A DNA stretch of 64,000 bases, from positions 186,001 through 250,000 of the forward strand of contig NZ_QYAD01000003.1 in NCBI RefSeq assembly GCF_016758255.1, in the 5' to 3' direction. Each line of letters begins with the position of its first letter. The first letter of the stretch is position 1. This stretch comes from Leucobacter chromiireducens subsp. chromiireducens (lineage in GTDB: Bacteria > Actinomycetota > Actinomycetes > Actinomycetales > Microbacteriaceae). This document shows positions 1-64,000 of the stretch, one piece after another. The notes under the pieces are model-generated. The model saw only the letters and a program-made list of their open reading frames with translations. It was not told the DNA's origin and made no database searches. Position numbers and translations under genes: made by a program.

Positions 1-746
1 AACTCGCCACGCTCTTCGAGCTCACCGAGCAGCTCGACGGTGCGATCCTTGCCGTCCATGATCGCGCCACCCGTAAGCCCCACCGCCGCGAGCGTGCGGA
101 ACATGTCGCGCAGCCCCTCACGCTCTTCCTCGTGGCTCGGCTTCGGCGCAGCATCAAACAGAATTTGGTACGCGGTCGGCTCACGAAGCTCGCCGGTGGG
201 CGTTCCGTCCGCATCCACCACGATCTCGCTGGCGTCCTCGAACTCACGCGCCCCGGTGATCCCCGCTGCGGCGAGCGCCGGGGCGGTGCCGAGGCCGGTG
301 TGCAGGTCGTAGCAAATGAGCGCGACCGGGCGACCGGGCGCCGCGTCGGCGAGCAGATCACCACGCAAACCGGTCTCTTCAAACGGCTCGTACTCGAGGT
401 TCCAGCCGCGCACCCACGCCCCCTCGGGGAGACGTGCGTGCTCTGCCGCAATCGCCGCTCGCAGCTCGTCGATCGTCTCGAGCCCGCCCAGGTTGATCCC
501 GGCGGTCACCTCAGCCGCCCAGTGCGGGTGCGTGTGCGAGTCAAAGAAGCCCGGCGTGATGGTGGCGCCTGCAAGATCCCGCACCGCGATCCCACGCTCT
601 TCGGCCGCCGCACGCACCGTGGCGTCGTCCCCGATGAGCGCGATCCGCCCCTCCTGAATGAGCAGCGCCGTCGCGTCCGCGCCGGTCTCCGTGTTCGTGC
701 GCAGCCGCGCGCCAACCAGCGCGAGATCGCCTCCGAGCTGTGCCAT
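1..746 (-). CDS. YtcJ-like amidohydrolase, partial (C-terminus beyond the left edge)
   Basis: The reverse strand is open from the ATG at 746 to the window edge, giving the first 248 residues of a larger protein. A GGAG Shine-Dalgarno lies 7 nt before the ATG. The N-terminus has the beta-rich start of metal-dependent amidohydrolases, followed by the metal-binding motif FFDSHTHPHW near residue 68 in place of the usual DxHxH. This matches YtcJ/AepA-like amidohydrolases, which are normally about 530-550 residues; their substrates are mostly unknown but are amides or cyclic imines. It is the last visible gene of a minus-strand run with a cupin protein (13 nt upstream), an FAD oxidase and a polyamine-type ABC importer, so a role in breaking an amide formed during amine catabolism is plausible. 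A second family member lies at 36211-37836. Confidence 0.85.
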   Translation of the reverse strand, partial: MAQLGGDLALVGARLRTNTETGADATALLIQEGRIALIGDDATVRAAAEERGIAVRDLAGATITPGFFDSHTHPHWAAEVTAGINLGGLETIDELRAAIAAEHARLPEGAWVRGWNLEYEPFEETGLRGDLLADAAPGRPVALICYDLHTGLGTAPALAAAGITGAREFEDASEIVVDADGTPTGELREPTAYQILFDAAPKPSHEEEREGLRDMFRTLAAVGLTGGAIMDGKDRTVELLGELEERGE

Positions 747-759
747 GTTGCTCCTAGCC

Positions 760-1122
760 TTAGTCCTGGATCGTGGTGAAGTGCTTGCGCAGCGGCTCGT
801 GCACATGCCAGGTGCCCGCCCAGCCGGACGGCATCACCATCACGTCACCGGGACCGAACTCCTCCGGCGCTGCGCCGGCCACCTCAATCGTGACACGACC
901 GGACAGGATCGTGCAGATCTCCGTGTACCCGATGCGCTCCGCCGTGAACGAACCCGGCGTGCACTCCCACAGTCCGGTGTCGATGCGATCGGCAGAGCCA
1001 CCCGTCCACACCGGAAGCGAGGCCTCAGTGAGGCCCGGGGTCGTTGCGGTCGGCTTGGGTGCGTGCGCTCCCAGATCGGCCGCGGCCGTATCGTGCACAG
1101 CAAGCGTGGGGATCGTGGTCAT
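760..1122 (-). CDS. cupin-domain protein (Cupin_3/EutQ-like)
   Basis: A 120-residue single-domain cupin. The central part (about residues 47-115) has the Cupin_3-type pattern: a Trp-Glu-Cys-Thr-Pro-Gly strand, then SGRVTIEVAG, FGPGDVMVMPSGW and a final WHVHEPLRK segment. Such proteins, often found beside DAO-type oxidases in polyamine and amino-acid catabolic operons, are usually annotated only as cupins; enzymatic or ligand-binding roles are unproven. It lies 71 nt downstream of the oxidase and 13 nt upstream of the amidohydrolase on the same strand, so it is probably co-transcribed with both. The ATG is preceded by AGGAGGACCACGA, a strong ribosome-binding site. No signal peptide or membrane segment is visible. 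Confidence 0.85.
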   Translation of the reverse strand: MTTIPTLAVHDTAAADLGAHAPKPTATTPGLTEASLPVWTGGSADRIDTGLWECTPGSFTAERIGYTEICTILSGRVTIEVAGAAPEEFGPGDVMVMPSGWAGTWHVHEPLRKHFTTIQD

Positions 1123-1193
1123 TCGTGGTCCTCCTGAAACTGATGGGAAATAGTTGCCGACCCAGCTCGGCCGGGCCGGCAGATCGGGATCGG

Positions 1194-2564
1194 CTAGCCG
1201 CGGCCCGTAATGACGTCGGCGATGTGCGCGATCGGTGAGGTCTTCTGGCGGCCAGCAAGCTCACTGCGGTCAGCAACGCCGTACGCGGCGTACAGCCCCT
1301 TGGTTGCAATCCAGCGGAGCGGCTCCGGCTCCCACTTGCGCACGCGGTGGTTCACCCAGGGCAGGCTAGCGATCTCGCTGTCATTGCCCAGAATCAGGTC
1401 GGTGATGGTGCGACCGGCGAGGTTCGTCGAGGTCACGCCGGTGCCGACGTAGCCACCACCCCAGGCGATCCCGGTCTGCCGATCGAGGCCGACGGTCGCA
1501 GCCCAGTCACGCGGCACACCGAGTACGCCCGACCATAGGTGTTCGACCGCGGCGCCACGCGTCGCCGGGAAGAAGCGGTGCAGGATCTCGCTGAGCGTCT
1601 TCGCCGTCACCTCAGGGGTCTGGCCATCGGTGTCCGTCTTCGAGCCGTACTTGTAGGGCACGCCGCGGCCGCCAATCGCAATGCGGTCATCGGCGGTGCG
1701 CTGCGCGTACATGTAGACGTGCGCGAAGTCGCCAAGCACCTCGCCCTGGCTCCAGTTCAGCTCGTCCCACACGTCCTTCGAGAGTGGTTCGGTGGCGATG
1801 AGGGAGGAATTCATGGGCAGCCACAGGCGGTGCAAGCCCTTGAGGTTGGCGGTGAACCCCTCCGTGGCGCGCACCACGTACTGTGCGGACACGGTGCCGT
1901 GCGTGGTGCGAACCGTGTGCGGGCTGATCTCCACTGCGCGAGTCCGCTCGTAGATCTCAACGCCCAGGCGCTCCACCGCGTCGGCGAGGCCGCTGGCAAG
2001 CTTTGCGGGTTGGATCCGCGCGCTGTGCGGGTGCCACACTGCCGCCCGCGTATTCGCCACATTGATCTTGGCCATCGCCTCGGGGGCTTCGAGCAGCTGC
2101 AAGTCCGCGCACTTCCACTGCTGCTCGGCTGCCGCGTAGGAGCGAATGCGCGCTTCCTGGGCCGGGGTGTACGCGACGTTGAACTCGCCGCCCTTCTTGA
2201 TGTCAGCGTCGATGCCTTCGGCGGCGGCAACGCGAATCACCTCGTCGACGGTCTCGTTCATGGCGCGCTGGAACCGCTCCGCCGCATCACGGCCGTGCGT
2301 CTTCACGTACTGCTCGCGCCCACCCGTGATCGCGGAGGTGAGCCAGCCACCGTTCCGACCAGAGGCCCCATATCCCACGTGGCGCTGCTCGATGATCACC
2401 ACGCGCAGGTCGGGCTGCGCCTGCTTGAGGTAGTACGCGGTCCAGAGGCCCGTGTAGCCGGCACCGACGATGGCCACGTCGGCGCTGAGGTTACCCGGCA
2501 GTTCAGGTCGCGTCTTGGGGGCGCCAATCTGCTGCCACCAGTGGGACACGTTGCCGTTGATCAT
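1194..2564 (-). CDS. FAD-dependent oxidoreductase (DAO family, gamma-glutamylputrescine oxidase-like)
   Basis: A 456-residue flavoprotein of the D-amino-acid oxidase (DAO) superfamily. Near the N-terminus it carries the dinucleotide-binding motif VAIVGAGYTGLWTAYYL (about residues 29-45), then the GASGRNGG motif (about 67-74) typical of the PuuB/OrdL subgroup. The C-terminal FAD-contacting region reads GGGYVGTGVTSTNLAGR. PuuB oxidises gamma-glutamyl-putrescine to the aldehyde with release of ammonia and H2O2; related enzymes oxidise other amines or amino acids. It is cytoplasmic. It sits 110 nt downstream of the ABC ATPase gene of a polyamine-type importer, which supports an amine substrate. 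No glutamate-putrescine ligase (PuuA) is in the window, so the exact substrate is open. Confidence 0.85.
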   Translation of the reverse strand: MINGNVSHWWQQIGAPKTRPELPGNLSADVAIVGAGYTGLWTAYYLKQAQPDLRVVIIEQRHVGYGASGRNGGWLTSAITGGREQYVKTHGRDAAERFQRAMNETVDEVIRVAAAEGIDADIKKGGEFNVAYTPAQEARIRSYAAAEQQWKCADLQLLEAPEAMAKINVANTRAAVWHPHSARIQPAKLASGLADAVERLGVEIYERTRAVEISPHTVRTTHGTVSAQYVVRATEGFTANLKGLHRLWLPMNSSLIATEPLSKDVWDELNWSQGEVLGDFAHVYMYAQRTADDRIAIGGRGVPYKYGSKTDTDGQTPEVTAKTLSEILHRFFPATRGAAVEHLWSGVLGVPRDWAATVGLDRQTGIAWGGGYVGTGVTSTNLAGRTITDLILGNDSEIASLPWVNHRVRKWEPEPLRWIATKGLYAAYGVADRSELAGRQKTSPIAHIADVITGRG

Positions 2565-2674
2565 GATGCTTCTTTCTGTGAGGGGTGGGGTGATGCAAGT
2601 TCAGAAGGGGACGCATCCGCGGGTGCGGGTACGCGGTGCCGGGCGGTTGGCCTCGCCCGGCACCAGTGTCGAAG

Positions 2675-3703
2675 TCAGGCGGGCAGTGTGGCCACCTGGT
2701 CGGGGTGCCATGCGAGGACTGCGGGGCCACCAGTAGTCCCGAGCCACTCGAGTTCTTCAGCGCCGCGAATCACACCGGCGATCGGTTCGGGGATCCCTGT
2801 TCCGCTCAACTCGATCTCGTGCTTCCAACCGGAGCCAAGGTAGACCGACTGCCGGACTGTGACCTGAGCGCTCTGCATCCCAAACGGGACCTCTGAGCCG
2901 GGCCGCAAGAGTTCGCCGTGCTCGGGACGAACCACCGTAGTGGTCACCCCATCTTCGCTCGGCACCATCGTCGACTCCCCAATGAACCCAGCGACGAAGA
3001 GCGATGCCGGACGCTCGTAGAGCTCCTTTGCGGTGCCAACCTGCTCGATTCGACCGTTGTTGAAGACGGCGATCCGGTCCGAGAGCGTGAGCGCTTCTTC
3101 CTGGTCGTGCGTGACGAACACAAAGGTTCGGCCCACCTCGCGATGGATGCGACGCAGCTCAAGCTGCAGGCGCTCCCGCAGGTTCTTGTCGAGCGCGCCG
3201 AGCGGCTCGTCGAGAAGCAGAACCTTCGGCTGGAACACCAGAGCGCGAGCAAGCGCAACACGCTGCTGCTGCCCGCCCGAGAGCTCGGCCGGGTAGCGAT
3301 CTTCATACCCCGAGAGGCCGGCCGTCTCGAGCGCTTCGTGCACCAGAGTTGCGGTCTCCGATTTCGAGACCTTCCTCCTGGCGAGCGGGAAGGCAACGTT
3401 GTCGAACACACTCATGTGCGGGAAGAGCGCATAATGCTGAAACACGATCCCCAGATCGCGCTTGTGCACGGGGACGTCCGCCATCTGCTTCCCGTCGATG
3501 CGCACATTCCCGGTGGTGAGGTCGGTGAAGCCTGCAATGAGGTTGAGCGTCGTCGTCTTGCCAGAACCCGACGGGCCGAGGAACGTCATGAACTCGCCAG
3601 GCTCAACGGTGAGACTCACGTTATCGAGCGCGATTGACTTGGGGTAGTGCTTGGAGACTCCGTCGAGGCGGATCTCTGCGCCGCGGTTACTTGGCTCGGG
3701 CAC
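2675..3703 (-). CDS. potA: ABC transporter ATP-binding protein, spermidine/putrescine type (PotA-like), locus 1
   Basis: A 342-residue ATPase energising a polyamine-type importer at the inner face of the membrane. Walker A is GPSGSGKTT (about residues 43-51), the Q-loop is in GIVFQHYALFPH, the signature is LSGGQQQRVALARAL (about 141-155), Walker B is VLLLDEP (161-167) and the switch His is in FVTHDQEEA. The last ~90 residues form a TOBE-like region. I chose the GTG at 3703, with GGAAGGA 6 nt upstream, rather than a more distal in-frame start that would run deep into the permease gene; the family similarity also begins here. The start overlaps the end of the upstream permease gene by 17 nt, implying coupled translation. 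Substrate specificity cannot be read from the ATPase. Confidence 0.93.
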   Translation of the reverse strand: MPEPSNRGAEIRLDGVSKHYPKSIALDNVSLTVEPGEFMTFLGPSGSGKTTTLNLIAGFTDLTTGNVRIDGKQMADVPVHKRDLGIVFQHYALFPHMSVFDNVAFPLARRKVSKSETATLVHEALETAGLSGYEDRYPAELSGGQQQRVALARALVFQPKVLLLDEPLGALDKNLRERLQLELRRIHREVGRTFVFVTHDQEEALTLSDRIAVFNNGRIEQVGTAKELYERPASLFVAGFIGESTMVPSEDGVTTTVVRPEHGELLRPGSEVPFGMQSAQVTVRQSVYLGSGWKHEIELSGTGIPEPIAGVIRGAEELEWLGTTGGPAVLAWHPDQVATLPA

Positions 3704-4493
3704 GGGTTTTCCTTCCGGAGAGGGTGAGTCCCAGCACGACGAGCGCGGTCGTGATGAGGAGAATGACGGTTGCCGCTGCGGCAAGCGTCGGATCGGTGTC
3801 ACGTGTGACGCTGGAGTACATCAGCACGGGAAGCGTGTTCAGGTACGGGCTCTTGATGAAGAGGGACAGCATCACTTCATCGAACGAGGTGACGAACGCG
3901 AAGAGCGCACCCGAGATCATGCCGGGCACAATGTTCGGCAGTGTCACACGCATGAATGTGGTGAACCGATTCGCGCCGAGGCTCATCGCAGCCTGTTCGA
4001 GGCGCGAGTCGAACCCAGCAAACCCGGCGGTGATCGCCACCACCGTGAACGGGAGAGCAAGTACAGTGTGCGCGAACACGAAACCGAGCAGTGTGCCGAC
4101 GAGCCCAGCTTTGAGGAAGACCGCGTACAAACCGATCGCCACAACGATGCCGGGCACGACCATGGGTGAGAGTAGACCGAAGGTCAGACCTGCAATCAGC
4201 TTCTTGTTTGCCATCTGCCGCAGGCCCAACGCTGCGAGAAGGCCAAGCAGTGTCGCCAGTGCCGCGACCAGCAGCCCGATCAGCAATGAGTTGCCGAGTG
4301 CAGCCGTCCACTGAGGGTTTGTGAAGAACGACTCGTACCATCGCCAGGACCACCCGGTGGGAGGGAAAACAAGCGATGCTTTGTCAGTGAAGCTCAGCGG
4401 AATCACAATCAGGCTGGGGGCGACGAGCCAGATCGAGACGAGCGCGGCGACCACCCAGAGGATGGTCTTTGTAACTGGATGAGTTTTCAGCAT
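3687..4493 (-). CDS. potC: ABC transporter permease, PotC-like, locus 1
   Basis: A 268-residue inner-membrane permease with an N-terminal helix (TILWVVAALVSIWLVAPSLI) and about five further hydrophobic segments. The EAA cytoplasmic loop, which docks on the ATPase, appears around LEQAAMSLGANRFTTFMRV, and the family-typical FAFVTSFDEVMLSLF follows. This is the second permease of spermidine/putrescine-type importers (PotC, YdcV-like). Its start overlaps the stop of the PotB-like gene as TAATG, and its end overlaps the ATPase start by 17 nt, so the four transporter genes form one tightly packed unit. A second full set occurs at 9058-13098. Confidence 0.92.
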   Translation of the reverse strand: MLKTHPVTKTILWVVAALVSIWLVAPSLIVIPLSFTDKASLVFPPTGWSWRWYESFFTNPQWTAALGNSLLIGLLVAALATLLGLLAALGLRQMANKKLIAGLTFGLLSPMVVPGIVVAIGLYAVFLKAGLVGTLLGFVFAHTVLALPFTVVAITAGFAGFDSRLEQAAMSLGANRFTTFMRVTLPNIVPGMISGALFAFVTSFDEVMLSLFIKSPYLNTLPVLMYSSVTRDTDPTLAAAATVILLITTALVVLGLTLSGRKTRARAK

Positions 4494-5374
4494 TACAGCA
4501 CCTTCACCTTGATGCCCTTGCGGCTACTGAGCTTCGCAATCAGGCCGATGATGCCCAGCAGGATCACCGTGATGACGAGCAGGATCACGCCCAGCGCGCC
4601 ACCACGACCCCATTCGAGCAGGCCGGAAACCTGTGCGTAGATGGATTGTGCAAGCATGCTGTCGGACGGGGATCCCAGGAGCGCCGGAGTGACGTAGAAG
4701 CCGAGCGCCTGAATAAAGACCAGCAACGAGCCTGCGGCAACACCTGGCATACTCAGCGGCACGAAGACCTTCAGAAATGCAACCGATGGCCGGGCACCGA
4801 GTGATCGCGCCGCGGTCACGAGGCGCAGGTCGATGCCGCTCATCACTGCGTAGAGCGGCAGCACCATGAACGGCATGAGCACGTGGCTCAGGCCGATGAC
4901 CACTCCTGTGTTCGTACGCAGCAGCTCGAGGGGACCGATCCCGATCAGGCCGAGCAAAGAGTTCACCACGCCGCCGTCCTGCAGCAGCACGATCCAGGCA
5001 AAGGTTCGGATCATGAGTGAGGTCCAGAACGGGATCAGTGCGATCACGACGAGCACGGTTCGAGCTTTCGCCCCCACAATCGTCATGAGGTAGGCGTAGG
5101 GGTAGGCGAGCGCCAGACAAATCACCGTCGCGAGGAGCGCGTTTCCAAAGGTACGCGCGATCACCGCGAGGTTGTTGGGATTGGTCAGCGCCCAAGAATA
5201 GTTCTCTAGGCCGAGCGTCGGCTCGCTGAAGCTCCGCCACACGCTCTCGAGCAGCGGGTATGCGAACACCCCAATCAGGAGGGCGTACGCAGGGAGCAGC
5301 AGAAGCCACGCCCGACCGGAGGGGCGAGGAGCTTTGGGCTCCCTGCCGCCTCCGATCAGTGCGGTCTCAGCCAT
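4493..5374 (-). CDS. potB: ABC transporter permease, PotB-like, locus 1
   Basis: A 293-residue membrane protein with six predicted transmembrane segments after a charged N-terminus containing PRPSGRAWLLLLPAYALL. The segment ILVLLQDGG-like after SLMIRTFAWIVLLQDGGVVN is characteristic of the PotB/PotH branch, and the EAA loop is in VTAARSLGARPSVAFLKV. It pairs with the PotC-like permease encoded immediately downstream (1-nt TAATG overlap) to form the transport channel for a substrate delivered by the lipoprotein encoded 3 nt upstream. Length and topology are normal for the family. Polyamine specificity is inferred from family and from the oxidase in the same run. Confidence 0.92.
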   Translation of the reverse strand: MAETALIGGGREPKAPRPSGRAWLLLLPAYALLIGVFAYPLLESVWRSFSEPTLGLENYSWALTNPNNLAVIARTFGNALLATVICLALAYPYAYLMTIVGAKARTVLVVIALIPFWTSLMIRTFAWIVLLQDGGVVNSLLGLIGIGPLELLRTNTGVVIGLSHVLMPFMVLPLYAVMSGIDLRLVTAARSLGARPSVAFLKVFVPLSMPGVAAGSLLVFIQALGFYVTPALLGSPSDSMLAQSIYAQVSGLLEWGRGGALGVILLVITVILLGIIGLIAKLSSRKGIKVKVL

Positions 5375-5377
5375 GGT

Positions 5378-6493
5378 TTAGCCCTGCATCCAGTCGAGCC
5401 AGCGGTTCAGCTCGGTGTCGTAGTTCTTTGCCCACCAGCCGGCGTCGGTCGCCACCATCTGCTCGGCAATAGCCGGATTGGTGGTCAGGTATTCCGCACC
5501 AAGCTCAGAGAGCTTCGGCTGAGCGTCCTTGTGCACGGGCGAGTAGGACGTCAGCTCGGAGAGCTTTGCTTGCTGCTGCGCACCCAAGTAGTAGTTGATG
5601 TAGGCGAATGCCGCATCAGGGTTCTTCGCGTTCTTCGGGACCGCGAGTGCGTCTGCAATCACCAGGGACTGGTTCCAAATCGGCTTGTAGTTTGCGCCGT
5701 TCTCGACCGCGGCAAAACCTCGACCGGACCAGACGAGCGCCATGTCGGCTTCGCCAGACTCAATCATCTGCTGCGACTCTGCGCCGGTCTTCCAGTAGAT
5801 GAGACTGTCACGGATGCCATCGAGCTTGTCGTATGCCCGATCCATGTCGAGCGGGTAGAGCTTGTCGGCAGCAACGCCGTCGGCGAGCAGGGCTCCCTCG
5901 TAGACACCGGGGCCAATGTCTTCGAACCCAGCAATGCCTCGCTTGCCCGGGAACTTCTCCGTGTCAAAGAAGTCGGCCCAGCCTGTCGGGGCGGTGGAGT
6001 ACTTGTCGGCGTTGTACATGATGACGTAGCCGTACTGCATCGCGGGAACGTAGCACTCACCGACAAGGCTGCTCGGGGCGTTGGACACATCGACAATGCT
6101 GGTGTCGAGATCCATGAGAAGTCCGTCTTCCCCACACTGCATATCAGCCCAGATGACGTCGGTGTCCACGACGTCCCAGGTGACCTGCTTGCTCTCCACC
6201 TGCGCCTTCACCTTCGCGTACTCGGTGGGGCCGTCATCAAGCATCGTCGCGCCCGACTCCTTGGCAAACGGAACGGACGCCGCTTCGACCTGCCCCTCCT
6301 GGTAAATGCCGCCCCAGGAGGCGAGTGTGAGGGTAACGCCGTCAAGCGCGTTTTCTTTAACGGTGCCGGCAACTGCGGGGCCGTCGCCCAGGTCAACTTC
6401 GACCGGAGCGCTGCCACCGGAGCAACCGACGAGGGATACAGCCAGAGCGAGGCCACCGACAGTGGTGAGCACAGTTCGCTTGCGGTTGATCAT
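5378..6493 (-). CDS. potD: extracellular solute-binding lipoprotein, PotD-like, locus 1
   Basis: A 371-residue substrate-binding protein of the spermidine/putrescine (SBP family 1/PotD) type. It begins with a positively charged start, a hydrophobic stretch and the lipobox LVGC (cysteine at residue 24), so it is expected to be lipid-anchored outside the membrane, as in other Gram-positive bacteria. The mature part opens with LTLASWGGIYQEGQ, the typical first strand, and contains Asp- and Trp-rich segments (WDVVDTDVIWADMQ, ALVWSGRG) that in PotD/PotF contact amines. It heads the transporter operon, with the PotB-like gene 3 nt downstream, and follows the XRE-cupin regulator gene by 48 nt. The true ligand needs binding data. 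Confidence 0.92.
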   Translation of the reverse strand: MINRKRTVLTTVGGLALAVSLVGCSGGSAPVEVDLGDGPAVAGTVKENALDGVTLTLASWGGIYQEGQVEAASVPFAKESGATMLDDGPTEYAKVKAQVESKQVTWDVVDTDVIWADMQCGEDGLLMDLDTSIVDVSNAPSSLVGECYVPAMQYGYVIMYNADKYSTAPTGWADFFDTEKFPGKRGIAGFEDIGPGVYEGALLADGVAADKLYPLDMDRAYDKLDGIRDSLIYWKTGAESQQMIESGEADMALVWSGRGFAAVENGANYKPIWNQSLVIADALAVPKNAKNPDAAFAYINYYLGAQQQAKLSELTSYSPVHKDAQPKLSELGAEYLTTNPAIAEQMVATDAGWWAKNYDTELNRWLDWMQG

Positions 6494-6541
6494 CGTGATC
6501 TCCTTGCGTGGGGATGGGTGTGGTGGGAGGTCTGGGTGGCG

Positions 6542-7126
6542 CTAGACGGCAGCGTCGGTGGGGTGAAACTCTTCGGCGGCAGTCGGCGGGCTGTTGATCC
6601 ACAGCACCTCGGCTTCCGCGTCGGACTCGTTCACGATGCGGTGCGGCACAGAACTCAAAAACTCAATCGAGTCGTCCTTGTGCATCTCGTACCGCTCACC
6701 CGCGAGTTCAAGCACCACGGTGCCCGCAACCACGATCAGGAATTCCTGGGCGTTGCCGTGACTGTAGGGGTCGGAGCCGGTGCTTCCGCCCGCGGGGAAG
6801 GATCCCGAGTAGATCTCAAGGTTTCGCAGAGGTTCTTGCGAAATCACAAACTTCTCGGCGCCTGCCAGGGGCAACGTCGGCCGGTCGGCGGCGCGCAAGA
6901 CGCCCCGGGTGTGCCCATTCGAAGCATCGAGGAGATGCGCGGGTGTGACCCCAAGCGCTGCAGCGATCTTTCGCAGGGAGGCGACAGAAGCGTTAGTACG
7001 GCCGTTCTCAAGCTGGCTGAGAAAGCTCGAGCTCACGCCCGCCGCTGCGGCGAGCGCGCGCAGGCTGAGACCGCGCAGTTCACGAAACTGCGCGACGCGC
7101 TGGCCAAGCTCTTGATCATCGGTCAT
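6542..7126 (-). CDS. XRE-family regulator with C-terminal cupin (PuuR-like architecture)
   Basis: A 194-residue regulator. Residues about 8-63 form an XRE helix-turn-helix (QRVAQFRELRGLSLRALAAA, then SSSFLSQLENGRTNAS). Residues about 110-185 form a cupin sensor domain with HGNAQEFLIVVAGTVVLELAGERYEM. This is the architecture of PuuR and related repressors of amine and amino-acid catabolism. I used the ATG at 7126, preceded by a GGGGG stretch, because similarity begins there; a longer reading frame to 7213 would start inside the palindrome described at 7201-7223. It lies 48 nt upstream of the potD-like gene on the same strand, so it may lead that operon, and it is divergent from the MHS transporter. 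Likely operators are the two inverted repeats upstream. Confidence 0.9.
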   Translation of the reverse strand: MTDDQELGQRVAQFRELRGLSLRALAAAAGVSSSFLSQLENGRTNASVASLRKIAAALGVTPAHLLDASNGHTRGVLRAADRPTLPLAGAEKFVISQEPLRNLEIYSGSFPAGGSTGSDPYSHGNAQEFLIVVAGTVVLELAGERYEMHKDDSIEFLSSVPHRIVNESDAEAEVLWINSPPTAAEEFHPTDAAV

Positions 7127-7183
7127 TCGGAACCCCCGTTGCTTCCGAGCGGAGTTCCTGCTACACGCACTGGGCGTGATTCT

Positions 7184-7197
7184 GAACACCACTGTTC
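7184..7197. promoter_or_regulatory. candidate operator half-strength site (GAACA-N4-TGTTC)
   Basis: A 14-bp inverted repeat, GAACA-CCAC-TGTTC, 3 bp from the perfect 23-bp palindrome at 7201-7223. It shares the GAACA/TGTTC core with it, though with a 4-nt instead of 3-nt spacer. Two sites sharing a core just upstream of an XRE-cupin gene are typical of an autoregulatory operator region. Binding is inference. Confidence 0.55.
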
Positions 7198-7200
7198 TTG

Positions 7201-7223
7201 TCACTGAACACAATGTTCAGTGA
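7201..7223. promoter_or_regulatory. perfect 23-bp palindromic operator candidate
   Basis: TCACTGAACA-CAA-TGTTCAGTGA: ten-base arms that are perfect reverse complements around a 3-nt spacer. It lies 74 nt upstream of the XRE-cupin regulator start and between it and the divergent MHS transporter. Size and symmetry fit a dimeric helix-turn-helix regulator. The adjacent XRE-cupin protein is the obvious candidate ligand-responsive binder; this is inferred from position. Confidence 0.75.
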
Positions 7224-7494
7224 TGCGCCCAAGCTACCGGGCTATTTCGACAAGCGCAAGCACGTGCGCCGCCGTAGCAGAGAAACCACTGGTCACCCTC
7301 CGAAAACTCGGCACGGTTCCCAGCGCGGACACTTGATTCGCTTCCAGCGCGACACATCGCGCAATGTGGCCGCCGGTGAGGCGTACCATGGTGCTACGGA
7401 TTCCCACAAAGGACTCCCGGTTTCCTTGGCGCAAGCCGACTCACACCACACCGACGTTTTTGGGCTGGCGCTTCGTCCCACCCGAAAGCCCCAC

Positions 7495-8901
7495 ATGAGT
7501 TCCTCCGCAGTCGCCTCAGCGACGCCCGCCACACCCCGCAATTCGCCGTCTCGCGTGATCCTCGCCAGCCTCATCGGCACGACGATCGAGTTCTACGATT
7601 TCTACGTCTACGCAACCGCGGCCGTGCTCGTTTTCCCGCACCTCTTCTTCCCCACCGGGAATGACACCACCGCGCTCCTCGCCTCATTCGCGACGTTCGG
7701 CGCCGCAATGCTCGCGCGCCCCATTGGTGCGGTGTTCTTCGGCCACCTCGGCGACCGTTTGGGTCGCAAGACCACGCTTGTCGCTTCACTCATCACCATG
7801 GGCGTCGCGACCTTCCTCATCGGCGTGCTGCCGACGTACTCGCAGATTGGCGCGTGGGCTGCCGTTCTCCTCCTCCTCATGCGCCTCGCGCAGGGCTTCG
7901 CGATCGGCGGCGAGTGGTCTGGCGCCGCTCTCGTCGCAACGGAAAACGCTCCAGAAGGCAAACGCGCCTGGTACGGCACGTTCCCACAGCTCGGCGCCCC
8001 GCTCGGCTTCATCATCGCGAACATGTTGTTCTTTGTGATCAACGTCGCACTCGCTGATCCTGATCAGCCCGGGATCGCATCCGAGGCCTTCCTCAGTTGG
8101 GGCTGGCGGATCCCGTTCCTCTTCTCCGCGGTGATGGTGATCGTGGGCCTGTGGGTGCGCCTCAAGCTCGTCGAGTCGAGCGCGTTCGAGCGCACGAAGG
8201 CGAGCGGCAAGGTGACGCGCATGCCGCTCGCCGTGGCGTTCCGGGATCACTGGCGCGCGCTCATCCTGGGCACGTTTGCGATGCTCGCCACCTACGTGTT
8301 GTTCTACCTGATGACGTCGTACACGCTCACGTTCGGCACACGTCCGGGGCTCGAGGCCGCCCAGCAGGCAGCCGCGGAGGCCGGCACCGACTTCGACGCG
8401 TCGAGCTACGTTCCCGGTCTCGGCTATGCGTACAACGACTTCATTCTGATGCTGGTGTTCGGAGTCGTCTTCTTCGGCATCTTCACGCTCGTGTCCGGGC
8501 CGCTCGCAGATCGCTTCGGGCGGCGCCGCACGCTCATCTGGGTAACCGTGGCCATCGCGGCCTTCGGCTTCCTGTTCGTGCCACTGCTTGCGGGCGACAC
8601 CGCGCGCGTGATGTTCTTCCTCGCGCTCGGCTTCACACTGATGGGCCTCACGTTCGGCCCGATGGGCGCCTTCCTGCCCGAGATGTTCCCCACCCACGTG
8701 CGCTACACCGGGTCGGCGATCGCCTACAACGTGTCCTCGATCCTGGGCGCCGCGCTCGCCCCGATCATCGCGGTGTGGCTGTGGGGGCTCGCTGATGGCA
8801 GCCCCGTCTACGTGGGCCTCTACCTCACGGGTGCGGCGATCCTCACGCTCGTCTCGCTCATCCTGACGCCGGAGACCAAGCACATCGACATGGAGGCGTA
8901 G
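7495..8901 (+). CDS. MFS transporter, metabolite:H+ symporter (MHS) family
   Basis: A 468-residue, 12-helix major facilitator. TTIEFYDFYVYATAAVLVF marks the first helix of the MHS subgroup (ProP, ShiA, KgtP, CitA relatives). The loop between helices 2 and 3 carries the MFS signature GHLGDRLGRKTTL, repeated after helix 8 as GPLADRFGRRRTL. The ATG at 7495 gives the family-typical N-terminus; the frame is open further upstream but with no family character. MHS proteins import osmolytes, organic acids or amino acids with protons; the substrate cannot be assigned. It is divergent from the XRE-cupin regulator and probably under the same palindromic operators. A paralogue is encoded at 59448-60782. 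Confidence 0.88.
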   Translation: MSSSAVASATPATPRNSPSRVILASLIGTTIEFYDFYVYATAAVLVFPHLFFPTGNDTTALLASFATFGAAMLARPIGAVFFGHLGDRLGRKTTLVASLITMGVATFLIGVLPTYSQIGAWAAVLLLLMRLAQGFAIGGEWSGAALVATENAPEGKRAWYGTFPQLGAPLGFIIANMLFFVINVALADPDQPGIASEAFLSWGWRIPFLFSAVMVIVGLWVRLKLVESSAFERTKASGKVTRMPLAVAFRDHWRALILGTFAMLATYVLFYLMTSYTLTFGTRPGLEAAQQAAAEAGTDFDASSYVPGLGYAYNDFILMLVFGVVFFGIFTLVSGPLADRFGRRRTLIWVTVAIAAFGFLFVPLLAGDTARVMFFLALGFTLMGLTFGPMGAFLPEMFPTHVRYTGSAIAYNVSSILGAALAPIIAVWLWGLADGSPVYVGLYLTGAAILTLVSLILTPETKHIDMEA

Positions 8902-8916
8902 CCCACACCCCGTTCG

Positions 8917-9004
8917 ACCCCGCACAAGGGCAGGTTCCCGCCGGGAGGGCACGAAATCTTGCGAGATTCGATGCCCTTCCGGCGGGAACCTGCCCGTGCG
9001 GGGT
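8917..9004. terminator. long bidirectional hairpin between convergent genes
   Basis: An 88-bp inverted repeat with arms of roughly 40 nt and few mismatches. The outer part pairs ACCCCGCAC with GTGCGGGGT, the middle part pairs GGGCAGGTTCCCGCCGG with its complement, and AATCT pairs with AGATT around a short TGCG loop. It lies between the convergent MHS transporter (ends 8901) and potA-like gene 2 (ends 9058). There is no T-run, as is common for actinobacterial hairpin terminators. Weaker complementarity continues outward (CCCACACC with GGTGTGGG). Confidence 0.75.
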
Positions 9005-9057
9005 TGTGGTGTGGGTGGTGTGGAGTGGGGTCGGGATGAAGACCCCTGCGAACCGGC

Positions 9058-10248
9058 CTAGGTGGCCGACTCGCCCGCCTCACCCGTGTCGACGAGCAGC
9101 ACGCCCGAGTCGATATCCCACATCATCGCGACCTCATCGCCGCGGTTGTGAATGCGCGCCTCCTGCCCGAGACGAACCGCACCCTCTGTACCATCGGGCA
9201 GCCGCACCGTGTAGCGCCGCGATGCTCCCAGGTAGGTCACATCGAGGATCCTCACGGGGATCGCGTTCTGCGTCTCGGTGGGGGCCGTGCCCGCCGGCTC
9301 GAGCCGCAGGTTTTCGGGTCGGATCAGGATCGCGAGGTCCGAATGAATCGACTGCCCATCGGCAACGACGCGGTGCCCGGCAACATCGATCGCAGTCTGT
9401 CGCTCCCCCACCGCGGTGCCCCTACCGAGCAGCACGGTCGATTCACCGAGGAAGCGCCCCACGAAGAGCGTCTGCGGCGCCTCGTAGAGATCCTCGGCGG
9501 TGCCCACCTGCTCGATCTTGCCGTTGTTGAAGACCGCGATGCGATCCGACATCGACAGCGCTTCCTCCTGATCATGCGTCACGTAGACGAACGTCGAGCC
9601 GACCTCGCGGTGAATACGCTTAATCTCGGTCTGCAGCCACTCGCGCAGCTTCTTGTCGAGTGCGCCGAGCGGCTCGTCCATGAGCAGCACGCGGGGCTCG
9701 TAGACCAGCGCGCGCGCGAGTGCCACACGCTGCTGCTGGCCTCCGGAAAGCTCCGACGGGTAGCGATCCCCGTACTCGCCCATGCGCACCATCGCGAGAG
9801 CCGCCGACACCTTCTCCTGCTGCTCGGCCTTGCTCAGCTTGCGGCGCTGCAGCGGGTACGCGATGTTCTCGGCCACCGTCTTGTGCGGGAACAGCGCATA
9901 GTTCTGGAACACCATGCCGATGTCGCGCTTGTGCGGCGGCAGCTTCGCTACGGGCTTGCCATAGATGTGCAGGTGCCCCTCGGTGACACCGGTGAACCCG
10001 GCAATCATGTTGAGGGTAGTGGTCTTGCCCGAACCCGAGGGGCCGAGGAAGGTCATGAACTCGCCGGGTTCGATCACCAGATCGATCTCGTCGACCACAG
10101 CCTTGTCGCCGTAGCGCTTCGTCACCTGGGCGAGGCTAATGCCCGCCTCGCCGATCGTGTGGATCGTCTGGGTGTTGAGTCCCTCGGAGCGGAGTTCCGC
10201 CTCGTGCCCCTCGGGCACCGGGATGTCGTTGTGAGTCATAGCGTTCAC
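9058..10248 (-). CDS. potA: ABC transporter ATP-binding protein, spermidine/putrescine type (PotA-like), locus 2
   Basis: A 396-residue polyamine-type ABC ATPase. Walker A is GPSGSGKTT (about residue 70), the Q-loop lies in GMVFQNYALFPH, the signature is LSGGQQQRVALARAL, Walker B is VLLMDEP and the switch His is in [11 protein letters not shown]-terminal TOBE-type region of about 130 residues ends near DSGVLLVD. The start is a GTG at 10248 overlapping the stop of the PotC-like gene (GTGA), with an alternative ATG three codons later (10239); neither has a strong Shine-Dalgarno, so translation is probably coupled. It is the last gene of the second D-B-C-A operon, facing the MHS gene across a long hairpin. 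Confidence 0.93.
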   Translation of the reverse strand: MNAMTHNDIPVPEGHEAELRSEGLNTQTIHTIGEAGISLAQVTKRYGDKAVVDEIDLVIEPGEFMTFLGPSGSGKTTTLNMIAGFTGVTEGHLHIYGKPVAKLPPHKRDIGMVFQNYALFPHKTVAENIAYPLQRRKLSKAEQQEKVSAALAMVRMGEYGDRYPSELSGGQQQRVALARALVYEPRVLLMDEPLGALDKKLREWLQTEIKRIHREVGSTFVYVTHDQEEALSMSDRIAVFNNGKIEQVGTAEDLYEAPQTLFVGRFLGESTVLLGRGTAVGERQTAIDVAGHRVVADGQSIHSDLAILIRPENLRLEPAGTAPTETQNAIPVRILDVTYLGASRRYTVRLPDGTEGAVRLGQEARIHNRGDEVAMMWDIDSGVLLVDTGEAGESAT

Positions 10249-11030
10249 GCTACCGGTCGCTTTCTCTTCCGCGTGGCGAACTGGGCGATGAGCATCACGA
10301 CCACCGAGGTGAGCATCGTGATCACCGCCACGGCGGCCACCGTGGGGTCATTGGTCTGGGTGACGCTGTTAAAGATTTTCACCGGCAGCGTTTGCAGGGA
10401 GGGGCTCTGAATAAACAGCGACAGGATCACTTCGTCGAATGAGGTGACGAAGGCGAACAGCGCGCCGGCGGTGACGCCGGGGGCGATGAGCGGCAGCGTA
10501 ATGCTGAAGAAGGTGCGTACCCGGCCGGCGCCGAGCGACGCGGATGCCTGTTCAAGCCTGGGATCGAGCCCCTGCAGTGACGCCATCACGTTCGTGATGA
10601 CGAGCGGCATAGCGACGATCGTGTGGGCGAGGATGAAGCCGGGCAGGGTGCCCAACAGGTTCATCCGCAGGAACAGGGAGTACAGACCCACCGCGAGAAC
10701 GATGCCCGGCACGATGAGCGGTAGCAGGAAGTAGCCTTCCAGGAGCCCCTTGCCGCGGAACTTCACCTTGGACAGGCCGAGTGCTGCAAGCACGCCCACC
10801 GCGGTCGCGACGATCATGGTGAGCAGCGCGACCTGCAGTGACGAGAAGAGCGACTTCATCCAGCTCGGATCAGTGAAGAAGTTCTCGTACCAGCGGGTCG
10901 AGAAGCCCTTCGGCGGGAAGTTGAACGAGGGGGCCTCGTTGAACGACATCGGCACGATCACGAGCGTGGGCAGGATCAGCCAGATCACGATCAGCACGGC
11001 GAAGACGCCGAGTACACGCTTGAACGTCAT
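10245..11030 (-). CDS. potC: ABC transporter permease, PotC-like, locus 2
   Basis: A 261-residue inner-membrane permease with an N-terminal helix (VFAVLIVIWLILPTLVIVPM) and five more hydrophobic spans. The EAA loop is in LEQASASLGAGRVRTFFSI, followed by FAFVTSFDEVILSLF, which is nearly the same as in the locus-1 PotC. It is translationally linked on both sides: TAATG with the PotB-like stop and GTGA with the ATPase start. It pairs with the PotB-like permease to import a polyamine-type substrate. Confidence 0.92.
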   Translation of the reverse strand: MTFKRVLGVFAVLIVIWLILPTLVIVPMSFNEAPSFNFPPKGFSTRWYENFFTDPSWMKSLFSSLQVALLTMIVATAVGVLAALGLSKVKFRGKGLLEGYFLLPLIVPGIVLAVGLYSLFLRMNLLGTLPGFILAHTIVAMPLVITNVMASLQGLDPRLEQASASLGAGRVRTFFSITLPLIAPGVTAGALFAFVTSFDEVILSLFIQSPSLQTLPVKIFNSVTQTNDPTVAAVAVITMLTSVVVMLIAQFATRKRKRPVA

Positions 11031-11947
11031 TAGCGATTCACCCCCGGGAACAGGCTGCCGCCCTTATTGAGCCGTGACACGACCACCAGGATCAGGATCG
11101 TGCACACCAGCAAGAAGATGCCGAGTGCGGTGCCCTGGCCCCACATGAGGAAGACGCTGATCTGCTGCTGAATCATCGCGGAAATCATGATCTCCTTCGA
11201 CGAGCCGAGCAGGGCGGGAATGATGTAGAAGCCGAGGCCGAGGATGAACACCGTCACGCCACCCGAGAAGATCCCGGGCTTCGACAGGGGGAGGTACACC
11301 GTGAAGAATGCAGTGACGGGGTTCGCGCCAAGGTTTGAGGCCGCCGGCAGGAGTCGCTTGTCGATCTTCGACATCGACGAGTAGAGCGGCAGCACCATAA
11401 ACGGCAGCAGCACCTGGCTCATACCGAGCGCGACACCGAAGGTGGTGCGGATGAGCGGGATCGGCCCGATGCCGAACCATGCCGCGAGAATACCGTTGAT
11501 CGGCCCCGTGTCCTGCAGGAGCACCATCCACGCGAGGGTCCGCACGAGGATCGAGGTCCACAGCGGCATCATGATGAACAGCTGCATGAGGTTGCGCGTG
11601 CGGTCGGACACGATGGTCATGAGGTACGCGTACGGGTACGCGAGCACGAGACAGACAATCGTCACGATGATCGCGGTGCCGAAGGTGCGCAGCACCACGT
11701 TGAGGTTTGCCTCGGTCGTGAACAGCCAGACGTAGTTCTGCATGCCGGGCTTCGGGTCCGTGACCGAGCGGATGAACACATCGATCAGCGGCGCGAGGAA
11801 GAACAGGGAAACGATCACGAACGCCGGGACGAGGAGGAGGAGCGGACGCCAGTTCTTTGGCCCCCGCTTCTTCGCGGCCCCGGGGTCCGCACCGAGGGCG
11901 ATCGCACGTGTCGACGTATCGCCCTCGGTGACGGTGTGGTCAGTCAT
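11030..11947 (-). CDS. potB: ABC transporter permease, PotB-like, locus 2
   Basis: A 305-residue permease with a charged cytoplasmic N-terminus (KKRGPKNWRP) and six transmembrane segments, starting with PLLLLVPAFVIVSLFFLAPL. SILVRTLAWMVLLQDTGPIN and the EAA-like loop LLPAASNLGANPVTAFFTV match the PotB branch. The gene starts 5 nt downstream of the binding-protein stop and ends in a 1-nt overlap with the PotC-like start, the same junction seen in locus 1. This shared junction suggests that the two operons derive from a common arrangement. Confidence 0.92.
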   Translation of the reverse strand: MTDHTVTEGDTSTRAIALGADPGAAKKRGPKNWRPLLLLVPAFVIVSLFFLAPLIDVFIRSVTDPKPGMQNYVWLFTTEANLNVVLRTFGTAIIVTIVCLVLAYPYAYLMTIVSDRTRNLMQLFIMMPLWTSILVRTLAWMVLLQDTGPINGILAAWFGIGPIPLIRTTFGVALGMSQVLLPFMVLPLYSSMSKIDKRLLPAASNLGANPVTAFFTVYLPLSKPGIFSGGVTVFILGLGFYIIPALLGSSKEIMISAMIQQQISVFLMWGQGTALGIFLLVCTILILVVVSRLNKGGSLFPGVNR

Positions 11948-11952
11948 GGTGA

Positions 11953-13098
11953 TCAGTTACCGGTCGCCCAGCCAGCCCACGCAGCGGCGAGAGCGTCGTA
12001 GTTCTCGACCCAGAAGTCGACGTTCGGCGCAATGCCGGTGTCGAGGTGCTCGGTCGTCATCCAGGTGGTGAGCTGCTCATCCATCTTCGGCTTCGCGTCG
12101 ATGTTGACGCCACCGTACGAGGTCTCTTCGGTCATCTTGGCCTGCTGCTCAGCGCCCAGCGAGTAGTTCACCGCGGCGAACGCTGCCTGCTTGTCCTTCA
12201 CACCCTTGGGGATGCCGTTCGAGTCGACCATGATCATCCACTGATCCCACATCGGGGCGATCGGTGCACCCGCGGAGGCGGCGCCGTAGCCGCGGCCCGA
12301 CCAGACGAGACCCATCACGGCCTCACCGGACTCGAGCTGCTGCTGTGCAGCCGCGCCGGTGGTCCAGCCGATCACGTTGTCGCCGAGCTCCTTGTACATG
12401 TCGAACGCGCCCTCGATGTCTTCGGGCTTCAGGTTCTTCACGTCCTTGCCCTGCGCGGTGAGCGCGAACTCGACCGTCTGCGGGTCGACATAGGTCGACT
12501 GGCTGACCGTGCGCTTACCCGGGAACTTCTTGGTGTCGAAGAAGTCTGCGGCGCTCGTTGGCGGGTTGTCGCCGAAGGCTTCGGTGTTGTACGCAACGAC
12601 CAGGCCGTAGAGGATCTGGGGAACCATGCACTTGTCGGTGATGGTGCCCTCGGGGATCTTCGAGATGTCGATCTGCGAGTAGTCGTACTCCTCGTACAGG
12701 GTGCCGCAGCCGCGCGCCGTGTCGAACTGCGTCGTGTTGACGATGTCCCAGCTGACGTTGCCGCTGTCGACCATGGCCTTCAGCTTGCCCGCGTCGAACG
12801 CGTCCTGGTTGAAGGTGGCCCCCGATGCCTCAGCGAAGGGATCCCAGAGGGCGGCCTTCTGGCCGTCCTGGAAGACGCCGCCGGAGCCGGCGAACGTGAG
12901 CGTGGTGCCCTCGAGTGCGCCCGCCTTGATCTCGCCGGCGACCGGGGTGCCGAGGTCGCGCTCGGGCGCCGCCTCGGGCTCAGCGCCGCCGCTGCAGCCG
13001 ACAAGTGTCAGCGCGAGCGCGGCGGTGCCCGCGGCGAGCGCGATGGCTCGGCGGGCGGCAGGGCGACGGGCCCCCTGCAACGTGTTCAGAGTGGACAT
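11953..13098 (-). CDS. potD: extracellular solute-binding lipoprotein, PotD-like, locus 2
   Basis: A 381-residue binding protein. It has a twin-arginine-containing basic start (ARRPAARRAIALAAG), a hydrophobic core and the lipobox LVGC (cysteine about residue 35), so it should be exported and lipid-anchored. The mature domain begins LTFAGSGGVFQDGQ, with the SBP-family pattern also seen at locus 1, and contains GLVWSGRGYGA. It heads the second D-B-C-A operon and is divergent from the flavin amine oxidase at 13402, which suggests an oxidisable amine as ligand. Confidence 0.92.
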   Translation of the reverse strand: MSTLNTLQGARRPAARRAIALAAGTAALALTLVGCSGGAEPEAAPERDLGTPVAGEIKAGALEGTTLTFAGSGGVFQDGQKAALWDPFAEASGATFNQDAFDAGKLKAMVDSGNVSWDIVNTTQFDTARGCGTLYEEYDYSQIDISKIPEGTITDKCMVPQILYGLVVAYNTEAFGDNPPTSAADFFDTKKFPGKRTVSQSTYVDPQTVEFALTAQGKDVKNLKPEDIEGAFDMYKELGDNVIGWTTGAAAQQQLESGEAVMGLVWSGRGYGAASAGAPIAPMWDQWMIMVDSNGIPKGVKDKQAAFAAVNYSLGAEQQAKMTEETSYGGVNIDAKPKMDEQLTTWMTTEHLDTGIAPNVDFWVENYDALAAAWAGWATGN

Positions 13099-13401
13099 GT
13101 GTTCCTCACTTCGTCGTGATCGTGGTCCTCATGATCGTGGTGTGCCAGGCTGATTCGCCCCGCGAACGGGGAATCGGACGACCCCGGCGACCCCGAAGCT
13201 AGCAGCCATTCGCGCCCGCACCCCCCGCCCTGTTACCTGTTCGTTACCGCCTGCCGCATGTTTCATAGCTTCGTACACCACCCCCGGGCGGGGGTGTACA
13301 AACATAAGCAATCGGGCGCGAGAGCCGGATCGAGACCCACGAGTGCGCAATGGATCCCTACGATGGGAGCCACACGCAAAGCTGTTCAAGGAGGAACACG
13401 C
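13099..13401. other. 303-nt divergent control region, potD-2 / amine oxidase
   Basis: No gene is supported. The segment contains the imperfect GC-rich inverted repeat at 13273-13299, a GTTACC direct repeat around 13233-13248 (GTTACCTGTTCGTTACC) and a short A-rich stretch (CAAACATAAGCAA) about 95 nt before the oxidase. These are candidate sites for a regulator of both transcription units; the PucR protein encoded at 14657 is the nearest candidate. Confidence 0.45.
13273..13299. promoter_or_regulatory. imperfect GC-rich inverted repeat
   Basis: GTACACC-A-CCCCC, then GGGC, then GGGGG-TGTAC. The arms pair except for a short bulge on the left side. It lies midway between divergent potD-2 and the amine oxidase, about 100 nt from the oxidase start. 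It could be an operator or a transcript hairpin; its function is unproven. Confidence 0.45.
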
Positions 13402-14628
13402 ATGGACGTCTTGGTCGTTGGAGCAGGTCTCGCCGGGCTCACCGCCGCCTGGGAGCTCGAGAAGGCCGGGCACCGTTGCACGGTGCTCGAGGCGCGAGAT
13501 CGCGTGGGCGGCCGCACCTGGTCGGAACGCCTCGGCAACGGCGAGGTCACCGAGCGCGGCGGCGAGTACATCTTCCCGACCGAGTTCGCGATCCGGCGGC
13601 TCGCCGCTGAGGTCGGCGTGCCGATCATGTCGCACAACGTGCGCTATGGCCGACGCACGGTTACCGGCCGCATCATCTCGTTTGCCGAGCTCAGTGAGAC
13701 GAGCGAGCGCGTCCGCGCTACCCTGTCCACCATGATCGCCGACGGCGAGAGAGAGGTGTCGCTCGAGCGCGCGTTCGCCGAAGCGCTCGGCACCAACTAC
13801 CGCCTCGACCCCGTGTACCGCCGTACCACCACGTCTGCTGCGGCAGATCCCGCGCGTGTGAGCGCCGAAGCCGTGCTGCTGCACGAGTCCTCCACCGTAG
13901 ACGGGTACATCGAGGATGGCGGCCGCTTCGTGGGCGGCAACCAGGCACTGTCCATCGAGCTCGCGCGGCGTCTCGGTGACCGCGTGCGGCTGGAGAGCCC
14001 GGTGCAGGCGGTTGATCAGAGCGAAAGCGGCGTGCAGGTCACGCTGAGCGATGGCACGCGGCTTGAGGCCGACGCCGCCGTGATCTCCGTCCCCCTCCCA
14101 CTGCTGCGTGAACTCGAGCTCGGCTTCGCGCTCCCGGAGGCACAGCAGCGCGCCCTCGACCACCGCTTCATGGGAGTCGCAGCGAAGCTCGGCATCCCGT
14201 TCAGCCGCGTCGACGATGACATCGCCCTGCAGAACCCCGAGCACACGTGGTGGTCGTGGCGTTCGCTGAGTATCGACGGTGTCAGCCGAATCAACGCGCT
14301 CTCCTCTTTCGCCGGCGGCCCGTTCGCACTGGACGCCCTGAACGTGACCGCGGGCTCCGACGGCTGGGTGGCCGCGCTTCGCGCGATGCGCCCCGAACTT
14401 GAGATCGACGGCGATGTGCTGCTCACCACCTGGGCGGACGACCCGTGGGCGCGCGGTTCATACTCCGCTCCCGGGCTCGAGTGGGCCGCCGCCGACGCGA
14501 CCGCATTCAACTCCGCTGCCGGCCGCGTGGCCATCGCGGGCGAGCACACGGGCCTCGCCCAATCGCTCTCCGGCGCTGTCGCCTCGGGTGTACGTGCCGC
14601 TGCCGCGCTCATCCAGATGGAGAGATGA
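13402..14628 (+). CDS. flavin-containing monoamine oxidase family protein
   Basis: A 408-residue flavoprotein of the amine-oxidase family. The Rossmann motif [17 protein letters not shown] begins at residue 3, followed by [14 protein letters not shown] and the substrate-cavity strand GGEYIF. The C-terminal FAD-binding region has [15 protein letters not shown] and [18 protein letters not shown], both diagnostic. The covalent-FAD cysteine motif of mammalian MAO is absent, so FAD is expected to be non-covalent, as in bacterial putrescine and related oxidases. The ATG at 13402 has AGGAGGAA 6 nt upstream; upstream in-frame codons look non-coding. It is divergent from the second ABC operon and followed by a PucR regulator. 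It probably oxidises an imported amine to aldehyde, ammonia and H2O2; the substrate is inferred. Confidence 0.9.
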
Positions 14629-14656
14629 TGCTCCCGCACCGACGACCGCACGCCCG

Positions 14657-16126
14657 ATGACGTTCACCGTCCGCTCACTCCTCACGACCCCCGCCGCGGG
14701 AACCCGCTCGCTCACCCCCGGCGTGGGTGAGGAGCGCCTGATCGCCTGGGCGCACGTGTGCGAGCTGGCGGAGCCGTGGGAGTGGCTCGGCCAGGACGCA
14801 CTCGTCATGACCACGGGCCTCGGTGTCCCCGCCCAGTCGGCCGCACAGATCGCCTACCTGGACGGCATGCACCGGGCCGGGATCGCGGCCGTCGCGATCG
14901 ACGCCGAGATGCCCGCACACCCGTTCACGGCCGAGGCACTTGCCCATGCGGCGCGCATCGGCTTCCCCGTGCTCGAGACCGAGTACGACGTGCGGTTCGT
15001 CTCGCTCGCCATGCTCGTCGCCGAGGCGGTGCAGCGCGAACGCGCCGAGCGTGTGCAGCAGACGGAACGGATGTACGCCGCGCTCAGCGAGCACGCGGTC
15101 GACGATGGGATCGACGCTCTGCTCGACGAACTCGGTCGGATCCTGCGCGCCGCGCTCAGCCTCGCCCCGCGCGACTCGAGCGTGGGGCCGGGCGCACTGC
15201 ACCAGCTGGCGCCCGGTACCTGGGCGGTGCCCATGCTCTCACCGGGGGAGATCGAACTCCGTGTGGCGCACGCCGGGCCCATCGACCGGGCGCAGCTGCG
15301 GCATGCCGCGGGCATCGTCGACAACGCGCTCTCGGTGAAGGTCGCGGCGCGGCGCAGCGACTGGCTGCACGGCTCCCTACTCCTCACCGACCTCTGCGAC
15401 GAGTCGGTCGCCTCGGCGCCCGCAGATCACCTCATCGCGGCGTACGGCCTTGAGCCGCCGTTCCAGCTCGCCGTCTCGCAGCGGCCGGATGCCCGCGCCA
15501 CGCTCGACGAGGTGCACGCATCCTTCGGCACGGCGCAGGTCCCCGCTCTCGCCACGGTGAAGGACAGTCAGGTGCTCGTGCTCGCTGCCATGGGGGCCGA
15601 CGTCGAGCCCCTGTTCGAGGCGCTCGCCGGCAGCCACGCGGGGCTCGGAGTGAGTGCCCCCTTCACCGACCTCGATGCGCTCCCCACCGCGCTGCGCCAG
15701 GCACGCAGCGCGCTGATCCGCGCGCACCAATCCGGCAAGCTGCTCCGCTTCGAAGAGCAGGCCAACACGTCGCTGTTCCTCCCCTCCGATCCTGATCAGT
15801 TGCGCGAAATTGCGCGCCAGGTGCTGGGTCCGCTCCGCACCTACGACGAGCAGCGCGGCACCTCGCTCACGCACACACTGCGCGTGTTCCTTGAGGAGAA
15901 CCGGAGCTGGGTGCGTGCCTCCGAGCGATTGTTCGTGCACCGGCAGACCCTCATCGCGCGCATCTCTCGCATCGAAAAGATCATCGGCCGCGACCTCTCC
16001 TCGATGGAGGACACGGCAGAGTGCTGGCTCGCCGTGCAGGCCGCGATCCGCAGCGGGGATCTCGCGCCCAGCGATCCCCCGGCCGATGACCCCGAGCGCG
16101 TGGACCCCGCGGGTTCTGGCGGGTAG
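14657..16126 (+). CDS. PucR-family transcriptional regulator, copy 1
   Basis: A 489-residue regulator. Residues about 5-120 form the PucR-type N-terminal ligand domain (ERLIAWAHVCELAEPWEWL, then DALVMTTGLGVP). The middle has a GGDEF-like/CdaR region, and the C-terminus (about 405-465) has the PucR helix-turn-helix, VFLEENRSWVRASERLFVH then TLIARISRIEKIIG. PucR/CdaR proteins usually activate neighbouring nitrogen-compound catabolism when the N-terminal domain binds a metabolite. The gene lies 28 nt after the amine oxidase on the same strand. The ATG at 14657 lacks a clear ribosome-binding site, so a different nearby start is possible; the frame is open far upstream inside the oxidase gene. Confidence 0.88.
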   Translation: MTFTVRSLLTTPAAGTRSLTPGVGEERLIAWAHVCELAEPWEWLGQDALVMTTGLGVPAQSAAQIAYLDGMHRAGIAAVAIDAEMPAHPFTAEALAHAARIGFPVLETEYDVRFVSLAMLVAEAVQRERAERVQQTERMYAALSEHAVDDGIDALLDELGRILRAALSLAPRDSSVGPGALHQLAPGTWAVPMLSPGEIELRVAHAGPIDRAQLRHAAGIVDNALSVKVAARRSDWLHGSLLLTDLCDESVASAPADHLIAAYGLEPPFQLAVSQRPDARATLDEVHASFGTAQVPALATVKDSQVLVLAAMGADVEPLFEALAGSHAGLGVSAPFTDLDALPTALRQARSALIRAHQSGKLLRFEEQANTSLFLPSDPDQLREIARQVLGPLRTYDEQRGTSLTHTLRVFLEENRSWVRASERLFVHRQTLIARISRIEKIIGRDLSSMEDTAECWLAVQAAIRSGDLAPSDPPADDPERVDPAGSGG

Positions 16127-16171
16127 CTCACCTGTCTCGATCGGGATCGCAACCGCGCACCGGCGCGGCGT

Positions 16172-17311
16172 CTACCGCTTCGGCCACACCCAGGCGGGCG
16201 CATCGAGGAGTCCCTGCCCGCGCACCTGGGTGCCCCAGCCCGCAGACTCGAGCTCGATCTCTGAGCCCGCCGCAGCGAGCGCCCGGCGGAGCGGAGCGGC
16301 GTGTGTCACGACGAGCACCTGTGTGCGCCGGGCTGCCCGCGCGATCAACGCGCCCAGCGGTTCGAGCAGCCCCGGGTGGAGCGAACCCTCCGGCTCGTTC
16401 AACACGATGAGGGGAGGCGGCTCCGCGGGCAGCAGTGCGGCGCAGAGCAGCAGGTAGCGCAGTGTGCCGTCGGAGAGTTCGGCCGTGCCGAGCGGGCGCA
16501 GAAGCCCCGGCTGGTGCAGCAAGAGTTCGAACACCCCGTCGGTCACCGCAATTTCCACGTGCGAGCCAGGGAAGGCATCGGCCACCGCCTCCCGGAGCGG
16601 CCCGTCCTGCCCCGCTTCAATGGCGGTCGCCCACACGGACGCGAGATCCGAGCCATCATCGCTCAGCCAGCGGGTGCGCGTGCCCACCTGCGCCTGGCGG
16701 GCGGGCGCTGCTCGATCGGTGCGGAAGTGGTCGTAGCACCGCCAGTCAGACATGCGGGTGCGTAGCCGCAGCGTGTCCGCGAGCGTACCCGCGTCGTCGA
16801 GGTCGCGCAGCACGCTCTGATCGGGCCGCAGGGTCTGCGGCACCGCACGCCACCCGTCCTCCCGCACGCGCACGGCCCCGCGCGTGCGGTCGATGAACAC
16901 CGCCGACGGCCGGGCCATGCTGCCGGTAAACACCTGCTCGCGCTTGATCTCGGGGTCGTGCAGAAAATAGCTGCGACCGGGATCCACCTGCGGCTGGCCG
17001 AGATCGAGCAGGTACCCGTACTCATCTGCGCCGATGCCGAGCCGCAGCGAGATGGGGCCCTTCCGCACGGTGCCCTGCGCGCCTGGCCCGCCCGGCCGCT
17101 CGGGCCCCGCCCACAGCGCGCTCGCAAGCCCGCCCTCGCGCGCTACCGCGCCAATGATCTCGCCTGCCCCCGCCGCAGCGAGGAGCCGCAGCGCCCGGTA
17201 CAGGCTGGTCTTCCCCGTGCCGTTGGCGCCAGACACGACCGTGAGCGGGCTGAGCGGCACGACAAGATCAACGAGCGAGCGATACCCGGAAACCGCGAAC
17301 GTGGTGATCAT
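16172..17311 (-). CDS. AAA family ATPase (RecF/SMC-like, AAA_21 type)
   Basis: A 379-residue ABC-type ATPase without membrane segments. It opens with ITTFAVSGYRSLVDLVVPL and Walker A GANGTGKTS (residues 29-37), as in RecF, OLD and YbjD-like proteins. Near the C-terminus it has the signature-like LSDGTLRYLLLCAALL, a Walker B LIVLNEPEGSLHP with Asn where Asp is usual before Glu, and a D-loop/switch region VLVVTHAAPL. No nuclease or Toprim domain follows, and no companion gene is adjacent, so a defence role is not supported. Function unknown. A CACACT box 6 nt before the ATG suggests a leaderless mRNA. Confidence 0.8.
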   Translation of the reverse strand: MITTFAVSGYRSLVDLVVPLSPLTVVSGANGTGKTSLYRALRLLAAAGAGEIIGAVAREGGLASALWAGPERPGGPGAQGTVRKGPISLRLGIGADEYGYLLDLGQPQVDPGRSYFLHDPEIKREQVFTGSMARPSAVFIDRTRGAVRVREDGWRAVPQTLRPDQSVLRDLDDAGTLADTLRLRTRMSDWRCYDHFRTDRAAPARQAQVGTRTRWLSDDGSDLASVWATAIEAGQDGPLREAVADAFPGSHVEIAVTDGVFELLLHQPGLLRPLGTAELSDGTLRYLLLCAALLPAEPPPLIVLNEPEGSLHPGLLEPLGALIARAARRTQVLVVTHAAPLRRALAAAGSEIELESAGWGTQVRGQGLLDAPAWVWPKR

Positions 17312-17339
17312 GCGGCCAGTGTGGCACGCACCCCTGACA

Positions 17340-17383
17340 ACGCAGGAGCGGCCGCCCCACGGGTGGGGCGGCCGCTCCTGCGT
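17340..17383. terminator. 21-bp perfect hairpin downstream of the 39-residue Cys-rich gene
   Basis: ACGCAGGAGCGGCCGCCCCAC pairs perfectly with its reverse complement across a 2-nt centre. It begins 17 nt after the stop of the small gene at 17400-17519 and ends about 29 nt before the ATPase gene on the same strand, so it probably insulates the two. No T-run. Confidence 0.75.
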
Positions 17384-17399
17384 ACGTCACTCGGTCAAG

Positions 17400-17519
17400 C
17401 TAGCGCGGGCACACGCAGCGCTCAGCCGTCGGGACGCCCGCAAGGGCCTCCTCGATGTGCTCGCCGCAGCCGGCCCAGGTCATCTTGCTGCACTCATCGC
17501 AGCGTACAGAAGCGCACAT
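17400..17519 (-). CDS. 39-residue Cys-rich small protein (conserved actinobacterial type)
   Basis: The reverse strand from the ATG at 17519 reads 39 codons to TAG. It is preceded by GAGAGGA 7 nt upstream, a good ribosome-binding site, and followed by a 21-bp hairpin, so it looks like a complete gene despite its size. The product carries VRCDECSK (a CxxC pair), then MTWAGCGEHIEEAL, then VPTAERCVCPR (a second CxC pair). Five to six cysteines and a His in 39 residues suggest a single bound zinc. Small proteins with this CxxC...TWxGCGxH...C pattern recur in actinobacteria as hypothetical proteins; I recall no function. Divergent from the phospho-sugar mutase gene. Confidence 0.75.
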   Translation of the reverse strand: MCASVRCDECSKMTWAGCGEHIEEALAGVPTAERCVCPR

Positions 17520-17654
17520 GGGCGATCCTCTCTCAGAGCGTTCAGGTGCCGAGCGCGACACCCGACGGCCAGCCTACCCCGGCTGCGGGCGGGTCGCTGC
17601 CTGGGGTGGTAGCTTGAAATTACTTCGGCATCAGCCGGGGAGGGAGCATACGTG

Positions 17655-19454
17655 ATGGGACAGCGAGTGACGACAACCCCCGGACGTGACGCAGAACCGT
17701 TGCTCGACATGGCGCTCGCCTGGGCCGAGCAGGATCCCGACGCGGAGACGCGGGAGGAGACGACCACACTCGTCGCCCGGGTCCGCGCGGGCGACGAGGC
17801 CGCGCGCGTAGAGCTCACCGCGGCCTTCGACGGGCGCCTCGCGTTCGGCACCGCGGGCCTCCGCGGCCCGCTTGGCGCTGGCCCACTGCGGATGAACCGC
17901 GTAGTCGTCTCGCAGACAAGCGCCGGCTTCGCCGAATACCTGCTCGACCGCGCAGCCCGCGGCGAGACGGAGACCCCGCCGTCCATCGTGATCGGCTACG
18001 ACGGCCGCGTGAACTCTGATGTGTTCGCGCGCGACACCGCCGAGATCATGGCCGGCGCAGGCATCCGCGTCTTCCTCTTCCCCGAGCCTGGCCCCACCCC
18101 GCTCACCGCCTTCGCGGTGCGGCACCTCGGTGTCTCTGCCGGCGTCATGGTCACTGCGAGCCACAACCCGCCGCGGGACAACGGCTACAAGGTGTACCTC
18201 GGCGACGCCGACGCGGGATCCCAAATCGTGCCACCCGTCGACGGTGACATCGCCGAGCGCATCGATCGCATCGCTGCGCGCCCGCTCAGCGAGCTGCCGC
18301 GCAGCTCCGAGTACACGGTGCTCGGCCCCGAGGTCGCCGACGCGTATGTCGCAGACACCGCCGCTGCCCTCGTCGCGGGCTTCCCCCGCGACGCTGCGGG
18401 AGCAGTCGCTGCGGGATCCGAATCTGATTTGCGGATCGTGTACACCGCGATGCACGGTGTTGGCTCCGATCTCGCGCGCCGCGTCTTCACTGCCGCGGGG
18501 CTGCCCTCGGTGACGGTCGTTCCCGAGCAGGATCGCCCGGATGGCGCCTTCCCCACGGTCGCGTTCCCGAACCCCGAAGAGCCCGGCGCGCTCGACATTG
18601 CGTTCCGAGTCGCCCGCACCGTGGACGCGGAGCTCATCGTTGCGCACGACCCCGATGCGGATCGGCTGGCAATCGCGCTGCCCGACGCCACCGCTGCCGA
18701 GGGCTACCGCCGCCTCACTGGCAACGAACTTGGCCTGCTGCTCGGGTGGCGCGCCGCCGAGCGCGAGCGTGTGCGCGCCGAACTGCTCGGCACCGAGGCC
18801 GCCGGCGCACTCGCGTGCACGATCGTCTCCTCCCCCGCGCTCCGCGCCGTTGCCGCTGAGTACGGGCTCGACTACGCCGAGACGCTCTCAGGGTTCAAGT
18901 GGGTGTCGCGCGTACCCGGCCTCATTTTCGGCTTCGAGGAGGCGCTCGGCTACCTCACCCACCCCGCAATCGTGCGCGACAAGGACGGCATCTCTGCGAG
19001 CGCCGACGCAATCGCGATGGTGCGCGAGCTTGCCGCGGCCGGCCGCACCGTGTGGGACCTGCTCGACGACGCGGGAGAGCGCTTCGGGCACTTCGCGAGC
19101 ACGCAGATCACCCTGCGCCTCGACTCGATGGCCGCGGCATCCGCGCTGTCCGCCCGCATTCGCGAGGAGCCGCCCACCGCGTTCGGCGAGGTGGCCGTTG
19201 CCGAGCTGCAGGATCTCCTCACGCCCGGTCTCGCCGAGGTGCCCGCCGATGTGCTGCGCTTCGACCTTGCGGACGGGGCGCGCGTGATGATTCGCCCGAG
19301 CGGCACCGAGCCCAAGCTCAAGGTCTACCTCGACACATTCAGCGCCAAGGGTACGGCCGCCGAGCGGCGAGAGGCCGCGCAGAGCGCGCTCGACACGCTC
19401 GCCGCTGCGCTCCGGGACACGCTGGCCGCGCTGCAGGAGCCCGTGGCGTCATGA
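17655..19454 (+). CDS. phospho-sugar mutase (phosphoglucomutase/phosphomannomutase family)
   Basis: A 599-residue alpha-D-phosphohexomutase. The phosphoserine loop is TASHNPPRDNGYKVY (about residue 163), the metal loop is DPDADRLAI, the sugar-binding loop is FGFEEALGY and the C-terminal phosphate-binding loop is RPSGTEPKLKVY. This length and the N-terminal LAFGTAGLRGPLGAG match the PgcA/ManB-like branch that interconverts glucose-1-P and glucose-6-P (or the mannose equivalents). ATG 17655 follows GGGGAGGGAG; the GTG just before it could also serve. It overlaps the downstream dehydratase start by ATGA. Because manC is in the same window at 26.6 kb, a mannose role is possible but not shown. Confidence 0.9.
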   Translation: MGQRVTTTPGRDAEPLLDMALAWAEQDPDAETREETTTLVARVRAGDEAARVELTAAFDGRLAFGTAGLRGPLGAGPLRMNRVVVSQTSAGFAEYLLDRAARGETETPPSIVIGYDGRVNSDVFARDTAEIMAGAGIRVFLFPEPGPTPLTAFAVRHLGVSAGVMVTASHNPPRDNGYKVYLGDADAGSQIVPPVDGDIAERIDRIAARPLSELPRSSEYTVLGPEVADAYVADTAAALVAGFPRDAAGAVAAGSESDLRIVYTAMHGVGSDLARRVFTAAGLPSVTVVPEQDRPDGAFPTVAFPNPEEPGALDIAFRVARTVDAELIVAHDPDADRLAIALPDATAAEGYRRLTGNELGLLLGWRAAERERVRAELLGTEAAGALACTIVSSPALRAVAAEYGLDYAETLSGFKWVSRVPGLIFGFEEALGYLTHPAIVRDKDGISASADAIAMVRELAAAGRTVWDLLDDAGERFGHFASTQITLRLDSMAAASALSARIREEPPTAFGEVAVAELQDLLTPGLAEVPADVLRFDLADGARVMIRPSGTEPKLKVYLDTFSAKGTAAERREAAQSALDTLAAALRDTLAALQEPVAS

Positions 19455-20371
19455 TCTTCGAGCGCCCCCCGAGCGACGTGGCCCATTGGCTGCGGCGCCC
19501 GGGTGCGCGCGACGACAAGTATCGCCGCGGTGTGCTCGGCGTGCGCACCGGATCGGCACTGTACCCGGGCGCCGCCGTGCTCGGGGTCGGGGCCGCCTGG
19601 CGCACCGGGCTCGGTCTGCTCCGCTACGTGCCGCCCGTCGACGACGCGGCATCGCCGTGGGGCTTGCCCTCCCCCGCGGCTGCCGTCCTCGCGGCGCACC
19701 CCGAGACCGTGTTCGGCCCGGCACCCGAGGGGGCACGGCCCTGCGATGCCTGGCTCATCGGTTCGGGCACCGACCCCGCTGCCCGCGCTGCCGCGGAGAC
19801 CGCTGCGCTTGCTGCGCTCCTTGCAGGTTCGGCGCCCGTTGTTGTCGACGCTGGCGCGCTCGGCCTCGCCGCCGCGCTGAGCGCCGCCGAGCGAACGGTT
19901 GCTGCGCCCCTCATCCTCACTCCGCACGCAGGCGAGTTCACCCGGCTGTGGCAGGCGGCGGATCTTGGCGCCGTTCCCGCGGCGCTGCGTTCACCGGAAG
20001 ATGTCGCGGGGCGCGGGGTCGCCGCCGCCGAACTCGCGGCGGTGCTCGGCGTCACCGTACTGCTGAAGGGGTCACGCACGATCGCCGCGACACCGCACGG
20101 ACACCAGTTCGTCGGCCCCGAAGCAACGCCCTGGCTCGCCACTGCTGGCACGGGCGATGTGCTCGCCGGCGTACTCGGGGCGCTCGTCGCCGCGCAAACG
20201 GAGGCCGTGCGCCAGGATCCCGATCTGCTTGCAGAACTCGGCATCGCCGCTGCGCAGCTGCACGATCGCGCAGCCCGCATCGCGGCCGGAGGCACCGGCG
20301 TGCAGCGCCCCATCACCGCTGGAGACGTGGTGAGCGCCCTCCCTGCGGCATACGCGGAGCTCGCGGCGTAG
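19451..20371 (+). CDS. nnrD: ADP/ATP-dependent (S)-NAD(P)H-hydrate dehydratase
   Basis: A 306-residue ribokinase-like enzyme that repairs the hydrated forms of NADH and NADPH. DDKYRRGVLGVRTGSALYPGAA at the N-terminus, LIGSGTDPA, DAGAL, LTPHAGEFTRL and ATAGTGDVLAGVLGAL are the family signatures, the last including the catalytic Asp. In many bacteria it is fused to the NAD(P)HX epimerase (NnrE); here the epimerase half is absent, so this is a stand-alone dehydratase. Its ATG overlaps the mutase stop (ATGA), implying co-translation. The final residues end 21 nt before the convergent thymidine phosphorylase gene. Confidence 0.9.
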   Translation: MIFERPPSDVAHWLRRPGARDDKYRRGVLGVRTGSALYPGAAVLGVGAAWRTGLGLLRYVPPVDDAASPWGLPSPAAAVLAAHPETVFGPAPEGARPCDAWLIGSGTDPAARAAAETAALAALLAGSAPVVVDAGALGLAAALSAAERTVAAPLILTPHAGEFTRLWQAADLGAVPAALRSPEDVAGRGVAAAELAAVLGVTVLLKGSRTIAATPHGHQFVGPEATPWLATAGTGDVLAGVLGALVAAQTEAVRQDPDLLAELGIAAAQLHDRAARIAAGGTGVQRPITAGDVVSALPAAYAELAA

Positions 20372-20392
20372 AGATTCTCGCGGCGGGCCGAG

Positions 20393-21694
20393 TTAGGCGA
20401 CCACGCGCCCTGCAACAAGCGGACGCACGGTCGGGGCGGCCTCACCCAGCTCAACCGCGGTTGCAAGAGACTCGAGCCCGCGGGCCAGTCGGCCCGGCGT
20501 ATCGCAGCGCACCTCGAAGAGCGGATCGCCCGCGCGCACAGTGTCACCCGGGCGCACGAGCACCTCAACCCCCGCGGCATGGTCGACCGGGTCACCCGGC
20601 CGCGCGCGGCCCGCGCCCAGCCGCCACGCACCGACGCCCACGGCGCGCGCGTCGACTCGCTGCACGATGCCGTCGGTGGCAGCCCGAACGATCTCGGTTT
20701 CACGTGCAACGGGGAGCTCCGCGTCGGGGTCGCCGCCCTGCGCTGCGATGAGGCGCCGCCACGAGTCCATGGCCCGCCCGTCGGTAAGCGCGGGGGCGGG
20801 GTCGACATCGGTGAAGCCGGCGAGGTCGAGCATCTCGCGGGCCAGCGCAAGCGTCAGCTCGACCACGTCTGCGGGGCCGCCGCCGGCCAGCACCTCGACC
20901 GACTCGCGCACCTCGTTCGCGTTGCCCACCGAGCGGCCCAGCGGGGCGTCCATGTCGGTGAGCAGCGCCACCGTCTGCAGGCCGGAGTCGGCGCCGAGCT
21001 GCACCATGGTCTGTGCGAGCTCCTGCGCGTCCGTCAGGTCGGGCAGGAACGCCCCGGAGCCGAACTTCACATCGAGCACGAGACCGTCGGCGCCCTCAGC
21101 GATCTTCTTGCTCATGATGGACGACGCGATGAGCGGCACCGCTGCGACTGTCCCCGTGACGTCGCGAAGCGCGTACATCGCGCGGTCAGCAGGGGCAAGG
21201 CCCGATCCTGCGGCGCAGATCACGCCGCCCGTGTCCCGCAGCACCGCGTACATTTCCTCGTTCGAGAGGGCGGCGCGCCAGCCCGGGATCGATTCGAGCT
21301 TGTCGAGCGTGCCACCCGTGTGGCCCAGGCCGCGCCCCGACAGCTGCGGCACGGCGACACCGAGCGAGGCGAGGAGTGGCACGAGCGGCAGGGTGATCTT
21401 GTCGCCGACGCCGCCCGTCGAGTGCTTGTCGATGGCCGGGCGGCCGAGGCCTGTGAACGAGAGGCGCTCGCCGCTCGCGATCATCGCCGCGGTGAGCTCG
21501 CGGATCTCGCGGCGCCCCATCCCTTGAATCACGATGGCCATGAGCAGCGCGCTCATCTGCTCGGGGGCCACGACGCCGCGCGTGAAGGCGTCGACCACCC
21601 AGGCGATCTCGTCGGGGCGAAGCTCCCCCGCGTGGCGTTTGGTGTTGATCAGATCGACAACGTCGTGGGGCTCGGTCACGTGCGCGTTCACCAT
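20393..21694 (-). CDS. deoA: thymidine phosphorylase (pyrimidine-nucleoside phosphorylase)
   Basis: A 433-residue enzyme that splits thymidine or other pyrimidine nucleosides with phosphate to base and deoxyribose-1-phosphate. The family fingerprint appears in order: DLINTKRHAGELRPDEIAW, MSALLMAI, KHSTGGVGDKITLPL (phosphate site), SGRGLGHTGGTLDKLE and DVKFGSGAF. The C-terminal PYNP domain carries VRPGDTVRAGDPLFEV. Length is normal. The ATG at 21694 is preceded, 6 nt away, by TAGGCT on the reverse strand and has no Shine-Dalgarno, so the transcript is probably leaderless. It is monocistronic, with convergent nnrD downstream and a palindromic repeat upstream. Confidence 0.94.
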   Translation of the reverse strand: MVNAHVTEPHDVVDLINTKRHAGELRPDEIAWVVDAFTRGVVAPEQMSALLMAIVIQGMGRREIRELTAAMIASGERLSFTGLGRPAIDKHSTGGVGDKITLPLVPLLASLGVAVPQLSGRGLGHTGGTLDKLESIPGWRAALSNEEMYAVLRDTGGVICAAGSGLAPADRAMYALRDVTGTVAAVPLIASSIMSKKIAEGADGLVLDVKFGSGAFLPDLTDAQELAQTMVQLGADSGLQTVALLTDMDAPLGRSVGNANEVRESVEVLAGGGPADVVELTLALAREMLDLAGFTDVDPAPALTDGRAMDSWRRLIAAQGGDPDAELPVARETEIVRAATDGIVQRVDARAVGVGAWRLGAGRARPGDPVDHAAGVEVLVRPGDTVRAGDPLFEVRCDTPGRLARGLESLATAVELGEAAPTVRPLVAGRVVA

Positions 21695-21700
21695 GCCGCC

Positions 21701-21706
21701 AGCCTA
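21701..21706 (-). promoter_or_regulatory. -10 box (TAGGCT) of deoA, leaderless
   Basis: On the minus strand, TAGGCT is followed by GGCGGC and then the ATG of deoA. The 6-nt gap puts the expected transcription start at the start codon. No ribosome-binding site is present. Confidence 0.65.
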
Positions 21707-21757
21707 AGCCCCTCGGCTCTGCGCCACGCCGACCTCTCCCCACACCCACAGCTTTCA

Positions 21758-21816
21758 GGGTCACTTGGGCAGGGTGTCGCCGAGCACCTGAAAGCGACAC
21801 CCTGCCAAACTGACCC
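21758..21816. repeat. intergenic palindromic element, copy A
   Basis: Two 23-nt arms (21758-21780 and 21794-21816) pair at 21 of 23 positions. The left arm begins GGGTCACTTGGGCAGGGTGT, identical over 20 nt to the arm of copy B at 40242-40308. Alternative pairing of CTTTCAGG (just left) with CCTGAAAG in the loop is possible. It lies between yihY (upstream, same strand) and deoA, so it could terminate yihY transcripts, but its reuse elsewhere argues for a dispersed repeat. Confidence 0.75.
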
Positions 21817-21861
21817 CGATTCGGCGGGAACGTGGGCTGGCAGGCCGCAGCGCGGCGCAGA

Positions 21862-22839
21862 TCAGGCAGCGTGCGGGGGTGGGGCGTCGGGCAGGCCCAG
21901 GGTGCGGTCTTGCCCCGTCGCGATCCAGCACGAGGTGAGCAGCAGCGCGCGGCAGATGAAGTTGAACCAGAGGAGCAGGCCAACGAACACCGCGAAGGTG
22001 GCGAGGAGCGGGTTGCTCGTCGCGCCGCCCAGCAGCGCGGACCCGAGAATCTTCAGTCCGAGCAGCGCCGCACCGCCGAGCGCGCAGCCGGTGAGCAGCG
22101 CCCAGCGCGGCACGCGCACTTCAGCGAGCAGGCGGTGCATCGCCATGAGCACGAGCACGTCAAACACGAACATCGCGCCGTAGCGCACGAGCGTGCCGAG
22201 CCAACCGAAGAACCAGCTGTCGCCGTCCGCGCCGATGAGTCCGAGCAGCCAGTCTGCGAGGCCCGAACTGAGCACGGTGAGGCCCGCGGACACGAGGATG
22301 GCGACAAAGAAGCCGACCGCAAGCGCGAGGTCGCGCAACTTCAGCAGGAGCGCGTTGCGATACTCCTTGACCTCGAGGCCGAAAATGATGCGAATGGAGC
22401 GACGGGTGCCGGTGAACCAGTTGAGGGCCACCCAGACGAGCGCGCCACCGGCAACGATGCTGCCCCAGTTGAAGGTGCGCCCCTGGAGCAGCATGCTGAT
22501 GTCGACCGCGTAGCCGTGGCCCGGCCCGACGAGCCCGGGCACAAACGTGTTGAGCTGATCGACGAGCGTGTCAACGAGCTCGGGCCGGCCACTCAGCACG
22601 ATCCCGAAGATGCCAAAGCCGAGCCAGAGCCCCGCGAACACGGCGAAGAGTGCCTGGTAGCTCATGCCGCCGGAGAGCACGCTGCCGCCCACGTTCGTGA
22701 AGTGTGAGAAGGTGCGCACGGGGTGCAGGCGCTGCGCACGCTGCCACAGGGTCATCCCCTGGCGCACCACCTCAGACACACGAGACGCCCCGGTCGTTTC
22801 CTCAGCGGCGGCTGGAGAAGCGTCACGGGGCGTCGTCAT
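21862..22839 (-). CDS. YihY/virulence factor BrkB family membrane protein
   Basis: A 325-residue inner-membrane protein with about six hydrophobic spans. The conserved family start is visible as LHPVRTFSHFTNVGGSVLSGGMSYQALFAVFAG in two adjoining segments, and later GSIVAGGALVWVALNWF and LATFAVFVGLLLWFNF. The function of YihY proteins is not established; they are not ribonuclease BN despite older annotations. The ATG is 6 nt downstream of a minus-strand TAGCAT box, consistent with leaderless transcription. It lies downstream of, and on the same strand as, the sdh operon but has its own promoter signal. Confidence 0.88.
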   Translation of the reverse strand: MTTPRDASPAAAEETTGASRVSEVVRQGMTLWQRAQRLHPVRTFSHFTNVGGSVLSGGMSYQALFAVFAGLWLGFGIFGIVLSGRPELVDTLVDQLNTFVPGLVGPGHGYAVDISMLLQGRTFNWGSIVAGGALVWVALNWFTGTRRSIRIIFGLEVKEYRNALLLKLRDLALAVGFFVAILVSAGLTVLSSGLADWLLGLIGADGDSWFFGWLGTLVRYGAMFVFDVLVLMAMHRLLAEVRVPRWALLTGCALGGAALLGLKILGSALLGGATSNPLLATFAVFVGLLLWFNFICRALLLTSCWIATGQDRTLGLPDAPPPHAA

Positions 22840-22845
22840 GATGCC

Positions 22846-22851
22846 ATGCTA
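22846..22851 (-). promoter_or_regulatory. -10 box (TAGCAT) of yihY, leaderless
   Basis: Minus strand TAGCAT, then GGCATC, then the ATG. The 6-nt spacing and lack of Shine-Dalgarno match the other leaderless starts in this window. Confidence 0.6.
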
Positions 22852-22877
22852 GCGGGCTTGCGGCCCGCAGCCGGGAC

Positions 22878-23642
22878 TTAAGAGGTCTTGCCGGTGCGGA
22901 TCGCAGCCTTGACCTCGGCAATTGCCTTGGTCACCTGGATGCCACGCGGGCAGGCGTCGGTGCAGTTGAAGGTGGTGCGGCAACGCCACACGCCCTCGGT
23001 GTCGTTCAGCACGTCGAGGCGGACCTGAGCGTTGTCATCGCGCGAATCGAAGATGAAGCGGTGCGCGTTGACGATCGCGGCGGGGCCGAAGTACTGACCG
23101 TCGGTCCAGAACACGGGGCACGAGGTGGTGCACGCCGCGCAGAGGATGCACTTGGTCGTGTCGTCGAAGCGCTCGCGATCCTCGATCGACTGAATGCGCT
23201 CCTTGCCGCCCTCGGGGGCCGAGTTCGACACGAGGAAGGGCTGCACCTCACGGTATGCCGCGAAGAACGGCTCCATGTCGACGATGAGATCCTTCTCGAG
23301 CGGCAGGCCCTTAATCGCCTCAACGTAGATCGGCTTCGAGATATCGAGGTCCTTGATCAGCGTCTTGCAGGCCAGGCGGTTGCGACCGTTGATACGCATC
23401 GCGTCCGAGCCACAGATGCCGTGCGCGCACGAGCGGCGGAAGGACAGCGTGCCGTCCTGATCCCACTTGATGCGGTGCAGGGCGTCAAGGATTCGGTCCG
23501 TCGGATACATCTCGACGTCGAAGTCCTCCCAGTACGCCTCACGCCCGGACTCGGGCAGGTAGCGACGCACCAGCAGGGTGACGGTGAACGGCTTGGGGGC
23601 TTCCTCGACCTGTGCGGGAGCCTCGGTGGTAACGGTGCTCAT
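22878..23642 (-). CDS. sdhB: succinate dehydrogenase iron-sulfur subunit
   Basis: A 254-residue subunit that passes electrons from the flavoprotein to quinone through three Fe-S clusters. The 2Fe-2S site is in SFRRSCAHGICGSDAM with a later Cys at NRLACKTLI; the 4Fe-4S and 3Fe-4S sites are in CILCAACTTSCPVFW and CRTTFNCTDACPRGI. Length and order are as in complex II of TCA-cycle actinobacteria. It starts 3 nt after sdhA and is the last gene of sdhCDAB. It is a peripheral membrane protein on the cytoplasmic side. Confidence 0.97.
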   Translation of the reverse strand: MSTVTTEAPAQVEEAPKPFTVTLLVRRYLPESGREAYWEDFDVEMYPTDRILDALHRIKWDQDGTLSFRRSCAHGICGSDAMRINGRNRLACKTLIKDLDISKPIYVEAIKGLPLEKDLIVDMEPFFAAYREVQPFLVSNSAPEGGKERIQSIEDRERFDDTTKCILCAACTTSCPVFWTDGQYFGPAAIVNAHRFIFDSRDDNAQVRLDVLNDTEGVWRCRTTFNCTDACPRGIQVTKAIAEVKAAIRTGKTS

Positions 23643-23645
23643 GGC

Positions 23646-25478
23646 CTAGTACTTCCTCTCCAGCGGCGGGTACCGCAGTTCGCCCTGCTCGTTCTTCGTC
23701 ATAACGACGGGCTTCCAATCCAGACGGATGTGGTCCTCGGGGTTCGCCGAGTGCGGGTTGCCCGTGAGGTACGCCATCGTGTGCTGCATGTAGTTCTCGT
23801 CGTCGCGCTTCGGGTAGTCGTCGCGCATGTGGCCGCCGCGGCTTTCCTTGCGGTTACGCGCAGCGAAGACGAGCACCTCTGCGAGGTCGAGCAGGAAGCC
23901 GAGCTCGATCGCCTCGAGCAGATCGGTGTTATAGCGCTGGCCGCGATCCTGCACGCCAACGTTCTGGTAGCGCAGGCGCAGCTCGTGAATCACACCGAGC
24001 ACCTCGGTGAGCGACTCCTCGGTGCGGAACACCTGAGCGCCGCGGTCCATGGCCTCCTGCAGCTCCTTGCGGATGTCTGCGACGCGCTCGGTGCCGTTTC
24101 CGTTGCGGAAGCCCTCGACCATGTCGCGGACGAACGCTGCGGGGTCCTCGGGCAGCGGCGTGAAGTCAACCGTCTGCGCGTAGTCGGCAGCGTGGTTGCC
24201 CGAGCGCTTGCCGAACACGTTGATGTCAAGCAGCGAGTTGGTGCCGAGGCGGTTCGAGCCGTGCACCGAAACGCACGCGCACTCGCCGGCGGCGTAGAGG
24301 CCGGGAACGACGGTCGTGTTGTCCGAGAGCACCTGCGCGTCGTTGTTCGTGGGGATGCCGCCCATCGCGTAGTGCGCGGTGGGGAACACGGGAACGGGCT
24401 CGGTCACCGGGTCGACACCCAGGTAGGTGCGCGCGAACTCGGTGATGTCGGGGAGCTTCGTCTCGAGCACCTCGGCGCCCAGGTGGGTGCAGTCGAGGTA
24501 GACGTAGTCCTTGTGCGGGCCGGCGCCGCGGCCGTCGAGCACTTCCTGCACCATCGAGCGGGCGACGATGTCGCGCGGCGCGAGGTCCTTAATCGTGGGC
24601 GCGTAGCGCTCCATGAAGCGCTCGCCCGAGGCGTTGCGGAGGATAGCGCCCTCACCGCGTGCGCCCTCGGTGAGGAGGATGCCAAGGCCGGCAAGGCCGG
24701 TCGGGTGGAACTGGTAGAACTCGATGTCCTCGAGCGGCAGGCCCTTGCGCCAAACAATGCCGACGCCGTCGCCCGTGAGGGTGTGTGCGTTCGACGTCGT
24801 CTTGAACACCTTGCCGAAGCCACCGGTGGCGAAGACGATCGACTTGGCCTGGAAGACGTGCAGCGCACCCGTCGCGAGCTCGTACGCGACGACGCCCGAG
24901 GGCTTCTTCACGCCATCGACCTCAGTCATGACGAGGTCGAGCACGTAGTACTCGTTGAAGAAGTTGACGCCCAGCTTCACGCAGTTCTGGAACAGCGTCT
25001 GGAGGATCATGTGGCCCGTGCGGTCTGCTGCGTAGCAGGCGCGGCGCACCGCAGCCTTGCCGTGATCGCGGGTGTGGCCGCCGAAGCGACGCTGGTCGAT
25101 CTTCCCGTCCGGCGTGCGGTTGAAGGGAAGGCCCATGTTCTCGAGGTCGATGACCGCGTCGATGGCCTCCTTCGCGAGGATCTCAGCCGCGTCCTGGTCG
25201 ACGAGGTAGTCGCCGCCCTTGACGGTGTCGAAGGTGTGCCACTCCCAGTTGTCGTCCTCGACGTTGGCGAGCGCCGCGGCCATGCCGCCCTGCGCCGCAC
25301 CGGTGTGCGAACGGGTGGGGTACAGCTTCGTGATGACCGCGGTCTTCGCCTTGGGGCCAGCCTCGATGGCAGCACGCATGCCCGCGCCACCGGCGCCGAC
25401 AATCACCACATCGAACTGGTGGTAGGTGACGCCGTCCTTGACGGTAACTTCTTCGCCCTGGTGGGTATCTGTAGTCAC
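23646..25478 (-). CDS. sdhA: succinate dehydrogenase flavoprotein subunit
   Basis: A 610-residue catalytic subunit oxidising succinate to fumarate. The FAD-binding motif [18 protein letters not shown] starts near residue 26; the His for covalent FAD attachment is in [11 protein letters not shown] (about residue 58); the substrate region contains [12 protein letters not shown] and [11 protein letters not shown], and the catalytic Arg lies near HYAMGG. Length is normal for SdhA. It is preceded by sdhD (44 nt gap) and overlaps nothing. A reading frame of 842 codons on the opposite strand across this gene is a GC-bias shadow. Confidence 0.97.
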
Positions 25479-25522
25479 GTGATTCCTATTCTCGTTTCAG
25501 AAAACCTGTGCCGGAGACCCGG

Positions 25523-25966
25523 TTATGCCTTGCAGAAGGACGCGACCAGCGCCGGATCCGCGCCCGCGGGGCAGGGATCAAGCGTGTAGATCACGAAGGT
25601 GCCGAGCAGGATGAGCAGCGCGGCCGACAGGAACAGGGCAACCTTGAACGCCTTCGCGAGCCCGGGACGGGTCACGTAGTCGTTCACGATGGTGCGCATG
25701 CCGTTCGCGCCGTGGATGAGTGCGAGCCAGAGCAGGAGGGTGTCCCAGATCTGCCAGAACGGGCTCGCGAGCTTGCCCGCAACGAAACCGAAGTTGATGG
25801 CGTGCACGCCACCCTCGGTGAGGAGCAGGTTGGAGGCCAGGTGTCCGAACACGAGAACCAGGAGGAGCACGCCGGAGACGCGCATGTAGATCCAGCCCCA
25901 CTTCTCCCAGTTGGTGCGCTTCTTGGCGGGGGTCTGCGAGCGCGGAGCGTCAATCGTCATCGTCAT
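25523..25966 (-). CDS. sdhD: succinate dehydrogenase membrane anchor subunit
   Basis: A 147-residue membrane protein with three hydrophobic helices: GVLLLVLVFGHLASNLLL, LLLWLALIHGANGMRTI and VALFLSAALLILLGTFVI. The His in FGHLASN and in IHGANGMR are candidates for the haem ligand and quinone pocket. It begins 15 nt after sdhC and is followed by sdhA. With SdhC it anchors complex II and forms the quinone site. Confidence 0.93.
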   Translation of the reverse strand: MTMTIDAPRSQTPAKKRTNWEKWGWIYMRVSGVLLLVLVFGHLASNLLLTEGGVHAINFGFVAGKLASPFWQIWDTLLLWLALIHGANGMRTIVNDYVTRPGLAKAFKVALFLSAALLILLGTFVIYTLDPCPAGADPALVASFCKA

Positions 25967-25981
25967 GTCTCTACTCCTCGC

Positions 25982-26398
25982 TTAGTGACCGAAAACGTTC
26001 ATCAGGTGGCGAGGCAGGAAGCCTGCCATCGTCACGACCCAGAGGCCGATGACGATCCAGAACATCACGCGCTGGTACTGCGCGCCCTTGCGCCAGTAGT
26101 CGACGAGGATGATGCGAATTCCGTTGTACGCGTGGAAGACGATGGCGGCGACCAGCGCGGCCTCGCCGAGCCCCATGATGGGCGTCTTGTACGTGCCCAT
26201 GACGGCGTTGTACGCCTCAGGGCTCACGCGAATGAGTGCCGTATCGAGCACGTGTACGAGCAGGAAGAAGAAGATGGCAACGCCGGTGATGCGATGCAGC
26301 ACCCACGACCACATTCCTTCATTGCCGCGGTAGAGCGTGCCGCCCGGGCGGCTCTTCTGCTTTACCGCGGGCGCGGCCTCTGCCGTTTGGGCTGACAC
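25982..26398 (-). CDS. sdhC: succinate dehydrogenase cytochrome b556 subunit
   Basis: A 138-residue, three-helix subunit. RGNEGMWSWVLHRITGVAIFF is the conserved quinone-site region of SdhC (the Ser/His/Arg cluster), followed by LLVHVLDTALI with the haem-ligand His. I chose GTG at 26398, preceded by AGGAGGAAGCCC, although the frame is open for 136 more codons; the upstream part lacks family similarity and would run across the start of manC. First gene of sdhCDAB; it is divergent from manC across a 199-nt control region. Confidence 0.92.
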   Translation of the reverse strand: MSAQTAEAAPAVKQKSRPGGTLYRGNEGMWSWVLHRITGVAIFFFLLVHVLDTALIRVSPEAYNAVMGTYKTPIMGLGEAALVAAIVFHAYNGIRIILVDYWRKGAQYQRVMFWIVIGLWVVTMAGFLPRHLMNVFGH

Positions 26399-26585
26399 GG
26401 GCTTCCTCCTTGGTCCTGCTTTGTCGGGTGATCCCCGGCAGCTGACTGTGCGGTCCCAGACACGGCTATCGCATTCGAGGCGCCCCCGGAAGCGTGCATG
26501 GCTGAGAATCCACTGCGTCCCCATTATGACACCATTCGCGTGCATGCTCGGCACCACGCCCGGAACCTCGCTCAGGGCACCCGGG

Positions 26586-26591
26586 TAGTCT
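26586..26591 (+). promoter_or_regulatory. -10 box (TAGTCT) of manC, leaderless
   Basis: TAGTCT, then GGCTGT, then ATG at 26598. The 6-nt gap and missing Shine-Dalgarno indicate a transcript starting at the A of the ATG. Confidence 0.65.
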
Positions 26592-26597
26592 GGCTGT

Positions 26598-27728
26598 ATG
26601 ACCGACGCACCCGCGCCCAGCCCCGCTATTGACCGGCTCACCTGCGTGATTCCCGCTGGCGGCGTGGGATCCCGGCTCTGGCCGCTCTCCCGCGCCAACG
26701 CCCCGAAGTTTCTGCTGGACCTCACAGGTTCGGGTGACTCGTTGCTGCGAGCTACCTGGGATCGCCTCACCCCGATCGCCCCGGCAGAGCGCCTCATGGT
26801 GGTCACGGGAGTGTCTCACCGCGAGTCGGTTGCGGAGCAACTGCCCGAACTGCTGAGCGAGAACCTCGTCACGGAGAGTGAGCCGAAAGACTCCTCGGCG
26901 GCCATTGGCCTCGCTGCGGCGCTCCTTGAGCTCCGCGATCCCGATGCGATTCTGGGCTCATTCGCGGCGGATCATGTGATTCGTGGCGATGTGCTGTTCC
27001 AGCGCGCCGTGACCACCGCGGTTCAGGCGGCGGACCAGGGGTACATCGCAACCATCGGCATCCACCCCTCACACCCGGCGACGGGCTTCGGCTACATCTC
27101 CTGCGGCCAGGCGCGCGGCGATCTCGCCCCGTTCGACGTGTACGAGGTCACCGAGTTCGTGGAGAAGCCGGACGCCACGAAGGCTGAGGAGTACCTCGCA
27201 CACGGCGGCTACCTCTGGAACGCAGGCATGTTCATTGCGCGCGCCACGGTGCTGCTCGATCAGATGGCGCTCGCCGAGCCCGAGCTCGTTCGGGCGTTGC
27301 GCGAAATGGCCGCGAGCTGGGACACGGAGCAGGGCGCGGCTGCGCGCGAGCGGCTCTGGCCCACCCTGCCGAAGATTGCTATCGACTACACGGTTGCCGA
27401 GCCCGCGGCAGCGGCGGGCAAGATGGTGTGCGTTGCCGCACACTTCGATTGGGATGATGTGGGTGACTTCGCCTCCGTCGCGAACCTCCTCACCCGCGGG
27501 CGTGGCAGCGACCTCGCCGTGCTCGGCGATGGCGCGCAGGTGCTCTCCGATGCCTCGAGCGGGATCGTGGTGTCCGAAAGCGATCGGCTCGTCGCCCTCG
27601 TGGGCGTCGAGGACGTCGTGGTCGTTGACACCGCGGACGTGCTGCTGGTTACGTCGAAGCGCCGCGCGCAAGACGTGAAGAACCTGGTCAACCGCATGAA
27701 GGTGTCAGGCGGCGGCCACCTGCTCTAG
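26598..27728 (+). CDS. manC: mannose-1-phosphate guanylyltransferase
   Basis: A 376-residue nucleotidyltransferase making GDP-mannose from mannose-1-phosphate and GTP for glycan and lipoglycan synthesis. The nucleotide-binding signature is VIPAGGVGSRLWPLSRANAPKF (residues about 17-38), followed by LGSFAADHVI (metal-binding Asp), VTEFVEKPD, YLWNAGMFIA and DWDDVGDF. It lacks the phosphomannose-isomerase extension of bifunctional enzymes, which is the usual actinobacterial length. It is leaderless (see the TAGTCT box) and divergent from sdhC; its stop codon overlaps the convergent Cache-protein gene by 3 nt. Confidence 0.94.
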   Translation: MTDAPAPSPAIDRLTCVIPAGGVGSRLWPLSRANAPKFLLDLTGSGDSLLRATWDRLTPIAPAERLMVVTGVSHRESVAEQLPELLSENLVTESEPKDSSAAIGLAAALLELRDPDAILGSFAADHVIRGDVLFQRAVTTAVQAADQGYIATIGIHPSHPATGFGYISCGQARGDLAPFDVYEVTEFVEKPDATKAEEYLAHGGYLWNAGMFIARATVLLDQMALAEPELVRALREMAASWDTEQGAAARERLWPTLPKIAIDYTVAEPAAAAGKMVCVAAHFDWDDVGDFASVANLLTRGRGSDLAVLGDGAQVLSDASSGIVVSESDRLVALVGVEDVVVVDTADVLLVTSKRRAQDVKNLVNRMKVSGGGHLL

Positions 27729-28480
27729 TGTGACGCGACGAGCGCGAACGGGTAGCGCGCGGAGCCAGCCACGCGCACCGCGTCCGGCAAGCCCGCGAGC
27801 CCGCGCTCGGGGTCGACGCCCGGGAAGCGGTCGCCCGTTTGCCAATCGGCCTCGCTCGAGAGGATGACGCGGCCGCTCGCGTTGATCAGGGTGACCCCGC
27901 AGCTGAGTTCTGCGTGCAGGGCATCTTCGAGCGCGGAGACGAGCACGTCGGCACAGATCACGCCCACGAAGCCGGAGTCGAGCTCGACGGGCAGCGCGGA
28001 GGTGATGGTGATCTCGTTCGAGCACAGGTAGTCGACGAACGGGCCGGCGATGTGGCGCGACCCGGTTGCTTCGGGCACGCGGTACCACTCGAGGCGCACG
28101 AGGTCGATCGCGGCCTGCCCCGGCCCAAAGGTGGAGGAGGCAAGTAGACCGCGCTCGGCGCCCTGCCACCAGGCGAGCGGATTCCCCTCGGACACCACGG
28201 CGTCGCTCGCGCAGTAGCCCGCGCCATAGACGGGCCGATCAACGGTGTCGAGCACCGCGTGTGCGTCGGCCTCGACAAGCGCCGCCAGCTGCGGGCCTGT
28301 CATCCGGCCGTCGCGGAGCTGCTCGGCGAGCTGCGCGCGGAGCTGTGGCAGCCAGGCTTCCAGGGGCGCAAAGACGCCATCAAAGAACTCCTCAACGCGT
28401 GCGAGTGCGCGGTCAAGCTCGTGTTCCAGCAACTGCTGCACGTCGTTCCTCCTCTGCGTTGAGGCCTCCGCGACGATCAT
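27725..28480 (-). CDS. soluble Cache-like (PDC) sensor protein coupled to a GntR regulator
   Basis: A 251-residue protein with no signal peptide or membrane helix. After a helical N-terminal part (about residues 1-75, rich in Leu/Glu/Ala) comes a region resembling extracellular Cache/PDC sensor domains: a Tyr-x-Ala-Gly strand (YGAGYCASD), LAWWQ, then FVDYLCSNEITITSALPV and GFVGVICADVLVSALE, and a second half with GVTLINASGRVILSSEADW. Cache domains usually sit outside the membrane in chemoreceptors and kinases; here the domain is predicted to be cytoplasmic. Its ATG overlaps the stop of the GntR gene (ATGA), so the two are made together. Divergent from ABC transporter locus 3, whose substrate it might sense. 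The Cache assignment is by pattern only. Confidence 0.7.
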   Translation of the reverse strand: MIVAEASTQRRNDVQQLLEHELDRALARVEEFFDGVFAPLEAWLPQLRAQLAEQLRDGRMTGPQLAALVEADAHAVLDTVDRPVYGAGYCASDAVVSEGNPLAWWQGAERGLLASSTFGPGQAAIDLVRLEWYRVPEATGSRHIAGPFVDYLCSNEITITSALPVELDSGFVGVICADVLVSALEDALHAELSCGVTLINASGRVILSSEADWQTGDRFPGVDPERGLAGLPDAVRVAGSARYPFALVASH

Positions 28481-29283
28481 TCCCCGCGGCTGCGAGCTTC
28501 TAGTGTGTCATGAACGTCGTCACTCTGGGGACGCGCAAGCAGCTCGGTTCGAAACGAGACCAGCCAGCGCACCGAGGAGCGCACCGCGTCCCGCACGGCG
28601 GAGCGCGCCGCGGACACGTCCCCGGCCTGCGTCGCGGCAATCTGCGCGACAAGCCCATCGTGGGTGGCCATGCGTGCGGCCCGATCCAAATCTTGAAGCG
28701 CGAGCAGCGGGGTGAACTCGGTCTGCACACGAACGTGCTCATTCGTGAGTCGCACCGACTGGCTCAGTGCTGCGAGTTCGAGCTGCGCCTCGGTGATGCG
28801 GCGGCGCCAAGCCGCTCGGTCGAGCTCGCGGGCGTCCTCCAAGATGCCGGCAACAACGCCGAGCTCCTCTGGGGTGGCGCGCTGGCACGCGTACTCCGCG
28901 CAGGCCGCGGCAATCACCTCGTAGTGCACTCCCAGGTCGGCGAGCGCGACACGCGGCATCGCCATGAGCGCGCGGGCGTTCACCTCTTCGACCGCGCGGT
29001 GGCTCGGGCGCACGAAGCTGCCTCCGTTGCGCCCGCGGCGCGTCTCGATGAGCCCGCGGTGGCGCAGCGTGCCGAGCGCCTCGCGCACCGTCACCACGGC
29101 GACGCCAAGCAGCGCGGAGAGCTCGGTCTCGCTGGGTAGCCGCTCCCCCTCGATGAATGCGCCGACCGAGATGGCCTGCACGATGCGCGACTCGACGAGT
29201 TCGGTGCGTCCTTCCTCGCCGATCGGGGCGAAGGCCGCGGTGCGGAGGCGACTCGGGGGCGAGTCAAGCAGCGTTCCGCTCAC
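28477..29283 (-). CDS. GntR-family regulator, FadR/FCD subfamily
   Basis: A 268-residue regulator. Residues about 22-90 form the winged helix: LVESRIVQAISVGAFIEGERLP, ETELSALLGVAVVTVREALGTL, then LIETRRGRNGGSFV. The helical FCD ligand domain follows (HYEVIAAACAEYACQRAT, later LTNEHVRVQTEF, then MATHDGLVAQIAATQAGD), with His/Asp residues that commonly bind a metal. The chosen GTG at 29283 has GGAGGAG close upstream; a TTG eight codons earlier is possible. It is divergent from the potA-like gene of locus 3 and coupled to the Cache-like gene downstream. It probably represses or activates locus 3; the effector is unknown. Confidence 0.88.
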   Translation of the reverse strand: MSGTLLDSPPSRLRTAAFAPIGEEGRTELVESRIVQAISVGAFIEGERLPSETELSALLGVAVVTVREALGTLRHRGLIETRRGRNGGSFVRPSHRAVEEVNARALMAMPRVALADLGVHYEVIAAACAEYACQRATPEELGVVAGILEDARELDRAAWRRRITEAQLELAALSQSVRLTNEHVRVQTEFTPLLALQDLDRAARMATHDGLVAQIAATQAGDVSAARSAVRDAVRSSVRWLVSFRTELLARPQSDDVHDTLEARSRGE

Positions 29284-29397
29284 GTGTCTCCTCCGGGTCG
29301 AGTTCAAGCTTCCGTCGAGTCTGTCACGCGAAACGTGAGGAATGGCTGTGCCGCTCCGTCATCGAATCGTGATCTTCGCGGTCTCACTCGGGTATTT

Positions 29398-29423
29398 AAC
29401 CTATAAACCCATATGTTATGGTT
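29398..29423. promoter_or_regulatory. AT-rich promoter/operator region of ABC locus 3
   Basis: An unusually AT-rich island in a GC-rich window. It holds an imperfect inverted repeat (AACC-T-ATAA, then TTAT-GGTT, with a one-base bulge) and a plausible -10 box TATGTT at 29412-29417, about 50 nt before the potA-3 ATG. Its position between the GntR regulator and its divergent neighbour makes it the best candidate GntR operator. Confidence 0.5.
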
Positions 29424-29464
29424 CTTCTCATTGGTTCGACAACGACGTTGAGGAGCAGCGCACC

Positions 29465-30544
29465 ATGCCCCACCCCACCCCACACGCCGACGGCGCAGAC
29501 ATTGCGGTTTCCGTCCAGGGCGTGCGCAAGCAGTTCGGTGATCTCGTCGCCGTCAACGAGCTCGACATCGACATCCGCGCGGGCGAGTTCTTCTCCATGC
29601 TCGGCCCTTCGGGCTCCGGGAAGACGACCGTGCTGCGGATGATCGCAGGCTTCGAAGAGCCGAGCGCGGGCAAGATCCTGCTGCACGGCGCCGACGTCAC
29701 GAAGTCCGCGCCGTTCGACCGCGAGGTCAACACCGTCTTCCAGGACTACGCACTCTTCCCCCACCTCACGATCGCCGAAAACGTGGCCTACGGGCTGAAG
29801 GTTCGCGGGGTCGGCAAGGCCGAGCGCGCGGCCCGCGTCACCGAAGCACTCGAGCAGGTGCAGCTGGGGCACCTCGCCGAACGCCGCCCCTCGCAGCTCT
29901 CGGGCGGCCAACGCCAGCGCATCGCCCTCGCTCGCGCCCTGATCCTGCGCCCCAAGGTGCTGCTCCTCGATGAGCCGCTCGGCGCTCTCGACAAGCAGCT
30001 GCGCGAACAGATGCAGTTCGAGCTGAAGCAGATTCAGCGCGAGGTGGGCATCACCTTCGTGTTCGTCACCCACGACCAGGAAGAGGCCCTGACGCTCTCC
30101 GACCGCGTGGCGGTGTTTAACGGCGGCAAGATCGAGCAGGTCGGCAGCCCCCGCGAGGTGTACGAGTTCCCGCAAACCGAGTTCGTTGCGCGCTTCCTCG
30201 GCATCACGAACTTCCTCGCGGGCGACGCCGCGCAGCGCATCCTCGGCGTCGGCACCGCGCACAGCGTGCGGCCCGAGCGCGTGCAGCTCGCCGACCCCAC
30301 CGCCCCCGCCGAGTCCGGCACCGTCGCGCTGCCGGGCAGCGTCATCGAGGCGGTGTACGCGGGTGCGCACACCCGCTACCTCGTCGAGACCGAAGGCGGC
30401 GTGCGGTTCATCGCCGAGAAGCAGAACTCGCACACCCCGCACCTCCACCCCAGCATCTCGCGCGGCGACACGGTGAGCTTGCGCTTCGCACGGGACCACG
30501 CGGTCGCCGTGCCGAGCGCCGCCGCGGTTCCGGCTGCAGCCTAA
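29465..30544 (+). CDS. potA: ABC transporter ATP-binding protein, spermidine/putrescine type (PotA-like), locus 3
   Basis: A 359-residue ABC ATPase. Walker A is GPSGSGKTT (about residue 48), the Q-loop is in [12 protein letters not shown], the signature is [15 protein letters not shown], Walker B is VLLLDEP and the switch His is in [13 protein letters not shown]. The C-terminal TOBE-type part runs from about residue 260. The signature has GGQRQR, unlike GGQQQR in loci 1 and 2, placing it on a separate branch. ATG 29465 has GAGGAG 9 nt upstream. This locus has the order A-D-B-C, unlike the D-B-C-A order of the other two. It is divergent from the GntR-Cache pair. Confidence 0.93.
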
Positions 30545-30547
30545 GCT

Positions 30548-30588
30548 CCGGGCGCCGGCCCACCCCCTGAAGCACACCCGGCGCCCGG
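30548..30588 (+). terminator. hairpin between potA-3 and potD-3
   Basis: CCGGGCGCCGG and CCGGCGCCCGG form perfect 11-bp arms around a 19-nt loop, starting just after the ATPase stop. It may stabilise 3' ends or attenuate, so that the binding protein is expressed at a different level from the ATPase. Confidence 0.6.
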
Positions 30589-30632
30589 CCCTGATCCACC
30601 CACCACACTCAATCGACAACACAGGAGTTCCG

Positions 30633-31811
30633 ATGAATAAGAAACTGCTCGCTCCCGCGGCCCTCGTTGCCGCGGTCGGCCTGGCCCTCGCGGGCTGTTC
30701 GACCACCGATGGCGGCGGCGACAGCGCTGGCGGCGTCTCGATCGATGTCCCCGAAATCCCGGCGATGGACAAGCTGGGCGATACGGAGAAGGAGGTGAAC
30801 ATCGTCGCGTGGTCGGGCTTCGTCGAGCCGGCCTGGGCCGATCAGTTCACCGCCGACACGGGCTGCGTGGTCAACCGCAAGGTGGCCGCGACGAGCGACG
30901 AGATGGTGCAGCTCATGCGTACAGGCGAGTACGACCTCGTGTCTGCCTCGGGCGACGCGAGCCTCCGTCTCATCGTCGACGGCAACGTGCAGCCGCTCAA
31001 CACCGAACTGATCCCCAACTTCGGCGACGACATTGTTGAGGGCATGAAGGGGCAGCTCTACGACACGCTGAACGGCAACGTCTACGGCATTCCGATCGGC
31101 CGCGGCGCGAACATCCTCGAGTACAACAGCGAGGTCGTCACCGAGGCACCCGACAGCTGGGACGTCGTGTGGGAGAAGGACAGCCCCTACGCCGGCAAGA
31201 TCGCCGCCTACGACAGCCCCATTTACATCGCCGACGCCGCGATCTACCTGATGGAGCACCAGCCGGATCTCGGGATCACGAACCCCTACGCGCTCGACGC
31301 CGATCAGCTCGCTGCGGCGACCGAGCTCCTGAAGCAGCAGAACGCGATGGTCTCCGAGTACTGGTCGCCCGCCACGAACGTCACCTCGTTTACGGGCGGC
31401 AACTCGGTTGTCGGCACTTCGTGGGAGGTGCTGCGCAAGGCTACGCAGGACGACAAGTTCAAGAGCGTGCTCCCACAGGAGGGTGCAACCGGCTGGTCTG
31501 ACGCTTGGATGCTTGCCACCGAGGCGAAGAGCCCGAACTGCGCGTACGCGTGGATGGACTACACCTCCGCTCCCGAGGTGAACGGCGCGATCGCCATGAA
31601 CTTCGGCATGGGCCCGGCCAACGGCGCGTTCTGCGAGCTGAACGATGAGGCGAAGGCGCACTGCGACTACTTCAACGCCACCGACGAGGAGTACTACAAG
31701 CAGGTGTGGTTCTGGACGACCCCGATTGACCAGTGCCTCGACGGCCGCACCGACGTGAAGTGCACGAACTACCAGGACTGGACGAACGCCTGGGCCACGG
31801 TGAAGGGCTAA
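30633..31811 (+). CDS. potD: extracellular solute-binding lipoprotein, PotD-like, locus 3
   Basis: A 392-residue binding protein with a short basic start (MNKKLLAPAALVAAVGLALA) and the lipobox LAGC (cysteine at residue 22), followed by a Gly/Ser/Asp linker. The mature part begins NIVAWSGFVEPAWADQF, the classic PotD/PotF first strand, and contains VSASGDASLRLIVDGNVQPL and VFGIPIGRG-like NVYGIPIGRGANILEYN. A C-terminal segment has several cysteines (CAYAWMDYTS, FCELN, HCDYF, QCLDG, KCTNY), which could form disulfides outside the cell. It has the strong ribosome-binding site AGGAG. It is flanked by hairpins on both sides, which fits separate high expression of a binding protein. Confidence 0.92.
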   Translation: MNKKLLAPAALVAAVGLALAGCSTTDGGGDSAGGVSIDVPEIPAMDKLGDTEKEVNIVAWSGFVEPAWADQFTADTGCVVNRKVAATSDEMVQLMRTGEYDLVSASGDASLRLIVDGNVQPLNTELIPNFGDDIVEGMKGQLYDTLNGNVYGIPIGRGANILEYNSEVVTEAPDSWDVVWEKDSPYAGKIAAYDSPIYIADAAIYLMEHQPDLGITNPYALDADQLAAATELLKQQNAMVSEYWSPATNVTSFTGGNSVVGTSWEVLRKATQDDKFKSVLPQEGATGWSDAWMLATEAKSPNCAYAWMDYTSAPEVNGAIAMNFGMGPANGAFCELNDEAKAHCDYFNATDEEYYKQVWFWTTPIDQCLDGRTDVKCTNYQDWTNAWATVKG

Positions 31812-31834
31812 CCGCCTCGAACCACACGTGGGAG

Positions 31835-31868
31835 GTGGATCCGCGCCGCGTCGCCGACGCGGATCCAC
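31835..31868 (+). terminator. attenuating hairpin between potD-3 and potB-3
   Basis: GTGGATCCGCG and CGCGGATCCAC, perfect 11-bp arms with a 12-nt loop, in the 167-nt gap after the binding-protein gene. Such hairpins commonly protect the upstream mRNA and reduce permease expression. Confidence 0.65.
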
Positions 31869-31978
31869 ACCCCATCCCATCCGGGGTGCGAGGCGCCCCT
31901 TCCCCCCCGCACAGTCACAACGCGCACCGCCGCGCGCTATTCCCCACCAGCCACCGTCTCTCGCAGCGAGGAAGCCCC

Positions 31979-32863
31979 GTGAGCACACACAACGTTCTCG
32001 AACGCCGCCGCAAGCCCCTGTCCACCGCGCTCGCGCGGCACCCCCGCGCACGCCTCGCCTCGCTCCTCGCGCTGCCGATGACGTGGCTTGTCGGGGTCTA
32101 CATCTTGTCCCTTGCGCTGCTGCTCATCACTGCGTTCTGGACCACGGATCCGTTCACCTCGCGCGTGAAGCCCGGTTTCACGCTCGCGAACTTCCAGCAG
32201 CTGTTCACCGTGCCGGCGTACCTCGCCACGGCACTGCGCACGCTCGGCATCGCGCTCGCCGTGACCGCGATCTGCGCGCTCGTGTCGATCCCGCTCGCCG
32301 TGTTCATGGCGAAGGTGGCCGGGCCCAAGCTGCGCGCCACACTCGCGATCCTCATCACGCTGCCGCTCTGGGCGGGCTACCTCGTGAAGGTGATCGCGAT
32401 GCGCCTCGTGTGGACCGACTCCGGCTTCTTCAACTGGGCGCTCTCGCCGCTCGGGATCGAGGGCCCCGGTTTCGGGGTGCTCACCGTGATCCTCACGCTC
32501 GTGTACCTGTGGTTCCCGTACATGGCGATCCCCGTGTATGCGGCGGTCTCGCAGATCCCGACCAACCTCTTTGACGCGTCCTCCGATCTCGGCGCGAGCG
32601 GTGCGCGCACGATCCGCACGGTGGTCGCTCCCCTGCTGCTCCCCTCTCTCATCGCCGGCTCGATCTTCACGTTCTCGCTGAGCCTCGGCGACTACATCTC
32701 CGCGATGTACGTGGGCGGCTCGACGCAGATGATCGGCAGCATCATCGCGCAGAACATCAACTTGAACCCGCCGCTCGCCGCTGCGTTCTCGGTCGTGCCG
32801 ATCGTGCTCGTGGTCATCTACCTCACCGCCGTGCGCCGCACAGGCGCGCTGAACAATCTGTAG
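31979..32863 (+). CDS. potB: ABC transporter permease, PotB-like, locus 3
   Basis: A 294-residue permease with six transmembrane segments beginning LPMTWLVGVYILSLALLLI. LPLWAGYLVKVIAMRLVWTD corresponds to the PotB/YdcU-like conserved loop, and the EAA motif is in LFDASSDLGASGARTIRTV. The GTG start at 31979 has GCGAGGAA upstream; the frame is open back into the spacer, but those codons are Pro/His/Arg-rich and lack family similarity. The partner permease starts 28 nt downstream. Confidence 0.9.
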   Translation: MSTHNVLERRRKPLSTALARHPRARLASLLALPMTWLVGVYILSLALLLITAFWTTDPFTSRVKPGFTLANFQQLFTVPAYLATALRTLGIALAVTAICALVSIPLAVFMAKVAGPKLRATLAILITLPLWAGYLVKVIAMRLVWTDSGFFNWALSPLGIEGPGFGVLTVILTLVYLWFPYMAIPVYAAVSQIPTNLFDASSDLGASGARTIRTVVAPLLLPSLIAGSIFTFSLSLGDYISAMYVGGSTQMIGSIIAQNINLNPPLAAAFSVVPIVLVVIYLTAVRRTGALNNL

Positions 32864-32891
32864 CCCGATCCGGCTCGACAAGGAGACCTCC

Positions 32892-33701
32892 ATGCTTCGC
32901 CTGAACCGCGGGACCAAGATCGTTCTCGCCCTCGTCACGCTCATCGCGCTCGGTTTCATGTACATCCCGCTCTTCGTGATTGTCATGAACTCGTTCAACT
33001 CCGGCCGGGTGGCCGGCTGGCCCATCCCGGGATTCTCGCTCGAGTGGTGGCAGAAGGCGCTCGTCAACCCGGCGGTGCACGCAGCAGTGCTCAACTCGGT
33101 GGTGGTCGCGCTCATCGCCACCGCAATCGCCCTCGTGCTCGGCACGCTCGCGGCGTTCGCCCTGCAGCGCTTCCGCTTCTTCGGTCAGCAGACGGTCAAC
33201 CTACTGATCGTGCTGCCGATCACGCTGCCCGGCATCGTCACGGGTGTCGCGCTCTCGAACACGTTCCACCAGGTGCTGAAGCCCATGGGGATCCACGTGG
33301 GCTACTGGGGCATGATCATCGCGCACGCCACGTTCTGTGTGGTGATGGTGTTCAACAACGTAATTGCACGCCTGCGCCGCATGAACCCGAACCTCGAGGA
33401 GGCCTCGATGGACCTCGGTGCCGGGATCGGCCAGACCTTCCGCCTCGTCACGTTCCCGCAGTTCCGCAGCTCGTTCATCGCGGGCGGCCTGCTCGCATTC
33501 GCGCTGTCCTTCGACGAGATCGTGGTGACGATCTTCACCGCGCCGCCCGGAGTGGAGACGCTGCCGCTCTGGATCATGAACCAGATGGCCCGCCCCAACG
33601 AGGTGAATCAAGTGAACGTCGTTGCGACGATCATGATTCTGCTCTCCCTCATTCCCGTGTACTTCTCGCAGAAGGCGTCGGCCGCGGGCGACGTAAAGTA
33701 G
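32892..33701 (+). CDS. potC: ABC transporter permease, PotC-like, locus 3
   Basis: A 269-residue permease. Hydrophobic segments include IVLALVTLIALGFMYIPLFV at the N-terminus and VNLLIVLPITLPGIVTGVAL in the middle. The EAA loop is in LEEASMDLGAGIGQTFRLV and is followed by LAFALSFDEIVVTIF, the PotC hallmark. An AAGGAGACCTCC Shine-Dalgarno precedes the ATG. It is the last gene of locus 3 and is followed by a terminator shared with the convergent TetR gene. Confidence 0.92.
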   Translation: MLRLNRGTKIVLALVTLIALGFMYIPLFVIVMNSFNSGRVAGWPIPGFSLEWWQKALVNPAVHAAVLNSVVVALIATAIALVLGTLAAFALQRFRFFGQQTVNLLIVLPITLPGIVTGVALSNTFHQVLKPMGIHVGYWGMIIAHATFCVVMVFNNVIARLRRMNPNLEEASMDLGAGIGQTFRLVTFPQFRSSFIAGGLLAFALSFDEIVVTIFTAPPGVETLPLWIMNQMARPNEVNQVNVVATIMILLSLIPVYFSQKASAAGDVK

Positions 33702-33720
33702 CCCGGAGTCACGGGCGGGG

Positions 33721-33760
33721 ACGCGGGGCAGGGGTCAGTCTGATGACTCCGGCCCCGCGT
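33721..33760 (+). terminator. terminator between potC-3 and the convergent tetR
   Basis: ACGCGGGGC pairs with GCCCCGCGT (9 bp, 22-nt loop), followed by TTT at 33760-33762. The right arm lies inside the last codons of the convergent TetR gene, so it can act for the + strand operon. Confidence 0.6.
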
Positions 33761-34517
33761 TTTCGCGCGCGGAATCATGCGGCCGAAACCCGAGCGCCGT
33801 GTACTCGGCCCGGAAGCCGGTGAGGATCGCGCGGAGGCCGAGCTCAAACGCCAGGTCTGCGGCCCGGCCGCCCCGTTCGGCGAGGTGTGCCGCGCGTGCG
33901 GCATAGGCCGCGGAGAATTCGGGCACGTCGTCGCGCGGACCAGGATCGAGCATCGTGTCATCCGCCGCAAGGTCGAGCGCCGAGCCGAGGATGAACGACT
34001 CGAGCGCCACCATGAGCGACAGCGCACGGTCGCCCGGCCAGCCGGCGCGCACGAGCGCGGCGATCACCGCCTCATACATCTGCGAGGTAATCGAGTTCTC
34101 AGCGAGCGGCAGGGTGGCAAGCAGCGCAATTGTGGGGGGATGCGCCGCAAACGTGTTGCGGTAGTGCGTGGCCCAGCCGGCGAGCGCGTCGTCCCAGGGC
34201 TTGTCTGCGAACATGTCGACCGCGATGCGGTCGCTGATCAGCTCACGCACTCCGGCGATAAGCTCGGCCTCACCCTCAATGTGGTTGTACAGGGCCGACG
34301 GCCGCACGCCGAGCTCGCTCGCGATGGCACGCATACCGACGCCGTGCGCGCCGCGCTCGTCGATGAGGCGCAGCCCGGTTTCGAGGATGAGGCGGCGAGA
34401 CAGGACACGGTCGCGCGGCCGCCCAACGCGCCGTTTGGGCGCGGCCGGTGCGCTCGTCCCCCCTCCGGTTCCGCTGGGATCGCGGGTGGGGGTGGGCTTC
34501 TTCGCCGGTGTCGACAT
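33735..34517 (-). CDS. TetR-family regulator of the adjacent APC/amidohydrolase genes
   Basis: A 260-residue regulator with a Pro/Thr/Ala-rich N-terminal extension, then the TetR helix-turn-helix (about residues 30-75: RRLILETGLRLIDERGAHGV, MRAIASELGVRPSALYNHIEG). The C-terminal ligand domain resembles the TetR_C type (WATHYRNTFAAHPPTIALLA). I chose ATG 34517, with GGAGGAA 6 nt upstream, over one nine codons earlier. Divergent from the APC permease at 34666; a 23-bp near-perfect palindrome in the promoter of that gene is the probable operator. Confidence 0.88.
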   Translation of the reverse strand: MSTPAKKPTPTRDPSGTGGGTSAPAAPKRRVGRPRDRVLSRRLILETGLRLIDERGAHGVGMRAIASELGVRPSALYNHIEGEAELIAGVRELISDRIAVDMFADKPWDDALAGWATHYRNTFAAHPPTIALLATLPLAENSITSQMYEAVIAALVRAGWPGDRALSLMVALESFILGSALDLAADDTMLDPGPRDDVPEFSAAYAARAAHLAERGGRAADLAFELGLRAILTGFRAEYTALGFRPHDSARENAGPESSD

Positions 34518-34593
34518 CGTGTTCCTCCGCACCCAGCTTGCCACGATCCGACACGTGCGCGGGTTCAGAGTCGCGCTCGGGCGCGTTTCGTAC

Positions 34594-34599
34594 TAGTCT
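34594..34599 (+). promoter_or_regulatory. -10 box (TAGTCT) of the APC permease
   Basis: TAGTCT inside TACTAGTCTC, 67 nt before the permease GTG. The expected start of transcription falls just before the palindrome at 34611. Confidence 0.5.
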
Positions 34600-34610
34600 C
34601 ACTCCCGACC

Positions 34611-34633
34611 GTAAAAGAACCCTGTTCATTTAC
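34611..34633. promoter_or_regulatory. near-perfect 23-bp palindrome, candidate TetR operator
   Basis: GTAAAAGAAC-CCT-GTTCATTTAC: ten-base arms match at nine positions around a 3-nt spacer. It lies immediately downstream of the predicted transcription start of the APC permease and between it and the divergent TetR gene, an ideal roadblock site. Confidence 0.7.
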
Positions 34634-34665
34634 GAGTCCGCACGAACCGCATCAAAGGAGATCCA

Positions 34666-36075
34666 GTGACAGAACCCGCCGCACGAAACGGGCTGAAACG
34701 AGAGCTTGGCCTCGGAGGCCTCGTCCTCTTCGGCCTCGCGTACATGGCGGTCGCGACCGTATTCACCACCTACGGCATCGTGAACCAGATCACCGAGGGC
34801 AAGCTGCCCCTCGCGTACGTCATCGCCCTGCTCACCATGCTCTTCACCGCGAACAGCTACGCGGCGATGGTGCGCAAGTACCCCGTGGCCGGCTCGGCAT
34901 ACACCTACACGCAGCAGGCCTTCGGCGGCGGTGCAGGCTTCCTCACCGGCTGGGTACTGCTGCTCGACTACCTCTTCATCCCGATGATCAACTTCATGAT
35001 CCTCGGCCTCTACGTGTCCACGCAGTTCCCCAGCGTGCCGGCCTGGATCGTCTCGCTCATCACGCTGATCGCGGTCTTCGTCTTCAACGTGCTCGGCATC
35101 AACCTCGTCAACAAGCTGAACATCGTCATTGTGAGCATCTCGGCCGCCGCGGTGATCATCTTCGCCGTGTTCGCGATCAAGACGGCCATCGCCGATCCGA
35201 ACGCCCCGAGCTTCATCGAACCCTTCATCCCCGGTTCGGCGGGCTTCAGTCCCATCTTCACGGGCGCCGGCATCCTCGCACTCTCGTTCCTCGGCTTCGA
35301 CGCCGTGTCCACGCTCTCCGAGGAGGCGAAGCACCCGCGCCGCGACATCCCGCGCGCCATCATCCTCACCGCCCTCATCGGCGGTGCGCTCTTCATCTTC
35401 GTGTCCTGGGTGGGAGCCCGCGCGTACCACCTCGACGACTGGAGCCAGGCCCCGCGCGAGCTGCTCGACGCGGCCGGCGTGGTGCTCGCTCACCACGTCG
35501 CGGGCGAGTGGCTGGGCATCCTCTTCGTCGTGTTCACGGTTGCCGGCTGCTTCGGCTCCGGCCTTGCCGGCCAGGTCTCGGTCGCGCGCATCCTGTACTC
35601 GATGGGCCGCGACGGAACGCTCCCGAAGCCGCTCGGCATCCTGTGGAAGCGCTTCGGCACCCCCGTGGTCGCCGCGGCAACCGTGTCGATTGTTGCCCTC
35701 GCAAGCCTCTTCCTCACGCTCGAGCAGGCCGCGTTTATGATCAGTTTCGGCGCGCTCGCGGCGTTCGCGATGGTCAACCTCTCCGTGATCCGCGTCTACC
35801 TCTTCCCGAAGCGTGGCGAAGCGGCACAGCGATCCGCCAAGGATCTGATCCTGCGCGGCCTCTTCCCGCTCATCGGCTTCGCCCTCACCATTTGGCTCTG
35901 GACCTCGCTCGAGTCGATGACCTGGATCGTGGGCGGCATCTGGTTCGTCATCGGCCTCATCATCCTGATGGCGAAGACGAACTTCTTCCGCAAGCCCGTG
36001 CCCCGCATGGACTTCTCGGAGGGCCCCGAGACCTCGGTGGTCGACGCCATGGGCGAGGCCGTCCCCTTCAAGTAA
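34666..36075 (+). CDS. APC-family amino acid/polyamine permease, copy 1 (PuuP-like)
   Basis: A 469-residue permease with about 12 transmembrane helices. FTTYGIVNQITEGKLPLAYV and MVRKYPVAGSAYTYTQQAFG are the APC substrate-site segments; LSFLGFDAVSTLSEEAKHPR is the conserved helix 6 region. The overall pattern resembles the PuuP/putrescine-importer branch. GTG 34666 follows AAAGGAGATCCA. It shares long near-identical stretches with copy 2 at 37877-39292 (for example FLTGWVxLLDYLFIPMINFM), so the pair arose by duplication or by joint acquisition. It is regulated by the divergent TetR and followed by the amidohydrolase. Confidence 0.9.
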   Translation: MTEPAARNGLKRELGLGGLVLFGLAYMAVATVFTTYGIVNQITEGKLPLAYVIALLTMLFTANSYAAMVRKYPVAGSAYTYTQQAFGGGAGFLTGWVLLLDYLFIPMINFMILGLYVSTQFPSVPAWIVSLITLIAVFVFNVLGINLVNKLNIVIVSISAAAVIIFAVFAIKTAIADPNAPSFIEPFIPGSAGFSPIFTGAGILALSFLGFDAVSTLSEEAKHPRRDIPRAIILTALIGGALFIFVSWVGARAYHLDDWSQAPRELLDAAGVVLAHHVAGEWLGILFVVFTVAGCFGSGLAGQVSVARILYSMGRDGTLPKPLGILWKRFGTPVVAAATVSIVALASLFLTLEQAAFMISFGALAAFAMVNLSVIRVYLFPKRGEAAQRSAKDLILRGLFPLIGFALTIWLWTSLESMTWIVGGIWFVIGLIILMAKTNFFRKPVPRMDFSEGPETSVVDAMGEAVPFK

Positions 36076-36082
36076 TCTGAGC

Positions 36083-36109
36083 GCGGCGGGTGCGTCACTG
36101 CCCCGCCGC
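36083..36109 (+). terminator. short hairpin after APC permease copy 1
   Basis: GCGGCGGG and CCCGCCGC, 8-bp arms with an 11-nt loop, 8 nt after the permease stop. Possibly a partial terminator or mRNA stabiliser before the amidohydrolase gene. Confidence 0.45.
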
Positions 36110-36210
36110 AGCTCACCCTCCCCTTCCATCGCTCCCCGGAGCGCTCCACCCCACCAGCACGGCACCGCAGCCACTGCGATTTGGCGCCGAGCAGCAAGGA
36201 CGCAGAGACA

Positions 36211-37836
36211 ATGAGCATCACCGTATTCACCGGCGGCACCATCCTCGTTGACCCCGCTCGATCGGGATCCCCCCTCACGAGCGACGCGATCGCCTTCGAA
36301 GACGGCGCGGTCGTTGCGCTCGGATCGGACGCCACCGCGCTTGCCGAGCGCGCGGGCGCGACGCTCATCGATCTCGCGGGCGGTACGCTCGCCCCCGCAC
36401 CCGGCGACGGCCACGCGCACCCCATGCTCGGCGGCGTGGAGGCGCTGGGCCCGGCAATTCGTGCCGCGGCAGACAAGCAGGGCATCATCGACGCGGTCGC
36501 CGCGTGGAAGGCTGAGCACCCGGACGCAGAGTGGATCGTGGGCGGCAGCTACGACGCCACCTTCTCCGAGGGCGGGCTGTTCGATGCACGCTGGCTCGAC
36601 GAGGTGACGGGCGACACCCCCACCATCCTGCGCGCCTGGGATTACCACACGGCCTGGGTCAACTCCGCGGCGCTCGCGGCAGGCGGCATCACGGCGGACA
36701 CCCCCGATCCCGATCTGGGTCGCATCGTGCGTCGCGCAGACGGCTCACCGCTCGGCACCCTGCAGGAGGCCGCAGCGAACAACTTCCTCGCCGACGTCGT
36801 CCCCGCGTTCCCGCTCGAGCAGCGGCTCGACGCGATCGAGCGCGCAACGACGCAGTACGCCGCGCTCGGCATGACCTGGGTGCAGGATGCCTGGGTGGAG
36901 CCCGGGGACCTGCCCGTCTACCTCACCGCTGCGGAGCAGGGCCGCCTGCACACGCGCATCAACCTCGCCTTCCGCGCCGACCCCGCACGCTGGCGGGAGC
37001 AGCTCGCCGAGTTCACCTCGGGCCGCGCGAGTGTCCGTGCGCTCGGCGCCGACCGCCTGAGCGGCGAGACCGTGAAGTTCTTCGTTGACGGCGTCATTGA
37101 AAGCCACACGGCGGCGCTCCTCGCCCCCTACGCCGACCGCCCCACCGACACCGGCCTGCCCAACTGGGATGCGGCAGAGCTCACCGCCGCCGCAACCGCG
37201 TTCGACGCCGCCGGCTTCCAGCTGCACCTGCACGCAATCGGTGATGCCGCGAACCGCAGCGCGCTCGACGCGATCGAGGCGGCCATCGCCGCGAACCCTG
37301 CGCGGCAGCGCGACCACGTGATCGCACACGTGGCCCTCCTCGACCCCGCCGATGTGTCCCGTTTCGCGCAGCTCGACATCATCGCGAACTTCGAGCCGTA
37401 CTGGGCCCAGTGCGACGCGGTGATGCGCGACCTCACGATCCCGCACCTCGGGCACCCGCGCGAAGACTGGCAGTACCTCATCGGCTCGGTGCACCGCAGC
37501 GGCGCGACAATCTCGTTCGGCAGCGACTGGCCGGTGACCACGATCGACTGGCGCCCCGCCGTGTCGACCGCGATCACGCGCCACAGCCACGAGGAGCCGG
37601 GCGCCGCTGCGTGGCTGCCCGACGAGCGCGTCGACGCAGCGACCGCCTACGGCGCGTACACGCGCGGCATCGCGCGCCAGGCACTCGCGGCCGACACGCG
37701 CGGAACGCTCGAAGTGGGTCGCACGGCCGATGCCGTCTGGCTCGCCGAAAATCCGCTCGAAATCGCGGCGGAAGCGATCGCTGAAGTCCGCGTGCTCGGC
37801 ACGTGGCTCGCCGGAGACCGCACTTTCACCCCATAA
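36211..37836 (+). CDS. YtcJ-like amidohydrolase (full length)
   Basis: A 541-residue cytoplasmic metal-dependent hydrolase. The first metal motif appears as GDGHAHPMLGG (Gly-Asp-Gly-His-x-His), the second as LHLHAIGDAANRSALDAI, and the third as SFGSDWPVTTIDW, the standard YtcJ/AepA set. It belongs to the same family as the partial gene at 1-746. Reported YtcJ-type substrates are varied and mostly unknown. ATG 36211 is preceded by AAGGA at a longish 10-nt spacing. It is sandwiched between two near-identical APC permeases, suggesting that its substrate or product is an amino acid, amine or N-acyl derivative they move. It probably shares TetR control. Confidence 0.88.
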   Translation: MSITVFTGGTILVDPARSGSPLTSDAIAFEDGAVVALGSDATALAERAGATLIDLAGGTLAPAPGDGHAHPMLGGVEALGPAIRAAADKQGIIDAVAAWKAEHPDAEWIVGGSYDATFSEGGLFDARWLDEVTGDTPTILRAWDYHTAWVNSAALAAGGITADTPDPDLGRIVRRADGSPLGTLQEAAANNFLADVVPAFPLEQRLDAIERATTQYAALGMTWVQDAWVEPGDLPVYLTAAEQGRLHTRINLAFRADPARWREQLAEFTSGRASVRALGADRLSGETVKFFVDGVIESHTAALLAPYADRPTDTGLPNWDAAELTAAATAFDAAGFQLHLHAIGDAANRSALDAIEAAIAANPARQRDHVIAHVALLDPADVSRFAQLDIIANFEPYWAQCDAVMRDLTIPHLGHPREDWQYLIGSVHRSGATISFGSDWPVTTIDWRPAVSTAITRHSHEEPGAAAWLPDERVDAATAYGAYTRGIARQALAADTRGTLEVGRTADAVWLAENPLEIAAEAIAEVRVLGTWLAGDRTFTP

Positions 37837-37876
37837 TCCACAAGTAAGAACGCTTCGTCGATTCAAAGGAGACATC

Positions 37877-39292
37877 GTGAGCGCATCGAATCAACCCCAA
37901 CTGAAACGATCACTTGGCCTGGTCGGACTCACCCTCTTCGGGGTGACGTACATGACGGTGATTACCGTCTTCACCACGTACGGCATTGTCAACCAGGTCA
38001 CCGACGGGCATCTCCCGGCCGCCTACGTGATCGCGGTGGTCGCGATGCTGTTCACGGCGGCGAGCTACGGTGCGATGGTGCGCCGATACCCGGTGGCGGG
38101 ATCGGCGTACACGTACACGCAGCAGTCCTTCGGCGGCGCTGCGGGCTTCCTCACCGGCTGGGTGATGCTGCTCGACTACCTGTTCATCCCGATGATCAAC
38201 TTCATGTTGATCGGCATCTACCTGAACACGCAGTTCCCCGCGATCCCGGTCTGGGTGTTCACGCTCGCGGCGCTGCTGCTCGTGCTGCTGTTCAACATCC
38301 TGGGCATCAACCTCGTCAACAAGGTGAACTTCGCGATCATCGCACTGTCGGTGCTGCTCGTGGTCATCTTCATGGTGCTCGCGTTCAAGCACGCGCTCGG
38401 TGGCAACACCGAAATCAGCCTGATCGAGCCGTTCACCTTCGGTGAGGGCGGCATCGGCGCGATCGCCTCGGGTGCCGCGATCCTCGCGCTCTCCTTCCTC
38501 GGCTTCGACGCGGTCTCCACCTTGTCCGAGGAGGCGAAGCGCCCCCGCAAGGACATCCCCCGCGCGATCGTGCTCTCCACGCTCATCGGTGGCCTGTTCT
38601 TCATCCTCGTGTCGTGGGCCGGCGCGGTCGCGTACGCCCCGGATTGGAGCTCGCTCAGCGACGCCGAAATTGAAGCGGCCGGCGTGACGGTGATGAACAA
38701 CATCGGCGGCGAGGCGTTCACCGCCTTCTTCGTGGCCGTGTACGTGGTCGGCGCGTTCGGCTCGGGCATGACCGGCCAGGTGTCGGTTTCGCGCATCCTC
38801 TACGCGATGGGCCGCGACGGGATGCTCCCGAAGCCGCTCTCGCGTCTGCACCAGCGCTTCGGCACCCCAATCGTCGCCGCGGTGACGGTCTCCGTGTTCG
38901 CGCTGTCGAGCCTGTTCCTCTCGCTCGACACCGTGGCGTTCATGATCAGCTTCGGCGCGCTCGCCGCCTTCGCGATGGTCAACCTCTCCGTGATCCGCAC
39001 ATACCTGTTCCCGAAGGGCGGGCGCCGCGAGCCCGTGACCGCCACGCGGGTGCTGAAGTACGCGGTGGCGCCGCTCATTGGCTTCGCGCTCACGATCTGG
39101 CTGTGGACCTCGCTCGAGGCCCTCACCTGGCTCGTCGGCGCAATCTGGATCGTGGTGGGCATCGTGATCATCGCGATCGTCACGAAGGGCTTCCGCAAGC
39201 CCGTGCCCATGATGGACTTCTCAGAGGGGGATCCCACCACCGAGCAGATCGACGCGCTCGGCGAGGAGTACCCGCTCGAGGGCACTCGCTAA
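37877..39292 (+). CDS. APC-family amino acid/polyamine permease, copy 2 (PuuP-like)
   Basis: A 471-residue, 12-helix permease closely resembling copy 1: the same FTTYGIVNQxT, YPVAGSAYTYTQQxFGG and GFDAVSTLSEEAKRPR motifs. The C-terminal tails also match (RKPVPMMDFSEG here, RKPVPRMDFSEG in copy 1). The GTG at 37877, with AAAGGAGACATC upstream, gives the same N-terminus as copy 1; the frame extends back into the amidohydrolase gene but without similarity. It lies 40 nt after the amidohydrolase and ends at a 24-bp perfect hairpin. Confidence 0.9.
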   Translation: MSASNQPQLKRSLGLVGLTLFGVTYMTVITVFTTYGIVNQVTDGHLPAAYVIAVVAMLFTAASYGAMVRRYPVAGSAYTYTQQSFGGAAGFLTGWVMLLDYLFIPMINFMLIGIYLNTQFPAIPVWVFTLAALLLVLLFNILGINLVNKVNFAIIALSVLLVVIFMVLAFKHALGGNTEISLIEPFTFGEGGIGAIASGAAILALSFLGFDAVSTLSEEAKRPRKDIPRAIVLSTLIGGLFFILVSWAGAVAYAPDWSSLSDAEIEAAGVTVMNNIGGEAFTAFFVAVYVVGAFGSGMTGQVSVSRILYAMGRDGMLPKPLSRLHQRFGTPIVAAVTVSVFALSSLFLSLDTVAFMISFGALAAFAMVNLSVIRTYLFPKGGRREPVTATRVLKYAVAPLIGFALTIWLWTSLEALTWLVGAIWIVVGIVIIAIVTKGFRKPVPMMDFSEGDPTTEQIDALGEEYPLEGTR

Positions 39293-39297
39293 CCACA

Positions 39298-39351
39298 CAC
39301 GACGGAGCCCGCCACCACGATGCAGCAATCGTGGTGGCGGGCTCCGTCGTG
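39298..39351. terminator. 24-bp perfect bidirectional hairpin
   Basis: Arms of 24 nt (39298-39321 and 39328-39351) are perfect reverse complements around GCAGCA. Located between convergent APC copy 2 (ends 39292) and birA (ends 39369), so it can serve both strands. Confidence 0.8.
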
Positions 39352-39368
39352 CGCCGTCCGGAGTGCGC

Positions 39369-40202
39369 TCAGCGGAGGTGCTCCACGTCGCCCGCCGAGA
39401 CGGTCAGCTGGCCCCCCGTGGGCAGATCGACCACGAGCGAGCCGTCCGACGCGAGCTCGCGCGCGCGACCGTCCACGATCTCGTCGCCCGGCAGGTGTAC
39501 GCGTACCTCGGTGCCGAGCGTCAGCGAGTTGCGAGCGGCGCGCGCACGTGCGGCCGCCGGATTCTCCGCAGCGAGCGCGAGCAGCTGCCGCAGCGCGGTC
39601 ACGTAATCGGCGAGCACCTCGTCGATCAGCGCGTTCCCTGCCGGATCAAACACCGTCTCCGCGCCGCCCACATCTGCCCCGGCGGCGAGCAGCGAGGTGG
39701 CACGTCCCGTCGGCAGCTCGAAGTCGGGGATCAAGAGATTGATCCCCGTCCCCACGATCACCGAGCCGTCGGGCAGCAGTTCGCACAGGATCCCGCACAG
39801 CTTGAGCCCCGGCCGCCCGGCGATCGCGTCCTCCTCGTCGCGCACGTGCACGTCGTTCGGCCACTTCACGCCGACGCGCATGCCCTCGCCGAAGCGCGAC
39901 TGCAGCGCCGAACTCATCGCCGCCCCGACGAGGAGCGGCAGCCAGCTGAGCGGAAGCCCCGCGCCCGCGCCGCGCACGAGGAGGGACGCCGCAATCGACT
40001 GCCCGGGTGGGGTCACCCAGCCCCGGTCCAGGCGGCCGCGCCCCGCGGTCTGGTCTGAGGTGAGCAGCAGCGTGCCGTCGGGCAGCGGCTCTCCCGCCGC
40101 CGCGCGCTCGCGCACGAGCTCGCGCAGTTCGGCGTTGGTTGAGGGGGAGCTCTCCCGCCACAGCACCCGCGGAAGGAGTTCGGACGTGCGCGTGAATTCC
40201 AT
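39369..40202 (-). CDS. birA: biotin--[acetyl-CoA-carboxylase] ligase
   Basis: A 277-residue biotin protein ligase. The catalytic core has [33 protein letters not shown] (the GRGRxxR biotinyl-AMP loop), [11 protein letters not shown] (biotin-binding Lys), KLCGILCEL and VIVGTGINL. It lacks the N-terminal DNA-binding domain of regulatory BirA, so it is a class I enzyme that only attaches biotin. A small C-terminal beta domain is present. Divergent from accD, the beta subunit of a biotin-dependent carboxylase, an obvious functional link. A minus-strand TAGCGT 6 nt before the ATG suggests a leaderless transcript. Confidence 0.93.
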
Positions 40203-40208
40203 GCCCCA

Positions 40209-40214
40209 ACGCTA
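40209..40214 (-). promoter_or_regulatory. -10 box (TAGCGT) of birA, leaderless
   Basis: Minus-strand TAGCGT, then TGGGGC, then the birA ATG. Same spacing as other leaderless starts here. Confidence 0.55.
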
Positions 40215-40241
40215 CCTGCCATCCTCCCCTCCCCTCCGCGA

Positions 40242-40308
40242 ATCGGGGTCACTTGGGCAGGGTGTCGCGGGGCGGGCCGGACCAACACCCTGCCCAAGTG
40301 ACCCCGAT
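40242..40308. repeat. intergenic palindromic element, copy B
   Basis: Perfect 24-nt arms (40242-40265 and 40285-40308) around a 19-nt GC-rich loop. The arm contains GGGTCACTTGGGCAGGGTGT, shared over 20 nt with copy A at 21758. It lies between divergent birA and accD, where a terminator is not needed, so it is better regarded as a dispersed repeat or a regulatory structure. Confidence 0.8.
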
Positions 40309-40309
40309 C

Positions 40310-40364
40310 CGGAGGGGTGCGGGAGGGGTGCGGGAGGGGTGCGGGAGGGGCGCGGGAGGGGTGG
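40310..40364. repeat. 11-bp tandem repeat, five units
   Basis: Five adjoining copies of GGGAGGGGTGC with small changes in the first (CGG...), fourth (CGC end) and fifth (TGG end) units. G-rich on the + strand, directly after palindrome copy B and about 90 nt upstream of accD. Runs of G3-G4 could form a quadruplex. Confidence 0.75.
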
Positions 40365-40437
40365 GTTTGGTGGGATTCAACCAAGGTTTTGGGATTCCGT
40401 TGGAGGGGTTCGGAGGCTTCCGGCATGGGTGCCGCGC

Positions 40438-40443
40438 TAGGCT
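40438..40443 (+). promoter_or_regulatory. -10 box (TAGGCT) of accD, leaderless
   Basis: TAGGCT, then GGCTTCC, then GTG at 40451. A 7-nt gap and no Shine-Dalgarno indicate a leaderless transcript beginning at the GTG. Confidence 0.65.
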
Positions 40444-40450
40444 GGCTTCC

Positions 40451-42058
40451 GTGACTGCAGAGAACGCCACCTCAGCGACCCCCGGACCCGCCACGACCGC
40501 GGGTCGTATCGCCGACCACCGCCGGAAGTACCAGGAGGCCGTGGGCGACCGCGACGCCGCAGCCGCAGCGAAGCAGCACCCGCGCGGCAAGATGACCGCG
40601 CGCGAGCGCATCGCCGGCCTGCTCGACCCCGGCTCCTTCGTCGAGTTCGACAAGTACGTGAAGCACCGCAGCCAGGGCTTCGGCATGGAGAAGAGCCACC
40701 CGTTCGGCGACTCCGTCGTGACCGGCGCCGGCACGATCCACGGCCGCCAGGTCGTCGTGTACTCGCAGGATTTCACCACCTTCGGTGGCTCGCTCGGCGA
40801 GGTTGCCGGCGAGAAGATCGTCAAGGCCATGGAGTTCGCGCTGAAGACCGGCGCACCCATCCTTGGCATCCTCGACTCCGGTGGGGCGCGCATTCAGGAG
40901 GGCGTGGTCGCGCTCTCGAAGTACGCGAACATCTTCCGCCTGAACACGATGTGCTCGGGTGTCATCCCGCAGATCTCCATCGTCATGGGCCCGTCGGCCG
41001 GCGGCGCGGTGTACTCCCCCGCGCTCACCGACTTCGTGATCATGGTCGACAAGACGAGCCACATGTTCGTCACCGGCCCCGACGTCATCAAGACGGTCAC
41101 GGGTGAAGAGGTGGGCTTCGAGGAGCTTGGCGGCGCACTCACGCACAACAAGACGAGCGGCGTCTCCCACTACCTCGCAAGCGACGAGCTCGACGCGCTC
41201 GACTACGCGCGCGCACTCATCAGCTACCTGCCGGACAACAACCTGGCTGAGGCGCCCGTCTACGACAGCGACACCGCACTTGAGATCACGGACGCTGACC
41301 GCCGACTCAACACGCTGATTCCGGATAGCCCGAACCAGCCCTACGACATGAAGACGGTCATCGAGGCGATCCTCGATGGCGGCGACTTCCTCGAGGTCCA
41401 GCCACTCTTCGCACCGAACATGCTGATCGGCTTCGGCCGCGTCGAGGGCCGCACGGTCGGCATCGTCGCGAACCAGCCGAACCAGATGGCCGGCACGCTG
41501 AACATCGACGCGAGCGAGAAGGCTGCGCGCTTTGTGCGGTTCTGCGATTCCTTCTCGATCCCGATCCTCACGCTCGTCGACGTGCCCGGCTACCTGCCCG
41601 GCACGGACCAGGAGCTGCAGGGCGTCATCCGCCGCGGCGCGAAGCTGCTCTACGCCTACGCTGAGGCGACCGTGCCGCTCGTGACGATTATCACGCGCAA
41701 GGCATACGGCGGAGCGTACATCGTGATGGGGTCGAAGCAGATGGGCGCCGACTTCAACATCGCGTGGCCCACCGCTGAGATCGCCGTGATGGGCGGCTCC
41801 GGCGCCGTCAACATCCTCTACCGCAAGGAACTCGCGGCCGCCGCCGAGCGCGGCGAGGACGTCGAGGCGCTGCGTGCAGAGCTCACCGCGAAGTACACGG
41901 CTGAGGTCACCTCGCCGTTCCTCGCGGCTGAGCGCGGCGAGCTCGACAACGTGCTCGAGCCCGCAGGCACCCGCCTCGCGGTGATCAAGTCCCTCCGCGG
42001 CCTCCGCGGCAAGCGCACCGAGCAGCCGGCCAAGAAGCACGGCAACATCCCGCTGTGA
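40451..42058 (+). CDS. accD: acyl-CoA carboxylase beta (carboxyltransferase) subunit
   Basis: A 535-residue carboxyltransferase of the propionyl/acetyl-CoA carboxylase type, transferring carboxybiotin CO2 to acyl-CoA to make malonyl- or methylmalonyl-CoA. Hallmarks are [55 protein letters not shown] (acyl-CoA oxyanion hole), [30 protein letters not shown] and, in the second half, [13 protein letters not shown] and [16 protein letters not shown]. The leaderless GTG is chosen because similarity starts there. The epsilon subunit overlaps its stop (GTGA). The biotinylated alpha subunit is not in the window; birA is divergent. Confidence 0.95.
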
Positions 42059-42369
42059 GCGCCGTGGATACGACGAACGACGACCTCGCTCGCCCCGCCG
42101 ACTCGCAGCTGCCGCCCGATGCGGCGGCGCGCGATGCGGCGAAGCGCGAGGAGCTCGGCCCGCAGGACGACGCAATCTCCGGTTCGGACATCACGTTCGT
42201 CACCCGTCAGGTCAGCCCGGCAGAGCGCGCCGCGGTCATCGCGGTGCTCACGCAGGTGCGCGCAGAGGAGACGCAGAGCGTCAAGCGCGTGGCGCGCCGC
42301 GACCGCGAGCCGTGGGCGCGCTCGCAGCGCGTCCCGGAGGGTATCTCCGATCTGCTGATCGAGGGCTAG
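42055..42369 (+). CDS. accE: acyl-CoA carboxylase epsilon subunit
   Basis: A 104-residue protein with a disordered, Asp/Ala-rich N-terminal half and the ACC-epsilon core near [23 protein letters not shown], ending in a basic stretch ([16 protein letters not shown]). Actinobacterial AccE-type subunits bind and stimulate the beta subunit of acyl-CoA carboxylases. The GTG start overlaps the accD stop codon (GTGA), giving coupled translation. The family is short and poorly conserved, so the assignment rests on pattern plus position. Confidence 0.82.
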
Positions 42370-42395
42370 CCGGGCACCTGCCCAGCTGTCACGGC

Positions 42396-42401
42396 TAGGC
42401 T
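42396..42401 (+). promoter_or_regulatory. -10 box (TAGGCT) of the NUDIX gene, leaderless
   Basis: TAGGCT, then GGGCCGT, then ATG at 42409. Same 7-nt arrangement as accD. Confidence 0.65.
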
Positions 42402-42408
42402 GGGCCGT

Positions 42409-43095
42409 ATGGAACGCTCAGTCGCCGAGGCCGAGCGTGAGCTCCGGGCGCTCATGCACCGCGACCTCACGCTGCGTTTCCCACCGCAGGGGGCGCTCGC
42501 GGACACCCCGCTGCGCCACTCCGCAGTGTTAATTCTGTTCGGCGCACTCGACCGCGTACCCGCGATCTCCGGGCCAGCCACGGTACCGGCGGAGCTTGAC
42601 GTGCTACTCACCCGCCGCGCGAACGGCATGCGGCACCATCCTGGGCAGATCGCGTTTCCCGGCGGGGGCGTCGACCCCGAGGACGTGGACTCGGTTGCCA
42701 CGGCGCTTCGCGAAGCGAACGAGGAGACCGGCCTCGACCCCGCCGGCGTCGACGTACTCGGCTCGCTACCGCCCGTGCACATCCCGGTGAGCAACAATCT
42801 CGTCACCCCAGTGGTTGGCTGGTGGCGCCTCCCCAGCGCGGTTGCCGCAGACCATTCGGAATCGATCGAGGTATTCCGCGCGCCGGTCGCCGAGCTCCTC
42901 GAACCCGCTGCGCGCGGCACCTCCGTGCTGTCGCGGCCCGGGATCACGCACCGCGGGGCCGCGTTTCAGCTGAGCGAGCGATTCGGCTCGCACACGGTGT
43001 GGGGGTTCACCGGGATCTTGCTCGCCTCCCTATTCGACGAGCTCGGCTGGGCGCAGCCGTGGGACGCATCGCGCGAATTCCCCGTGCTCCCCTAG
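42409..43095 (+). CDS. NUDIX hydrolase, CoA pyrophosphatase-like
   Basis: A 228-residue NUDIX hydrolase. The NUDIX box reads GGGVDPEDVDSVATALREANEETGL in adjoining segments, with the REANEE catalytic core around residue 100. Just before it, RRANGMRHHPGQIAFPGG carries the LLTKR...HxGQxxFPGG pattern of CoA diphosphatases (NudL/YeaB-like, UPF0035), which split CoA into 3',5'-ADP and phosphopantetheine. Next to the acyl-CoA carboxylase genes, a CoA-turnover role is reasonable. The start is leaderless. Monocistronic, convergent with the next gene. Confidence 0.88.
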   Translation: MERSVAEAERELRALMHRDLTLRFPPQGALADTPLRHSAVLILFGALDRVPAISGPATVPAELDVLLTRRANGMRHHPGQIAFPGGGVDPEDVDSVATALREANEETGLDPAGVDVLGSLPPVHIPVSNNLVTPVVGWWRLPSAVAADHSESIEVFRAPVAELLEPAARGTSVLSRPGITHRGAAFQLSERFGSHTVWGFTGILLASLFDELGWAQPWDASREFPVLP

Positions 43096-43111
43096 CTCGG
43101 TCGATTGAGGG

Positions 43112-43639
43112 CTACGCGCAGTTGCCGCACACGCCAGAGAGCGCCATCAGCATGAAGCAGTTCGGGCACACCGGCTGCACGCGCTCGGGCGCTGCTGCGG
43201 GCTTCGCCTTGGGCTCGGCCTTCGGCTTCGCGGCCGCCGTACGGCGCGATCCCGATCGCGCCTTCTTCGCACCGCCCAGCGGCTCCATGCTCTCGGTCTC
43301 GGCGGCGACGCCACGGCCGTGATCGGGGTGATCGACCGCCCAGGCGCCCGGGGTCCGCACACTGCGCCAGCGCGGTGCGGCCTCGCCCACGACGGCGATG
43401 ATCTCTTCTTCGCTCTGGAATCCGACGGTGTACCCGCGGAAGATCTGCACCGCGGGCGCCCCATCCGAGCGCTCCACCAGGATGCCGCCCTCGGTGCGCA
43501 TCAGGCGGTCGATCGGCATGCGGCTGAGCAGCCGACGGAGAAACACCCGGTTCGGCACACTCGCTTTGCGGTGCACGAGGGCTTCGTCAAGCGAGCCGTA
43601 GCGGTTCATGATCGAATCGCGTGCTGCCGGCTGCTCCAT
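43112..43639 (-). CDS. uncharacterised protein with C-terminal zinc-ribbon-like motif
   Basis: A 175-residue protein. The N-terminal ~100 residues form a folded part (MNRYGSLDEALVHRKASVPN, then VERSDGAPAVQIFRGYTVGF). A low-complexity Ala/Lys/Pro linker follows (AKPKAEPKAKPAAAPER), then a terminal CPNCFMLMALSGVCGNC with two CxxC pairs, a likely zinc ribbon. The ATG at 43639 has GGGGAGG upstream; the frame is open for 42 more codons without support. It is on the same strand as, and downstream of, dgt (159-nt gap with no visible gene). I do not recognise the N-terminal family; similar small proteins are annotated as hypothetical in Microbacteriaceae. Confidence 0.75.
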   Translation of the reverse strand: MEQPAARDSIMNRYGSLDEALVHRKASVPNRVFLRRLLSRMPIDRLMRTEGGILVERSDGAPAVQIFRGYTVGFQSEEEIIAVVGEAAPRWRSVRTPGAWAVDHPDHGRGVAAETESMEPLGGAKKARSGSRRTAAAKPKAEPKAKPAAAPERVQPVCPNCFMLMALSGVCGNCA

Positions 43640-43798
43640 GCGTGCCCTCCCCAGGGTGTGTGGGCCCAGAATAGGCCATCTCCCAGTATCCCGCAGACTC
43701 CATTCCCGTGCGCGCACGCTGCATTCCGGGCGCGGTGCCGCGGCCGCTTTCGGACCCCGGCTCAAGACCCGACAGATTGGGATCGCGAGCGCTGCCCG

Positions 43799-45412
43799 CT
43801 ACCCCCGCGTCAGCTCGCCGTGGGTGATGCGGGCCTGCTGGTCGCTCAGCGCGGCGACATAGTCGAGCACGGCGCGCGCCCTGCCTTGGCGGCGCAGGCC
43901 GGCGTCGCTCGTCTCCCCGGTGAGCAGCTCCGGGCGCTCGCGGCGCAGAGCGAAGTAGCCGGCAGTCGCCTCGTCTACCCACTCGAGCAGCCTGCGCGGC
44001 GCTCGCCCGGCGTCGACCGGGTCGGTGAGCCAGGCGTCGAAGCCGAGCGCGAGGTCGGCCATCACCCGCGCCTGCCCCCGTTGGGTTTGCCCCAGCTCGG
44101 GGCGTTCGAGCACGAAGTGCGCATGCACAAACTTCAGCACCATGACCTCGTGCCAGGCCCGGGTGTTCAACCGCACATGGCCGCTGCGCACGTGCGGTGC
44201 TTCTTCCACCACGATCGAGGTGCGGAGGTGCTCAATCCAGCGACGCGTGAAGCCGGACACGGCGCGCTCGCTGTCGATGCCGCCGTCATAGGGCGCGGCG
44301 AGCAGAGACTCTCCCACCTCCTCTGCCACGCGCGCGACCGCCTCCGTGAAGGCCGCGCGGTCCGCGATCCATGCATCCTTCAGCGCGAGCCTGCGCCACA
44401 AGAGCTCGAGCGAGTGGCCGGGTGCGCGCCAGCTACCGCCCAGTTCTTCGGGATCGGCTGCGGCGAGCGCGGCGGCGCGGCTCAACCAGGCGCGCAGTTC
44501 TCCCGTCACCGCGGACTGCTGCAGCACCCCTGCGCGCGCAAAGTCATCAAGATCGTGCACGGCGTAGGCGATGTCGTCGGCAAGGTCCATAACCGCGCAC
44601 TCCACCGTCTGCATGCCAGGCGCAATGCTCGGGTATGCCGCTCGTGCAGCCGCCATCTCGATGGCATCGAGCGCGTAGGCGGAGAACTTCTCGGCCCCGT
44701 CGCGCTCATCAGCCCCCACGCCACGGGGGCGCTCGGCAACCGGACGCTCCGCGACCCCGATCCCAATCCATTCCGCGCGCGTCCACGGGTACTTGAGTGT
44801 CGCCGCCCGGGTCGCGGCGGTGAGGTTCAGGCCAGGGAAGTCGCGGCCCAGCGTGTCGAGCTGGGTGAGGATGCGGAAGCTCTGCGCGTTGCCCTCAAAG
44901 CCCTCCGGCAGCCCGAAGCGCTCGCGCGCCACACGGTCGAGCACGCGCTCGCCGAGGTGGCCGAACGGTGGGTGGCCGAGGTCGTGTGCATGGGCCGCCG
45001 CCTGCGCAACCACGGTGTCGCAGCCGCCGAGACGAGCGATGACTCCGCCCGCCGCGTCGTCGCGCGGCGCCTCCCCCCGCGTGAACGCGGCGTGCACCGC
45101 AGCCTGCCCGGCGAGCTGGGCCGCGATCACTCGCGCCACCGCGCTCACCTTGAGCGAGTGCGTGAGGCGGTTGTGCATCACCGGGCCGACGCCCGACTGC
45201 GGCACCACCTGAGTCACGTCGGAGAGGCGCGCGAAATACGAGGAGAAGCGGATCCGCTCAAGATCGATCCTGAACTCCTGTGCCGCGGGCGACTCTTCAA
45301 GCGGCCCGTCGGCGTCGTGAATCCCCGCGGATCGGTGCTGGGAGGACTCGTGTTCCACGTACCTCCGAGCACTGCGCGACACTGCACCTGCTGCAACCCC
45401 AGCCTCACTCAT
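43799..45412 (-). CDS. dgt: deoxyguanosinetriphosphate triphosphohydrolase-like protein
   Basis: A 537-residue HD-domain hydrolase that cleaves dNTPs, typically dGTP, to nucleoside and tripolyphosphate. The HD metal site is built from RLTHSLKVSAVAR (His), HAHDLGHPPFGHLGE (His-Asp) and DLADDIAYAVHDLDDF (Asp), in that order. RFSSYFARLSDVTQVV precedes the first His, as in the family. ATG 45412 is used; a TTG four codons upstream is also in frame. Length is typical for the type 1 subfamily. It is divergent from the gene at 45489. Confidence 0.92.
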   Translation of the reverse strand: MSEAGVAAGAVSRSARRYVEHESSQHRSAGIHDADGPLEESPAAQEFRIDLERIRFSSYFARLSDVTQVVPQSGVGPVMHNRLTHSLKVSAVARVIAAQLAGQAAVHAAFTRGEAPRDDAAGGVIARLGGCDTVVAQAAAHAHDLGHPPFGHLGERVLDRVARERFGLPEGFEGNAQSFRILTQLDTLGRDFPGLNLTAATRAATLKYPWTRAEWIGIGVAERPVAERPRGVGADERDGAEKFSAYALDAIEMAAARAAYPSIAPGMQTVECAVMDLADDIAYAVHDLDDFARAGVLQQSAVTGELRAWLSRAAALAAADPEELGGSWRAPGHSLELLWRRLALKDAWIADRAAFTEAVARVAEEVGESLLAAPYDGGIDSERAVSGFTRRWIEHLRTSIVVEEAPHVRSGHVRLNTRAWHEVMVLKFVHAHFVLERPELGQTQRGQARVMADLALGFDAWLTDPVDAGRAPRRLLEWVDEATAGYFALRRERPELLTGETSDAGLRRQGRARAVLDYVAALSDQQARITHGELTRG

Positions 45413-45488
45413 GTCCCCATTCAAGCAGCACCCGAGTAAATTTCAGGCCGCCGCTACACTGGGGCGCAGAACCGGGAAGGGGCGCATC

Positions 45489-46061
45489 GTGAGCAACGCC
45501 GCACAGGAGTCTGGAAATCGCACCCGTGGCGAGCGTGTGCGCGCCATTGAGCGGGCCTCCCGCAAGCCCTGGGACGAGTGGGTGACACTCTTCGAGGCCG
45601 CTGGGGCGGCACGGCTGCCCCACCCCGAGATTGTGCGGATCGCCCGCGCCGAGCTTCCCGCCGATCTGGAGAACCCGGATTGGTGGGCGCAGGGCGTGGC
45701 AATCGCCTACGAGCACCACGCTGGGGTGCGAGTGCCGGGCCAGTCGTCGACGGGCACGTTCCGCGTAAGCGCAAGCCGCACCGTGCCGCTCGACCGTGAC
45801 GCGGCAATCGCGGCGTGGACCGCAGCCTACGGGGATCGCAGCGAACACCTCGGGCATGCGGCGGGTGAGCCCCGCCCGTCGCGCACGGAGAAGCGCAGTT
45901 TCTGGCGTTTCGACCTCGCCGACGCGGGCCGGGTCGAAGTGTCGGCCACCCCGAAGGGAGACGATCGCGCAACGCTCACCGTGAGTCTTGAGGGCCTCAC
46001 GGATGGTGATCGTATCGAGGAGTGGCGTGCGCACTGGAAGTCGCTGCTCGCCGCCCTCTAA
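45489..46061 (+). CDS. uncharacterised actinobacterial protein (possible SRPBCC/AHA1-like C-terminus)
   Basis: A 190-residue soluble protein. Residues about 15-80 contain ASRKPWDEWVTLFEAAGAAR, HPEIVRIARAEL and WWAQGVAIAYEHHAGVRVPGQ, a pattern I associate with a common but unstudied actinobacterial family. The C-terminal half has SFWRFDLADAGRVEVSATPKG and EEWRAHWKSLLAAL, which could be a short START/AHA1-type fold. The GTG start has GGGAAGGGG upstream and a TACACT box about 30 nt away, so this transcript has a leader. Function unknown. Confidence 0.72.
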   Translation: MSNAAQESGNRTRGERVRAIERASRKPWDEWVTLFEAAGAARLPHPEIVRIARAELPADLENPDWWAQGVAIAYEHHAGVRVPGQSSTGTFRVSASRTVPLDRDAAIAAWTAAYGDRSEHLGHAAGEPRPSRTEKRSFWRFDLADAGRVEVSATPKGDDRATLTVSLEGLTDGDRIEEWRAHWKSLLAAL

Positions 46062-46177
46062 TCGTCACTTCCAGGGTTTTCCCGAGAAGCTCGGAGGACG
46101 CTCATTGGCTGGGCTGCCACAGTAGTGATCAGTTCACCCACTCGAGGGTGTTCACCGGGTGGGAAAAAGGAGCCGCA

Positions 46178-46891
46178 GTGCAGAAATCGCAGAAGGTGCT
46201 CGTCGGAGTTGGAGCGAGCGTCCTCGCCCTCGCCGCGATAGCCGCGATCGCTGGCCCCATGGTGTACCGCGACTTCATCGCGGAGCCCGCGGCCGACGCG
46301 CCAGCGCTGTCCGGCAGCGAGCAGATCATGGGTGAGTCGAGCGGCGCACCACTCGATCCCGCCGTGCTTTCGGGGAAGTGGCAGGTCGCTGACGGTTCGG
46401 AGGCGGGTTACCGCGTCAACGAGGTGCTGAACGGCACCGATGTCACCGTCACCGGCCGCACGGCCGAGGTGAGCGGCACCTTCCAGATCAGCGCCGACGG
46501 CTTGACGCTCGAGCAGGCTGAGCTCACCGTCGACGTTGCCTCGATCGCCACCGACAGCGCCCCGCGCGACGCGTACTTCCGGGACGATGCGCTGCGCACG
46601 GATCAGTTCCCGGAGGCGAGCTTCTCCCTCACGGAGCCCGTCACCCTGCACGAGATTCCAAACTCGGGCGACACCGTGCGCACGGCAGCCGCTGGCGAAC
46701 TCACCATTGCGGGCGAGACCCGCGCGGTGACCGCGACGGTCGAGGTGCGCAGCGACGGCGAGCGCACGGAGATCGCCGGCACGATCCCCATCACGTTTGC
46801 CGACTTCGGGGTCACCGCACCGAACCTCGGCTTCGTCTCCGTCGAACCCACCGGTCAGGTGGAGTTCCAGCTCGTGGCGAGCCGCGGCTAG
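46178..46891 (+). CDS. YceI family protein, membrane-anchored
   Basis: A 237-residue protein with an N-terminal signal/anchor helix (VLVGVGASVLALAAIAAIAG), a short linker, and a YceI lipocalin-like barrel from about residue 70: GKWQVADGSEAGYRVNEVL, VTGRTAEVSGTFQISADGL, ELTVDVASIATDSAPRDAYF, and the final ITFADFGV and VEPTGQVEFQLVA. YceI proteins bind polyisoprenoids or other amphiphiles; the role here is unknown. GTG 46178 is preceded by AAAAAGGAG. No lipobox Cys is present, so it is membrane-tethered or cleaved. Its last codon overlaps the convergent TetR gene by 4 nt. Confidence 0.85.
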   Translation: MQKSQKVLVGVGASVLALAAIAAIAGPMVYRDFIAEPAADAPALSGSEQIMGESSGAPLDPAVLSGKWQVADGSEAGYRVNEVLNGTDVTVTGRTAEVSGTFQISADGLTLEQAELTVDVASIATDSAPRDAYFRDDALRTDQFPEASFSLTEPVTLHEIPNSGDTVRTAAAGELTIAGETRAVTATVEVRSDGERTEIAGTIPITFADFGVTAPNLGFVSVEPTGQVEFQLVASRG

Positions 46892-47577
46892 CCCAGATCC
46901 CGCTCCGCGATCCCTAGCTCTTCGTCCTCAATCTCGATCCCCCGTGCGAGCTGGGCGAATGCGGAGCGAGCGAGTCGTGCGGGGGTCCCCGCCGAGCCAT
47001 CGGGATCGGCGCCCAGCGATGCCCAGTGCTCAAGCCCCAGTCTGATCGAGTCAGTCGCGGCAGCGGCCAGTACTCGCACCCCAAAATTCGCCACGGGCGA
47101 CTCCGTGAGCTCCGCGATGATTTCACGCAGCCGACGCTCGGACTCCGCGTTGACGCGCGCCCACACCGTGCGAAGCGCAGCGTCATCGTCCATCGCCCGC
47201 AAGACACCGCGCGACCAGCGGAGGCCCTCACGTTCTGCGTCGGTGGTGGGCAACAGGAGTGAGTCGATCAGCTCGGGCACCGCGCGACGCGGGTCTCCTT
47301 GCGCGGACGCGGCAAGCGCCCGCTGCCACTCCCCCGCGCCCACCGAGAGCAGCGGCGCGACCGCGTCCTCCTTCGTGCGGAAGTAGCGGTAGAACGTACG
47401 CAGCGAGACGCCGGCCGCAGCTGCGATCGACTCCACGGTCACCTGGCCAGCGCCGTGCTCTGCGAACAGCGTCGCCGCAGCTCGCGCGATGTCGAGCTGC
47501 GTCGCGGCTCGACGGCGCTCAGTCAGACTGAGGCTCGGGGCCGCCTCGGTCCCGGCAGGTTCTGGCACGTTTCCCAC
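46888..47577 (-). CDS. TetR-family regulator divergent from an SDR
   Basis: A 229-residue regulator. The helix-turn-helix is at about residues 20-65 (ATQLDIARAAATLFAEHGAG, VESIAAAAGVSLRTFYRYF, then TKEDAV), with a TetR_C-like helical ligand domain. I chose GTG 47577, because a minus-strand TACGCT lies 7 nt upstream, fitting a leaderless transcript; GTG 47568 is an alternative. The reading frame extends another 41 codons upstream through the divergent promoter, but these are not credible. Faces the SDR gene with a 15-bp palindrome between them. Confidence 0.82.
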   Translation of the reverse strand: MGNVPEPAGTEAAPSLSLTERRRAATQLDIARAAATLFAEHGAGQVTVESIAAAAGVSLRTFYRYFRTKEDAVAPLLSVGAGEWQRALAASAQGDPRRAVPELIDSLLLPTTDAEREGLRWSRGVLRAMDDDAALRTVWARVNAESERRLREIIAELTESPVANFGVRVLAAAATDSIRLGLEHWASLGADPDGSAGTPARLARSAFAQLARGIEIEDEELGIAERDLG

Positions 47578-47616
47578 GTGTGAGAGCGTACTCGACCCAG
47601 ACCAGCAGTGCACATC

Positions 47617-47649
47617 TTGACACACTGACACAACGTGCCACAATGGCAC
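47617..47649 (+). promoter_or_regulatory. SDR promoter (TTGACA/CACAAT) overlapped by palindrome GTGCCA-CAA-TGGCAC
   Basis: TTGACA at 47617-47622 and CACAAT at 47639-47644 with a 16-nt spacer form a good promoter for the SDR gene. A perfect 6-bp-arm palindrome, GTGCCA-CAA-TGGCAC (47635-47649), covers the -10 box. Repression of the SDR gene by the divergent TetR protein at this site is the natural inference. Confidence 0.65.
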
Positions 47650-47720
47650 TGTATGCACAGACTCGCGCTGCGCCAGCCGCACCGCGGGCACCCAATCCAC
47701 ACCAGTGAAGGATGGACACT

Positions 47721-48506
47721 ATGAACCGCTACGAAGGCCGCCGCGCGCTTGTGACCGGCGGTGGCTCCGGCATCGGCCAGGCCACGGTGCTTCGCATGCT
47801 TGCCGAGGGCGGACGCGTGGTCGCGGCCGATGTCTCGGACACCGGTCTCGCAGACACTGTCGCGAAGGCGGGCGCCGCAGCAGATCGACTCCACACCGTG
47901 ATCGTCAACATCTCCGAGGAGGCGTCGGTGCGCGCTGGTGTCGCTGACGCGATCGCCTGGCTGGGCGGGCTCGACGTGCTCGTCAACGCCGCGGGCATTC
48001 TGCGCTCCTCGCACACGCACGAGACCAGCCTCGATTCCTTCGAGCAGGTACTCCGCGTCAACCTGGTGGGCACCTTCCTCATGATTCGCGAGACGATCCC
48101 CGCGCTCCTCGAGGGCACGGGCTCCGCCGTAGTGAACTTCAGCTCGACCTCAGCTACCTTTGCGCACCCGTACATGTCCGCCTATGCGGCTTCGAAGGGT
48201 GGCGTGCAGTCCATGACCCACGCGCTCGCGGCAGAGTATGCAAAGCAGGGGATCCGTTTCACCGCCGTGCAGCCGGGCTCCATCTCCTCGGGGATGACCG
48301 ACGGCACAGGCGAAAGCAAGCAGAGCCAGGGCCCCGGCCTCCCGGAGGATGCCGACATGATGTTGTTCATGAAGCTGCAGCCAGCGCTGGGCGAGGGCTT
48401 CGCCGGCCCCGAGACGGTGGCGAGCGTCGTGGCGATGCTCGCGAGCGAGGACGGCAAATTCATCACCGGCACCGAGGTGCGCATCGACGGCGGCACGCAC
48501 TTCTAA
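47721..48506 (+). CDS. SDR family oxidoreductase
   Basis: A 261-residue classical short-chain dehydrogenase. The cofactor motif is TGGGSGIGQ near residue 12; DVSDT after the second strand favours NAD over NADP; NAAGILRSS, the active-site Ser in NFSSTSA and the catalytic YAASKGG (Tyr and Lys) follow. The C-terminus ends TEVRIDGGTHF, typical of the family. The ATG at 47721 has GAAGGA 8 nt upstream; an ATG three codons earlier overlaps that site and is less likely. The substrate cannot be assigned. Likely repressed by the divergent TetR. Confidence 0.88.
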   Translation: MNRYEGRRALVTGGGSGIGQATVLRMLAEGGRVVAADVSDTGLADTVAKAGAAADRLHTVIVNISEEASVRAGVADAIAWLGGLDVLVNAAGILRSSHTHETSLDSFEQVLRVNLVGTFLMIRETIPALLEGTGSAVVNFSSTSATFAHPYMSAYAASKGGVQSMTHALAAEYAKQGIRFTAVQPGSISSGMTDGTGESKQSQGPGLPEDADMMLFMKLQPALGEGFAGPETVASVVAMLASEDGKFITGTEVRIDGGTHF

Positions 48507-48581
48507 GCTGCCGCTCGCCGCGCCCTTGGCGGTGGGCCGGTCCACGCAGCGTGATGCGCGCACCGGCCTACGCCGTGGCGA

Positions 48582-49778
48582 CTAGCCCTCCGCGAGCTCC
48601 TGCGCCTCTGGCGGGAGCTTCCGCACACGAGCGCGGCGCCGGCGGCGCTCCGGGATCATCGAGCGCATCTCCTCAAGCTTGCCGAAGCAGAGCAGCCGAT
48701 CCTCCGCCTCAAGCACCACGTGCTTGCGCGGGTTGGGGATCACCTGCACGCCGCGATGCAGCGTCAGCACCGTGATGTCGCGGTCCCAGAGTCCGAGCTC
48801 CCCGAGCGGCTTGCCCACGTGCTCGGAGCCCGCGTGCATCGAGATCTCCGCAACGCCGTACCCGGTGGACACGCTGAGGCGCTGACGCACATCGATCTCG
48901 GGGAAGTTCACCTGGTTCGCGATGTAGTCGATGATCGCGCCCGCGACGTCGAGCCCCGTCGCTGCCTCAATGCCCTGCAGACCGGGCGAGGAGTTCACCT
49001 CCATGACGAGCGGGCCGTCGTCGCCCTCAAGCATGTCGACGCCGGCGACGCGGAGTCCCATGATCTGCGCGGCACGCACCGCGGCCTGCTCGTACGCGGG
49101 CTCGAGCTGCACGGGCTCAACCGTGCCGCCGCGGTGCACGTTCGAGCGGAACTCGTCGCCGCTCGCCACCCGGCGCATCGCCGCAACCACGCGGTCTCCC
49201 ACCACGAGCGCGCGCACATCGCGGCCGCGGCTCTCCGAGATGAAGCGCTGGATCAGCACGTTCTGGCGGGTGGAGTGCAGCGTCTCAATGATCGCCTCGG
49301 CAACCTTCACCTGTGGGGCGAGGATTACTCCGATGCCCTGCGTTCCCTCAAGCAGCTTGATCACCACGGGGGCGCCGCCCACACTCTCGATCGCGGCGCG
49401 CACGTCGGCGCGGTTCCGCACGAACGCCGTTGCAGGCATCGCGATCGAGTGGCGCGACAGAATCTGAATCGCTCGCAGCTTGTCGCGCGAATTCGAGATG
49501 CCGTTCGCGGTGTTCGGCGTATACACGTCCATCTGCTCGAACTGGCGCACCACTGCCGTGCCGAAGTATGTGATCGAGTTCCCGATCCGGGGCAGGATCG
49601 CGTCGTAGTCGCTCAGCTGCTTGCCCCGGTACAGCAGGTCGGGTTCATCGCCGGCGAGGTCAATCCCAAAGCGCAACGTGTTGAGCACGCGCGCCTTGTG
49701 GCCGCGCTGCTCGCTCGCGGCCATGAGGCGCTGCGTCGAGTACGCCTGCGGGGCGCGCGAGAGAATCGCGAGTTTCAC
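48582..49778 (-). CDS. rimK: RimK-type ATP-grasp amidoligase fused to a C-terminal RCK_C (TrkA-C) domain
   Basis: A 398-residue fusion. Residues 1-295 are a RimK-family ATP-grasp ligase, which adds amino acids (classically glutamate to ribosomal protein S6) with ATP: NGISNSRDKLRAIQIL (about 92-107), the ATP Lys in VVIKLLEGTQGIGV (138-151), ESRGRDVRALV (182-192), GVDMLEGDDGPLVMEVN (246-262) and NSSPGLQGIE (262-271). Residues about 311-377 resemble RCK_C: EISMHAGSEHVGKPLGELGL then VIPNPRKHVVLEAEDRLLCF. RCK_C domains bind small ligands in K+ channel regulators. A basic tail (RRRRRARVRK) ends the protein. The GTG at 49778 has AGGAA 7 nt upstream. It is divergent, 24 nt apart, from the retropepsin gene. 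Confidence 0.88.
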   Translation of the reverse strand: MKLAILSRAPQAYSTQRLMAASEQRGHKARVLNTLRFGIDLAGDEPDLLYRGKQLSDYDAILPRIGNSITYFGTAVVRQFEQMDVYTPNTANGISNSRDKLRAIQILSRHSIAMPATAFVRNRADVRAAIESVGGAPVVIKLLEGTQGIGVILAPQVKVAEAIIETLHSTRQNVLIQRFISESRGRDVRALVVGDRVVAAMRRVASGDEFRSNVHRGGTVEPVQLEPAYEQAAVRAAQIMGLRVAGVDMLEGDDGPLVMEVNSSPGLQGIEAATGLDVAGAIIDYIANQVNFPEIDVRQRLSVSTGYGVAEISMHAGSEHVGKPLGELGLWDRDITVLTLHRGVQVIPNPRKHVVLEAEDRLLCFGKLEEMRSMIPERRRRRARVRKLPPEAQELAEG

Positions 49779-49802
49779 CGTAGTTCCTGCCAAGATAGAA
49801 GC

Positions 49803-50282
49803 GTGATCGGACAAGACCATTCAAGCACTCTCACGGGGTGGCGCGAGTGGGTGTCGCTGCCTGAAATCAATGTGCCCTGGATCAAGGCCAAGATCGACAC
49901 GGGCGCGCAGACCTCTGCACTCCACGCGACGGGCATTTCCGAGTTTGAGCGTGACGGCGCGCCGTGGGTGCGCTTCACCGCACACCCCTGGCAGCTGAGT
50001 GATGAGGATGCGGCCGAGGTTGAGCTTCCCGTGCACGATCGTCGCACCGTGCGCAGCTCCTCGGGGCACGCGCAGGAGCGTCCCGTGGTGCTCATCGACG
50101 TGCAACTGGTGGGCCGCACGATTCGCGCCGAGTTCACCCTCACCGACCGCGAAGAGATGCTGTTTCGAGTACTCATCGGGCGCGAGGCGCTGCGGCAGGG
50201 GTACATCGTTGACTCCGACGCTTCGTTTCTGGGCGGCAAGCCGCCGCGACCCGTCCGTCGACGCAACCGCGGTCGCGCGTAG
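49803..50282 (+). CDS. RimB-like retropepsin aspartic endopeptidase
   Basis: A 159-residue single-domain protein of the COG4067 type, a pepsin-like aspartic protease of retroviral fold. The catalytic motif is AKIDTGAQTSALHA, with Asp at residue 32, and the second conserved strand is MLFRVLIGREALRQGYIVD. In Pseudomonas-like bacteria, a related protein (RimB) trims glutamate tails added by RimK; older annotations call the family 'ATP-dependent zinc protease'. A basic tail (RPVRRRNRGRA) follows the domain. Divergent from the rimK-like gene with only 24 nt between starts. CAAGAT 6 nt before the GTG may be a leaderless -10 box. The frame is open back through the rimK-like gene only because of GC bias. 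Confidence 0.85.
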   Translation: MIGQDHSSTLTGWREWVSLPEINVPWIKAKIDTGAQTSALHATGISEFERDGAPWVRFTAHPWQLSDEDAAEVELPVHDRRTVRSSSGHAQERPVVLIDVQLVGRTIRAEFTLTDREEMLFRVLIGREALRQGYIVDSDASFLGGKPPRPVRRRNRGRA

Positions 50283-50341
50283 CCCTTCACGCCGCGCTTT
50301 CGCTACTTGTGTTCCCCCTAGTCAGCTTCCACGCAGCTCGC

Positions 50342-50347
50342 TAGTCT
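50342..50347 (+). promoter_or_regulatory. -10 box (TAGTCT) of the N-formylglutamate-amidohydrolase-like gene, leaderless
   Basis: TAGTCT, then GAACCC, then ATG at 50354; no Shine-Dalgarno. Identical arrangement to manC. Confidence 0.65.
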
Positions 50348-50353
50348 GAACCC

Positions 50354-51451
50354 ATGAGCGCCAGCAACCTGGATCTGATCCCTCGCGGAACCGTGTTCAC
50401 GCCCGAGCAAATCACCCACTACGCCGATCCCGATACGCGCAGTCTCGAGCAGGCCATCATTGACGCCGATCTGCTCGTCGCGACCCCGCACTCGGGTGCT
50501 GCGATCCCCGAGGAGCTCGCCGAGTTCCTCTCCCCCGCGCTCACCCGCCGACTGCAGTATGACTTCAGCGACGTGGCGACCGCATCGATCGTGCGCCGCT
50601 GGGCCGAGATCGACCCGCGCATCGTCGCGGTCATCAACCCGCACCCGCGCCTCATCCGAGACCCGAACCGACGCAAGCCCGACGATGTGCGCGCCGATCT
50701 CGCAGCCGCGATCGAGCGCGTCCGTGCCGCGGGCGCGTGGCAAAAGGTTGACCTCACGGGCGTCGATGCGATCCGCCCGGTCACCTTCTCCTTCTTCCCC
50801 ATTCTCGAGATCCCCGAGACCGAGGAGGGGCTGCAGCGTCTCGTCGACGCGTTCGCCGAGACCGCCGAGGCCGGCCTGGGTGTCTACGAGCGCACACGCG
50901 AAGCGCTCACCGATGCATTCGTGGCGCACGGACTTGAGCACGGTGGCTCGTTCACCCGCCTCTCGTTCCACGACACGATGAACACCACGACGACCCGTGA
51001 GGGCGCAGTAAACGTTGCGCGGGCCGAGGCCGATCGGCTGCCCGCCGTCGTCGCGCTGTCCAACCGCGGTGACCACCAGGGCGAAGAGCGCGATCCCGAG
51101 GATCGACCGACGATGGACCCGGCAGCGTTGCGCGAGCTCGCGGAGGCGCATCGCGCAGGCTTCGAAGTGAACGATCCCGCTGCGGTGCTCCTCAACCAGC
51201 CGTACCTCGGCAGCGAAGAAATCCGTGCGGCGGGCGCACGCTTTGGCGCGATGCGCGCCGAGGCTGACGCGGCGGGCCTGCGGCTGGGCGCGGTGCAGGC
51301 GGAGTTCCTGCGCGAGTATCTGCTCGGGCCGGCCGCTGCCGCGGAGCTGCAGGAGCCTGGCACTGACTGGGTGACCGAGAACCCCGATCACATCGACGCC
51401 GTCGCCCACGCGTGCAAGCGTGCGTGGGACGCATTCCGCGATGCCCAGTAG
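50354..51451 (+). CDS. N-formylglutamate amidohydrolase (FGase) family protein
   Basis: A 365-residue metal-dependent amidohydrolase. The N-terminal zinc motif appears as LLVATPHSGAAIP (His at residue 46), DFSDVAT and INPHPRLIRDPNRR follow, and later GGSFTRLSFHDTMNT contributes another His. Classical FGase removes formyl groups in histidine degradation, but distant members are linked with ATP-grasp amidoligases in peptide-modification clusters (a linkage described in comparative genomics of ATP-grasp/GNAT amidoligases). No histidine-utilisation gene is nearby, whereas the RimK and retropepsin genes are, which favours the second role. It is longer than HutG-type enzymes (about 270). It overlaps the GNAT gene by 11 nt. 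Confidence 0.83.
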   Translation: MSASNLDLIPRGTVFTPEQITHYADPDTRSLEQAIIDADLLVATPHSGAAIPEELAEFLSPALTRRLQYDFSDVATASIVRRWAEIDPRIVAVINPHPRLIRDPNRRKPDDVRADLAAAIERVRAAGAWQKVDLTGVDAIRPVTFSFFPILEIPETEEGLQRLVDAFAETAEAGLGVYERTREALTDAFVAHGLEHGGSFTRLSFHDTMNTTTTREGAVNVARAEADRLPAVVALSNRGDHQGEERDPEDRPTMDPAALRELAEAHRAGFEVNDPAAVLLNQPYLGSEEIRAAGARFGAMRAEADAAGLRLGAVQAEFLREYLLGPAAAAELQEPGTDWVTENPDHIDAVAHACKRAWDAFRDAQ

Positions 51452-52073
51452 CCCCGCACCCGAGTCTGCCTTCACCGTTCGCCCGCTCACCGCGGCCGAC
51501 ATCGAGGTGACGGCCCGCGTCCTCGCAGAGGGCTTCTGGGACGATCCGGTGTGGGGGCCCGCGTTCCCCGCGCACCCGGAGCGCATGGCGCACGCCCTCG
51601 CGCATTGGCGGTTCATGGCCGACCAGGCCGTGCGCTACGGTGAACCCCTCATCGCGGAGCTGCCGGACGGCACGGTCGCCGCGGTCTCAACCTGGTTCCC
51701 GCCGGGCCAGGACGAGATCCGTGAGGTTGATCTGCCGGCCTACGAAGCCATGCTGCGCAGCACGATCGGCGATGCCGCGGCAGAGGCGCTCCTCTCGGAG
51801 GGGGAGCTCTTCGCAGACGCACGTCCAAGCGAGCCGCACGCGTATCTCTCCATGCTCGCGGTGTCCCGCGAAGCGCGTGGGCTTGGGATCGGCATGCGCC
51901 TCGTCCAGGCTGCCCTCGAACGCTACGACGCTGCAGGGCTCCAGACCTATCTGGAATCGTCGAACCCCGCGAACGATGCGCGCTACGAGCGCCTCGGTTA
52001 CCGCCCGGCGAAGCAGATTCACATTCCAGGTTCGCCGACTGTGCAGAGTTACCTGCGGCCCGCTGCCGCGTAG
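51441..52073 (+). CDS. GNAT family N-acetyltransferase
   Basis: A 210-residue acetyltransferase. The N-terminus VRPLTAADIEVTARVLAEGF and the acetyl-CoA-binding motif REARGLGIGMRLVQAALE (about residue 135-152) define the family; ESSNPANDARYERLGY is the conserved C-terminal strand. The ATG at 51441 lies inside the end of the FGase gene (11-nt overlap), so the two are co-translated. GNATs are recurrent partners of ATP-grasp amidoligases, either capping the modified end or themselves transferring acyl groups. The substrate is unknown. Confidence 0.87.
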   Translation: MPSSPAPESAFTVRPLTAADIEVTARVLAEGFWDDPVWGPAFPAHPERMAHALAHWRFMADQAVRYGEPLIAELPDGTVAAVSTWFPPGQDEIREVDLPAYEAMLRSTIGDAAAEALLSEGELFADARPSEPHAYLSMLAVSREARGLGIGMRLVQAALERYDAAGLQTYLESSNPANDARYERLGYRPAKQIHIPGSPTVQSYLRPAAA

Positions 52074-52088
52074 CCGCGCACCCCTCCA

Positions 52089-52154
52089 AACGGAGAAATC
52101 CGGGCTCTCGGTCGGCTTCCTGAGGAAGCGTCCGAGAGCCCGGATTTCTCCGTT
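52089..52154. terminator. 23-bp perfect bidirectional hairpin with nested loop
   Basis: Arms 52089-52111 and 52132-52154 are perfect reverse complements. The 20-nt loop itself contains a small hairpin (GCTTCCT-G-AGGAAGC). It separates convergent GNAT (ends 52073) and the Dcu transporter (ends 52177). Confidence 0.8.
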
Positions 52155-52176
52155 GAACAGCGCGGGGCTTCGCGGT

Positions 52177-53520
52177 TTAGCCGCCCCAGAGAACGCCGAA
52201 CAGGGCGCCCGCCGCAATCGTGGTCACCGCGAGGATCAGCGTCGGCAGGAAGAACGAGTGGTCAACCAGCTTCGTGCCGAGCTTCGTTGAGCCCGAGTGA
52301 TCGAAGTTGGCCGCCGCAATCTGCGAGCCGTTGGTGGGCAGCAGGTAGATGCCCGCGAAAGCACCGGCCCACATGCCTGAGAGCAGTCCGAGCGGGATGC
52401 CCGCCGCGAGACCGATCGGCACAATTGTTCGCGTTGCCGTCGACTGGCTTGTCGTGAGCACGCAGACGAGGAACACACCGAGCGCGAAGATCCACGGTGC
52501 CGCGGTCACGAGACCACCCACGCCGTCAGCGATGAGCGTCGTGTGCGCGCCGAGGAACGTGTCGGTGAGCCAGGCGAGGCCGAAGAGGGCGATCGCGGAG
52601 ACCATACCGGCCTTGAACACAGTCATCGTGGGGATCTCGGAGACCTTGGGGCGCGACACCACGAGGATGAGCGTGCCCACCACGAACATGACGATCTCGA
52701 TGATCGGGGTCATCGCGATCGGGTCGCCCGCTGCGTCAAGCGGGCGGAGGCCCTTGAAGAGGCCGAAGGCCACGATCGCGGCCACACCGAGCAGGAAGAT
52801 CACTGCTGCGTTGCGGCCGGCCGCGGTGACGGTCACCTCAGCGCGCACCTCGGCGGCGTTCGCCGAGGGAGCGGGGATCTCACCCTTCGCGATCTTCGCC
52901 TGGATCTCGGGATCGTCCGCGATCTCCTTGCCGAGGCGGTTCACGACGATGCCGGAAATGATGATGCCGACGATCGCGGCGGGGATCGTCACCTTCAAGA
53001 TGTCGACGAGCTCGAAGTTCCAGGGGGCGGTGTCCGTGAGGGTCACCATGGCGGCCATCGCGGCGGAGACCGGGCTACACGCGAGCGCGACGCCTGTCGC
53101 GACAACTGACAGCGAGAGTGGCCGGGAGGGGCGCACACCGTTGCGGTAGGAGAGGTCCTGAATCACGGGGAGGAGCGGGTAGAGGATGTTCGACGTGCCC
53201 GCACCCACTGCGAACAGGAACGAAACGAGCGGCGCGACGAGCGTGATCTGCTTCGGGCTGCGCGCAATCAGCTTCGCGGCGATCGACACCATCCAGTCGA
53301 TTCCGCCCGCCGACTGCATCATCGACGAGGCGAGCACCACCGAGAGCACGATGAGCAGTGCATCGACGGGTGGTGAGCCGGGGGCCAGGCGGAACACGAA
53401 TACGAGGATCGCGACGCCAGCACCGCCCCAGAGACCCAGCCCCACGCCACTCGACCGTGTACCCATCACGATACAGCCGAGGACAACGAGGAGCTGCGTG
53501 ATAAACAGCACGATATCCAT
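52177..53520 (-). CDS. anaerobic C4-dicarboxylate transporter family (DcuA/DcuB-like)
   Basis: A 447-residue membrane protein with about 10-12 hydrophobic segments. GLWGGAGVAILVFVFRLAPG and PPVDALLIVLSVVLASSMMQ are Dcu hallmarks, followed by GAGTSNILYPLLPVIQDLSY and RPSRPLSLSVVATGVALACS. Dcu carriers exchange or take up fumarate, malate, aspartate or succinate. Presence near sdh genes in an aerobic-type actinobacterium suggests aspartate or dicarboxylate uptake rather than fumarate respiration; this is inference. Monocistronic. Confidence 0.88.
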   Translation of the reverse strand: MDIVLFITQLLVVLGCIVMGTRSSGVGLGLWGGAGVAILVFVFRLAPGSPPVDALLIVLSVVLASSMMQSAGGIDWMVSIAAKLIARSPKQITLVAPLVSFLFAVGAGTSNILYPLLPVIQDLSYRNGVRPSRPLSLSVVATGVALACSPVSAAMAAMVTLTDTAPWNFELVDILKVTIPAAIVGIIISGIVVNRLGKEIADDPEIQAKIAKGEIPAPSANAAEVRAEVTVTAAGRNAAVIFLLGVAAIVAFGLFKGLRPLDAAGDPIAMTPIIEIVMFVVGTLILVVSRPKVSEIPTMTVFKAGMVSAIALFGLAWLTDTFLGAHTTLIADGVGGLVTAAPWIFALGVFLVCVLTTSQSTATRTIVPIGLAAGIPLGLLSGMWAGAFAGIYLLPTNGSQIAAANFDHSGSTKLGTKLVDHSFFLPTLILAVTTIAAGALFGVLWGG

Positions 53521-53668
53521 AGGTTCCCCCTTGTTTCTTCTTGGGCTTCAGAGTAGCGCTGCACACCGCTCAGGCACAGCACATTTTTCTCTCGTTCACT
53601 CGGCTGCCTCCCGCGGCGCTACTTTTCAGCGATGAGGCATGATGGAGGGAGAGACGAGGGAGGCGAGG

Positions 53669-55312
53669 ATGACCGCGATTCTGGCGGGCCTGCGCGGCCT
53701 GCTGCCCACGCGCGAGGACTATCGAGGGCTGCGCACGAGTTGGCGGGCGGACCTCATCGCCGGCCTCACGGTGGGAATTGTTGCGTTGCCACTCGCGCTC
53801 GCTTTCGGCGTGAGCTCAGGTGTGGGCGCAGAGGCTGGACTCATCACCGCGATCGTCGCCGGACTCGTCGCCGCAATCTTCGGCGGCTCGAATGTGCAGG
53901 TCTCGGGCCCCACCGGCGCGATGGTGGTGGTGCTTGCCCCAATCGTCGCGGTGCACGGCGTCGGCGCCGTCGCGGTGGTCAGCCTGCTCGCGGGCCTCAT
54001 CGTGCTCGCAGCCGGGGTGCTGCGCCTCGGCCGCGCCGTGAGCTACATCCCGTGGCCGGTGATCGAGGGATTCACCGCGGGGATTGGGATCATCATTTTC
54101 CTGCAGCAGGTCCCCGCCGCCCTCGGCGTCGACGGCTCCGGCCGTTCGTCGAACGCGGTCGTTGCCGCATGGGAGGTCCTGCAGGATGCGAGCTGGCCGG
54201 CCGCTCTCTTCCCCCTCGCTGCGGTGGCGGGTGTCGCCGCCATCATGCTCCTCCTCGGTCGATTCGCGCCAGCGATCCCCGCGTCGTTCGTCGCGATCCT
54301 CGTCGTCTCCGTGATCGCAGCGCTCGCGGGATCGCCGCTGCCGACCATTGGCGCGCTGCCGCACACGCTCCCCGCACCGGCGCTCCCCGCATTTGACCCC
54401 GCGATGCTCTCGGCGCTCGCCGGGCCCGCCGTTGCCGTTGCCGCGCTCGCGGCAATCGAGTCACTCCTCTCCGCCCGTGTCGCCGCAACGATCGCCGACA
54501 CGGGCCAGGTCAATGCGGACCGTGAACTGTTCGGCCAGGGGCTCGCCTCGATCGCCTCCGGTTTCTTCGGCGGCATGCCCGCCACCGGCGCCATCGCCCG
54601 CACCGCCGTCAACGTGCGCAGTGGCGCCCGCACGCGCATGTCCGCGGTGGTGCACGCGCTCGCGCTGCTCCTCGTGGTGCTCGTCGCCGCCGAGGTGGTG
54701 GGCGCGATCCCACTCGCCGCCCTCGCCGGTGTGCTGATGATGACGGCCGCGCGCATGGTGTCCCCTGGCACGATCGGTCGCGTGCTGCGCTCAAGCCGCT
54801 CGAGCGCAGCGGTGTTCACCGTGACCCTCTTTGTCACCGTGGCGTTCGACCTCGTGATCGCGGTGGGTATTGGGCTCGCCGCCGCCGCGTTCTTCGCGCT
54901 GCGCACACTGAGCAAGCTGAGTGATGCCGAGCGCGAGGAACTGCCCGGTGAGGCTGCGCCGGGCGACGAGCGGATCGCACTGTTCACCCTGCACGGCTCG
55001 CTGTTCTTCGGTGCGGCGGATCGCCTGGTCGAGCGGATCACGGCGGCTCCCAACGTCGAGGTGGTGATCCTGCGCCTGTCGGACGTGCAGATCATTGATG
55101 AGACGGGCGCACACGCGCTCGCCGAGCTCGTGTCGGCGCTCGAGCGTCGCGGCGCCACCGTGCTCATCAAGGGCATACGTCCCGAGCACCGTGTGTTGCT
55201 CGAGCGACTCGGTGTGGTCCGCTCGCTGCGCCACCCCAATCACCTGTTCCAGGAGCTCGACCCGGCACTCGCGCACGCGCGCGATCACATCCGGCGCGGC
55301 GCACCGAGCTGA
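53669..55312 (+). CDS. SulP family anion transporter with C-terminal STAS domain
   Basis: A 547-residue transporter. The membrane part (about residues 25-420) has the SulP signatures: LRTSWRADLIAGLTVGIVAL, LPLALAFGVSSGVGAEAGL, FGGSNVQVSGPTGAMVVVLA and FGGMPATGAIARTAVNVRSG. A cytoplasmic STAS domain (about 440-540) follows, with LFTLHGSLFFGAADRL and VVILRLSDVQIIDETGAHAL. SulP proteins carry sulfate, bicarbonate or other anions. Three in-frame ATGs exist (53639, 53642, 53669); I chose 53669, which has GGGAGG at proper spacing. Anion identity unknown. Confidence 0.88.
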   Translation: MTAILAGLRGLLPTREDYRGLRTSWRADLIAGLTVGIVALPLALAFGVSSGVGAEAGLITAIVAGLVAAIFGGSNVQVSGPTGAMVVVLAPIVAVHGVGAVAVVSLLAGLIVLAAGVLRLGRAVSYIPWPVIEGFTAGIGIIIFLQQVPAALGVDGSGRSSNAVVAAWEVLQDASWPAALFPLAAVAGVAAIMLLLGRFAPAIPASFVAILVVSVIAALAGSPLPTIGALPHTLPAPALPAFDPAMLSALAGPAVAVAALAAIESLLSARVAATIADTGQVNADRELFGQGLASIASGFFGGMPATGAIARTAVNVRSGARTRMSAVVHALALLLVVLVAAEVVGAIPLAALAGVLMMTAARMVSPGTIGRVLRSSRSSAAVFTVTLFVTVAFDLVIAVGIGLAAAAFFALRTLSKLSDAEREELPGEAAPGDERIALFTLHGSLFFGAADRLVERITAAPNVEVVILRLSDVQIIDETGAHALAELVSALERRGATVLIKGIRPEHRVLLERLGVVRSLRHPNHLFQELDPALAHARDHIRRGAPS

Positions 55313-55364
55313 CGCGCCGCTGCCGCGCCGGGAGTTTCATAGGCGCAGCCGCGAGACTTGGGGC

Positions 55365-56636
55365 ATGAGTCGCCCCGCCCTCCCCGCAGCCCGCATGATC
55401 GGCGTGGACATCGCGCGCTTCCTCGCGATCGTTGGCATGATCGCCGCGCACCTTGTGTCCATCGGCGGCATGCTCGCGGCACCCGGCAGTTTCGATGAGG
55501 TGGCCGGGGAGGTTGCCGACACGCTCACCGCGGGCATCGCGGCACCTCTCTTCGCGGTGCTGGGTGGCGTGAGCACCGTGTTTGCCACGCGAAAGCTGCT
55601 GCGCGCCGGCCGCGCGGGAGCCGCGATGGGGGCGGTCGCGGTGCGTGGTGTCCTCCTGATCCTGATCGGCCTCACACTCGGCATCATCGAAACCCCCGTC
55701 GCGATCGTGCTCGCCTACTACGGCCTCGCGATGCTGCTTATTGCTCCCCTCGTCGCCGCTCGGAGCTGGCTGCTCGGGCTCATCGCGCTCGTGCTCACCG
55801 CCGGCGGGGGCATCATGAATGCGGCCATCCGTGAAGCCAACCCCAGCTGGGGCGGCGCGGGCCAGGTGAACTTCGATTCGTTCGCGCAAGATCCATGGGC
55901 GGCGCTGCGCACTCTCCTGCTCACCGGCGAGTACCCCGCACTCACCTGGTGCGCGTATCTCCTCGTCGGCATGCTCATCGGGCGCCTGTTGACGGGCGCG
56001 GCCCAGCGCGGCGCACTCGGGCGCGCGGCAGCGCTCCTCACGACGGCCGGCGCCGCGCTCGCGGTCGTCGCACAGCTCGTCTCGAACGCCGTGGTGGCAA
56101 CGCTCGGCGGCGTCTCCGATCCCGCGCTCGAAGGGTACCCCTCAGAGCTGCTCACTGAGTACGTGGCGCAATCGACCGGAGGTGCCCCGCTCTCCACGCA
56201 GCTCTGGGCGCAGTTCGTTGCGACACCCCACTCGGGATCGCTGATCGATATCCTCCGCACGGCAGGCATCGCCGCGGCGGTGATCGGCGTGCTCGTGCTC
56301 CTCTGCGATGTGCTGCGGACGCGAGGCGGCGCGGGTGCGCCAGGGCCAGTACTCGGCACGCTCCGCGCCGCAGGCGCTGCACCCCTCACGATCTACACGC
56401 TGCACATCATCGCCACGGGTGTGATCCTGGAACCTGCGCTCATGAGCCCGGCGGCGTTCTCAGGCGAGGGTCTCGACTGGTGGGTCGCCGGTCTCAGCGG
56501 CTTTGGGCTGCAGCTCACCGGGGTGCTGCTCATCGGTGCGGTGCTGGCGGCGCTTGGTCGACGCGGTCCGCTCGAGGCGCTCGTCTCCGGGGTCGTGAAG
56601 CTCGTCGTACGGGAGGGCCGCACCACCCGAGTGTGA
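55365..56636 (+). CDS. HGSNAT/DUF1624-like membrane acyltransferase-family protein
   Basis: A 423-residue protein with about 10 transmembrane helices. The N-terminus RMIGVDIARFLAIVGMIAAHL is the typical start of the heparan-alpha-glucosaminide acetyltransferase-like and acyltransferase-3-like families (Asp-x-x-R-x-x-A followed by a His). APLFAVLGGVSTVFATRKLL and GAAPLTIYTLHIIATGVIL also fit. Members acylate envelope sugars or are uncharacterised. GAGACT 6 nt before the ATG could be a weak leaderless -10 box; no Shine-Dalgarno. Follows the SulP gene by 52 nt. Confidence 0.8.
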   Translation: MSRPALPAARMIGVDIARFLAIVGMIAAHLVSIGGMLAAPGSFDEVAGEVADTLTAGIAAPLFAVLGGVSTVFATRKLLRAGRAGAAMGAVAVRGVLLILIGLTLGIIETPVAIVLAYYGLAMLLIAPLVAARSWLLGLIALVLTAGGGIMNAAIREANPSWGGAGQVNFDSFAQDPWAALRTLLLTGEYPALTWCAYLLVGMLIGRLLTGAAQRGALGRAAALLTTAGAALAVVAQLVSNAVVATLGGVSDPALEGYPSELLTEYVAQSTGGAPLSTQLWAQFVATPHSGSLIDILRTAGIAAAVIGVLVLLCDVLRTRGGAGAPGPVLGTLRAAGAAPLTIYTLHIIATGVILEPALMSPAAFSGEGLDWWVAGLSGFGLQLTGVLLIGAVLAALGRRGPLEALVSGVVKLVVREGRTTRV

Positions 56637-56690
56637 CGCCGCTTTACCGCCGGGCTCGCGCTCCACGCCCGCGCAGGGGAGCATGGGCGC

Positions 56691-57977
56691 ATGACCGATG
56701 CCGACTGTTTCCGCTCCCCCAGCGTGGACCCCTCGGGCGTGCCCTTCACCGAGCTGACGCCCGCGCGGCTGCGCACCGAACGCACCAGCATCAAGTGGAC
56801 GCGCTTCCCCGAGAATGTGTTGCCGCTCTTCGTCGCGGAGATGGACTTCGCGCTGGCGCCCGAGATCCGCGAAGCGCTCATCGCACGAGTCACCGCCTCG
56901 GACACCGGCTACCTCGACGGCCCGGGACCGCTCGCGCCCGCGTTCGCGGACTACGCCGCGCACGCGTGGGGCTGGGAGATCCCGCTCTCGCGCGTGTTCC
57001 TCGCCACGGATGTGGCGACCGGCGTGGTCGAGTCGCTGCGCGTCGAGGGCGAACTGCGCCGCAGGGCTGCCGCAGCGGGTGGGGCGTCCCCGAGCGGGCG
57101 GATCGTGGTCCCCACGCCCGTGTACCCCGGCTTCTTCGAGATGCTCGAGGAACTCCCCTACGAGATCGTCGAGGTGCCGCTCGTCGAGCACGGCGCAGCA
57201 GACGCCCACGCTCGGCCAGCGCATGAAAGCCCCGAGCTACGACTCGATCTCTCCGCGATCGAGCGAGAGTTCGTGGCGGGCGCCGATGCCTTCCTGCTGT
57301 GCAACCCGCACAACCCGCACGGGCTCGTGCATCGGGAAGAGGAGCTCGCCGAGCTCGCGCGTCTCGCCGCCGCGCACGATGTGTTCGTCGTGTCCGATGA
57401 AATTCACGCCCCGCTCACACACTCGGGCGAGATCTTCGTTCCGTTCGCCCCGCTCGCCGCGGCCGCTGGCGCCCTCTCGGTGACCGCGACGTCTGCGAGC
57501 AAGGGGTGGAACCTCGCGGGGGCGAAGTGCTCGGTCATCGTCGCTGCGGACGCGCGCGCCGAGGAGGCGCTGCAGCTCCTGCCACCCGAAACTGTCACGC
57601 GCGCGAGCATTCTCGGGCTGCACGCCGGGGTTGCCGCATTCACCTCCGGCCGCGACTGGCTCGCCCGCACGATCGCACAGGTCGAAGCGAACCAGGCGCT
57701 GCTCGCCGAGCTCGTGGCCGAGCAGTTGCCCGGCGTGCGCCTCACCCCCGGCCGGGCCGGCTACCTCGCCTGGCTCGACTTCCGCGAAACAGGGATTGGT
57801 GCCGACCCCTATGTGCGCATCCTGGGCGATGCCCGCGTCGCGCTCAACAACGGTGCCTTCTTCGGCGCGGGCGGGGCCGGGCACGTGCGCCTCAACCTTG
57901 CGTGCGCGCCAGACACCATTCGCGAAGCCATCGCGCGCATCGCGACACTGTTCCCCACGACGGAGGCATCGGCATGA
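56691..57977 (+). CDS. MalY/PatB-type aminotransferase (cystathionine beta-lyase-like)
   Basis: A 428-residue PLP enzyme of fold type I. The N-terminal RTSIKWTRFPENVLPLFVAEMDF is the MalY/PatB signature; VVPTPVYPGFFEMLEELPYE, LLCNPHNPHGLVHREEEL (Asn-Pro-His), VVSDEIHAPL (PLP Asp) and the Schiff-base Lys in ATSASKGWNLAGAKCSV follow. These C-S lyases cleave cystathionine or cysteine conjugates to a thiol, pyruvate and ammonia. It is coupled by ATGA to the Met/Cys-metabolism PLP gene, supporting a sulfur-amino-acid role. GAGCAT 6 nt before the ATG may be a weak leaderless box. Confidence 0.9.
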   Translation: MTDADCFRSPSVDPSGVPFTELTPARLRTERTSIKWTRFPENVLPLFVAEMDFALAPEIREALIARVTASDTGYLDGPGPLAPAFADYAAHAWGWEIPLSRVFLATDVATGVVESLRVEGELRRRAAAAGGASPSGRIVVPTPVYPGFFEMLEELPYEIVEVPLVEHGAADAHARPAHESPELRLDLSAIEREFVAGADAFLLCNPHNPHGLVHREEELAELARLAAAHDVFVVSDEIHAPLTHSGEIFVPFAPLAAAAGALSVTATSASKGWNLAGAKCSVIVAADARAEEALQLLPPETVTRASILGLHAGVAAFTSGRDWLARTIAQVEANQALLAELVAEQLPGVRLTPGRAGYLAWLDFRETGIGADPYVRILGDARVALNNGAFFGAGGAGHVRLNLACAPDTIREAIARIATLFPTTEASA

Positions 57978-59389
57978 GCACAACGCACGAGGCGGCCACT
58001 CCCATCACCGATTGGGACGGCTTCGATTTCGATACCCGGCAGGTGCACGCCGGGGCCTACCCGGATCGCAACTCGGGGCTGCGGGTGCCGCCCATCGCGC
58101 TCTCCGCCGGCTACGTGTTCGACAGCTTCGACGATCAGGTGGACCGCTTTGCCGGACGCGAGCTGTGGCGGGGCGGGATCGGGCTGACGCGCGGCACTGA
58201 CCCCGATCCCGAGCTGTTCGATGGTCCCGGTGAGCCCGCGCCCATTTACTCCCGGCAGGGCAACCCCACGAACGCGGTGGCCGAGGATCGTCTCGCCTCG
58301 CTCGAGGGCGGCACCGCCGCGGTGGCCGTGTCAAGCGGGCAGGCGGCCATCTCCTCCGCACTCTTCGCCATCGCGCAGGCCGGCGATCACATCGTTTCGA
58401 CCGCCTCGATCTACGGCGGCACCCGGATCCTGTTCGGGCGCAGCTTCAAGCGCTTCGGCATCGAGGTCGACTACGTGTGGGATGCCGCAGATGACGCCGA
58501 GTGGGATCGGGCCATCCGCCCGAACACGAAGGCGATCTACACCGAGACGATCCCCAATCCCCGCAACGACGTGACCGACCTGCGCCGCATCGCCGCAGTT
58601 GCTGCACGCCACAACTTGCCGCTCGTGGTCGACAACACGGTGGGCACGCCCGCGCTCATCCGGCCGTTCGAGCACGGCGCCAACATCGTTGTGCACTCCA
58701 CAACGAAGTTCCTCACCGGGCACGGGGCCGCGGTGGGCGGCGCGATCGTTGACGGCGGCACCTTCGACTGGGAGGCCGCGGAGCGCGCCGGCCGCTCGTT
58801 TCCGCTCGTCACCGCTGCGCCGCGCGCCGGCCTGGCGTCCCTCTTCGATCGCTTCGGCGACCGCGCCTACGCGCGCGCGGTGCGCGAGGCCGTCGTGAAC
58901 GATATCGGGCCCGCGCTCTCACCGTTCACCGGTTTCCTGCTGCACCAGGGAATGGAGACGCTGTCGCTGCGCATGGCGCGGCACGTCGATTCGTCGCTCG
59001 AGATCGCGGCGTGGTTGGAAGCGCAGCCCGAGGTTGAGTCGGTCGACTACGCGGGCCTGCCGTCGAATCCGCTGCACGATCTTGCGCAGCGGGACTACGC
59101 CGGCCGCACGGGCTCGGTGTTTGGCGTGACGGTGCGAGACGGGCTCGCAGGTGCACGCGCGTTCGTCGATGGGCTGCGTGTGTTCTCCCGGATGACCGGT
59201 ATCGGCGATACACGCTCGATGATCATCCATCCGCTGAGCTCAACGCACGCGACGTTTGCGCCCGAGCTGAACGAGCGGCTCGGGATCACCCCAGGCCTGC
59301 TCCGTCTCTCCGTCGGGCTCGAATCGGTGGCCGATCTGAAGCGCGATCTGCGCGGCGGCCTCGACCGCCTGAACTCCCTGCGCGGGTAG
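57974..59389 (+). CDS. Cys/Met metabolism PLP-dependent enzyme (O-acetylhomoserine sulfhydrylase / cystathionine gamma-synthase family)
   Basis: A 471-residue PLP enzyme. TRQVHAGAYPDRNSGLRVPP and YVFDSFDDQVDRFAG at the N-terminus and YSRQGNPTNAVAEDRLASLE match the O-acetylhomoserine aminocarboxypropyltransferase branch. The cofactor region includes TIPNPRNDVTDL, VVDNTVGTP and the Schiff-base Lys in VVHSTTKFLTGHGAAVGG. The C-terminal SRMTGIGDTRSMIIHPLSSTH and RLSVGLESVADL are diagnostic of the superfamily. The start overlaps the MalY-like stop (ATGA). Together they could run gamma-replacement and beta-elimination steps of transsulfuration. Confidence 0.9.
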   Translation: MSTTHEAATPITDWDGFDFDTRQVHAGAYPDRNSGLRVPPIALSAGYVFDSFDDQVDRFAGRELWRGGIGLTRGTDPDPELFDGPGEPAPIYSRQGNPTNAVAEDRLASLEGGTAAVAVSSGQAAISSALFAIAQAGDHIVSTASIYGGTRILFGRSFKRFGIEVDYVWDAADDAEWDRAIRPNTKAIYTETIPNPRNDVTDLRRIAAVAARHNLPLVVDNTVGTPALIRPFEHGANIVVHSTTKFLTGHGAAVGGAIVDGGTFDWEAAERAGRSFPLVTAAPRAGLASLFDRFGDRAYARAVREAVVNDIGPALSPFTGFLLHQGMETLSLRMARHVDSSLEIAAWLEAQPEVESVDYAGLPSNPLHDLAQRDYAGRTGSVFGVTVRDGLAGARAFVDGLRVFSRMTGIGDTRSMIIHPLSSTHATFAPELNERLGITPGLLRLSVGLESVADLKRDLRGGLDRLNSLRG

Positions 59390-59397
59390 TCGACCGA

Positions 59398-59441
59398 CGC
59401 GGGAGGGCATTGCGCGCTTCCGCACGCCCCGCCCTCCCGCG
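59398..59441. terminator. 11-bp perfect bidirectional hairpin
   Basis: CGCGGGAGGGC and GCCCTCCCGCG with a 22-nt loop, in the 58-nt gap between convergent genes ending at 59389 and 59448. Confidence 0.7.
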
Positions 59442-59447
59442 GGATAC

Positions 59448-60782
59448 CTACGCTGCGGCCTGGGCCGCGCTCGACTCCGTTCTGACTTCTGGGACACGAC
59501 GGGTCAGCCTCACACACGCCACCGCCGCGAGACAGAGCACTGCGGTGTACGCAACCACGAGGCCCGGATTTCCGCCACCGGCGGCGAGCAACAGCGGCAC
59601 GACGATCGGCGTCAGCGCGCCTGAGGTCAACGCGGCCGCCTGATAGCTCAGGGAGACACCGGTGTAGCGAACTTGAATCGGGAAGAGCCGGTACAGAATG
59701 TGCGGCATCGGCCCGTAGTTAAAAGCCGTGCACGCCGCAACAATCACGCACATGCCAATGATGAGCACTGGAGAGCCGCTGTGGGTCGACAGGAAGAGCG
59801 GATAGGCGATCACCGCGATCCCGACCAATCCAATCGTCGCGACAAATTGTGGTGAGATCTTGTCACCGAGCCAACCGGCCACTGGCATCAACAGCACCTC
59901 AGCGATCGCACCAATGGTCAGCGCATTGAGCAAGAGCTCCGTGCTCACTCCAGCCTCGTCCGCACCATAGGCCAGGAAGAATGATGAAGTGACGTAGTAG
60001 CCACCCGTCGCGACGAGCATCACCCCCGCACCGAGCAGCACGAGCTTTCGATGTTTGGTGAAGACGTCTTTCACGGGTGTCAGAGAGATCTGTCCCGTCT
60101 GCTTGGCCACTTGGAACTCCGGCGACTCCTGGACCGTGGAGCGCACGATGAGCGCGACGATCACCAATACTGCGGAGAACAGGAAGGGGAGGCGCCACCA
60201 CCCCTCAAGCAACCCACCCATGCGTTCTGCGATCAGGAAGATCAGCGAGGAGAACAGTGCGCCCACAGACGAGCCCATTTGCGTGAAGGAGCCCAAGAAA
60301 GTGCGACGCCCCTCTGGCGCATGCTCAACAGAGAGCATTGCCGCCCCGCCCCACTCACCACCGACAGCGACGCCCTGCAGGAACCGAAGCGTCACCAGAA
60401 GCACCGGTGCGAGCGCTCCGACTGATGCGTAGGTGGGAAGCAAGCCCATGCAGAAGGTCGCAGCGCCCATCAGCAGCAAGGTGACAACCAGGGTGCGCTT
60501 GCGCCCGATCTTGTCGCCCAGGCTTCCAAACAACAGTGCCCCAACTGGGCGGCCGAGGTACCCGAACGAAGTGGTCCCGAATGCAACCACAAAGCCCACG
60601 ACGGGCGGAAGTGAAGGGTCGAAAAACACCTCACGAAACACAAGAGCGGCGGCCGTTGCATAGATAAAGAAGTCGTACCACTCGATCGAGGTTCCAACGA
60701 GCGCGGCAGCCGCCGCACGCTTCGGAGTGCGCCGAAATTCGGCGGGGGCAGCCTCAGCCGAGGCCGTTCCAGATGACGTCAT
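59448..60782 (-). CDS. MFS transporter, MHS family, co-transcribed with the ureohydrolase
   Basis: A 444-residue, 12-helix symporter. SIEWYDFFIYATAAALVFRE marks helix 1 of the MHS family; GSLGDKIGRKRTLVVTLLL is the MFS loop 2-3 signature and GVAVGGEWGGAAML the helix 4 motif. It resembles the MHS protein at 7495 but is shorter. The gene starts 25 nt after the agmatinase-family gene on the same strand, so it probably imports the ureohydrolase substrate or exports a product. The base composition around 59.4-63.2 kb looks less GC-rich than its neighbours by eye. Confidence 0.88.
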   Translation of the reverse strand: MTSSGTASAEAAPAEFRRTPKRAAAAALVGTSIEWYDFFIYATAAALVFREVFFDPSLPPVVGFVVAFGTTSFGYLGRPVGALLFGSLGDKIGRKRTLVVTLLLMGAATFCMGLLPTYASVGALAPVLLVTLRFLQGVAVGGEWGGAAMLSVEHAPEGRRTFLGSFTQMGSSVGALFSSLIFLIAERMGGLLEGWWRLPFLFSAVLVIVALIVRSTVQESPEFQVAKQTGQISLTPVKDVFTKHRKLVLLGAGVMLVATGGYYVTSSFFLAYGADEAGVSTELLLNALTIGAIAEVLLMPVAGWLGDKISPQFVATIGLVGIAVIAYPLFLSTHSGSPVLIIGMCVIVAACTAFNYGPMPHILYRLFPIQVRYTGVSLSYQAAALTSGALTPIVVPLLLAAGGGNPGLVVAYTAVLCLAAVACVRLTRRVPEVRTESSAAQAAA

Positions 60783-60807
60783 TGTCAGTGCTCCGTTTCC
60801 TAGTGTT

Positions 60808-61773
60808 TTACTGCGTGCGAGCGGCGCCGATGCGGCCGCCCATCATCGACACGAGTTCATATGCGCAGTTCGCTGCCGCAACTGCGGTGACGCTCGCGTG
60901 GTCGTACGCCGGGGCGACTTCCACAACATCTGCGCCAACGAGGTTCGCGTCTCTCAGCCCACGCAAGAGCTCAAGGAGCTCTCTGCTCGTCAAGCCACCC
61001 GCCTCAGGCGTACCGGTCCCCGGCGCATGTGCGGGATCGAGGACATCAATGTCGATCGAGACGTAGAGCGGGGCGTCTCCGACGCGAGCTCTCACCCGGT
61101 CGAGGATCTCGAGAAATGGAGTGGTCTGGAATTCTCGCGCATGCACAATGGTGAAGCCGAGCTCCTCGTCATCGCGCAGATCGTCGGCGCTGTAGAGCGA
61201 CCCGCGGATCCCAACGTGCGCCGACCGCTCTTTGATGAGCAGCCCCTCCTCGATCGCCACCCGGAAGGGGGTGCCGTGGGTGATTGGGGTATCAAAGTAC
61301 GGCCCCCACGTGTCAAGGTGCGCATCGAAGTGCACGAGCGCCATCGGGCCGTGCTCGCGGTGCAGCGCTCGCAGTGAGGCGAGTGCAATCGTGTGGTCGC
61401 CACCCAGCACCACAACGGGCCGTTGCCCAGCCGCGAGTTCTGAGATACCGGCTTCAATCTCGGCGAGTGCTGTCGGAATGCTAAACGGATTGCAGTCAAT
61501 ATCGCCTGCGTCAACAACCTGCGCATGGGTGAACGGCGCAACGTCGAGCGCTGGGTTGTATGGCTTCAGGAGACGAGATGCCTCACGGATCGCCCCTGGG
61601 CCGAACCGGGCCCCCGGACGAAAAGTCACCCCCGAGTCGAAGGGAACACCAACGACAGCCACATCATGTGTGGGGACATCGTCCACGCGCGGAAGCCGCG
61701 CGAAAGTGGTGAACCCTGCATATCGCGGCGACACCTGTCCGTCGATCGGCGGGACGGGAATGGAGTGGTCCAT
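60808..61773 (-). CDS. speB: agmatinase-family ureohydrolase
   Basis: A 321-residue Mn-dependent ureohydrolase that releases urea from a guanidino substrate. The metal ligands are in [15 protein letters not shown] (His), HFDAHLDTW (Asp-His-Asp) and [25 protein letters not shown] [16 protein letters not shown], in canonical order. [24 protein letters not shown] matches SpeB. Relatives act on agmatine, guanidinobutyrate, guanidinopropionate or guanidinium, so the exact substrate is uncertain and the gene symbol is only a family label. The ATG at 61773 has AGAGGA 8 nt upstream and is preferred over one 14 codons earlier. Divergent from a PucR regulator. Confidence 0.87.
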
Positions 61774-61890
61774 GTGAATATTCCTCTCTGAATGTACTGG
61801 CACCCGAGCCACCAATTATGGAAGCCAACAAAGGAAATTCGCGAAAACTCAGAGATGTCACCACCTTGCCACGATTCACTTAGATGAACA

Positions 61891-61896
61891 TACAAT
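61891..61896 (+). promoter_or_regulatory. -10 box (TACAAT) of the second pucR gene, leaderless
   Basis: TACAAT, then CGATGC, then ATG at 61903. It is the best -10 match in the window, with the leaderless 6-nt spacing. The 129-nt gap to the divergent ureohydrolase gene also holds TTCA-N6-TGAA (61875-61888), a possible regulator site. Confidence 0.65.
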
Positions 61897-61902
61897 CGAT
61901 GC

Positions 61903-63252
61903 ATGCACGAGATCCCTGACGTGACAATTGCTGACATCGCACGCGATGAGCTGCTTCCCATCACGATCATCACGCTCGCAGGCAAGGACGCCACCTCCCC
62001 GGTCACGTGGGTGCACACCACGGAACGCGCCGACCCCCGACCCCACCTCCGCGCAAATGAACTCATCTGCACCCTCGGAAGTGCCCTGGTTCACCCAGGG
62101 GCCGCCGGGGAGTTCGTGGGCGCTCTCGCAGCAAGCAAGGTTGCTGGGGTGGTGCTCGGGCTCGGCGAAGTGCACTTGTCCACGCCACCTTCGCTGATCG
62201 CTGCGTGCGAGGAGCACGGACTCCCGTTGCTCGCGATTCCGCACGATGTGCCATTCCGCGCGGTCGACGAGGCCATCTCACGGCGACGCGGCCAGATTGA
62301 AGACGAAGCTCGAAAGCGCGAGGTCGCGGCACTCACCGCACTCACCTCACTTGCGAGAGAGGGAGCCTCGGCGCAGCAAATGCTCGCGAGTGCGGGCAAT
62401 GCCCTCGGTGGAACGCTGCAGAGCCCCGAGCCAACACTGGGCTCCCCTGAGGTGCAATGGGACGGGCCCGGCCTCCCACCCTCGGCTGAGTTTCTCCAAC
62501 AGTTTGCTGCACTCCTCGATCTTGCCCAGCTGGAACGAACTCGGGGACGCGCTGAGCAGCACGCACGGCTGGGGCAGCTCATCGAACTTGTTTCCCGTGG
62601 CCTTGCGCATCCCGCAGCACTCGCACCTGAACTGACTGCACGTGGCCTTTCCGAAACTGCACTCCAAGTCTCATTGTGGCCAGCGGGCAGCGCGAGCACA
62701 TTGGAGTCTCGATGGGACAGTGTGCTCGTGGGAGCATTTGAGCACTCCGTGGTGATGTTGTCTGCTCCACTCGAACGTGAGGCTCTGCACGCGCTCGGAC
62801 TCGTCTGCGGATTCAGCGCGACAATTGACCTCCCGAATCTGCGACGTGGCGTGAACGAAGCCAAGTCAGCCTTCACGCTCTCACGGAATCGAGGAAGCGT
62901 TGCAGGCCCCCTCGATCTCGTGTCACTCGATGCTTTGCTCGAGCAGCAACCAGCCGACGCACTCGCGCCTTTTATTGAGGCGCTCATTGCACCGCTGATT
63001 GATAGCGATGGCGAGCAGAAAGGAGACCTCGTGAAGACACTCGAGGTGTTCATCGCGAACGATCGCCGCATCCAGGAGACCGCGAATCAGCTCTTCGTTC
63101 ACGTCAACACGGTTCGCCACAGGCTCACGCGGGTGAGAGACCTGACGCTGCGGGATCCACTCACATTTGCTGGGCTCGCTGACCTCAGGATCGCACTCTG
63201 GGCATACGATCGTCGTCGGCTGATCGCTCACCGGCTGACTCGACCGCTCTAG
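61903..63252 (+). CDS. PucR-family transcriptional regulator, copy 2
   Basis: A 449-residue regulator. The N-terminal PucR domain has VTIADIARDELLPITIITLAG, VTWVHTTERADPRPHLRANE and GLPLLAIPHDVPFRAVDEAI. The C-terminal PucR helix-turn-helix is in TLEVFIANDRRIQETANQLF and HVNTVRHRLTRVRDLTLRD. It probably controls the divergent ureohydrolase-MHS operon in response to an imported guanidino or amine compound. It differs substantially from copy 1 at 14657 except in the HTH. Its leaderless start is well supported. Confidence 0.9.
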   Translation: MHEIPDVTIADIARDELLPITIITLAGKDATSPVTWVHTTERADPRPHLRANELICTLGSALVHPGAAGEFVGALAASKVAGVVLGLGEVHLSTPPSLIAACEEHGLPLLAIPHDVPFRAVDEAISRRRGQIEDEARKREVAALTALTSLAREGASAQQMLASAGNALGGTLQSPEPTLGSPEVQWDGPGLPPSAEFLQQFAALLDLAQLERTRGRAEQHARLGQLIELVSRGLAHPAALAPELTARGLSETALQVSLWPAGSASTLESRWDSVLVGAFEHSVVMLSAPLEREALHALGLVCGFSATIDLPNLRRGVNEAKSAFTLSRNRGSVAGPLDLVSLDALLEQQPADALAPFIEALIAPLIDSDGEQKGDLVKTLEVFIANDRRIQETANQLFVHVNTVRHRLTRVRDLTLRDPLTFAGLADLRIALWAYDRRRLIAHRLTRPL

Positions 63253-63346
63253 GGTTGCACACACCCCTGCGCGGAGGGGTGGGCCAGCCGGAGCACGGGC
63301 AAGAGGGCCTGGGCGGGGATGGCAGGGCCGGTGGGCCGGCGCCGGA

Positions 63347-64000
63347 CTACGCCGTTTGGGCGAGCGCCTCCCGTGCCGCCGCCACGGCCTCCGGGGTGGC
63401 GGCGTAGCCGTGCTCGGGCCCCGGGAACACCGCACCCCGCACCTCTGCCGCATACGCCGCGATCGCAGCCGTCGTGTCCGCACCGATCGTGCCGTACGAC
63501 TTCACGAACTTCGCGGTGTGCCCCTCGGTGACGCCCAGCAGGTCGTGCAGCACGAGCACCTGGCCATCAGCGGGGCCGGCTCCAATGCCGATCAGTGGAA
63601 TCGACACGGCCTCCCGCAGCACCTCCGTGATCTCGGACGGCACCGCCTCCACGACCAGGCAACACGCGCCCGCCGCGGCCACGCCGATCGCCTCGCGCAC
63701 GAGTCGCGCAGCGCTCTCCGTCGTGCGACCCTGCGCGCGCAGCCCGCCGAGCGCCGTCGCGGTCTGCGGCGTCAGACCGATGTGCCCCACCACGGGGATG
63801 CCGGCCGCAACGATCGCGCGAATCCTGCTCAGCCGTTCGGGGCTGCCGCCCTCCAGCTTCACGGCGTCGGCGCCAGCCTCCTTCACGAAGCGGATCGCGG
63901 TCGCCACCGCCTGCTCATCCGACAGCTCGGTCGTGCCGAACGCGACGTCGCACACCACAAACGCAGTGTCCGTGCCGCGGCGCACCGCTCCCGCGAGCAC
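63347..64000 (-). CDS. panB: 3-methyl-2-oxobutanoate hydroxymethyltransferase, partial (N-terminus beyond the right edge)
   Basis: The 217 C-terminal residues of ketopantoate hydroxymethyltransferase, the first enzyme of pantothenate synthesis, which uses 5,10-methylene-THF to make ketopantoate. Diagnostic segments are KEAGADAVKLEGG, IPVVGHIGLTPQTATALGG, GACCLVVEAVPSEI (catalytic Glu region), IPLIGIGAGPADGQVLVLHD and the end VRGAVFPGPEHGY. The N-terminal ~60 residues lie outside the window. A 94-nt GC-rich gap separates it from convergent pucR 2. Confidence 0.93.
   Translation of the reverse strand: MLAGAVRRGTDTAFVVCDVAFGTTELSDEQAVATAIRFVKEAGADAVKLEGGSPERLSRIRAIVAAGIPVVGHIGLTPQTATALGGLRAQGRTTESAARLVREAIGVAAAGACCLVVEAVPSEITEVLREAVSIPLIGIGAGPADGQVLVLHDLLGVTEGHTAKFVKSYGTIGADTTAAIAAYAAEVRGAVFPGPEHGYAATPEAVAAAREALAQTA

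Follow-up and report, generated by a model that had tools for sequence, protein, structure and literature searches.

The closest described counterparts of the locus considered here are the RimK ligases and their retropepsin partners, and the RimK/RimB literature that we consulted rests on ribosomal protein S6 in Pseudomonas and Escherichia coli. The accessible part of one account (PMC11957791) describes Pseudomonas RimB as cutting polyglutamate and as stimulating polyglutamate synthesis by RimK, and gives the C-termini of S6 as GDSEE in E. coli and DNADE in P. fluorescens. For P. aeruginosa RimK, contacts with polyglutamate are reported, in the accessible part of PMC10092738, at S7, R8, S14, R64, S68, R189 and N262.

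A fusion of RimK with an RCK_C domain is undescribed in the titles and abstract openings among the matches listed, in a search with most subscription papers outside its scope. RimK together with TrkA-C gave no literature match; in the literature on RimK, RCK, TrkA and potassium, RimK occurs solely in a reference list among the matches listed, and in that on Leucobacter, Microbacterium and Agromyces the matches listed contain no RimK. The treatment of amidoligases by Iyer et al. (2009) may mention RimK, retropepsin or zinc-hydrolase neighbourhoods. RCK_C domains themselves are familiar from BusR, KhtT and KtrA, which bind c-di-AMP and regulate osmolyte and potassium systems.

The locus

Within the window (the whole analysed stretch, 64,000 nucleotides of a Leucobacter chromiireducens contig), the four adjacent genes to which a sequence-only reading had drawn attention are all present where it placed them, and they form two units: RimK with the retropepsin, and FGase with GNAT. 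The first unit opens on the minus strand with a RimK-type ATP-grasp alpha-L-glutamate ligase of 398 amino acids, fused C-terminally to an RCK_C (TrkA_C) domain (48582..49778). Its start codon is separated from that of a divergent RimB-like retropepsin (aspartic peptidase, PF05618; 49803..50282, plus strand) by a 24-nt spacer (49779..49802) that holds the likely RimK Shine-Dalgarno, GGCAGGAA. The second unit, on the plus strand, comprises an N-formylglutamate-amidohydrolase-family enzyme (FGase; 50354..51451) and a GNAT acetyltransferase (51441..52073; PF00583, 41 bits) that overlaps it by 11 nt. Beyond them, on the minus strand, lies a DcuA/DcuB-type C4-dicarboxylate transporter (52177..53520; PF03605, 406 bits), the usual neighbour of FGase. 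We judge all three of these genes to lie outside the system.

Candidates for a DNA element common to the two promoters were discarded: TTGAAT (20/20 loci) falls inside the retropepsin coding sequence, and GGCAGG (18/20) is the likely RimK Shine-Dalgarno. The adjacent SDR gene was likewise set aside as a member, a close copy (94%) occurring in just one of 80 loci.

The ligase and its likely partner protease

RimK and retropepsin are divergently arranged in all 80 named loci, a layout conserved in Microbacteriaceae, with start codons about 23-33 nt apart in 79 of them and 47 nt apart in one (by back-projection). The two genes also come and go together: among 60 relatives both occur in the same 34 genomes, and in a sample of 248 genomes from the order both occur in the same 21 and neither in the other 227, with no genome in either set carrying just one. 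Distant carriers of the fused RimK had a retropepsin somewhere in the genome in 16/16 cases tested. The flank of RimK held no retropepsin in nine of 20 loci fetched from further families, some of these flanks being short; the five retropepsin loci fetched from those nine genomes encode divergent proteins, of 33-35% identity in three cases and 48-49% in two. Two of the nine genomes (G473 and G600) also carry a plain RimK, and the protease might be the partner of that enzyme rather than of the fusion.

In part of the other families a third neighbour is an AstE/AspA zinc hydrolase. Its gene stands beside the pair in nine of the 20 further-family loci, is absent from the examined flank in the remaining 11, and adjoins three of the five fetched unlinked retropepsins.

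The ligase is RimK-like throughout its first 288 residues, which align without gaps to E. coli and Pseudomonas RimK, and Pfam assigns it RimK_N (PF18030, 121 bits) and RimK ATP-grasp (PF08443, 200 bits) domains. It exceeds the cut-off of the rimK_fam subfamily model (TIGR00768; 248.5 bits against 143.4) and falls just under that of the E. coli-type S6--L-glutamate ligase equivalog (NF007764; 314.6 against 331). All seven residues that contact polyglutamate in Pseudomonas RimK are identical in 99/99 fusion rows (two of 100 loci, L210 and L212, having been left out of the RimK alignment as short), from which we infer that glutamate is the substrate. In a tree of 28 fusion rows (two identical) and eight plain RimKs, the fusions lie on one side of a single branch with support of 100/100; RimK-RCK_C fusions make up a single clade of RimK, with members across Actinomycetota. 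In one relative of 34, G025, a separate frame encodes the RCK_C part, beginning at residue 288.

The retropepsin scores 131 bits against PF05618 (cut-off 27), and its best-scoring NCBIfam model is that of RimB, the equivalog NF052261, at 120.4 bits and thus under the cut-off of 200. Within the DTGA motif, D32 (the predicted catalytic aspartate), G34 and A35 are invariant in 92/92 rows and T33 is kept in 91; the nine distant loci whose flank has no retropepsin are not represented among these rows. Also invariant in all 92 are R14, R81, R93, R116, R122 and R127, which would fit an acidic substrate. Co-occurrence, the conserved divergent arrangement and the intact polyglutamate-contacting and catalytic residues together support the earlier suggestion that ligase and protease form a predicted couple for synthesis and trimming.

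FGase, GNAT and the Dcu transporter

That earlier suggestion went further, and had the four genes acting on one substrate, with FGase de-blocking and GNAT capping a tail made by the ligase and cut by the protease. Proximity speaks for it, with FGase and retropepsin less than 5 kb apart in 19 of the 21 relatives having both, and so does the presence in G015 and G022 of a divergent FGase (58-59% identity) beside the retropepsin, with a closer copy next to Dcu elsewhere. Against this, FGase is found in just 13 of the 80 named pair loci and GNAT in seven, all of them in Leucobacter; among the 60 relatives, 13 of the 34 genomes with the pair lack an FGase match, and the pair is missing from two genomes that have FGase. 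The partner of FGase is Dcu, which adjoins the FGase gene in 22 of 25 Leucobacter cases, also where RimK is absent, and stays there when FGase is far from the pair or the pair is missing (G013, G034, G024, G015); at loci L033 and L035, GNAT accompanies FGase and Dcu in a stretch that lacks a retropepsin. We assign FGase and GNAT to a block of their own, linked to Dcu, read the proximity to the retropepsin as shared synteny, and regard a single four-gene system as very improbable. With these neighbourhood counts and the Dcu linkage, the de-blocking and capping roles are left without support. A neighbourhood comparison for conservation of all four genes, one of the checks that the sequence-only reading had put forward, finds the set confined to part of one genus. 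The outcome it had named as telling against itself is half borne out: restriction of the set to this genome holds in the looser form of part of Leucobacter, and where linkage of FGase to histidine degradation had been named, the linkage observed is to a C4-dicarboxylate transporter.

The FGase belongs to PF05013 and has the FGase fold, with FGase structures ranked first for its model by VIA-align. Foldseek with the same model returned nothing at E <= 0.001, and NCBIfam gave no match for the enzyme; of five weak matches among PDB sequences to a profile of 14 FGase rows, some were designed proteins and none was an FGase. As FGase often fills the slot after the retropepsin, we asked whether it might stand in for the AstE/AspA gene at that position, and did not adopt this since FGase keeps to Dcu; a small opening for it is left by the paralogues of G015 and G022 (58-59% identity).

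The RCK_C domain and Arg-rich tail

Residues 309-373 of RimK form the RCK_C domain (48660..48854, minus strand; PF02080, 36.8 bits against a cut-off of 27), and residues 307-376 average 65% identity across 18 distant rows. A conserved Arg-rich tail follows (residues 377-390; 48609..48650, minus strand), with at least six basic residues of 14 in 99/99 aligned rows (median nine) and, in the predicted structure, pLDDT below 50 at residues 377-388. A structure search with the whole RimK model returned no RCK_C structure, its rows spanning residues 1-294 and being filled by the ATP-grasp part. By sequence, the nearest solved chains to the RCK_C domain are those of BusR (E 0.0012) and KhtT (E 0.05).

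It was for this reason that we considered whether the domain might be a c-di-AMP sensor switching the ligase, an actinobacterial counterpart of the c-di-GMP control of Pseudomonas RimK. BusR has been solved with c-di-AMP bound (accessible part of PMC8517857), and its pocket is partly kept, with Gly154 as G in 83 of 99 rows, Thr165 as T in 91 and similar hydrophobic positions. Other pocket positions are replaced: His160 by Glu or Asp in 98 rows, Asn157 by Gly in 97, Ala164 by Ile in 94 and Pro181 by Lys in 76. A DAC-family cyclase is present in ten of the 21 carriers of the order and lacking in the other 11; this genome has no DAC-family match, and the same is true of all 18 genomes that the order sample contains from Leucobacter's family, 11 carriers among them (the search was positive in 11 of 14 control genomes, including C. 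glutamicum). On cyclase absence and the replaced pocket positions we dropped c-di-AMP gating, which now seems scarcely credible.

The acceptor

Ribosomal S6 is one candidate acceptor, in that the closest characterised relatives add glutamate tails to it (accessible part of PMC11957791) and the RimK active site is intact. In this genome, S6 ends in ...AKVGA after a basic stretch, and a C-terminal Glu is found in 0/35 S6 proteins from 34 carriers (32 Leucobacter genomes with G049 and G053). Among non-carriers, S6 ends in Glu in just two of 12 usable rows (G041 and G059), so that the comparison argues against S6 and does not point to another acceptor. With its C-termini making S6 an unlikely acceptor, we regard S6 tailing as improbable; the target of the glutamate chains is probably not the classical ribosomal one. 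S6 lacking a C-terminal Glu in 34/34 carriers and a missing cyclase make S6 tailing and c-di-AMP gating, respectively, poor models, and neither acceptor nor ligand is likely to be the familiar one.

The acceptor might instead be a small molecule or coenzyme to which a tail of alpha-linked glutamate is added, in the manner of other ligases of the RimK family: RimK relatives of M. jannaschii act on coenzymes (accessible part of PMC11957791), and the polyglutamate side chain of methylofuran is reported to have dedicated enzymes (PMC8141765). However, the polyglutamate-contacting residues are all kept, the coenzyme-ligase models score 165.8 and 96.5 bits, far under the E. coli-type S6-ligase model, and a short tail would offer little to cut for a protease that targets stretches of at least five Glu. 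We consider this unlikely.

Discussion

Synthesising these observations, our preferred reading, to which we would give a probability of roughly 0.6, is that RimK-RCK_C and the RimB-like retropepsin make up a polyglutamate make-and-cut couple with a gating RCK_C domain, and that FGase and GNAT stand apart. As predicted from conserved residues, the ligase would build alpha-linked glutamate chains, either on an acceptor or as free polymer, which the retropepsin would cut back; the RCK_C domain may gate the ligase by responding to a ligand or through dimerisation, the Arg-rich tail may keep the acidic chain or its acceptor in place, and the AstE/AspA enzyme, where present, may finish chain breakdown. 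The RCK_C domain is best read as a regulator repurposed within a polyglutamate pair. A more speculative version, which we think unlikely, is that this domain, captured from a potassium-channel regulator, detects the ionic or osmotic state independently of c-di-AMP and so tunes the balance between poly-alpha-glutamate synthesis and its destruction by the retropepsin, such that a cation-holding polyanion would act as a cation buffer, distinct from ribosome modification.

Here a separate, phylum-wide RimK clade has retained its protease partner and glutamate-chain site and has acquired RCK_C as a regulatory domain, and the cells that carry it have an S6 without the acceptor residue. In laboratory strains of Microbacterium or Leucobacter, the pair would offer a tractable test of the purpose of polyglutamylation outside the ribosome, and the fusion suggests use of the RCK_C domain outside potassium transport.

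Comparison with known systems

Like the RCK_C domains of BusR, KhtT and KtrA, that of the fused RimK belongs by Pfam to the TrkA_C family; unlike them, it is joined to a peptide ligase, and compared with the c-di-AMP binders it has several pocket residues replaced, in a genome with no diadenylate cyclase match. The RloABC system of P. aeruginosa also combines a retropepsin with an ATP-grasp protein, with features of its own in the signal peptide of RloA and in RloB, an inactive transglutaminase membrane protein, and RloA-type peptidases are reported from Actinomycetota too, which account for 7% of the hits in that study (accessible part of PMC12239564); the Leucobacter retropepsin, in contrast, scores best with the RimB model. 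The RimBK hybrid of Desulfotalea psychrophila (accessible part of PMC11957791) offers a parallel for the functional coupling of retropepsin and RimK predicted here, the two being one protein in that organism, whereas Leucobacter encodes them separately and has RimK fused to RCK_C. Closest of all is the Pseudomonas rim operon (RimABK), which shares an ATP-grasp RimK whose polyglutamate-contacting residues are the same and, in an adjacent gene, a retropepsin partner with the DTG aspartate; from this, the Leucobacter pair differs in the RCK_C domain and Arg-rich tail added to RimK, in the divergent genes of Microbacteriaceae, in carriers' S6 without a C-terminal Glu, and in the AstE/AspA zinc hydrolase that adjoins it at 9/20 loci of other families.

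Gene organisation and distribution of the fused ligase

The four genes that a sequence-only reading had grouped into a single amidoligase system are real, and lie at the positions it described. A RimK-type ATP-grasp ligase, fused to an RCK_C (TrkA_C) domain, is encoded on the minus strand from a GTG start at 49778 to 48582, with a RimB-like retropepsin (PF05618) on the plus strand from a GTG start at 49803, such that the two start codons sit 24 nt apart. There follow genes for an N-formylglutamate-amidohydrolase-family enzyme (FGase; 50354-51451) and a GNAT acetyltransferase (51441-52073), which overlap by 11 nt. The ligase shares 99% identity with RimK of L. chromiireducens LYC-2, in keeping with a Leucobacter genome.

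Across the order, it is the first two of these genes that are found together: among 248 sampled genomes, 21 carry the fusion, the same 21 each carry one PF05618 gene, and the other 227 carry neither. All 16 further carriers of the fusion drawn from the phylum, beyond those already tested, likewise have one PF05618 gene each. In the phylum sample, where up to four candidates were scored per genome, 54 of 396 genomes gave a RimK match at E <= 1e-20, and in 22 of the 54 (the genome of the window counted) the match covers the RCK_C region. Outside that genome, the RCK_C-covering matches share 70-87% identity with the window's RimK; the remaining matches stop near residue 287-300, with identities of 54% or less. 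When the ligase region alone is used to build a tree (36 sequences, 35 of them different; 28 fusions and 8 ‘plain’ RimKs without RCK_C), every fusion falls on one side of a single branch, with a support of 100/100.

Two irregular copies were also seen. In a single-contig Leucobacter genome (G025:C1:2673326-2674520), ligase and RCK_C are separate matches with their junction at residue 288, a split at the domain border that looks as if it arose by frameshift, be it a genuine split or a sequencing error. In a draft genome (locus L210, G600:C4:36986-38173), the fused RimK contains one in-frame TAG.

Organisation of the pair in other families

The retropepsin lies near RimK in 11 of 20 loci fetched from other families, with the two genes either divergent (L196, L197, L198, L213, L214 and L215) or in the same direction (L199, L200, L201, L202 and L208). 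In the other nine it was not found within the fetched flank of RimK, several of the genomes from these families being incomplete; plain RimK is also present in two of the nine genomes with an unlinked retropepsin. Five such unlinked retropepsins were fetched: three of them share just 33-35% identity with the window's retropepsin, and the other two 48-49%.

In part of these loci the pair has a third companion, a gene for a zinc hydrolase of AstE/AspA type, which sits between or beside RimK and retropepsin in 9 of the 20, as at L198 (5131-6081), L201 (1947-3182), L202 (7656-8831) and L215 (7585-8538); the five copies that were scanned score 131-139 bits against PF24827. The order is retropepsin - hydrolase - RimK in L199, L201, L202 and L208, and retropepsin - RimK - hydrolase in L200. 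Three of the five fetched unlinked retropepsins likewise adjoin such a hydrolase; none was detected, at E <= 1e-8, in the 80 named loci from Microbacteriaceae.

The FGase and GNAT genes

The proposal that FGase and GNAT form one system with the ligase and protease is not supported; what we see instead is a neighbour effect confined to one genus. Of 25 FGase genes in Leucobacter, 22 adjoin a gene for a DcuA/DcuB-type C4-dicarboxylate transporter (Dcu), and in some cases a GNAT gene is there as well (50354-53520 in the window; loci L216-L219). Perhaps Dcu imports an N-acyl dicarboxylic amino acid from which FGase then removes the acyl group. In two genomes (L220, at 6233-7327; L055 and L056), a divergent FGase paralogue adjoins the retropepsin, with no Dcu in the stretch; the closer FGase copy of these same genomes is located elsewhere, together with Dcu.

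The RCK_C domain

The RCK_C part of RimK scores above the cut-off for PF02080. Among solved chains, those that resemble it most in sequence belong to BusR (E 0.0012) and KhtT (E 0.05), and c-di-AMP was therefore considered as its ligand. Neither the genome of the window nor any of the 18 genomes that represent its family in the order sample gave a match to the c-di-AMP (DAC) cyclase family; the 10 carriers from two other families of the order do have the cyclase. Compared with the BusR pocket residues named in PMC8517857, several are replaced in the fused RCK_C, the His160 position being acidic in 98 of the 99 aligned fusion sequences, and Gly154 and Thr165 are mostly retained. The lack of a cyclase match in the window's own family, along with the replaced pocket residues, counts against c-di-AMP.

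Yet the domain is conserved, with a mean identity to the window's copy of 82% across the 80 named loci and 65% across 18 distant sequences, and the Arg-rich tail that follows it is kept in 99/99; both this tail and the linker to the ligase (residues 291-307) have low confidence in the predicted model. Given this conservation, and the negative outcome for c-di-AMP, we regard RCK_C as a probable regulatory or dimerisation module that has its own ligand.

The acceptor

Ribosomal protein S6 ends in AKVGA in the genome of the window, and a C-terminal Glu is absent from all 35 S6 sequences read from 34 carriers among the relatives (carriers and non-carriers together, S6 came from 47 of the 60 genomes, one unusable; G036 contributed two sequences); S6 ends in Glu in two of 12 usable non-carrier rows. 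The S6 proteins of E. coli and P. fluorescens have a C-terminal Glu, and the authors of the RimB paper state that RimK may serve other roles where S6 lacks one (PMC11957791). It is probable that the target of the pair is not S6. The two S6 genes of G036 (G036:C1:292615-292881 and G036:C1:115395-115661) differ slightly in their C-termini.

Relation to known systems

PF05618-family retropepsins are already known from Actinomycetota, as PMC12239564 records, as is the occurrence of RimB together with RimK in scattered bacteria, from PMC11957791. For the RimK-RCK_C fusion we found no description among the literature matches listed (titles and abstract openings). Judged by homology, the pair would be a variant of the RimK/RimB kind, with a chemistry that is known; what is new here is the fusion to an RCK_C domain, which co-occurs with a retropepsin across the phylum.
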